Shown here piece after piece: positions 1-27,329 of a DNA stretch of 27,329 nt (the first letter of the stretch is position 1; every line of letters begins with the position of its first letter). The notes below the pieces were generated by a model, which saw only the letters and a list, made by a program, of their open reading frames with translations, was not told the DNA's origin and did not search any database. A program made the position numbers and the translations under genes. The DNA comes from Bacillota bacterium (GTDB lineage: Bacteria; Bacillota_E; Symbiobacteriia; Symbiobacteriales; Symbiobacteriaceae), in contig QGVE01000018.1 in assembly GCA_003242675.1 (NCBI GenBank), positions 1-27,329 on the forward strand, read 5' to 3'.

Positions 1-119
1 CGCTTCGGCGGATCAGCGGCGGGGTCGCCCCGGGGCAGCATGCGTCTCAGGGAAACAAGTTCGTGTGTTCAAGGACTGGCGGGTTGACGCGGCGATTGCG
101 GCCCCGCCACGTGTTCCCT

Positions 120-605
120 TTAGCGGTGATACGGCTCCCCCCGATTGATCTTAAACCCCCGATAAATCTGCTCCAGCAAAATGAGCGGCACCATCTGATG
201 CAGGAATGTCATCCGCCCCAGCGAGAGCACCGTGTCCGCCCGGGCCAGCACGGCCGGGTCCAGCCCCAGCGAACCGCCGATGACGAAGGCCAGGTTCGCG
301 TCCCCCTGCAGCGCCCGCTCCGCCAGGAAGGCCGCCAGCTCCTCCGACGAAAACTGCCGCCCGCGCCCGTCCAGCACCACCACGTGCTCCTGGCCGCCCT
401 GGTCCAGGGCGCGCAGGATCCGCTCCCCCTCCCGCTTCATCACCTGCGCCTCCTGCGCGGGCGAGGCGCCGTCCGGGATCGGTTCGTCCGGCACCGTCAC
501 GATCTCCACCCGGGCGTAGGGGCGCAGCCGCTTCAGGTACTCCTGCACCCCCTCCTGCAGGTAGCGCTCCTTCACCTTGCCCACCGTCACCAGCCGGATC
601 CGCAA
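120..605 (-). CDS. rlmH: 23S rRNA (pseudouridine-1915-N3)-methyltransferase RlmH
   Basis: RlmH is a small SPOUT-fold enzyme that uses S-adenosylmethionine to methylate pseudouridine 1915 in helix 69 of 23S rRNA, acting on assembled 70S ribosomes. The 161-residue product has the family length and marks: N-terminal LRIRLVTVGKVKE, LDGRGRQFSSEELA and FVIGGSLGLDP around the trefoil-knot cofactor site, and the near-invariant C-terminus RGEPYHR. I place the start at a TTG (603-605) because a strong GGAGGGGGTGA ribosome-binding site lies just upstream and homologues begin at this RIRLVTVGK segment; an in-frame extension to 650 would add 15 unfamiliar residues. It is the last gene of the wal-murA-rlmH run, as at the end of the wal region in Bacillus. 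I see no gene between it and the window edge (1-119). Confidence 0.96.
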   Translation of the reverse strand: MRIRLVTVGKVKERYLQEGVQEYLKRLRPYARVEIVTVPDEPIPDGASPAQEAQVMKREGERILRALDQGGQEHVVVLDGRGRQFSSEELAAFLAERALQGDANLAFVIGGSLGLDPAVLARADTVLSLGRMTFLHQMVPLILLEQIYRGFKINRGEPYHR

Positions 606-628
606 GGCGTCACCCCCTCCACATGCGT

Positions 629-656
629 GAGGCGGTGCCCTCCGGGGCACCGCCTC
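629..656 (-). other. Intercistronic hairpin between murA and rlmH
   Basis: A perfect 12-bp inverted repeat (629-640 with 645-656) encloses a four-base loop, 10 bases after the murA stop codon. No T-run follows on the minus strand; the next sequence is the rlmH ribosome-binding site. It is therefore more likely an mRNA-stabilising, processing or attenuation element than a full terminator. The structure is seen directly; the role is inference. Confidence 0.55.
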
Positions 657-666
657 TAGTGTTCCG

Positions 667-1941
667 CTAAACCGCCGCTGCGCCCTTCCGCTCCATCTTC
701 ACATCCGCGCCCAGGGCCAGCAGCTTTTCTTCCAGTTTCTCGTACCCCCGCTGCACGTGCTCCATCCCGTAGATCGTCGTCTCGCCCTCCGCGGCCAGCC
801 CGGCGATCACCAGCGCGGCGCCGGCCCGGATGTCGGTGGCCTCCACCGGCGCCCCGTAGAGCCGCTCCACGCCCTTCACGATGGCCGTGCGGCCCTCGAC
901 CCGGATCTGCGCGCCCATGCGCAGCAGCTCCGGCACGAAGCGGAAGCGGTCCTCGTAGAGGGTCTCGGTGACATAGCTCGTCCCCTCGGCGAGCGAAAGC
1001 AAGGCCGTCATCTGGTTCTGGGCGTCCGTCGGGAAGCCGGGGTACGGCAGCGTCTTCACGTTGACGGCCTTGGGCCGCCCCCGGCCGATCACCCGCACCG
1101 CGTCGCCCATCTCGTGGATCTCCACGCCCGCCTCCCGGAGCTTCGCCATGATCGGCGTCATGTGCGTGGGGATCACATTCTGCAGGATGACGTCGCCCTG
1201 GGTCATCGCCGCGGCCATCATCCAGGTGCCGGCCTCGATGTCATCGGGGATGACCGTCTGCGTCGCCCCGACCAGCCGGTCCACCCCCCGGACCCGGATG
1301 GTGTCGGTGCCCGCGCCGGTCACCTTGCCGCCGCAGGCGTTGATGAAGTTCGCCACCGCCACCACGTGCGGCTCCTTGGCACAGTTCTGGATGACCGTGG
1401 TGCCCTCGGCCAGCGAGGCCGCCAGCATCACCTGGATGGTGGCGCCGACGCTGATGATGTCCAGGTAGACGTTGGCCCCGCGCAGCCGCCTCGCCCGCGC
1501 GTGAATGATCCCGCGATCCACCCAGATCTCCGCCCCCAGGGCGGAGAGCCCCTTGAAGTGCTGGTCCACCGGGCGATGGCCGATCCGGTCCCCGCCGGGC
1601 ATGGGAACGCTCGCCCGCCCGTAGCGCGCGAGCATCACCCCGAGCAGGTAATAGGAAGCGCGAATCGACGACGCGAGCTGGTAGTCCGGCTCGCCGGGCC
1701 GGACCCCATCGGTATGTACGGTGAGGATGCCGTGCACCGGGTCCCAGTCGACTCGGGCGCCCAGTCCGGTGAGCAGCTGCCGGTACACCACCACGTCGTG
1801 AATCTGCGGCACGTTCTCCAGCCGACTCGTCCCGTCTGCGAGCAGCGTTGCGGCAATCAACGGAAGCGTGGCGTTTTTCCGCCCTCCAACCCGAATCGTA
1901 CCCTTCAGCGGGCGGCCGCCGCGAATCCTTAACGTTGTCAA
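667..1941 (-). CDS. murA: UDP-N-acetylglucosamine 1-carboxyvinyltransferase MurA (Asp-type active site)
   Basis: MurA transfers enolpyruvate from phosphoenolpyruvate to UDP-GlcNAc, the first committed step of peptidoglycan synthesis in the cytoplasm. The 424-residue protein is full length and carries the family landmarks: K22-N23 in GRKNATLP, the active-site loop PGGDRIGHRPVDQH around residue 118, PGFPTDAQNQ with the catalytic-base aspartate, EDRFRFVPELLRMGA, and QRGYEKLEEKLLALGA near the end. The residue that is normally cysteine (Cys115 in E. coli, the fosfomycin target) is aspartate here (D118), as in Mycobacterium tuberculosis MurA, so intrinsic fosfomycin resistance is predicted. The start is TTG (1939-1941) with GGAGG eight bases upstream. 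It follows walI by 47 bp, in the slot where Bacillus carries yycJ/walJ, so it is probably transcribed with the wal operon. Confidence 0.96.
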   Translation of the reverse strand: MTTLRIRGGRPLKGTIRVGGRKNATLPLIAATLLADGTSRLENVPQIHDVVVYRQLLTGLGARVDWDPVHGILTVHTDGVRPGEPDYQLASSIRASYYLLGVMLARYGRASVPMPGGDRIGHRPVDQHFKGLSALGAEIWVDRGIIHARARRLRGANVYLDIISVGATIQVMLAASLAEGTTVIQNCAKEPHVVAVANFINACGGKVTGAGTDTIRVRGVDRLVGATQTVIPDDIEAGTWMMAAAMTQGDVILQNVIPTHMTPIMAKLREAGVEIHEMGDAVRVIGRGRPKAVNVKTLPYPGFPTDAQNQMTALLSLAEGTSYVTETLYEDRFRFVPELLRMGAQIRVEGRTAIVKGVERLYGAPVEATDIRAGAALVIAGLAAEGETTIYGMEHVQRGYEKLEEKLLALGADVKMERKGAAAV

Positions 1942-1988
1942 AGCGTTTCCTCCTTGCCGGTCTAGCCACTCTTACTGGGGCATCCAAG

Positions 1989-2843
1989 TCATGATTCTAG
2001 CTCACCGTTAAATGCATTGACATAGTAGACCTGACCATTGTCCAGCGTGATGCGCCACACCGGAACCGTCTCCCACGCGCTGACCTCCCCGGCCGCGGGG
2101 GCCGTCACCGAAGGGCCCGAATAGTAGCCCAGCCGGACGTCCACCACGGTGCGCACCTGACCGCCCGTCTCCAGGTGGCCGGCCAGGCGAAGCAGGGCCT
2201 CGGCAGCGGGGCGGACCGCCTTCGCGGCGCCCTCCTTGAAGCCCACCGGCTCCACCCAGTGGTGGACCACCCGCTCGACGCCCCGCGGCGACAGGTAGAC
2301 GCGCAGGTACCCCGAGAAGACCGGCAACCCGCCGTAGGTGGGCACGAACTCCACCATCGCGCCGTCTTCCCGCAGGAAGATCCCCGAGAGCTGCACGTCG
2401 GCCGGGAACAGCCCGTGCTTCCGCAAGAAATCCTCCGCCGCCTGGCGCAGCAGGAGCCGGTCAGACAGGTCCAACAGGCTCCTCTCCTCCCTGCGGACGG
2501 GCTCCAGAACGGTCTCCCGCGTCGCCGCGTCGTACCGGGAACGCAGTTCCGAAGCGTTAACGGCTCCTACAAAGGGTTCGACCGCCGGATCCGGATTCGT
2601 GGGGTTCAGCCGGAACTCGACGCGCAAAAGGCGCATGGGGCCGGGGGTCTTGGGAAGCGACACGCCGCCGGGCAGGACGATCCCCCGCTCGTCCAGCCGG
2701 GCGCGGAGCTGAACCAGCTGGGAGCGGGCGGTGACCTCGCCGGCGTTCAGGTCGTCCTTCGGACCCCACAGCGCGTACGCCAGCATCGCGTTGACCACGG
2801 CAAACGCCGCGATCAGGATGGCGCGCGCCCGCGTCCAGTCCAC
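1989..2843 (-). CDS. walI: WalI (YycI) two-component regulatory-domain protein
   Basis: WalI/YycI is a single-pass membrane protein that, with WalH/YycH, modulates the sensor kinase WalK. The 284-residue product starts with a short cytoplasmic VDWTRAR segment and one hydrophobic helix (about residues 8-27), followed by an extracytoplasmic domain. The C-terminal half has the YycI look: TYGGLPVFSGYLRVYL, LGYYSG, and a final VPVWRITLDNGQVYYVNAFNGELE. I chose the GTG at 2841-2843 because AGGAGG (2851-2856) lies seven bases upstream and YycI proteins open with a DW motif just before the helix; an extension to 2876 would run through this ribosome-binding site. It is 51 bp downstream of walH, as in Bacillus. 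Confidence 0.88.
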   Translation of the reverse strand: MDWTRARAILIAAFAVVNAMLAYALWGPKDDLNAGEVTARSQLVQLRARLDERGIVLPGGVSLPKTPGPMRLLRVEFRLNPTNPDPAVEPFVGAVNASELRSRYDAATRETVLEPVRREERSLLDLSDRLLLRQAAEDFLRKHGLFPADVQLSGIFLREDGAMVEFVPTYGGLPVFSGYLRVYLSPRGVERVVHHWVEPVGFKEGAAKAVRPAAEALLRLAGHLETGGQVRTVVDVRLGYYSGPSVTAPAAGEVSAWETVPVWRITLDNGQVYYVNAFNGELES

Positions 2844-2894
2844 TACCCCACCTCCTAAACGAAAGAAACCCTGCAAAGGTTACGGCCGTCCGCG

Positions 2895-4256
2895 TCACTG
2901 CACCACTTTCGGCGGAAGCGGGTACTCCCGGGCGACCGCGTTGACGTAGACCTCAACGCTGCCCGCCTGGATGACCCACGTCGGCTCCGCCGTCCAGGGC
3001 TCCCCGGACGCTGCAGGGGGCCGAAGAAGGTAGGTCAGGTACATCGCCCGGATGGGCTCCGTCGACAGGGCAGGCGCCGCCGGGAGGGCATGGGCCAGCG
3101 CGGCCTCCGGCGACATCAGGGGAAGCCAATCGCCGCCAAACGTCACGTTGGCGACGGTCGGGGTGCGCTGGAAGTACACGACCCGCTCCGCCGCCGAGAC
3201 GTGCACCTCCATCGCACCCGGCAGCGACTGGACGGGGTACTTTGACCCCGTATGAACTTCGAAAGCCAGCCGTCCGACGCCTGCCTCCCGCACGTAGCGA
3301 TGGAGCACCACATCCTGGGGCCAGCCGCCCTGCGACACCCACTCGGCCGCAGCCGCCAGCGCGTCCTCCAGGGCGGGCGCAGCGGCCTTGCCGGACCCCT
3401 CGGCCGCCCGGTACTGCAGGATGCCCGACTCGGTGATCCGCAGGAGCCGCCGCCCGTCGGTCAGGCTGCGGGCGTCGTGCTCGTCGATCTGCCGGACGAC
3501 GGTGAGGTCGGGAAAGTATCGGGCCTCCTCCTCCCGCAGGTCGGGCAGCAGGACCGTCACCTGTGCAGCCGGCCACTCCGCCACATCGGGCACCACCACG
3601 CCCGGGGCCGCGGTCACCCCGAGCCCGTCCAGGACCAGCTCCCGGTAAGGGCCGAACAAGGCCGGATCCAGCCGCTCGACGTGGGCCGCCAGGGCCGAGC
3701 GCGGCCCCTCCGGCAGGTCCGTGAGGTACAGGTCGTAGCCGAGCGGACCCGTGAGGTAGACGGCCGGCTGCTCCCCCAGGGTCACGATGATCCGGTCCAC
3801 CAGCAGCGACCCGTTCCGCAGGAGCGGCGCACGCCACTGCAGCAGGCCGGCCCACTGGCTGACCTGCAGGGCCGTGGGCAGGTAGAGCTCCACCGCGGGC
3901 GCCGCCGCGCCCGGGCGGGGCGCCTGGTCGATCAGGGTGGCGCCGCCCTGCACGTTCAGCCCGGTGAGCGCGGTGCGAATCCGCTGCCACACGGTGCTGT
4001 AGGTGGGCGACCCGGCGTGCAGCTCCGCCCGGCGGCCATCGGCGTCCACGACCGCGATGCGCTCGGGCCGGAAGATCTCCGGCATCTCCCGCACGGCGGG
4101 GACCGGCTGCTGCTGCAGGCTGGGCTCGGCGGCGTCCGCGTCGCCGAACAGCGGCTCCGGGTACCAGATCCGCACCGAGAGCGCCACGCTGGTCAGCACC
4201 AGGACGGCGAGCAGGAGGTTGAGCAAGGCCTCCCTCGCCCGGCCGGAGGGCCTCAT
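2895..4256 (-). CDS. walH: WalH (YycH) two-component regulatory protein
   Basis: WalH/YycH is an extracytoplasmic, membrane-anchored regulator of WalK in Gram-positives. This 453-residue protein has a short basic N-terminus (MRPSGRAREA), one membrane helix at about residues 11-28 (LLNLLLAVLVLTSVALSVRIW), then a long exported region with a YycH-like YLTYLLRPP...EPTWVIQAGSVEVYVNA ending. The ATG at 4254-4256 overlaps the walK stop by four bases (ATGA), which suggests translational coupling and fixes the start. Sequence identity to characterised YycH proteins is probably low; the call rests on position between walK and walI, topology, length and the C-terminal pattern. Confidence 0.85.
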   Translation of the reverse strand: MRPSGRAREALLNLLLAVLVLTSVALSVRIWYPEPLFGDADAAEPSLQQQPVPAVREMPEIFRPERIAVVDADGRRAELHAGSPTYSTVWQRIRTALTGLNVQGGATLIDQAPRPGAAAPAVELYLPTALQVSQWAGLLQWRAPLLRNGSLLVDRIIVTLGEQPAVYLTGPLGYDLYLTDLPEGPRSALAAHVERLDPALFGPYRELVLDGLGVTAAPGVVVPDVAEWPAAQVTVLLPDLREEEARYFPDLTVVRQIDEHDARSLTDGRRLLRITESGILQYRAAEGSGKAAAPALEDALAAAAEWVSQGGWPQDVVLHRYVREAGVGRLAFEVHTGSKYPVQSLPGAMEVHVSAAERVVYFQRTPTVANVTFGGDWLPLMSPEAALAHALPAAPALSTEPIRAMYLTYLLRPPAASGEPWTAEPTWVIQAGSVEVYVNAVAREYPLPPKVVQ

Positions 4257-6031
4257 GCCGTGCTCACCCCCTCGGCCGTGGCGGCGGGGAGCGTGAAGGT
4301 GACCGTGGTCCCCCGGTTGACCTCCGAAGCGATCGCGATGGTGCCGCCGGAGAGCTCCACGATCTGCTTGGCGATGGAGAGGCCCAGCCCGGTGCCGCCC
4401 ATGGAGCGGGAGCGGGCCTTGTCCACCCGGTAGAACCGCTCGAAGACCCGCGGCAGGTCCTCGGCTGGGATGCCGATGCCCGTGTCGGCGATCGTGACGC
4501 GCACGGCCTTCGGGCCGTCCGGCGCCACGGTGATGCGGATCTGCCCGCCGTTGGGCGTGAAGTCGATGGCATTGGCCAGCAGGTTGGTGACCACCTGCTG
4601 GATCTTGTCGTAGTCGCAGAGGGCCGGCGGCGTCGCCGGGTCCACCTCCCACTGCACGGAGAGCCGCTTGCGGTCCACCTGCAGCCGCAGCCGGCCCACG
4701 GTCTCCGCCACCAGGGCGCCGATGTCCTGCGGCCCGATGTTCCAGCGCAGCCTCCCCTCGTCCATCTGGGTCAGCCGCAGGAGGTCCCGCACGAGCCGGG
4801 CCATCCGCTCCGTCTCGCCGTCCACCACCCGCAGGAAGCGGTCGCGCACTTCCGGATCCTCGGCGGCGCCGTCCAGCAGGGTCTCCACGTAGCTCTTGAT
4901 CGTCGTCAGGGGGGTCTTCAGCTCGTGCGAGACGTTGGCGACGAACTCGCGCCGCAGGCTCTCCAGCCGCTCCCACTCGGTGATGTCGTGGAAGACGATG
5001 ACCGTGCCGGGGTGCCGTCCGTCGCTCTTCAGGGGAGTGATGTAGGCCTGCAGCACCCGGTCCTTCAGCCGGATCTGGCGGGTGACCGGGGCGCTTTGCT
5101 GCCAGGCCTCCTCCAGGGCCTCCTCCAGCCCGGAGTCCGCGGCGAGCTCCTCAGGCCGGCGCCCGAGCGCCTCCAGCTCCCGGACCTGGAACATCCGCTG
5201 CGCCGCGGGGTTGAGCCGGATGATGCGCCCGACGCCGTTTAGGGCCATCAGGCCGTCGGCCATGTGGGTCAGGATGGCCTCCGCCTGGCTCTTCTCCTCC
5301 TGAATCTCGCTCATCATCTCTTTCAGCTGTCGGCTCATGCGGTTGAACATCTCGGCCAGGCGGCCGATCTCGTCGCTGGACCGGACCGGGATCTGCTGGT
5401 CGAAGTTGCCGCCGGCGATCAGGGCGGCGGTGCGGGTCAGCTCCCGGATGGGCCCGGTGATCGTGCGCGCCAGGGCGATGCCCAGCACGACGGTCGAGGC
5501 CATGGCGACCAGGGTCGCGACCAGCAGGATGTCCCGCAGGTCCTGCAGGCGCGCGTAGGCCTCCTCCAGGGAGTCCTTCAGGTAGATCACCCCGATGACG
5601 TTGCCGGCCTCGGTGATCGGCACCGCCTCGTAGGCCATCCGCTGCGTGCCTTCCCGGCCGATCCGCCGGTTCGTGTTGCCGAAGAACGCCGGCGAGACGT
5701 CGTCGTGGCTGAACTTCAAGCCCAGAAGCTCGTCCCGGTTGGCGACGCGCGCGGTGGCGCCGATGACGACGCCGTTGGCGTCCAGCACCAGCACCTCGCC
5801 CGGCCAGCGCTCCATGTACCGCTCAACCGCCTCGGGGTCGAGGCGGTCGTTCACGACGAAGTTGGAGAGCTGCCCGGCGAGGAGCTGCGCGCTCTGGTGC
5901 AGGTCGTCCTGCACTTTCCCGATGTAGCTGCGCTCCAGCTCGCGCAGGAGGTAGAGGCTCGCCAGCTCCATCGCGACGACGATCAGGAGGAGGTAGACCA
6001 CCACCAGCTTCCCCTGAATGCTGCGGAACAC
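4253..6031 (-). CDS. walK: Sensor histidine kinase WalK (YycG)
   Basis: WalK senses the state of the cell wall or lipid II and phosphorylates WalR; it is usually essential in low-GC Gram-positives. Domains in order: first membrane helix about residues 8-28, extracytoplasmic sensor domain 30-165, second helix 168-188, HAMP 189-245 (TGPIRELT...SSDEIGRLAEMFN), cytoplasmic PAS about 250-350, HisKA with phospho-acceptor H369 in FVANVSHELKTPLTTIKSY, and an ATPase domain with N box NLLANAIDFTPNGG, G1 DTGIGIP, F box FERFYR and G2 GGTGLGLSI. Length 592 matches the family. Two close GTG starts are possible (6029-6031 or 6038-6040); the inner one has better spacing to GGAGAGG. It begins 17 bases after the walR stop and overlaps walH by four. 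Confidence 0.96.
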   Translation of the reverse strand: MFRSIQGKLVVVYLLLIVVAMELASLYLLRELERSYIGKVQDDLHQSAQLLAGQLSNFVVNDRLDPEAVERYMERWPGEVLVLDANGVVIGATARVANRDELLGLKFSHDDVSPAFFGNTNRRIGREGTQRMAYEAVPITEAGNVIGVIYLKDSLEEAYARLQDLRDILLVATLVAMASTVVLGIALARTITGPIRELTRTAALIAGGNFDQQIPVRSSDEIGRLAEMFNRMSRQLKEMMSEIQEEKSQAEAILTHMADGLMALNGVGRIIRLNPAAQRMFQVRELEALGRRPEELAADSGLEEALEEAWQQSAPVTRQIRLKDRVLQAYITPLKSDGRHPGTVIVFHDITEWERLESLRREFVANVSHELKTPLTTIKSYVETLLDGAAEDPEVRDRFLRVVDGETERMARLVRDLLRLTQMDEGRLRWNIGPQDIGALVAETVGRLRLQVDRKRLSVQWEVDPATPPALCDYDKIQQVVTNLLANAIDFTPNGGQIRITVAPDGPKAVRVTIADTGIGIPAEDLPRVFERFYRVDKARSRSMGGTGLGLSIAKQIVELSGGTIAIASEVNRGTTVTFTLPAATAEGVSTA

Positions 6032-6048
6032 GCCGTCCACCCTCTCCG

Positions 6049-6747
6049 TCAGTCGAACCGCTGGAAGTAGTAGCCGACCCCCCGCCGCGTCTTGATGTAC
6101 TCCGGCTGAGCGGTGTTGTCCTCGAGCTTCTCCCGCAGCCTGCGCACGGTCACGTCCACCGTGCGCACGTCGCCGTAGTAGTCGTAGCCCCAGACCTCCT
6201 GCAGGAGCGCCTCGCGCGAGAAGACCTGGCCGGCGTGGGCCACGAGGAAGCGGAGCAGCTCGAACTCCCGGGGGGTCAGCTCCACCAGCTTGTCGCCCTT
6301 GCGCACTTCGTAGCTCGTCAGGTTGATGGTGATGTCGCCCTGCCGCAGGATCTCCGGGGAGGATGCCCGGCTGCTGGCCGCCGCCCGGGTGCGCCGGAGG
6401 ATCGCGCGCACGCGCGCGATCAGCTCCCGCGGGCTGAACGGCTTGGTCACGTAGTCGTCCGCCCCGAGCTCCAGCCCCAGGACCTTGTCCACCTCGTCCT
6501 CCTTGGCCGTCAGCATCAGGATCGGCACCGCGGAGAACTTGCGGATCTCCCGGCACACCGAGAAGCCATCCAGCTTGGGCAGCATGATGTCGAGGATGAC
6601 CAGGTCGAAATGCGACGCCCGGGCCTTGGCCACGGCCTCCTCGCCGTCGAAGGCCATGTCCACCGCAAAGCCCTCGCGCTCGAAGCTGAACTTCAGGATC
6701 TCGGCTATGGGACGCTCGTCGTCGACCACCAGGATGCGATCCGCCAT
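6049..6747 (-). CDS. walR: Response regulator WalR (YycF), OmpR/PhoB family
   Basis: WalR is the DNA-binding partner of WalK and controls autolysin and cell-wall genes. The 232-residue product has a receiver domain (ILVVDDERP; phospho-acceptor D53 in VILDIMLPKLDG; MLTAKEDEVDK; K102 in VTKPFS) and an OmpR-type winged helix (LTPREFELLRFLVAHAGQVFSREALLQEVWGYDYYGDVRTVDVTVRRLREKLE, ending in TRRGVGYYF). Both halves match WalR closely. The ATG at 6745-6747 is preceded by GAGGAGAGG; an in-frame extension to 6795 adds residues not seen in the family. It is the first gene of the apparent walRKHI-murA-rlmH operon. I could not find a convincing promoter in the 154 bp upstream. Confidence 0.97.
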   Translation of the reverse strand: MADRILVVDDERPIAEILKFSFEREGFAVDMAFDGEEAVAKARASHFDLVILDIMLPKLDGFSVCREIRKFSAVPILMLTAKEDEVDKVLGLELGADDYVTKPFSPRELIARVRAILRRTRAAASSRASSPEILRQGDITINLTSYEVRKGDKLVELTPREFELLRFLVAHAGQVFSREALLQEVWGYDYYGDVRTVDVTVRRLREKLEDNTAQPEYIKTRRGVGYYFQRFD

Positions 6748-6851
6748 GTCGTCCTCTCCTCGCTCACTCTTCCAGCAGGCCTTTTCGCTCCGCAAGGCGC
6801 CCGATCCTTCCGCCCGCGGGCGGCGGCGACCCGGCAGACTCTGGCAGGCAC

Positions 6852-6880
6852 GAAAAGAAGAGGCCGCCCGAGCGGGCAGC
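6852..6880 (-). terminator. Probable intrinsic terminator of the ypiB-like gene
   Basis: About 22 bp after the ypiB-like stop, a 7-bp GC-rich stem (63-69 with 74-80 in the 6800s, one G-U pair, four-base loop) is followed on the minus strand by CTCTTCTTTTC. This would separate the gene from the wal operon, although read-through is possible. Confidence 0.6.
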
Positions 6881-6901
6881 CCCGTGCGGCGTATCTTCGG
6901 T

Positions 6902-7405
6902 TCAGCGCATCCGGCGCAGCTCGGCCGACAGCTGTTCGAACCGTTTCCGGTCGCGTTCGTCCAGGGCGCGATCGATCTCCCGCAGGAGCTCCTGCCGGCG
7001 CGTCAGGCGCTCCAGATCCTCCTGGAACACCTCGTCGTGCCAGCGGGCGAGCATGCGGAGAAACTCCTCCCGCTCCTCGCTCCAGGGCGGCGGGGCGGTG
7101 GAGAGGCAGAGGCCGATGCGCTCCGGCAGCGACTTCATGAGCTCCACCACGGCCTGGGAGGTCTTGGTGTAGATCTTGTCCCCGCGGCGAAACAGGAACG
7201 GCCACGTCCCCGAGCCCTTGGCCGACACCAGAATGGCGCAGTCGTAGCCCGAGAGATCCGACACCAGGTCGGTGCGACGGAGGATTTCCTCCTTGGACAG
7301 CATGAACTGGAGGAAGCCGCGCGCTTCCGAGAGCTTCGGCTGGTACTGCTCAAGGAAGGCCTTGATCTGGTCCGCCTTGCTCTTGGTCCCCCTTGGCCTC
7401 TCCAT
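6902..7405 (-). CDS. YpiB-like protein (UPF0302 plus IDEAL-type C-terminus)
   Basis: This 167-residue cytoplasmic protein resembles the YpiB/UPF0302 family of Firmicutes. Its N-terminal part (IKAFLEQYQPKLSEARGFLQFMLSKEEIL, then YDCAILVSAKGSGTWPFLFRRGDKIYT) has the layout of the YpiB N-terminal domain. Its end (LLREIDRALDERDRKRFEQLSAELRRM) looks like an IDEAL domain, a short helical module found at the C-terminus of this family. The molecular function of YpiB is not established. The ATG has GGGGAGG seven bases upstream. It is flanked by terminators on both sides and is probably monocistronic. Assignment is by eye from local patterns; an orphan small protein is the alternative. Confidence 0.6.
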   Translation of the reverse strand: MERPRGTKSKADQIKAFLEQYQPKLSEARGFLQFMLSKEEILRRTDLVSDLSGYDCAILVSAKGSGTWPFLFRRGDKIYTKTSQAVVELMKSLPERIGLCLSTAPPPWSEEREEFLRMLARWHDEVFQEDLERLTRRQELLREIDRALDERDRKRFEQLSAELRRMR

Positions 7406-7562
7406 ACCGCAACCTCCCCGGAGATGGACTCAAAACGGGAAAAGGGACCGAAAGTTTCTTGAAAGATTCGACCACTCCGCGCCGTTCTCCTTCTGCCGGA
7501 ACGCGCCTGGCTGCGATTGGTCGGTCGTGCACTAGCCTCCCCGTGCGCCCGGCCGGGCATGC

Positions 7563-7593
7563 AGAAAGGCCGCCGGCAGACCTGCCGACGGCC
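7563..7593 (-). terminator. Intrinsic terminator after the LysM/G5/M23 peptidase gene
   Basis: A 12-bp GC-rich inverted repeat (7568-7579 with 7582-7593, one G-U pair, minimal loop) starts 17 bp after the peptidase stop codon and is followed on the minus strand by TTTCTG. It is a strong hairpin with a short T-tract. Confidence 0.75.
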
Positions 7594-7609
7594 TGGACGG
7601 CTCTCTCCT

Positions 7610-8923
7610 TTAGCGGTAGTAGTTCAGCGGGTTCACCGGGGTCCCGTCGACGCGGATCTCGAAGTGCAGGTGGGGCCCGGTGGAGTACCCGGTGCTGCCC
7701 ACCCAGCCGATCACGTCGCCCTGGTTCACCTGCTGCCCGACCGACACGTTGATGCCGGAGAGGTGGGCGTACCAGGTCACCCGCCCCCCGCCGTGGTCGA
7801 TCTCCACCATCCGGCCGTAATTCCCGTTCCACCCGGCAAACGTGACCATGCCGCTGTCGGCGGCCCGCACCGGGGTACCGTGCGGGGCGGCGATGTCGAG
7901 GCCCTGGTGCATCGTGCCCCAGCGCGGCCCGAAGTACGAGGAGATCTCCCCGGCCACGGGCAGGATCAGCGACCCGGTGCCCAGTTCCGGCACCTGCTTG
8001 ACGCCGACCCGGCGCACCTGCGTGACCGGCTCCTGCGTCACGCGGCTGGAGAGCACCTCGGTCCGGACGACCTCGCCGTTCTCCCGGTACTCCCGGATGA
8101 CCTTCTCGCGGGTTCCGGCGGACCCGGGGGTGACCACGACGGACTCCCAGGGCCAGAGGGTGTCGTCCTCGATCCGCTGCTCCGCGAACGGAATGCTCTC
8201 GTACACCACCCGCTGTGCGACGGAGCGGGGGTGGACGTAAGGCTCCTTGTACGTGATCCGCAGCTCCTGACCGATCTGCAGGAGCTCGATGTCGACGCCC
8301 GGGTTGGCCCTGGCCAGCTGGTCGGTGGTCAGACCGTACTCGAGGGCGATGTCCCACGCCGTGTCGCCGGACTGCACCGTGTAGGTGGCCACCTTGTCCG
8401 TGCCCAGCAGGAGGACGTTGATGGCCTCCTCCACCGTCTTGATGCGGCTCTCCTCCACCTCGGCCGGCTCCCAGGAGACGACCTCGGCGAAGGAAAGCTC
8501 CTCGACCAGGGCGGCGTCGCTCAAATAGGTCTCGCGGTAGGAGGCGAGGATGGCATCCACGACCTGCTGGGCCGCCTCCGCGCTGGCCACGGCCACGACC
8601 GGATCCCCGTTCACGGTGATCACGGCGGCCGGCTTCCGCTGGGGTTCAGGGGCGATCTCCGCGGCCGCGGGCTCACCGAGGCGCTCGCGCGCGGCGCGGG
8701 GCCCAAGCCCCTGGCGGGAGGCGATGCTCACCCGCTCCCGCTCCGGATCCTCCGCGCTCTCCAGCGGGCTCTGGGCCGCGCCGGCCGTAGCGGCGCCGCT
8801 GTCCCGCTCCCCCGCCGCCTGGGCCGGCTGTGAGCGCTGCAGGCTGCGCAGTCCGACGTCAGCTGCGAGACCGAGGCAGATGATCGTTGCGAGCACCACC
8901 AGCAGCAGGGGGCGGCGTTGCAC
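7610..8923 (-). CDS. LysM-G5-M23 envelope metallopeptidase
   Basis: This 437-residue exported or membrane-anchored protein is predicted to cut peptidoglycan cross-bridges or stems. It has an N-terminal hydrophobic helix (about residues 5-22), a low-complexity linker, a LysM domain (about 181-225, YTVQSGDTAWDIALEYGLT), a G5 domain (about 233-308, rich in V/T strands with VTQEPVTQVRRVG) and a C-terminal M23 domain (about 330-430). Zinc ligands are present: H339 and D343 in HQGLDIA, and the HLH pair 418/420 in GPHLHFEIR, with H387 in YAHL. This resembles Firmicute spore- or wall-associated endopeptidases. The GTG at 8921-8923 is chosen because GAGGAGGTG sits six bases upstream; a GTG at 8930-8932 overlaps that signal. 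Whether it is vegetative or sporulation-specific cannot be told. Confidence 0.92.
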   Translation of the reverse strand: MQRRPLLLVVLATIICLGLAADVGLRSLQRSQPAQAAGERDSGAATAGAAQSPLESAEDPERERVSIASRQGLGPRAARERLGEPAAAEIAPEPQRKPAAVITVNGDPVVAVASAEAAQQVVDAILASYRETYLSDAALVEELSFAEVVSWEPAEVEESRIKTVEEAINVLLLGTDKVATYTVQSGDTAWDIALEYGLTTDQLARANPGVDIELLQIGQELRITYKEPYVHPRSVAQRVVYESIPFAEQRIEDDTLWPWESVVVTPGSAGTREKVIREYRENGEVVRTEVLSSRVTQEPVTQVRRVGVKQVPELGTGSLILPVAGEISSYFGPRWGTMHQGLDIAAPHGTPVRAADSGMVTFAGWNGNYGRMVEIDHGGGRVTWYAHLSGINVSVGQQVNQGDVIGWVGSTGYSTGPHLHFEIRVDGTPVNPLNYYR

Positions 8924-8949
8924 GGGATCCACCTCCTCAGTGCATGAAC

Positions 8950-8977
8950 GGTATACTGTTTCGCCTTATACAGTCTA
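8950..8977 (-). promoter_or_regulatory. Possible sigma-A-like promoter of the LysM/G5/M23 gene
   Basis: On the minus strand TAGACT (8972-8977) and TATACC (8950-8955) are separated by 16 bp, 27 bp upstream of the GTG start. The stretch is AT-rich compared with its surroundings and contains an ACTGT...ACAGT inverted repeat that could be an operator. The match to consensus is moderate. Confidence 0.4.
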
Positions 8978-9051
8978 TTTCCTGCCCGGAATCGGGAGAT
9001 CGCGGAACCGGTTCCTGGCCCGTTTATGCGCGAAAGGAATGGCCTATTCTG

Positions 9052-9771
9052 TCAATTCTTGCCGTAGACGCGCATCACCCTGCTCACGTAGGGATGCGCG
9101 GCCCCCAGGTGGGCCTGCCGCGGGCCGCCGTTGTACGCCGCCAGGGCCTTCTCCCAGGAGCCGTACTCCCGATGGAGCGCCTGGAGATACCATATGCCCA
9201 TGTGAAGGTTCGTGTACGGGTCATACAGGTCGTACTCCGACCACCCCAGGCGCCCCGCGATCCACTCCGCGGTGGTGGGCAGGATCTGCATGAGGCCGGT
9301 GTCGTTGTGGCTGCCCACCGTCCACGGGTTCCACCGGCTCTCCACGTGCCCCACTGCGGCGACGAGCCGCGGGTCGACGCCGTATTGGGCCGAGAGGTCC
9401 AGCACCATCTGGCGGAACTCCGGCGGCACCAGGTCGGCGATGCGCTCCAGGTCGCGCCGCCGTTCGGCGTCGACCTGGCGGGCGAGCTCCCGCTGGGCCG
9501 CCGTGAGGTCGGCCGCGGCGTCCGCGGCCTGCAGGGCCAGCCGGGCGGCGGCGCGCCGGGCCGCCTGCGCCCGCCGCTCCGCCATCAGCAGGTCGTGCTC
9601 GGGGATGGCCGGCTCCACCGGCCCCAGGTGACGGACCTCGGGCACGCCGGCCGCCTCCAGGCGGCCCTGGAACCCGTGCAGCGTGAACACGAACAGGAAC
9701 ACCACCAGCGCCATCAGGTCGCGGCGCAGGCGGCGCACCCGGAACCTCTTGCGCGTGCGGACGGTTGCCAT
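9052..9771 (-). CDS. Membrane-anchored lytic transglycosylase (SLT domain)
   Basis: This 239-residue protein should cleave the MurNAc-GlcNAc bond in peptidoglycan outside the membrane. The N-terminus is strongly basic (MATVRTRKRFRVRRLRRD), followed by one hydrophobic helix (about residues 20-32), an Ala/Arg-rich helical linker, and an SLT domain. Visible SLT motifs are the catalytic glutamate in VGHVESRWNPWTVG, GLMQILPTTAEWI, and KALAAYNGGP near the end. The length fits the short Firmicute transglycosylases. The ATG at 9769-9771 has GGTGGGAG upstream; longer forms would run into the tRNA genes and are rejected. It may be read from its own promoter, because a strong terminator lies between it and the tRNAs. 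Confidence 0.93.
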   Translation of the reverse strand: MATVRTRKRFRVRRLRRDLMALVVFLFVFTLHGFQGRLEAAGVPEVRHLGPVEPAIPEHDLLMAERRAQAARRAAARLALQAADAAADLTAAQRELARQVDAERRRDLERIADLVPPEFRQMVLDLSAQYGVDPRLVAAVGHVESRWNPWTVGSHNDTGLMQILPTTAEWIAGRLGWSEYDLYDPYTNLHMGIWYLQALHREYGSWEKALAAYNGGPRQAHLGAAHPYVSRVMRVYGKN

Positions 9772-9841
9772 GCTCTCCCACCTCAGGGAAACTTTACCAT
9801 GCCCTGGGCGCGAAACTTGTCGAAGTCTGTCGCACGGCGCG

Positions 9842-9874
9842 AAAAAGCCCCCGGGATCCCGCGGATCCCGGGGG
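9842..9874 (-). terminator. Intrinsic terminator of the tRNA-Gly/tRNA-Thr unit
   Basis: A perfect 12-bp inverted repeat (9848-9859 with 9863-9874, three-base loop) is followed on the minus strand by CTTTTTC. It begins five bases after the encoded CCA of tRNA-Thr and insulates the downstream transglycosylase gene. Confidence 0.92.
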
Positions 9875-9878
9875 AATC

Positions 9879-9954
9879 TGGAGCCGATGAGGGGGCTCGA
9901 ACCCCTGACCTGCTGATTACGAATCAGCTGCTCTACCGGCTGAGCTACATCGGC
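9879..9954 (-). tRNA. tRNA-Thr, anticodon CGU
   Basis: The minus strand folds into a complete cloverleaf: acceptor stem GCCGATG/CATCGGC, D arm GCTC/GAGC, anticodon stem GCTGA/TCAGC with loop TTCGTAA (anticodon CGT, reading ACG), five-base variable loop, and T arm AGGGG/CCCCT with TTCGAGC. The discriminator is U, and CCA is encoded at 9879-9881. The mature body is 9882-9954 (73 nt). Confidence 0.97.
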
Positions 9955-9989
9955 ACGGAAAACGGAGACGAGCGACGTCTCCGCCATCC

Positions 9990-10063
9990 TGGAGCGGGTG
10001 ATGGGAATCGAACCCACGTTTTCAGCTTGGGAAGCTGATGTTCTACCATTGAACTACACCCGC
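9990..10063 (-). tRNA. tRNA-Gly, anticodon CCC
   Basis: The minus strand gives acceptor stem GCGGGTG/CACCCGC, D arm GTTC/GAAC, anticodon stem TCAGC/GCTGA with loop TTCCCAA (anticodon CCC, reading GGG), and T arm GTGGG/CCCAT with TTCGATT (the last pair is a G-U wobble). The discriminator is U, and CCA is encoded at 9990-9992. A CCC-decoding tRNA-Gly fits a GC-rich genome that uses GGG codons. It is cotranscribed with tRNA-Thr 35 bp downstream. Confidence 0.97.
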
Positions 10064-10081
10064 AGCTTCTCGACGACCATT

Positions 10082-10110
10082 ATTATAGCGGCGGCCCGCC
10101 CCGAATGCAA
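10082..10110 (-). promoter_or_regulatory. Sigma-A promoter of the tRNA unit
   Basis: On the minus strand TTGCAT (10105-10110), a 17-bp spacer and a perfect TATAAT (10082-10087) lie 18 bp before the 5' end of tRNA-Gly. The position and the near-consensus match make this the best promoter in the window. Confidence 0.9.
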
Positions 10111-10125
10111 GGCGGATTCCGCTTG

Positions 10126-10157
10126 AAAATCGCGGGACGGCTGCCAGCCGTCCCGCG
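10126..10157 (-). terminator. Intrinsic terminator of purA
   Basis: An 11-bp GC stem (10131-10141 with 10147-10157, five-base loop) starts 12 bp after the purA stop and is followed on the minus strand by ATTTTC. It separates purA from the tRNA promoter. Confidence 0.85.
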
Positions 10158-10169
10158 CGCAGACTTCGT

Positions 10170-11468
10170 TCAGAAGATGGAGGAGCGGTAGATCGCCTGG
10201 GTGCGCTCGCTGCCCACGCCGAGGATGGAGACGCGCACGCCGGTGACCTCCTCGATCAGCCGCACGTACCGCTGGGCCCCTTCGGGCAGTTCCTCGAACT
10301 GCCGCGCGGTGCTCAGCTTCTCGGACCACTCCCAGTTGGGCAGCTCCTCGTACACCGGCTCGACCTGCTGGAGCGCCTTCAGCCCGACGGGGAACTCCCG
10401 GGTGACCGTGCCGTCGGGCAGCCGGTAGGCGACGCAGACCTTCAGCGTCGGGATGCCCGTCTTGGCCAGGGTGTCCAGGTGCGGCACGGCCAGGTCGGTG
10501 ATGCCGCTCACCCGGCAGGCGTAGCGCACCATCACCAGGTCCAGCCAGCCGATGCGGCGCGGCCGGCCGGTGGTCGTGCCGTACTCGTGACCCTCCTCGC
10601 GGATGCGGTGCGCCTCCTCGCCGTGCAGCTCGGTCGGGAAGGGCCCCTCGCCGACGCGCGAGGTGTAGGCCTTCACCACGCCGACCACCCGCGTGACCTT
10701 CGTCGGTCCCACCCCGGCGCCGATGATCGCCCCGGCGGCGATCGGATGCGAGGCCGTCACGTACGGGTAGGTCCCGAAGTCGATGTCCAGCAGGTGGCCC
10801 TGGGCCCCCTCGAACAGCACGTTCTTGCCGGCGTCGATCGCGTCGTTGACCAGCTCCACCGTGTTCGCGACGTACGGGCGCAGCCGCTCCGCGTACTCCA
10901 GGTACGGCTCCGCGATCTCCTCCACGGTGAAGCCCGGGAGGCCGTACACCTTCTCCAGGATGCGGTTCTTCTCCTCGACCAGGGCCGTGAGCTTGGGCAG
11001 GAACTCGTCCCGGTCGAGCATGTCGATCAGCCGGATGCCCACCCGGGCGAACTTGTCCATGTAAGCGGGCCCGATCCCCCGCCGGGTGGTGCCGATCTTC
11101 CGGGCGCCCTTCCGGTCCTCCTCCGCCTCGTCCAGCCGGATGTGGAAGGGGAAGACGATGTGCGCGCCCCCGCTGATGCGCAGGTTGGAGAGGTCGACGC
11201 CCTGGCTCGCCAGCCGGTCCATCTCCTCCAGCAGCTTGGGCGGATCCAGCACCACGCCGTGGCCGATCACGCAGAGCGTGCCCGGGTAGAGGATGCCCGA
11301 AGGCACCTGATGCAGCTTGTACTGCTTGCCGCCGGCCCACACGGTGTGCCCCGCGTTGGAGCCTCCGGTGGAGCGCACCACCACGTGCGCCTGCTCCGCC
11401 AGCAGGTCGACGAACTTGCCCTTGCCCTCGTCGCCCCACTGCGTGCCCATGACTACGACGACTGGCAT
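10170..11468 (-). CDS. purA: Adenylosuccinate synthetase PurA
   Basis: PurA makes adenylosuccinate from IMP, aspartate and GTP, the first step from IMP to AMP. The 432-residue protein is full length with the GTP/IMP loop WGDEGKGK (catalytic D13), STGGSNAGHTVW with catalytic H41, GTTRRGIGPAY, LFEGAQGHLLDIDFGTYPYVTASH, and TTTGRPRRIGWLD. The ATG at 11466-11468 has GGGAGGTG upstream and starts at the family-typical MPVVVVMGTQWGDEGK; a longer frame to 11555 is rejected. It has its own terminator (10126-10157), a promoter at 11546-11575 and a PurR-type operator at 11585-11619, so it is probably a single-gene unit repressed when purines are plentiful. Bacillus also carries purA in this part of the chromosome. 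Confidence 0.98.
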   Translation of the reverse strand: MPVVVVMGTQWGDEGKGKFVDLLAEQAHVVVRSTGGSNAGHTVWAGGKQYKLHQVPSGILYPGTLCVIGHGVVLDPPKLLEEMDRLASQGVDLSNLRISGGAHIVFPFHIRLDEAEEDRKGARKIGTTRRGIGPAYMDKFARVGIRLIDMLDRDEFLPKLTALVEEKNRILEKVYGLPGFTVEEIAEPYLEYAERLRPYVANTVELVNDAIDAGKNVLFEGAQGHLLDIDFGTYPYVTASHPIAAGAIIGAGVGPTKVTRVVGVVKAYTSRVGEGPFPTELHGEEAHRIREEGHEYGTTTGRPRRIGWLDLVMVRYACRVSGITDLAVPHLDTLAKTGIPTLKVCVAYRLPDGTVTREFPVGLKALQQVEPVYEELPNWEWSEKLSTARQFEELPEGAQRYVRLIEEVTGVRVSILGVGSERTQAIYRSSIF

Positions 11469-11545
11469 GTCGGCACCTCCCGTACGAAACGCGCCGGGGC
11501 CCCGCCGAGGGGGCCCCCGGTCCGCGCTGGCCAATTTCCAGGCAC

Positions 11546-11575
11546 AGTGTATCATCCGGCAGCGCGCGGTGTCAA
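11546..11575 (-). promoter_or_regulatory. Sigma-A promoter of purA
   Basis: On the minus strand a perfect TTGACA (11570-11575) is followed after 18 bp by TACACT (11546-11551). The -10 lies about 78 bp before the purA start codon, leaving an mRNA leader of roughly 70 bases. Confidence 0.75.
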
Positions 11576-11584
11576 TGCGGCGGC

Positions 11585-11619
11585 CGAACGTTGCCCACAG
11601 GTGTGGATACTAATGTTCG
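11585..11619 (-). promoter_or_regulatory. PurR-type operator (two inverted PurBoxes) upstream of purA
   Basis: Minus-strand CGAACATTA (11611-11619) faces CGAACGTT on the plus strand (11585-11592). The two CGAAC cores are inverted and 25 bp apart, close to the paired-PurBox layout of the Bacillus PurR regulon, which includes purA. The pair ends 9 bp upstream of the -35. The stretch between also contains CCACA...TGTGG, which could be mistaken for DnaA boxes. The PurR reading is inference from motif, spacing and the downstream gene. Confidence 0.6.
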
Positions 11620-11662
11620 TAAGTCGCGACGTGAAAGATCTGCGCGCCGTCGCGGAAACCGC

Positions 11663-13006
11663 TCACGGCTGCCGGCGCTGCTCCCGGCCGTACATCCGCT
11701 GGATCTCCTTCGCGAAGTAGAGCTCCACCGTGCCGACCGGGCCGTTGCGGTGCTTGGCGATGATGACCTCCACGATGTCCTTCTTGTCGCTGTTCTGGTT
11801 GTAGTAGTCGTCCCGGTAGAGGAAGGCGACCACGTCGGCGTCTTGCTCCAGGGCACCGGATTCCCTCAGGTCCGAGAGCATCGGCCGCTTGTCCTGCCGC
11901 TGCTCCACCGAGCGGGAGAGCTGCGACAGGGCGATCACCGGCACCTTCAGCTCGCGGGCCAGGGCCTTCAGCGAGCGGGAGATCTCGGAGATCTCCTGCT
12001 GCCGGTTGGCCTGCTGGCCCGGCCGCTGCGGCAGCGACATCAGCTGGAGGTAGTCGACGATGATCAGGTCGAGGCCGCGCTCCTGCGCCAGCCGGCGCGC
12101 CTTGGCGCGCAGCTCCTGCAGGGGGATGTTGGGCGTGTCGTCGATGTAGATCTCGCTCTCCCCCAGCACGGAGAGCGCCGTGCCCAGCTTGTGCCAGTCC
12201 TGGTCCTGGAGCTGGCCGGTGCGCAGCTTGTGGCTGTCCACCGTGGCCTCCGACGCGAGGAGCCTGAGGGCCAGCTGCTCGGCCGACATCTCCAGCGAGA
12301 AGAAGATCACCTTCGCCTTCGCCTGCACCGCGGCGTTGCGGGCGATGTTCAGGGTGAAGGCGGTCTTGCCCACCGCCGGGCGCGCCGCGACGATGATCAG
12401 GTCGGAGGGCTGGAAGCCCGACGTCAGGGCATCCAGGTCCCGGTAGCCCGACGGCACGCCGGTCGTCCGGCCCCGGGTGGAGTAGAGGTGCTCCAGGTGG
12501 CCATAGGCCGTGACCAGCGCGTCGCGGATGTGCACGTACCCCCGGGCGGACCGGCGCTGCGTCACGGCGAAGATGGACTTCTCCGCCTCCTGCAGCATCT
12601 CGTCCACGTCCTCGGCGGTGTAGCACTCGTCGACGATGCGCCGGGCGACCGTCTGCAGCCGGCGCAGGATCGCCTTCGACTCCACGATCTCGGCGTACTG
12701 CAGGACGTTGGCGGTGGTGGGCACCAGGTTGATCAGGCTCGTGAGGTAGGTGAGCCCGCCCACCTCCTCCAGCTTCCCGGTGCGGATCAGCTCGTCCTGG
12801 ACCGTGATCGGGTCCACCGGCTCGCCGCGGTTATAGAGGGCGAGCATCGCGGCGAACAGGTGCTGGTGCCGGTCCGAGTAGAAGTCCTCGGGCACCAGCT
12901 TGTGCGCGACGGCGGCCACCGCCTGCCGGTCGATGAGCATCGCGCCCAGGACCGACTGCTCGGCCTCCAGGTTCTGGGGCGGGACCCGTTCGCTGAAGGG
13001 GTTCAC
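11663..13006 (-). CDS. dnaB: Replicative DNA helicase DnaB
   Basis: This is the hexameric 5'-3' replication-fork helicase (called DnaC in B. subtilis). The 447-residue protein has the N-terminal primase-interacting domain (PPQNLEAEQSVLGAMLID, FYSDRHQHLFAAML) and a RecA-type motor with Walker A ARPAVGKTAF, EMS in FFSLEMSAEQL, Walker B LIIVDYLQLM, QQEISEISRSLKALARELKVPV and LSQLSRSVEQR, then DLRESGALEQDADVVAFLYRDDYY. No intein is present. The GTG start (13004-13006) overlaps the lonC stop in a GTGA, so translation is probably coupled. The preceding gene order (rpsF-ssb-rpsR-DUF2232-rplI-lonC-dnaB) brings SSB and the helicase into one transcription unit. Confidence 0.98.
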   Translation of the reverse strand: MNPFSERVPPQNLEAEQSVLGAMLIDRQAVAAVAHKLVPEDFYSDRHQHLFAAMLALYNRGEPVDPITVQDELIRTGKLEEVGGLTYLTSLINLVPTTANVLQYAEIVESKAILRRLQTVARRIVDECYTAEDVDEMLQEAEKSIFAVTQRRSARGYVHIRDALVTAYGHLEHLYSTRGRTTGVPSGYRDLDALTSGFQPSDLIIVAARPAVGKTAFTLNIARNAAVQAKAKVIFFSLEMSAEQLALRLLASEATVDSHKLRTGQLQDQDWHKLGTALSVLGESEIYIDDTPNIPLQELRAKARRLAQERGLDLIIVDYLQLMSLPQRPGQQANRQQEISEISRSLKALARELKVPVIALSQLSRSVEQRQDKRPMLSDLRESGALEQDADVVAFLYRDDYYNQNSDKKDIVEVIIAKHRNGPVGTVELYFAKEIQRMYGREQRRQP

Positions 13007-14973
13007 GGCTGACTGGCCTCCCCGCCTTGCGGCTCATCCGCCATGACCAGGCGCATCGCGTCCTCGATCGTGGCGGCGAAGCAGATCTCGATGCCCGGCA
13101 CCTGCTCCGGCACGTCCTTGCGGTTCTCCTCGGGCAGGACCACGCGCGCCATGCCCGCCTGCCTGGCGCCGTAGATCTTCTCGTAGATCCCGCCGACGGC
13201 GCGGATGCCGCCCCGGATGGAGACCTCGCCGGTGATGGCGACGTCCTGCCGGATCGGCCGCCCCTTGATCGCCGAGATCATCGCCAGGTAGATGGCCGTC
13301 CCGGCGCTGGGCCCATCGATCCGGCCGCCGCCGACGACGTTCACGTGCACGTCCCAGTTCGACAGGTCCTCCCCCGTGACCCGGCGCACGACCGCGGCCG
13401 CGTTGAACAGCGAGTCCTTGGTCATGGAGCCCGCCGTGTCGTTGATGCGCAGCCGCCCCTTGCCCGGCTCCCGCGCGGGGAAGGCGACCGCCTCGATCTC
13501 CAGGACGGAGCCGACGTACCCCAGGACGCCGAGCCCGAAGATGCGCCCGACCTCCGCCGTGGGCGAGGCCTTGCGGGTGACGTACGGCGTCAGCCGGTTG
13601 GTCCGGATCACTTCGTAGACCAGGTCCCGGGTGATGGTGATGGGCTCGTCCGCCCGGCCGGCCTCCGCCGCCCGGTAGAGGGCGAGGCCGTAGGCGTCGG
13701 CCAGGATGCCCACCGCCTTGCGCCCCTCGATGGTGTACTCCGCCACGATGGCGTCCACCCCGGGCTCGAGCTGGACGCCGATGCGCTCCGCCGCCTGGCG
13801 CACGATCTTGGCGATGTCCTCCGGGGTCAGCGGCTCGAAGAAGACCTCCGCGCAGCGGGAGCGCAAGGCCGGGTTGATCTCCTCCGGATCGCGGGTGGTC
13901 GCGCCGATCAGCACGAAGTCCGCCGGCGCCCCCTCCTCGAACAGCTTCTTCACGTACTTCGGGACGTTGGGGTCGTTCTCGTCGTAGTAGCTGGACTCAA
14001 AGGTGACCCGCTTGTCCTCCAGCACCTTCAGCAGCTTGGTCTGGAGCATCGGGTCCATCTCGCCGATCTCGTCGATGAACAGCACCCCGCCGTGCGCCTC
14101 GGTCACGAGGCCGGTGCGCGGCTCGGGGACGCCGGTGTCGGCGAAGTCCCGGCGGGCGCCCTGGTAGATCGGGTCGTGGACGGAGCCCAGGAGCGGGTTC
14201 GTCACCTCCCGCGGGTCCCAGCGCAGGGTCGCCCCGTCGACCTCGACGAAGGGCGCGTCCTCGGCGAACGGGGTGTGCGGCATCCGCTTGGCCTTCTCCA
14301 GGACCAGCCGGGCCACCGTCGTCTTGCCGACGCCCGGCGGGCCGTAGAGGATGACGTGCTGCGGGAACGGGGAGGCTATCTTGGCAAGGAGGGCCTGGAT
14401 CGCCCGCTCCTGGCCCACCACCTCGTCCAGCGAGCGCGGCCGGAGCAGCTCCAGGGCGCTGCGGCTCAGCGCCTTCTTCTCCAGCGACTCGAGCCACTCC
14501 AGCTTCTTCAGGGTCGAGCTGGTCTCGGGCCCCGCCTCCTCCTTCAGCACCTGCTGCTTGATCTCGCGGTAGTACTCGTCCTGCCGCTCCTGCATGCGGG
14601 CCTGGATCTTCCGCTCGATCCGGTCCTCGACCGTTCGCCGGGCGGCCAGGTCGGCCACCGCGTCCTCCAGCTGCTCCAGGATCTCCGGGAGCTCCCGGGG
14701 ATCCGGCACCGTGTCGAGGGTCGGATCCTCATACACCAGCCGCTGCAGGGCCAGCACCTGCTCCTCCACCCGGTCGGACTTCATCAGCCCGAGGGCGTCC
14801 AGCTTGCCGGCCTTGACGACCAGCCGCTCCGGCCCCCAGACGCCCATGAGGACGTTGAAGAGCGCGCCGACCTGCCGGGCCAGCCGGTCCTCGGGCGTGA
14901 GCCGCTGGTTCACCGCCTCGACGTCCGCCGGCTGGGCGCCCCGCATCAGCTTGTCCAGGATCTCCTTCATCAT
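13003..14973 (-). CDS. lonC: Lon-family ATP-dependent protease, LonC type (sporulation-associated)
   Basis: This cytoplasmic AAA+ serine protease lacks the large Lon N-terminal domain and matches the LonB/LonC group restricted to endospore formers. From the ATG at 14971-14973 it is 656 residues: a helical, charged N-terminal region (about 1-175), AAA+ domain with Walker A GPPGVGKT (211-218) and Walker B GGVLFIDEIGEMD (about 295-307), and an S16 protease domain with catalytic serine in DGPSAGTA (S556) and lysine in GIYEKIYGA (K599). The insertion SSYYDENDPNVPKYVKKLFEEGAPADFVLIGATTR between Walker B and sensor 1 is typical of LonB/LonC. The start is uncertain: AGGAGGTG is about 15 bases from the ATG, and a GTG at 14989-14991 overlaps it. 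The gene sits between rplI and dnaB and overlaps dnaB by four bases. Confidence 0.9.
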   Translation of the reverse strand: MMKEILDKLMRGAQPADVEAVNQRLTPEDRLARQVGALFNVLMGVWGPERLVVKAGKLDALGLMKSDRVEEQVLALQRLVYEDPTLDTVPDPRELPEILEQLEDAVADLAARRTVEDRIERKIQARMQERQDEYYREIKQQVLKEEAGPETSSTLKKLEWLESLEKKALSRSALELLRPRSLDEVVGQERAIQALLAKIASPFPQHVILYGPPGVGKTTVARLVLEKAKRMPHTPFAEDAPFVEVDGATLRWDPREVTNPLLGSVHDPIYQGARRDFADTGVPEPRTGLVTEAHGGVLFIDEIGEMDPMLQTKLLKVLEDKRVTFESSYYDENDPNVPKYVKKLFEEGAPADFVLIGATTRDPEEINPALRSRCAEVFFEPLTPEDIAKIVRQAAERIGVQLEPGVDAIVAEYTIEGRKAVGILADAYGLALYRAAEAGRADEPITITRDLVYEVIRTNRLTPYVTRKASPTAEVGRIFGLGVLGYVGSVLEIEAVAFPAREPGKGRLRINDTAGSMTKDSLFNAAAVVRRVTGEDLSNWDVHVNVVGGGRIDGPSAGTAIYLAMISAIKGRPIRQDVAITGEVSIRGGIRAVGGIYEKIYGARQAGMARVVLPEENRKDVPEQVPGIEICFAATIEDAMRLVMADEPQGGEASQP

Positions 14974-15060
14974 AACGGCCGAAGCCCACACCTCCTTTCA
15001 CGCGGAGCCCGCGTGCACAGGCGGCCCGGGCCGGACGCGCCCCGGCCGGGCCGGTGACGG

Positions 15061-15507
15061 TCACTCAGGCAGAACCTCCACGTTCACCTTGCCGCTGATG
15101 TTGTGGCCGAAGCGCAGCGTCACCTGGTGGACCCCCAGGGTCTTGATCGGCGCGTCCAGCTCCACGATCTTGCGGTCGAACGGCTTGCCGATGTGGCGGG
15201 CGATCGCGTCGGCGACGTCCTTGTTGGTGACCGACCCGAACAGGCGGCCCCCTTCGCCGCACTTGGCCCGCAGCTGAATCGTCTGGCCGTCGAGCTGGTC
15301 CCGGAGCGCCGAGAGCTCAGCGACCAGCCGCTTCTCCTTCGCCTCCTGCGCCTTGCGCTCGGCCTCGATGGACCGCAGGGCGCCCTCGGAGGCCGGCACG
15401 GCCAGGCCCCGGGGAATCAGGTAGTTGCGCGCGTAGCCGTCCGCGACCTCCACGGTCTGCCCCTTCTTCCCGGTACCCTTCACGTCGGCCTTCAGGATCA
15501 CCTTCAT
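15061..15507 (-). CDS. rplI: 50S ribosomal protein L9
   Basis: L9 binds 23S rRNA at the base of the L1 stalk and affects reading-frame maintenance. The 148-residue protein has the N-terminal RNA-binding domain (MKVILKADVKGTGKKGQTVEVADGYARNYLIPRGLA), a long charged connecting helix (about 45-75) and the C-terminal domain (LFGSVTNKDVADAIA, IKTLGVHQVTLRFG). The ATG at 15505-15507 has GGGAGGGAT just upstream, and the DUF2232 gene ends only two bases before it. Length and order match Bacillus. Confidence 0.98.
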   Translation of the reverse strand: MKVILKADVKGTGKKGQTVEVADGYARNYLIPRGLAVPASEGALRSIEAERKAQEAKEKRLVAELSALRDQLDGQTIQLRAKCGEGGRLFGSVTNKDVADAIARHIGKPFDRKIVELDAPIKTLGVHQVTLRFGHNISGKVNVEVLPE

Positions 15508-15509
15508 CC

Positions 15510-16562
15510 CTATCCCTCCCGATGACGGCTCTCCTCCGCCCGCTTCCACAGGCCGTGCCCCAGCCCGCGCACGTCAAACACCGTGTCCCACACCGCCAGC
15601 AGCAAGAGGAGCTGCAGGCCGATCTGCCCCAGGAGCAGGATCCCGACGGCGAGGATCAGCGCGGCCACGCCCGCCTGCAGCCCGCGCTTCCGCATCCATC
15701 CGTAGGCGACGGCCAGGCCCGCCAGCACCAGGATGAACATGAGCGGCGTAAACACGTTGAGCAGGAGCTTCCCCCACCAGGGCAGGGCCGTCATGTCGCC
15801 CCCGGCGAACAGCGGCGCCAGAAGGGAGACGATCACGTACGCCCAGATGACCCAGACCGGCAGCCGGAACTCGGCAAACGGCGTCGACGGGGGCAGCGGG
15901 TGGCCGAAGCGCGGAAGGATGAGCCGGCAGAGCATGTAGTTGAACCAGCTGCTGAAGGCGCCGGCGAAAAAGAGCGAGGCCGGCAACAGGGTCCAGACGA
16001 GGCCGACCGCGTCCCGGCGGATCAGGTCGGCCATGTTCCGGTACTGCTGCGCCATCTGCGCCTGCGCGGCGGTGGCGGAGCCGCTCGCGGCGGCGGACTC
16101 GATCATCTCCGCCGACTGCTCCATCGTCCGGGCGATCAGCTCGATCTGGCTCTGCACCGCCGGCGTCTCCAGCATGGCGACGAAGGGATCGCGCCCGTCG
16201 AACATGGCCACGCGGGTGACCGCGTAGGTCAGCGCGAACCCGAAGAAGAAGGTGAGCACCGAGGCGAGGCCGATGCTCATCGGCCGCCACTTCCGGCGAA
16301 AGCCCATGCCGAAGACCAGTCCGGGCAGGATGCCGGACGGAATGGCCAGGATGGCGTTGATCACGCCCGTGAACGCCATGGTGAAGAGCGTGGCGGCGGT
16401 CGCCGTCATGGCGGCGATGCGCCCGCCGTACCGGACGTAGGCCAGCACCAGCGGGATCGGCATCAGCACGGAGAGCCCCGGCACCAGGCTGAAGACGACC
16501 GTCATGGCCGCCATGAGTCCGCCGAAGACCAGCCCCTGCAGGCGCGTCGATCGCATGTCCAT
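15510..16562 (-). CDS. DUF2232 (YybS-like) multi-pass membrane protein
   Basis: This 350-residue integral membrane protein has about eight hydrophobic segments, starting with GLVFGGLMAAMTVVFSLVPGLSVLMPIPLVLAYVRYGGR and ending with a strongly leucine-rich helix (LLLGQIGLQLLLLLAVWD). A soluble stretch of roughly 80 residues (about 125-200) separates two membrane blocks. Members of this family (YybS in Bacillus) occur between rpsR and rplI in many Firmicutes; their transport or structural role is not established, although the fold resembles energy-coupling-factor substrate-binding subunits. The ATG has GAGGGAG upstream. It ends two bases before rplI, so the two are cotranscribed. Confidence 0.9.
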   Translation of the reverse strand: MDMRSTRLQGLVFGGLMAAMTVVFSLVPGLSVLMPIPLVLAYVRYGGRIAAMTATAATLFTMAFTGVINAILAIPSGILPGLVFGMGFRRKWRPMSIGLASVLTFFFGFALTYAVTRVAMFDGRDPFVAMLETPAVQSQIELIARTMEQSAEMIESAAASGSATAAQAQMAQQYRNMADLIRRDAVGLVWTLLPASLFFAGAFSSWFNYMLCRLILPRFGHPLPPSTPFAEFRLPVWVIWAYVIVSLLAPLFAGGDMTALPWWGKLLLNVFTPLMFILVLAGLAVAYGWMRKRGLQAGVAALILAVGILLLGQIGLQLLLLLAVWDTVFDVRGLGHGLWKRAEESRHREG

Positions 16563-16604
16563 GCGCTATGCTCCCTCGCGCGAGCGATGATCGGGGATTG
16601 AACA

Positions 16605-16632
16605 GGGGGGCCCGCCCCGTGCGGTGCCCCCC
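16605..16632 (-). other. GC-rich hairpin between rpsR and the DUF2232 gene
   Basis: A 7-bp stem of G/C pairs (16605-16611 with 16626-16632) forms 21 bp after the rpsR stop. The minus-strand sequence after it is TGTTCAATC, a poor T-tract. It could partially attenuate transcription between ribosomal and downstream genes; role uncertain. Confidence 0.4.
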
Positions 16633-16653
16633 TCTTTCCGTTGCGCGGGCCGC

Positions 16654-16884
16654 TTACTCGACGGTAAACGGCAGCAGGGCCATGATGCGGGCCCGCTTGA
16701 TGGCCTTGGTCAGCTGGCGCTGATGGCGGGCGCAGTTGCCCGAGATGCGCCGGGGCAGGATCTTGCCCCGCTCGGTGATGTACCGCTTCAGGCGAGCGGC
16801 ATCCTTGTAGTCCACGTACTCGATCTTGTCCACGCAGAAGCTGCACACGCGGCGCCGCGCGCGCCGGCCACGTTCACGACGCAT
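16654..16884 (-). CDS. rpsR: 30S ribosomal protein S18
   Basis: S18 binds 16S rRNA as a heterodimer with S6 in the platform of the small subunit. The 76-residue product has a basic N-terminus ([12 protein letters not shown]), [53 protein letters not shown] and a short tail. A zinc-binding type arrangement (CSFC, then C and H in SGNCARHQ) is retained. AGGAGG lies 9-10 bases upstream of the ATG. It follows ssb by 21 bp in the classic rpsF-ssb-rpsR operon. Confidence 0.98.
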
Positions 16885-16905
16885 TCGTTCTGTCCTCCTT
16901 TGGTT

Positions 16906-17325
16906 CTAGAAGGGGACATCCTCATCGTCGTCCAGGAGCACCTCGCTGCCCATGCCGTCCTCGCGGGCCACCTCAGGAGCGGCGACCCCGGCCCCGGCAT
17001 GGTCACGGGCGCTGTCCAGGAACCGGACCGTGTTGGCGACGACCTCCGCCTTCTCCCGCCGCTGGCCGTCCTGCGTGGTGTACTGCCGGATCTGCAGCCG
17101 GCCCTGCACGGCCACCAGACGGCCCTTCTGCAGGTAGTTGGCGACGGTCTCGGCCTGCCTTTCCCACACGACGACGTCGATGAAGTCCGTCTCCCTCTCG
17201 CCCTGTTGATTCACGGTGCCGCGGTCCACGGCCAGCCGGATCGTCGCGACCGCCTTGCCCGACGGCGTGTACCGCAGCTCGGGGTCCTTGGTAAGGCGGC
17301 CAATCAAGATGACAGAATTGAGCAC
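16906..17325 (-). CDS. ssb: Single-stranded DNA-binding protein SSB
   Basis: SSB coats single-stranded DNA in replication, repair and recombination. The 139-residue protein has the OB fold (MLNSVILIGRLTKDPELRYTPSGKAVATIRLAVDR, DFIDVVVWERQAETVANYLQKGRLVAVQGRLQ) and a short flexible linker ending in the acidic tip DDDEDVPF that recruits partner proteins. The GTG at 17323-17325 follows a GGGGGTAAGGA ribosome-binding site, 21 bp after rpsF. The linker is shorter than in most SSBs of about 170 residues. Confidence 0.98.
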   Translation of the reverse strand: MLNSVILIGRLTKDPELRYTPSGKAVATIRLAVDRGTVNQQGERETDFIDVVVWERQAETVANYLQKGRLVAVQGRLQIRQYTTQDGQRREKAEVVANTVRFLDSARDHAGAGVAAPEVAREDGMGSEVLLDDDEDVPF

Positions 17326-17346
17326 ATCCTTACCCCCTCATGTCCC

Positions 17347-17637
17347 CTACTCCCAGGGGCGGACGATCAGGAACCGGACGACCTCGTCGGTGATCTTCAG
17401 GACGCGGTTCAGCTCGTTCGCGGTCCGGGGCTCGCCGGTGAAGTTGAAGACCGAGTAGTAGCCCTCCCGCAGATGCTTGATCTCGTACGCGAGCCGCTGC
17501 TTCTTCCACGCATCCTGGCTCTCGACCGTCCCGCCGTTGCTGGTAATCAGCTCGGCGATCTTGTCCGACAGGGCCTGAAGCCCCGCCTCATCCAGATCCG
17601 GCCGGGCGATCACCATCATCTCGTACTTCCGTACCAC
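17347..17637 (-). CDS. rpsF: 30S ribosomal protein S6
   Basis: S6 assembles with S18 on the 30S platform. The 96-residue protein matches throughout (VRKYEMMVIARPDLDEAGLQALSDKI, WGKQRLAYEI-type segment WKKQRLAYEIKHLREGYYSVFNF, LNRVLKITDEVVRFLIVRP). The GTG at 17635-17637 is chosen because GGAGGAGGTG is five bases upstream and the product begins at the conserved RKYE; an in-frame extension to 17772 would cross the regulatory leader. It heads the rpsF-ssb-rpsR-DUF2232-rplI-lonC-dnaB run, and its ribosome-binding site is part of a predicted RNA stem (17648-17710). Confidence 0.98.
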   Translation of the reverse strand: MVRKYEMMVIARPDLDEAGLQALSDKIAELITSNGGTVESQDAWKKQRLAYEIKHLREGYYSVFNFTGEPRTANELNRVLKITDEVVRFLIVRPWE

Positions 17638-17647
17638 GGCGACACCT

Positions 17648-17710
17648 CCTCCCTGTGGACTGATGGCTCCACTTCCGGTGGAGCAGGGAGGCAGCAGCCC
17701 TGAAGGCTGC
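17648..17710 (-). promoter_or_regulatory. rpsF mRNA leader that sequesters its RBS (candidate S6:S18 autoregulatory element)
   Basis: In the minus-strand transcript CCTCCCTG (17684-17691) can pair over eight bases with CAGGGAGG (17648-17655), which is part of the rpsF ribosome-binding site. That stem encloses a hairpin CTCCAC-CGGAA-GTGGAG (67-72 with 78-83 in the 17600s) and an unpaired stretch on one side. A further 6-bp hairpin lies at 17694-17710. An S6:S18-binding leader with a conserved CCG is known upstream of rpsF in many bacteria; a CCG occurs here at the hairpin tip. The pairing is seen; the identity is inference. Confidence 0.5.
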
Positions 17711-17747
17711 GCCTGGGAATGGCACGACCTGCGTGCGCATCCAGCAT

Positions 17748-17756
17748 AATATAACA
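17748..17756 (-). promoter_or_regulatory. Extended -10 promoter upstream of rpsF
   Basis: Minus-strand TGT-TATATT (hexamer 17748-17753) is an extended -10 element about 110 bp upstream of the rpsF start, in an AT-rich island of otherwise very GC-rich sequence. I see no good -35. It would produce a leader containing the RBS-sequestering structure. Confidence 0.5.
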
Positions 17757-17791
17757 CGCGCGGACAGGCCACGCAAGCGCCCGCCCGCGCC

Positions 17792-18004
17792 TTACTCCTG
17801 CTGCTGCTCCAGCTGATCCTTCGGGAACCGCTCCCGGACTGCCTTCTCGAACTTGGGCCGCGGGATCATCACCCGGTGCCCGCACCCGAGGCACCGGAGC
17901 CCGAAATCGACGCCCGTCCGGTAGATCTCCCACCGGTTCGACCCGCACGGGTGCGGCTTCTTCAGCCGCACCTGGTCGCCAACCTCGTACTTCACCCATT
18001 CCAC
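17792..18004 (-). CDS. DUF951 family protein (YyzM-like), possible zinc/nucleic-acid-binding
   Basis: This 70-residue protein is a DUF951 member: YEVGDQVRLKKPHPCGSNRWEIYRTGVDFGLRCLGCGHRVMIPRPKFEKAV is the family signature. Three cysteines (PHPCG and CLGC) with a nearby histidine suggest a small zinc-ribbon-like or SH3-like module. Function is not established. The GTG at 18002-18004 has GGAGGAGG ten bases upstream, inside the 3' end of cvpA, with which it overlaps by 13 bp, so it is translated from the same mRNA. Bacillus keeps the homologue (yyzM) in the same rpsF-spo0J interval. Confidence 0.9.
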   Translation of the reverse strand: MEWVKYEVGDQVRLKKPHPCGSNRWEIYRTGVDFGLRCLGCGHRVMIPRPKFEKAVRERFPKDQLEQQQE

Positions 18005-18696
18005 AGCCGCAACCCTCCTCCGATGACCAGCCGGCGGATCCACTCGAACGCCTCGACCAGGTAGGGCGGCGTGACCGACTGGCTGACCATCTCGCCGAGG
18101 CCCGGAACGCCCAGCACCGACAGCGCCGGCACGACCCACACCAGGATCAGCGTCAGCGCGAGCACGGCCACCGCTCCCAGGGCCGCGGCCCCGAGCAGCC
18201 GGTCCGACAGGCCCACGATGGGCAGGTGCTCCACCACGCCGGCGAACAGGCTCCCCACCCAGCGCAGGGCCGCGGTGAGGAGGACGACCAGCAGGATGAA
18301 GCACAGGGCCGCGACGGCCGTCTCCGCCATCTGCCGGGCGGCCAGCTCCAGCGCCGGCCCCTGGCCCGACTCCGCAGCGGCGCGGGCGACGTCCTGCAGG
18401 AAGGCCGCCCTGTAGGGCTCGGGCAGCGCCACCTGATCCAGCGACGGGGACAGGGGCTCGCCCCTCAGGGCGGAGCGGTCGAGGATCCCCTCGGCCACCC
18501 GGGCCGAAACGTCCCAGGTGCGGTCCAGCCAGTCCGCGGCCGGGCCCGTGAGGCGGCCGGCGATCATCACCGCCAGCAGGAACGAAAGGAAGCCCAGGAG
18601 CACCCGCACGATGCCCCGCGTCCACCCGGTGCCCAGGGCCAGGAGCAGGACGCCGACGACGGCCCAGTCCAGGGGAGTCAGCGCACTCAGGTCCAT
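17992..18696 (-). CDS. CvpA-family membrane protein
   Basis: CvpA-family proteins are small multi-pass inner-membrane proteins linked in E. coli to colicin V production and envelope stress tolerance. The 234-residue product starts with the typical LTPLDWAVVGVLLLALGTGWTRGIVRVLLGFLSFLLA (first two helices), has a soluble middle (about 50-120), and two further hydrophobic blocks (AALCFILLVVLLTAALRWVGSL and AAALGAVAVLALTLILVWVV). GGAGGTGGAGAGG precedes the ATG. It overlaps the DUF951 gene by 13 bp. Specific function in Firmicutes is unknown. Confidence 0.82.
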   Translation of the reverse strand: MDLSALTPLDWAVVGVLLLALGTGWTRGIVRVLLGFLSFLLAVMIAGRLTGPAADWLDRTWDVSARVAEGILDRSALRGEPLSPSLDQVALPEPYRAAFLQDVARAAAESGQGPALELAARQMAETAVAALCFILLVVLLTAALRWVGSLFAGVVEHLPIVGLSDRLLGAAALGAVAVLALTLILVWVVPALSVLGVPGLGEMVSQSVTPPYLVEAFEWIRRLVIGGGLRLWNG

Positions 18697-18739
18697 AACC
18701 TCTCCACCTCCGCGCCGCCGGGCCGGGCGGCGCCCGGAC

Positions 18740-19285
18740 TCAGACGATGAAAGCCCATCCCAGGGCGGCCAGGGCGAGCAGGACGGCGCCCGGCAGGCAG
18801 CCGAGGCGGCGCTTCACGCTGCCCTTGAGCTGGGCCATGTCCCGGTCCGCCTGCTCCCGCACCTGCAGGCGCTTCAGCTGCTGCGCTTTCTTGATGGCCT
18901 CCACGGCCTCGTAAATCTTGCCGAGCCGCTTGTAGGCGGCGTGCAGGTTTTCGTAAAACGTGGGGTTGCTGGGGTCCAGCTCGACGGCCTTCTTGTACTT
19001 CTCCAGGGCGGCCTCGTAGGCCCCCCGGGTGTAGTCCACGTTCCCGAGGTTGCTGTACGCCTGGGGGAGCTTCGGATCCAGCTCGATCGCGCGCCTCAGG
19101 TGGGCCTCCGCGGCATCCAGGTCCCCGAGCTGGGCCAGGATGGCCCCGGTGCGGCTGTGGGCCCAGGCGACGGTGTCATCCTCGGCCAGGACCCGCCGGT
19201 AGAGCTCCAGCGCCTCCTCCAGCTTGCCCCGGGCGTACAGGGCGTCTGCCTCCTTCAGTATCGCTGACCGCTCCTCGTGTTCCAT
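18740..19285 (-). CDS. Tail-anchored TPR protein
   Basis: The 181-residue product consists of tandem tetratricopeptide repeats (for example AILKEADALYARGKLEEALELYRRVLAED, AHSRTGAILAQLGDLDAAEAHLRRAIELDP, AYSNLGNVDYTRGAYEAALEKYKKAVELDP, FYENLHAAYKRLGKIYEAVEAIKKAQQL), then a basic helix and a C-terminal hydrophobic segment (LPGAVLLALAALGWAFIV). It is probably a membrane-tethered scaffold facing the cytoplasm. The ATG at 19283-19285 has AGGAGGCGC upstream; an extension to 19414 overlaps the yyaC start and is rejected. I cannot name its partner. It lies 43 bp upstream of cvpA and is divergent from yyaC. Confidence 0.85.
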   Translation of the reverse strand: MEHEERSAILKEADALYARGKLEEALELYRRVLAEDDTVAWAHSRTGAILAQLGDLDAAEAHLRRAIELDPKLPQAYSNLGNVDYTRGAYEAALEKYKKAVELDPSNPTFYENLHAAYKRLGKIYEAVEAIKKAQQLKRLQVREQADRDMAQLKGSVKRRLGCLPGAVLLALAALGWAFIV

Positions 19286-19386
19286 AAGCGCCTCCTGTGG
19301 CCGCTGGCTGCACATAGGCCGCCAGGGATTGCCGTATACTTCCCTGTACCACGGTCCCCGGGGGACCGGAGTCGGAGGGAAAGGCC
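19286..19386. promoter_or_regulatory. Divergent intergenic region TPR gene / yyaC
   Basis: This 101-bp gap must hold promoters for both directions. On the plus strand GTATACT (19333 onward) could be a -10, but there is no convincing -35. A 15-bp palindrome GGTCCCCGGGGGACC (about 19354-19368) lies in the yyaC leader and could be an operator or hairpin. Homologues of yyaC are forespore-expressed, but I cannot see a clean sigma-F or sigma-G promoter. Confidence 0.4.
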
Positions 19387-20004
19387 TTGGCTGATGGCAG
19401 CAACCTGTCCGCACGGCGCACAGCCTCCCCGACCGGGGAGACGCGCATCCATATGGACGACGCGGCCGCCCCGTCGGTGATTGCGGCGGCGGTGGAGCGG
19501 TGCGCCGCCGGACTGATCCACCGGTGCGACGGCCTCGTGGCCCTGTGCATCGGGACCGACCGCTCCATCGGCGACGCCCTGGGGCCGCTGGTGGGAAGCC
19601 GGCTGCAGGGGTCCGTGCCGGACGGCGTCACGGTGCTGGGCACCCTGGACAAGCCCGTCCACGCCGGGAATCTGGCCGATGCGCTGGCCTGGGTGGAGCG
19701 CACGTTCCGGCGCCCCCTCGTGCTGGCCGTGGACGCCTGCCTGGGTCGGGCCGAGTCGGTCGGCTACCTGGCCGTCGGCCCCGGCAGCCTGCGCCCGGGC
19801 GCCGGTGTGAGCAAGTCGCTGCCGCCCGCGGGCGACCTCTACCTCACCGGCGTGGTGAACGTGGGGGGATTCATGGAGTACTTCGTCCTGCAGAACACCC
19901 GGCTCAGCCTGGTCATGCGCATGGCCCAGGTAGCCGCCGCCGGGCTGGAGCAGGGCCTGCGGGCCTTGCACGGGCGCCGGGCGCAGAGCGAAGCGGAGCA
20001 TTGA
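19387..20004 (+). CDS. yyaC: YyaC-like sporulation protein (DUF1256, GPR-protease fold)
   Basis: YyaC belongs to the DUF1256 family, related in fold to the germination protease GPR and hydrogenase-maturation proteases, and is restricted to endospore formers; its substrate is not known. The 205-residue product contains the hallmark stretches LVALCIGTDRSIGDALGPLVG, VTVLGTLDKPVHAGNLADAL, LVLAVDACLGRAESVGYLAVGPGSLRPGAGVSKSLPPAGDL and TGVVNVGGFMEYFVLQNTRLSLVMRMA. Conserved acidic residues in GTDRSIGD and AVDACLG sit where proteases of this fold bind metal. The TTG start has GGAGGG seven bases upstream; homologues suggest the first ~30 residues are variable. It is the only plus-strand gene here and is convergent with the bactofilin gene. 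In Bacillus it adjoins spo0J (parB). Confidence 0.93.
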   Translation: MADGSNLSARRTASPTGETRIHMDDAAAPSVIAAAVERCAAGLIHRCDGLVALCIGTDRSIGDALGPLVGSRLQGSVPDGVTVLGTLDKPVHAGNLADALAWVERTFRRPLVLAVDACLGRAESVGYLAVGPGSLRPGAGVSKSLPPAGDLYLTGVVNVGGFMEYFVLQNTRLSLVMRMAQVAAAGLEQGLRALHGRRAQSEAEH

Positions 20005-20011
20005 CGGAAGC

Positions 20012-20037
20012 GCCCGTCCTGCTGGCACAGGGCGGGC
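20012..20037. terminator. Convergent (bidirectional) terminator hairpin between yyaC and the bactofilin gene
   Basis: A 10-bp stem (20012-20021 with 20028-20037, one G-U pair, six-base loop) starts seven bases after yyaC and ends 12 bases before the bactofilin stop. T-runs are weak on both sides, but position between convergent genes supports a shared terminator. Confidence 0.6.
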
Positions 20038-20049
20038 GGCTTGTCGCGT

Positions 20050-20463
20050 TCAGTAGCCCTGAGAAGCCTCGCTCTCGGCCGGCTCCTGGCCGTCCGCCTC
20101 GGACATCAGGCTGCGGCCGTAGAAACGGGCCCCCTCGTGGATGACCAGTTGCGCGCAGCGCACATCCCCGTGGAGGCTGGAGCCGGGCAGGAGCTCGACC
20201 TTCCCCGCCACCACAACGTCGCCGTGGATCTCGCCGGCCGTCGCCAGGTTGCGCGCCCGGACGGTCGCCTGGATGTGGCCCTTGGGCCCGATGATCAGGT
20301 CCCCTTCGTGCTCGATCGCGCCCTCCAGGAACCCGTCCACGCGGACGACGCCGGAAGACTGGATCGTCCCGCGGATCCGGGTCCCCTCGCCGATCAGCGT
20401 GTCAATCTTGCCGTGGGACGGGGTTTGCGCTGCGCTGCTCTTGCGACTGCCGAACACGCTCAT
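20050..20463 (-). CDS. Bactofilin-family polymer protein
   Basis: Bactofilins form nucleotide-independent beta-helical filaments that position cell-wall enzymes. The 137-residue protein has a short variable N-terminus (MSVFGSRKSSAAQTPSHGK), a right-handed beta-helix core (TLIGEGTRIRGTIQSSGVVRVDGFLEGAIEHEGDLIIGPKGHIQATVRARNLATAGEIHGDVVVAGKVELLPGSSLHGDVRCAQLVIHEGARFYG) and an acidic tail. The ATG at 20461-20463 overlaps the stop of the upstream M23 gene (ATGA), which fixes the start and indicates coupled translation. Pairing of bactofilin and M23 peptidase genes recurs in many bacteria and usually reflects a functional partnership. Confidence 0.93.
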   Translation of the reverse strand: MSVFGSRKSSAAQTPSHGKIDTLIGEGTRIRGTIQSSGVVRVDGFLEGAIEHEGDLIIGPKGHIQATVRARNLATAGEIHGDVVVAGKVELLPGSSLHGDVRCAQLVIHEGARFYGRSLMSEADGQEPAESEASQGY

Positions 20464-21530
20464 TCCCCCGGTTGCAGTGCTAGGTACGGCTCGGGATCGA
20501 CGGGCACGCCGTTCAGCAGCACTTCGTAGTGCAGGTGCGGCCCGGTGCTCAGGCCGCTGCTGCCGACCCACCCGATGAGGTCGCCCCGCGCCACCTCCTG
20601 CCAGACGGATACGTTCCAGTCCTGGAGGTGGGCGTAGAGCGTCCGGTAGCCGTAGCCGTGGTCGATGATCACACTCCAGCCGTAGCCGCCTTCCAGCCAG
20701 CCGGCGTGGACGACCGTCCCCGCCCCGGTGGCGTAGACCGGGGTCCCGTAATCCTGGCCGAGGTCGATGCCGTCGTGGAACCGCCAGCCGCCGCCGAAGG
20801 GGCTCCAGCGGTACCCGAAGCGATCGGTGATCTCGGCGCCGTAGATCGGCCAGCCGGAAGGCCGGTGCGCCAAGTAGTCCAGCTTGGCCGCCAGCTGGTC
20901 GCGCCCCTCAGCCAGGCTCTTGGCCGAGGCGCGCAGCTCGGCCAGTTGGCCCGCGAGTCGGGCCCGCAGCGCCTGAGCGGTTTCCCGGCTGGAGTCCATC
21001 GAGTCGGGCAGGCGCCCCAGCTTCAGGTCCATCGCCAGGGTGTTGCGCTTGCCCAACACGAAGGGACCGACGTCCTCCGGCAGAATGCTGGCCAGGGTCA
21101 GTCCCGGCACCTGCTGCGCGTAGCTGGTTTCCGACCCGCCGCGCGGCGCCTCTGCTCCGGATGTGCGACGGGAGGAGGCGGAACGGGAGGGAAGGACCTC
21201 CTCCCCCTCCGTCATGTCCGCCAGGTCGCGCTGCAGCTGCCGGATCTCCTGCAGTTCCTGCTCAACCTGCTCGAACGTCGTCCGCATCCGCTCCAGCTCT
21301 TCCTGCTGCAGCCGCGCCTGCTGCTTCAGCGACTCCATCTTTGCGAGCTCCGCCCGAAGGCGGGCGGCTTCCAGCTGGAAGAACCGCAGACCAAAGGCGA
21401 GCGCAGCCACCCCCGCAACGATCAGGACCAGGCCTGCCGCCAGCAGGGCCGGGTAAATGAAAAAGGTGTAGCTACGTCTGTCGGCGGATGGCACGACGAT
21501 GAGCTGCACTCGTCCTGCCCGACGCGGCAC
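20460..21530 (-). CDS. Membrane-anchored M23 metallopeptidase with coiled coil
   Basis: This 356-residue protein should act on peptidoglycan outside the membrane. It has a cytoplasmic VQLIVVPSADRRSYTF segment, one membrane helix (about 24-47), a coiled coil rich in E/Q/L (about 50-105), a variable linker and a C-terminal M23 domain (about 228-350). Zinc ligands are visible: H252 and D256 in FHDGIDLG, H301 in YAHL, and H332/H334 in GPHLHYEV. This layout matches wall endopeptidases that partner bactofilins. The start could be GTG 21528-21530 or GTG 21507-21509; neither ribosome-binding site is strong. It overlaps the bactofilin gene by four bases. It is distinct from the LysM/G5/M23 protein at 7610-8923. 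Confidence 0.92.
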   Translation of the reverse strand: MPRRAGRVQLIVVPSADRRSYTFFIYPALLAAGLVLIVAGVAALAFGLRFFQLEAARLRAELAKMESLKQQARLQQEELERMRTTFEQVEQELQEIRQLQRDLADMTEGEEVLPSRSASSRRTSGAEAPRGGSETSYAQQVPGLTLASILPEDVGPFVLGKRNTLAMDLKLGRLPDSMDSSRETAQALRARLAGQLAELRASAKSLAEGRDQLAAKLDYLAHRPSGWPIYGAEITDRFGYRWSPFGGGWRFHDGIDLGQDYGTPVYATGAGTVVHAGWLEGGYGWSVIIDHGYGYRTLYAHLQDWNVSVWQEVARGDLIGWVGSSGLSTGPHLHYEVLLNGVPVDPEPYLALQPGE

Positions 21531-21651
21531 CCGGTTTCGCTCCCTTCAGACTCCCTTCCCGTTCAGGCTCCAGGCCGAACTTTGGGCAGACAGACATTAT
21601 GGAATTCCACCCCTCCGCAGCCGTTTCCTTCCCGCGGCGGGGTGACCGCTG

Positions 21652-22155
21652 CTACACTTTTCTGTTGCTTATCCCGCGGGCGAGCTCGATCGCCTGCTTC
21701 TCCTCGTCGGTCAGCACGTAGCTGGAGGCCCCGCCGAGGATGGGCTTGGCGTAGGTGCGGCACTCCGACCGGCCGTAGAGCGAGGTCACCACCACGCCGT
21801 TGTCCTGCCCGTCGAGGATGGCGCAGGAGAAGCTGAGGTCCGCGCCCACGTCGGGGAAGGCGCTGTACCGCACGATGCCGACCCGCTGCAGGTATTTCTG
21901 GGAAGCGTTCTCCAGCGCGGTCAGGCGGCGGCGGATGGCCTCCTGCTCCGCCTGCAGCTCGGCGGTGGCCTCCTGCTGCTGGATGAGCAGGTCCTCGAGG
22001 TTGGCGTGGATGTTGCCCTTCAGCAGGCTCCGGTAGCGCCGCAGGAGGACGGACTGGCGCACCAGCACGATGAGCATGATGATGATGGCCAGGATGCAGA
22101 AGCCGAGCGCGGTGAACGCCACGAGCAAGGGGTCCTGCTGGAAAAGGAATGCCAC
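21652..22155 (-). CDS. DUF4446 membrane protein, parB-neighbourhood family
   Basis: The 167-residue product has one N-terminal membrane helix (about 8-32, LLVAFTALGFCILAIIIMLIVLV), a coiled-coil stretch (about 50-85, LLIQQQEATAELQAEQEAIRRRLTALE) and a C-terminal domain RVGIVRYSAFPDVGADLSFSCAILDGQDNGVVVTSLYGRSECRTYAKPILGG, the DUF4446 signature. Its function is unknown; the family is common beside parAB in Firmicutes. The GTG at 22153-22155 has GGGAGG about nine bases upstream. A longer frame reaching 22281 is rejected because its first residues (MFHVEH) are a translation of the first parS palindrome. Confidence 0.88.
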   Translation of the reverse strand: MAFLFQQDPLLVAFTALGFCILAIIIMLIVLVRQSVLLRRYRSLLKGNIHANLEDLLIQQQEATAELQAEQEAIRRRLTALENASQKYLQRVGIVRYSAFPDVGADLSFSCAILDGQDNGVVVTSLYGRSECRTYAKPILGGASSYVLTDEEKQAIELARGISNRKV

Positions 22156-22193
22156 CGGGAAGGCCTCCCTGTTGTTGACAGTATCCGGACAAT

Positions 22194-22215
22194 CCGGGAG
22201 CACGTGGGCTCCCGG
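22194..22215 (-). other. Palindromic hairpin in the leader of the DUF4446 gene
   Basis: An 8-bp GC stem (22194-22201 with 22208-22215) surrounds a six-base loop. It contains CACGTG, the core of the neighbouring palindromes, but matches the parS-type consensus at only about half of its positions, so I do not count it as a site. No T-tract follows. It could be a weak terminator of the upstream operon or an mRNA structure. Confidence 0.4.
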
Positions 22216-22280
22216 GTCGGTGAATGTCGGCAAGCGCTGACTTGGCAGCTGGGCTCGGCCTGCGTGTTCCACGTGGAACA

Positions 22281-22661
22281 CTGCGGATCGACGTACCTAA
22301 ATGAATTACGCTGCGGCCTGCTGAGATCCTTTACGGTTATTTGCAAGTTCACTGCGTTGGGACCGGCTGGGCGAAGGACCCGCTGGTGACCACCGGACCT
22401 GGGGGTACCCCGCGGCTCGGGCCGGCGTCGGCGCGCGTGTCCGGGCGGTGCGGGGTGGTGCCTGTCGGTTGCGATATGCGCATGCGCTCGGTCAGGTTCG
22501 CCCCGGCGATGTTCCGTGGGGAACGCGTCCTGGGGTTTCTTGGGTGGCGGCCGCGCGGGCGTGCATCCCGGGCGGCCGTTTCGCGCGGCGACCATCCCAT
22601 GGGCCTGCCGCTCTACAAACCGGATTATCGGTGCGCTCCGCTCTAGCCGATTTGGTGCGAG
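22281..22661. other. Longest site-free gap of the array (381 bp), no gene seen
   Basis: Between the first and second sites there is no convincing coding sequence: frames are short, lack ribosome-binding sites and show no family motif. The left part (about 22295-22350) is relatively AT-rich and could carry a promoter for the DUF4446 gene, but I cannot identify -35/-10 elements with confidence. A degenerate palindrome lies at 22510-22525. Confidence 0.5.
22510..22525. repeat. Degenerate parS-like palindrome (probable decayed site)
   Basis: TGTTCCGTGGGGAACG keeps both outer arms (TGTTCC and GGAAC) but has four differences from the array consensus, three of them in the central ACGT. It lies in the longest gap and exactly 152 bp left of the next site, twice the preferred ~76-bp interval, which favours a decayed member over chance. 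Confidence 0.5.
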
Positions 22662-22894
22662 TGTTCCACGTGGAACACGTCGTTGCCGCGCCGGCCGGCG
22701 CATCGGTGCACTCGCTTTCAACATCACCCAGTACGCCAGTGTTCCACGTGGAACACTGCCTGCGGGTCGAGGTCTTCAGCAATTTCTTTGGCCGTAGGGG
22801 GCCGCAGGTGGAGTCGGCCCGTTGCATTGCTTGGAGGACGCAGCGAGCGCACAGCTGCCCGTTGGTTCGCGCCCCAGGCAGCAACCCGGGGGTG

Positions 22895-23544
22895 AGTTCC
22901 ACGTGGAACACGAAGGAGGAATGTCCAGCCGAACTGCCGCTGGGGCCCCGATGTGTTCGAGTCCGCAGGTGCGCTCGATGTGGGATGTTCCTGAGTCTGG
23001 AGGGCGCAGATCTCTTGCTGTTCCACGTGGAACACCGCGGACTGCTGAACCGAATTAGGCCCTGAGACACCAACAGGGCGTGCGCCAGGACGCTGTCCGG
23101 GTTGTTCCACGTGGAACTCTTCCTCATATAGTCCGTGCAGTAATAGGGTGGTCGATCTCCTGCCTCGAAGCGCCTCGGTGTTCCACGTGGAACAGTGCGC
23201 CACCGCTGAACTTCAGGTGCGTTCCCCTGATGTGGCCGGAAAGAGGTGTCGTGCGCTTCGGTGCCTCGGGGCGGTGGGGCCTTCAGCGCTGTTCCACGTA
23301 GAACACAGCAACTTGGAGAAGCCCACCAGACCGTTTCACCCTACAGCCAGGCCTGGGTGCCTTCGCCGGCATTTGCTCACCTCGCGGCCGCGGGCCGCTC
23401 TGTGGTGGCGCGGAGTACGCTAGCTGCGGCCCAGCAAGACGAATGGGGTCTTCACAGTGACGTGTTCCACGTGGAACTTTGCTCAAGAGTGGTGTGCCGT
23501 AATTAGGCCCTGCTGTGCGTAGTGCCGTCGTTCCATGTGGAACA
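22895..23544. repeat. Left cluster of variant parS sites
   Basis: Five of the seven sites in this stretch deviate: 22895 (first base A), 23103 and 23463 (last base T), 23290 (G11 to A), 23529 (first base C and C8 to T, the only site in the array with an altered ACGT core). Each keeps one intact 8-base half-site. The exact sites here are 23019 and 23179. Confidence 0.85.
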
Positions 23545-24991
23545 TTCGCTTAGGTCTTGCCCCCGCTCGATCTCTGGCGGGCCGCCGGGCCACCGCGGCT
23601 CCGAAGCCTGGCGCAACATCAGGTTTGATCCATCGCGGCTCCTTGTCAGCGCCGAAGGGACATGCCGGGGCCCTGGACGAGGGCCCCGGTCCGCCGTTTC
23701 GTCGCTTCCGCCTCCCCCATCGGTCGCCGTTTGTGTAGGCCCCGCCCACGCCGGGGATGTTCCACGTGGAACACCGTCGCGCACACAGGCAGCCCAGGTG
23801 GGGCGCATGTAGCCTTGGGCGTTGTCCAACAAGATCCGACGCCTTTACGTTGGTCGCCAAGCGGTCCCCGGCCTGTCGGTACGGCGCGGCTCACCGGACC
23901 GGCGGCCTGCAAGGGTTGTGTCCAAGCTGGCAGACTTCGGGGGCCTGATCACTGTTCCACGTGGAACACTTCCCCGTGAAGACCAGTGCGCCTCAGTGGA
24001 CCGACTGTTCCACGTGGAACATCTTGCATCGATCAGGCGGTCCTGCCGGCTGCACCGGCCAGGTCCCGCAGGCACTGAGACGAGGGACTTGCCCCCGCCT
24101 CCTCATCCTATCGCGCCGGTCGGCAACAGACGGGGGCACCCGCAAGCTTTCCTTTGAACGCCCTTCGTTGACCGACCGCTGGCTGCCCGACCTGTGCGAT
24201 GTTCCACGTGGAACACCCAGTCCGGGTGCGCCTGCGAGGCATTTCCCAGGCCGCCCTTCCCCGCGTGGACGCCTGTTCCACGTGGAACACTGCTCGAAGG
24301 CCTTTCGACTCACCAGCCGACAGACCTCTGCGTTGCGGCTCGCCTCTCGCACCTCTCTCTTCCACTTGGGAGGTCCCCTTGACGCAGTCCTTTCGCCACC
24401 TCGCTCGAGTCGGCGAGATCATCACACTGCCTTCCGGGCTGTTCCACGTGGAACACTACTACCCTGCCTTCGCACCTGTTCTTCAGGCTAGATGTTGCGC
24501 CTGGGCGGTAGCGCGGCGCTGTTCCGCGGAGGCTCCGGCATGATGTTCCACGTGGAACACTGCACTCGGTGTCCGCATCACTCCCTGCAGCCCAGCAGTC
24601 CAGAGCGGGCGATTCTACCACTGTTCCACGTGGAACACGACTCACAAACCAATCAACGGCCAGTCGCCTGAAACCGTGCCCGCAAGGCTCCACGTGTCAG
24701 GCCCCCGGGCGTGTGGGCCGCCGTTCGGCGGCTGCCCAAACGAACTGGAATACTTCCAGCACGTTTCGGCCCACTGTTCCACGTGGAACACAACCGTGAG
24801 ATGCTGCTCGCAGTAACTCACCTCGCCCTGACCGCTGCTCTTCATCTCAACGGGCTTCTGGAGGAGCTGCCTGCCAATCTTCCCTCTGCACTAGCGAGAT
24901 ACTGCGCCGCTGTTCCACGTGGAACATCGCTCTTCACGCGGTCTTCTCCTTATAGGTCGGTGACGGGCGGACTGGCGCCGGAGCAGAGCTG

Positions 24992-25610
24992 CGTTCCACG
25001 TAGAACACTGGTGCAAACTCAGCCTCATGGATGGTACCGTTGCCTCGGTGGTGCCGAGCGGCGTCACTGTTCCACGTGGAACATCGTCCCGCCCGAGGGC
25101 CGGTGCTCGGCATCCCAGGCAATTGGGCCACGAACAATGCAACACCACTCGCCGTGGCGAGACACATCCGGCGTGCACGACGCTCGTATTCCCCGACCCC
25201 ACCGGCCACTGCCATCCCCCTGTTCCGTTGCGCCCGCTGTTCCACGTGGAACACCGATATTGCGGCCGCCTTCGGGCCACTTCCGCGGCAACATGACCTG
25301 CGCCATATGCCTGCCACTGTTCCACGTGGAACACAGCTCCACATCCCGTCGACTCCTTTTAACAGCAGCCCGAAGTGCAGCGACTAACCCGACGCCCTGG
25401 TGAAGTCACACCATGACAGGGAGCACACTCAAGGTCGGCACCGGCTTCTGTTCTACGTGGAACATCGCCAGGACCCCAAGAACCTGACCACCGTGTACCA
25501 TACGTGACCCACGATCCGTGTACCACGTGGAACAGTTCGCCGATCGCGCCCAAAGCCCCGAACCCTCAGAAAGGCGCTGGCTTCATGAGCCAGATGTTCT
25601 ACGTGGAACA
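24992..25610. repeat. Central cluster of variant parS sites
   Basis: Variants at 24992 (first base C and G11 to A, the only site with neither half intact), 25449 and 25595 (C6 to T) and 25519 (T4 to A) are interspersed with exact sites at 25068, 25238 and 25318. C6-to-T and G11-to-A are the same change seen from opposite strands of the palindrome, so one position is the recurrent point of variation. Confidence 0.85.
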
Positions 25611-27101
25611 CTGCCGCCACGAGCCCCTCAACCTCTGCACAACGCGGACGGCCTGCAGGTCCACCGCGCCGTATGGCTCGCTTCCCACGGTGTTCCACGT
25701 GGAACATCTGGTTCAGGCACGCTACTCATTACACACCGCACACTGCGGGACAGGCTCTGTCTACAAGGTCCCTAGGCCACTCTACCGCAACCGCCAGGCG
25801 CAGACGGCAGAGACATCACAACACCGGCCGGCTAGCAGCCGGCTTCGCCGCGTTGTTTCACGCCACGCCCGCTCTACGCCAGCGGCGCGACAGGAGCACG
25901 TCAGGTGCGGCTTCGCGATGTTCCACGTGGAACACTCCGAACCAGTGCTGCCTCTTACCCTGAACTCTGCCGACCAGGCCCAATCCTTCGCCACTGATGT
26001 TCCACGTGGAACAGTGCCTCTTGCTCCGGTTCTCTTCTAGCACTCACCCAATCCGCCTCGCCAACCCCCCTCCACTGTTCCACGTGGAACACCACGACAC
26101 CGACCCGCCTGGCGCACCCGCCGCCTCACATGGGCCATGGTCCGGCCGTGTGCCAGCCCACCGCAGAGCAGATCTGCGGTCGGCTCAGGCGCCGTTCCTT
26201 CGCACGGGCAACCCAACTGGCCTGGTGTTCCACGTGGAACATCAGGTCTCTCCAGCCGATTCCCTTGCCACACCGCCCAACCCCGGCGCACCGCAACCGG
26301 CGAAGCAAGGGCCTGTCAACACACTCAACGACCGTGACCGCCACTCTCGCGCTAGTGCCACGGGCCCGCCCGTGTTCCACGTGGAACACACAGCCTCTAG
26401 ACGAATCCGCGCCTCTCCCCGCGGCCTCCCCGGGCAAATCGAAACTCTGGTCCAAACCGGACCGCTCCCCTCCCCTACCCGGCAAGACGTGTCTCCGAGT
26501 GCCGGGCATGGTGTTTCAGACGCCTTTCCCGCACCGCCGAGGGGCAGTGTTCCACGTGGAACAACGCCACACCGTGCTGGACAACCACTGTTCCACGTGG
26601 AACACATTCGCCAAGCACAGCCACAAGCGCCTTTCCGGAGGGGCCCCACCTTTCCTCGTCTCCTAGAACCCTATTTTCGGGGACGGTGCCGCTGTTCTCC
26701 GCAAGTGCTCATTCCCCACCAGGGTACAGGCACATCCACTGTTCCACGTGGAACATCTCGCCGCCACTCGACCCCATCACGCCCTGCGTGCTCTGTTCAC
26801 CACGCGCGGCGTTCCAGAGCGCCTCCCATCGGCCCGGCACCTGAGGCCGTCTCGGATGTTCCACGTGGAACATCAGTCGACTGCTTGGGAATGAGCCAAA
26901 ACCGCCACGCGACCGGCGAATCGCCCGCGCTGTTCCACGTGGAACATCAACCGTACACTCCATCGCTGACCGAGTTCACCCCTGACTGTCCTCCCGGTCA
27001 AGACAGCCCCGTTCACAAACCGCCGCCCACACGGGCGTGCCCGTGTTCCACGTGGAACATCGCCCCATCCTTCCAGAGTTGCCTACCCAGCCATGCTCAC
27101 A

Positions 27102-27246
27102 CGTTCCACGTGGAACACCCCGCAGCGGACGCTGTGTACATTCGTCCCACTCGCCCCACCGGCCCGAGTTCCACGTGGAACATCGTCCACCCCAGCACCA
27201 CGGGCTGTTCGGCCGCCTGAACACCCCCGCTGTTCTACGTGGAACA
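27102..27246. repeat. Right-end variant parS sites with short spacing
   Basis: The last three sites, 27102 (first base C), 27167 (first base A) and 27231 (C6 to T), are all variants and are spaced 65 and 64 bp, closer than the array average. No further site occurs in the remaining 83 bases, so the array may end here or continue outside the window. Confidence 0.85.
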
Positions 27247-27329
27247 CCCCGTCGCGCGCCGCATTCTGATAAGCACGTGCCGCGGCCGCCGACCACGGGC
27301 ATACCCTACCTTCCATCACCCCTCCGAGT

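Follow-up and report, generated by a model that had tools for sequence, protein, structure and literature searches.

Gene Content and parS Sites of the Locus

The analyzed window, a stretch of 27,329 nt from contig QGVE01000018.1 of a member of the Symbiobacteriaceae related to Symbiobacterium thermophilum, harbors yyaC (DUF1256, PF06866; 19387..20004) on the plus strand. To the right of it, on the minus strand, lie ORFs for a bactofilin (PF04519; 20050..20571) and an M23 peptidase (20460..21530) and the gene for a DUF4446 protein (PF14584; 21652..22155), which is 80% identical to its counterpart in L001. The start of the DUF4446 gene is probably the GTG codon at 22155, as judged by comparison with relatives. 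The M23 peptidase ORF is the next member of the conserved block. Both this ORF and the bactofilin ORF were found in six of the eight mapped relatives and not in L002 or L117; the stretch of L117 ends soon after DUF4446. Since the bactofilin ORF as listed overlaps the M23 ORF, the gene may actually begin at a more internal start codon. Pfam searches confirmed that DUF4446, yyaC, rpsF, and ssb are present as stated in the initial annotation. Two tRNAs were the only known RNAs found across the window.

The DUF4446 gene forms the left boundary of a slot that is occupied by an array of parS sites (22265..27246, no strand assigned). We scanned the whole window on both strands with TGTTCCACGTGGAACA, allowing up to three mismatches, and recovered 42 palindromes, all of them inside 22265-27246. 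Number and span were exactly those given in the initial annotation for its near-identical 16-bp palindromes. Thirty sites were identical to TGTTCCACGTGGAACA, ten had one mismatch, and two had two mismatches, so that 658 of 672 letters (97.9%) agreed with the consensus. In 100 dinucleotide-preserving shuffles of the window the mean number of matches was 0.07 and the maximum was 1. The 16-bp palindrome matches the parS consensus as found for chromosomal centromeres of the ParB-Spo0J type, in line with its designation as a parS variant. With 42 sites in 5.0 kb, the array also has the density of a cluster as in M. xanthus (at least 20 sites within a few kb).

All sites are given on the plus strand. 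Exact matches are site 1 (22265..22280), which lies upstream of the DUF4446 gene, 110 bp from its start, sites 2 and 3 (22662..22677, 22740..22755), site 5 (23019..23034), site 7 (23179..23194), sites 11 to 15 (23758..23773, 23953..23968, 24006..24021, 24200..24215, 24274..24289), sites 16 to 20 (24440..24455, 24544..24559, 24622..24637, 24775..24790, 24911..24926), sites 22 to 24 (25068..25083, 25238..25253, 25318..25333), sites 28 to 33 (25691..25706, 25919..25934, 25998..26013, 26076..26091, 26226..26241, 26373..26388), and sites 34 to 39 (26548..26563, 26589..26604, 26740..26755, 26857..26872, 26931..26946, 27044..27059). A single mismatch is present in sites 4 (22895..22910), 6 (23103..23118), 8 (23290..23305), 9 (23463..23478), 25 to 27 (25449..25464, 25519..25534, 25595..25610), 40 (27102..27117), 41 (27167..27182), and 42 (27231..27246), the final site before the window end. 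Sites 10 (23529..23544) and 21 (24992..25007) have two mismatches.

The start-to-start spacing ranged from 41 to 397 bp, with a mean of 121 and a median of 104 bp. Plasmid centromeres of the iteron or sopC type consist of identical tandem units, spacers included. This was not found in the window, where the spacers are uneven (25-381 bp) and no more alike than shuffled ones (best score 29 versus a mean shuffled maximum of 28.6). The latter result also ruled out recent tandem duplication. No helical phasing of the sites was evident in the window (R at most 0.20, p 0.66); among the six sets analyzed only L114 reached p 0.02 (near 10.25 bp), and the pooled sets were not significant. Spacings near 78 bp were favored in the window (p 0.005 when compared with jittered spacings), a suggestive and unproven signal; a preference near 82.5 bp was seen in L001 (p 0.016) and was absent in L113 and L114.

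Coding Potential of the Array

The codon-phase G+C contrast over the three phases had a mean of 0.12 in the array (maximum 0.23), compared to 0.43 in the gene part of the window. The one array ORF that was searched, of 407 aa, matched no Pfam family at E ≤ 0.001, and the sole database protein found for it was 99% identical. Neither the Pfam search, nor the database match, nor the codon-phase contrast supported a hidden gene. From its composition the array DNA looks non-coding, and the earlier description of the array as apparently gene-free agreed with both the low contrast and the ORF without a Pfam family.

The Same Slot in Related Genomes

A comparison of array size in related genomes, as suggested in the initial annotation, revealed that the slot enclosed by parB and DUF4446 is likewise filled by arrays in four relatives (L001, L002, L113, L114). 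These comprise 10, 14, 21, and 21 sites (≤3 mismatches), with 21 sites each in L001 and L114. More distant relatives had two sites (L116, L117, L118) or none (L115) in this slot. The parA and parB genes, which were to be looked for in the adjoining sequence, directly adjoin the array in all four array-bearing loci. A site begins 2 bp after the parB stop codon in L001, L113, and L114 and 7 bp after it in L002, where this site has three mismatches. On the other side, the distance from site 1 to the DUF4446 start is 110 bp in the window, 112 bp in L001, 107 bp in L113, and 119 bp in L002.

The window ends 83 bp beyond site 42 and does not reach parB. Since the window stops before parB, while the arrays of the relatives extend to within 2-7 bp of its stop codon, 42 sites are probably a minimum, and the array probably continues past the window end. 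The bacterium's own parB is expected just beyond it.

In the relatives a site begins 2-7 bp after the parB stop, and in four species site 1 is located 107-119 bp upstream of DUF4446. These positions would also fit an array that serves as a ParB sink or as a regulator of parAB and its neighbors, either by titration of ParB or by spreading that silences the parB-DUF4446 region. Iterons play such a role in plasmid copy control. We consider such a function improbable here, as regulation has no obvious need for 42 sites.

The mean spacing was similar across the five arrays (121-168 bp), while the number of sites ran from 10 to 42. Fourfold synonymous sites of DUF4446 were only 59% identical between the window and L001, and the letters of the parS sites kept about 98% consensus amid diverged spacers. 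A transposase gene is located inside the S. thermophilum-like array. A slot that is fixed across relatives, with a site number that varies fourfold at similar spacing, is newly described here.

The wide range in site number (10, 14, 21, 21, 42) and the transposase gene within an array would be in agreement with a parS centromere in which most of the extra sites are redundant, the slot being tolerant and the number scarcely affecting occupancy or fitness. According to reviews one parS is often enough elsewhere (PMC7333895, PMC7022226), and the array may therefore exceed the need. We regard this explanation as doubtful, since under neutral accumulation one would expect a less sharp consensus than the 98% seen in sites between unrelated spacers, and a less uniform mean spacing than that of the five arrays.

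Genome-Wide Distribution of Sites and Partitioning Genes

The genome-wide count of the palindrome that had been proposed was done in four relatives, and the close matches were nearly all in one cluster. Core sites with ≤1 mismatch were located in the array in 14 of 14 cases in G003 (a single contig), 9 of 9 in G004, 20 of 21 in G002, and 20 of 23 in G001; the last two proportions belong to the 21-site arrays of L114 and L001, respectively. When two mismatches were allowed in G001, 21 of 43 core matches were in the array, a count to be read against the reversed control pattern, which already gave 14. Among 299 genomes drawn from the phylum, a set that included G001 and left out the other three array-bearing genomes, G001 alone had more than 8 exact GTTYCACGTGRAAC sites, and 8 was the second-highest count. 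In viral contigs, 15 stretches had a close pair of exact cores, and none of those examined had more than five sites (≤1 mismatch).

Each of the four array-bearing genomes has one ParB-family match above the cut-off (TIGR00180), beside the array. Solved Spo0J/ParB chains could be aligned with the ParB proteins of L001 (best E 7.7e-62) and L113 (best E 1.8e-60). Noc-binding sites, which go with a Noc protein in addition to ParB, are an unlikely explanation, as only one ParB-family protein was found per relative genome and the two ParBs compared scored 246 and 248 bits, below the Noc cut-off of 315 bits. A plasmid origin was rejected: the array gave no megablast match among 72,556 plasmid records, and the gene order is chromosomal. 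In the three genomes searched (G001, G002, G003), dnaA lies 8.7-8.8 kb from the array. The gene order of the window is that of these dnaA-proximal relatives, with dnaA itself outside the window. Proximity to oriC/dnaA was thus found by proxy, through the dnaA of the relatives and the matching gene order.

Palindromes of this kind might be targets of an unrelated regulator or members of a selfish palindromic repeat family, as a motif by itself is no proof of binding by ParB. This is very unlikely: outside the slot next to the single ParB gene there are hardly any close matches, and the palindromes match a consensus that is bound by ParB according to PMC3899335.

ScpA was found in three of the four relatives searched and was not found in G004. 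Its presence in three of four, together with the restriction of nearly all close matches to a single cluster, would be compatible with an array that is chiefly a loading platform for SMC-ScpAB, one dense point near oriC that avoids collisions between separately loaded SMC. For B. subtilis it is reported that several distant parS loading sites hamper chromosome folding at raised SMC, which was read as SMC collisions (PMC8357415). We consider this an unlikely chief function, since one site would avoid collisions equally well and 42 copies would not be needed; the missing ScpA in G004 also speaks against it.

A Probable Centromere and Its Predicted Filling by ParB Clamps

parS is the DNA mark that is bound by ParB proteins to pull sister chromosomes apart. 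We concluded that the 42 palindromes likely represent the chromosomal centromere of a Symbiobacterium-like bacterium, in which ParB-CTP clamps at many sites would fill one short block. A centromere is likely because the palindromes match the parS consensus and occupy a slot directly beside parB in four relatives. ParB is accordingly predicted to bind the sites in the window. In the form of CTP clamps it would load simultaneously at many array sites, the clamps would fill a short block of DNA over the array, and this block would be the cargo for ParA and the loading point for SMC-ScpAB. The advantage may lie in filling a compact block well while each site loads at a low rate.

The published single-occupancy sliding model was solved on the window coordinates, using its mean-field equation only. 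Parameters were those of C. crescentus (lambda 710 bp, 20-bp lattice, 360 dimers); bridging was ignored and the loading rate was free. With ParB in excess, an equal loading rate gave a peak occupancy of 64% for 42 sites and of 12% for one site. Total bound ParB reached a plateau with array length, at 314 dimers for the highest rate tried; binding of up to 314 dimers would also be in line with a ParB sink. The yield per site was 16-47% of that of an isolated site, because neighboring clamps block one another. Occupancy outside the array decayed much as with one site, so collisions reduced the yield per site and not the reach. The initial annotation had suggested that many clamps could load at once, that neighboring clamps could collide, and that spreading could thereby be limited; the sliding model agreed with the first two and not with the third.

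With a limited ParB pool, peak occupancy was 0.87 for 14 sites and 0.86 for 42 sites at 100 koff. These nearly equal peaks, which also favor redundancy of the additional sites, imply that extra sites would lengthen the block and not fill it better: beyond about 14 sites, the model gave a longer block rather than fuller occupancy. The picture was similar when lambda was changed from 300 to 2000 bp.

Comparison with Known parS Systems

The assignment as a chromosomal parS centromere in the vicinity of parAB and oriC was well supported in the relatives by the adjacent parA-parB genes, the single ParB, dnaA at 8.7-8.8 kb, and the few sites elsewhere. The accompanying premises, that chromosomal sites are usually few and scattered and that clustered sites of this kind are known from plasmids, had to be corrected. 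Chromosomal sites are described as mostly clustered, with scattering in a few lineages including Bacilli (PMC8357415). In Myxococcus xanthus, 22 parS sites of nearly the same palindrome are packed into 3 kb of the chromosome and lie about 4 kb upstream of parA, so that dense clusters are not known from plasmids only (PMC3899335). Another count gives 24 sites for this cluster, which lies about 30 kb from ori (PMC3899335, PMC3778016). The M. xanthus consensus TGTTCCACGTGGAACG was bound by ParB in vitro (PMC3899335).

The M. xanthus system resembles the array in the window in being a dense single chromosomal cluster near parAB, in its consensus, which is one base from TGTTCCACGTGGAACA, in a mean spacing of about 145 bp as calculated from the published span, and in the presence of a bactofilin gene, there in the parAB operon (PMC3899335, PMC3778016). 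It differs in having 22-24 sites compared to at least 42 here, in belonging to a different phylum, and in the position of the cluster upstream of parA instead of between parB and DUF4446; the Symbiobacterium relatives furthermore provide a natural series that runs from 10 to 42 sites. New with respect to this precedent are about twice the number of sites, the other phylum, the fixed slot, and the similar spacing despite a fourfold range in number.

The ordinary chromosomal parS sets of Firmicutes share the 16-bp palindrome, a Spo0J/ParB-family protein, and the location near oriC, whereas their sites are few and far apart. Like the array, plasmid centromere clusters such as sopC of F consist of many tandem sites of the ParB type next to the par operon. 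The array differs from such centromeres in its chromosomal-type site, its uneven and unrelated spacers, and its chromosomal locus by the origin block. In Streptomyces the parS sites extend over hundreds of kb, in contrast to 5 kb here. B. subtilis has 10 parS sites, 8 of them in the ori domain, with a consensus (TGTTNCACGTGAAACA) that is one base from TGTTCCACGTGGAACA (PMC7022226). High numbers of sites near the origin, as in the array, are reported for Streptomyces coelicolor and Listeria innocua (20-23; PMC7333895).

A dense arrangement of almost the same palindrome also occurs in Myxococcus, which suggests that both groups have converged on a shared physical solution. As a tentative extension, Symbiobacteria and myxobacteria may have independently evolved a regional parS centromere from a point-like one, a non-coding block of several kb with loading sites kept about 120-170 bp apart, whose strength would be tuned by length and which clamps would fill as a whole.

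At listing level, no description of parS arrays in Symbiobacterium was found in the open-licence literature. The main parS survey is that of Livny et al. 2007, whose tables may well include a count for S. thermophilum. A 2020 review raises the question of what makes the number of parS sites vary, given that one often suffices, and of what drives clustering, and gives 20-23 as the high end (PMC7333895). One slot in one bacterial group with 10, 14, 21, 21, and at least 42 sites represents a natural series for effects of site number, and the array would offer a natural way to test what bacteria gain from a large number of parS sites. The series could be used to gauge ParB occupancy, ParA-driven movement, and SMC loading in relation to site number. 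One of its members, S. thermophilum, is cultured.

The array in the window

The motif TGTTCCACGTGGAACA occurred 42 times in the window (30 exact copies, 10 with one mismatch and two with two), and all copies were confined to 22265-27246. Shuffling of the window gave a mean of 0.07 copies. The count and span of near-identical 16-bp palindromes in the initial annotation were thus borne out. The sites agreed with the consensus at 658 of 672 letters; the 14 mismatches were divided equally between the two end bases of the palindrome (seven at positions 1 and 16) and the internal positions 4, 6, 8 and 11 (seven). The start-to-start spacing was 41-397 bp, with a mean of 121 bp. The array also appeared to be gene-free, as originally described: the codon-phase contrast was 0.12 versus 0.43 for the gene part of the window, and a 407-aa open reading frame crossing the array had no Pfam family. 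The sole match to this frame among 5.8 billion proteins was a 99% identical protein from another source, so a second assembly probably carries the array as well. The 407-aa protein (P0112, 25997-27220) and a 209-aa DUF4446 protein (P0002, 21652-22281) are in public databases; the former is probably spurious and the latter probably over-long. Gene callers read parS as the peptide FHVEH and similar. The 83 bases after the last site resembled the parB regions no more than expected by chance, so that the array probably continues beyond the window.

Arrays in related genomes

We conclude that this is a real, conserved and unusually large chromosomal parS array. The DUF4446 protein to its left shared 166 of 167 residues with one database protein and 122 of 146 with another, which bears the name Symbiobacterium thermophilum. 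The latter protein matched the DUF4446 protein of relative G003 (locus L113) at 146 of 147 positions, and G003 was therefore taken as S. thermophilum. All genome-wide statements refer to relatives.

Eight relatives were mapped, and sites in the slot between parB and DUF4446 were counted as 16-mers with up to three mismatches. The gene order in L001 (MAG contig JAMNXV010000192.1) was mnmE-mnmG-rsmG-parA-parB-array-DUF4446-M23-bactofilin-yyaC, the last part being the mirror image of the window arrangement. Comparison of array size, as proposed in the initial annotation, revealed 21 sites in L001, 21 in L114, 14 in L113 and 10 in L002, all in the same slot. A site begins 2 bp after the parB stop codon in L001, L113 and L114, and a site with three mismatches begins 7 bp after it in L002. 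The other four mapped relatives had no dense array: L116, L117 and L118 had two sites each in the slot, and L115 had none there and four upstream of parA. Such parS-like upstream sites were also present in L116 (8405-10308) and L117 (7615-9576); these three are more distant relatives, and site position thus varies across the group. The S. thermophilum-like array is interrupted by a site-free stretch of 1.97 kb, which contains a transposase gene (DDE_Tnp_1, L113:8311-9687).

The parA and parB genes expected beside the array were found there in L001, and the ParB family model had exactly one match, adjoining the array, in each of the four array-bearing genomes G001-G004. Core sites (14 bp, up to one mismatch) were nearly all located within the array: in G003, which is one contig of 3.57 Mb, this applied to 14 of 14, in G002 to 20 of 21, in G004 to 9 of 9 and in G001 to 20 of 23; reversed-pattern controls gave 0, 1 and 1 for the first three. 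With two mismatches, G001 had 43 matches, 21 of them in the array (reversed control 14). A search for dnaA in G001-G003 placed the gene some 8.7-8.8 kb past the array in all three, assuming a circular contig for G003. ScpA was found in three of the four genomes. From this context the array almost certainly consists of parS sites, and binding of ParB is predicted.

The exact core was present in 18 of 41 genomes (G001 and 40 relatives), with counts of 19, 17, 12 and 9 and at most 3 in the remainder. The looser GTTYCACGTGRAAC was matched in 274 of 299 genomes drawn from the phylum, a draw that G002-G004 lay outside; the maximum besides G001 (19) was 8. A density of at least nine core sites per 5 kb was reached at just two of the 80 DUF4446 loci taken from the genome collection, L001 and L002. 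Fifteen viral-contig stretches (L121-L135) carried two exact cores 49-78 bp apart, and one of them, L134, had five sites within 4.5 kb. These may be phage sequences or misbinned host parS loci.

Conserved sites and diverged spacers

The 41 spacers of the window were no more alike than shuffled ones (best local score 29, average of shuffled maxima 28.6). They were also no closer to the L001 spacers than to shuffled sequence (27 versus 29), and for L113 only the DUF4446-proximal spacer stood out (36 versus 28). Fourfold synonymous identity between the window and L001 was 59% for DUF4446 (75 sites) and 79% for ssb (67 sites). Thus, the sites have been maintained while the intervening DNA turned over.

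Site number varied fourfold and spacing little, the window having a mean of 121 bp and the L001, L114, L002 and L113 arrays means of 149, 168, 158 and 140 bp, respectively (L113 excluding the gap with the transposase gene). Spacings of about 78 bp appeared to be preferred in the window (p 0.005 versus jittered spacings; 12 of 41 in the 74-84 bp range), and in L001 the preferred value was near 82.5 bp (p 0.016); the L113 and L114 arrays showed no such preference. The second base outside the palindrome, both sides pooled, was preferentially C or T (window 4e-6, L001 2e-7, L114 4e-6, L113 0.055; p values uncorrected for eight positions in four arrays), which hints at a recognised site longer than 16 bp. 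GC skew drifted in the same way along the window (22156-27329), L001, L113 and L114 arrays, from about 0 to +0.1 near DUF4446 to about -0.2 to -0.3 near parB, and stayed near 0 in the short L002 array. The drift could result from parB read-through transcription or from replication bias in unconstrained DNA.

Modelling of ParB loading

The ParB proteins of L001 and L113 align to solved Spo0J and ParB chains, and the helix-turn-helix stretch is visible together with GERRWRA and ENLQREDLNP, which we take to be CTP-pocket motifs. The mechanism considered for the array is a modelled one. ParB-CTP clamps load at parS, slide, obstruct each other and leave mainly on hydrolysis, as described in PMC10387095; we solved the mean-field sliding equation given there, with its own parameters, on the window coordinates.

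With excess ParB and a loading rate of 10 koff per site, one site held 9 bound dimers (12% peak occupancy), 14 sites in the G003 layout 80 (51%) and 42 sites 173 (64%). At 1000 koff, the highest rate tried, an isolated site held 66 dimers, compared with 314 for the 42-site array. The yield per array site relative to an isolated site was 0.47, 0.27 and 0.16 at 10, 30 and 100 koff. In the model, both the loading of many clamps at once and the clamp collisions suggested initially were thus reproduced. Outside the array, occupancy at 30 koff was 0.54 at the array edge and had dropped to 0.13 at a distance of 1 kb. When the pool was limited to 360 dimers, spreading the 42 sites out, one every 10 kb, gave more bound ParB in total than the array, with a maximum of 8 dimers per 6.5 kb versus 130-258 for the array (10-300 koff). 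Peak occupancy with this pool was almost as high for 14 sites (0.45, 0.69, 0.87 and 0.95) as for 42 (0.52, 0.71, 0.86 and 0.93), which counts against more sites giving more occupancy. The model predicts that clamps loading at many packed sites would form a compact, well-filled block at a low loading rate, whose length, above all, would increase if 14 sites became 42. Selection may act on this compact filling.

Comparison with known parS clusters

Dense chromosomal parS arrays are a known kind. Myxococcus xanthus has 22 parS sites in a 3-kb cluster, with the consensus TGTTCCACGTGGAACG and ParB binding in vitro (PMC3899335), or 24 sites about 30 kb from ori by another count (PMC3778016), and its ParB profile is largely a single peak over the cluster (PMC10387095). 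The mean spacing derived from the published span is about 145 bp (PMC3899335), versus 121 bp in the window. The arrangement, initially put forward as a candidate for an undescribed one, is therefore of a known kind; what is new, to our knowledge, is how large the array is, the lineage and the slot in which it occurs, and the natural series of array sizes. The literature searched contained no paper on parS in Symbiobacterium, a 2007 survey with a possible count being outside its scope. Bactofilin and M23 peptidase genes (window 20050-21530) adjoin the parABS slot in the window and in six of the eight mapped relatives. A bactofilin gene is also near parABS in M. xanthus, where bacM is co-transcribed with parAB, although ParABS is positioned by other bactofilins, BacNOP (PMC3899335, PMC5703909).
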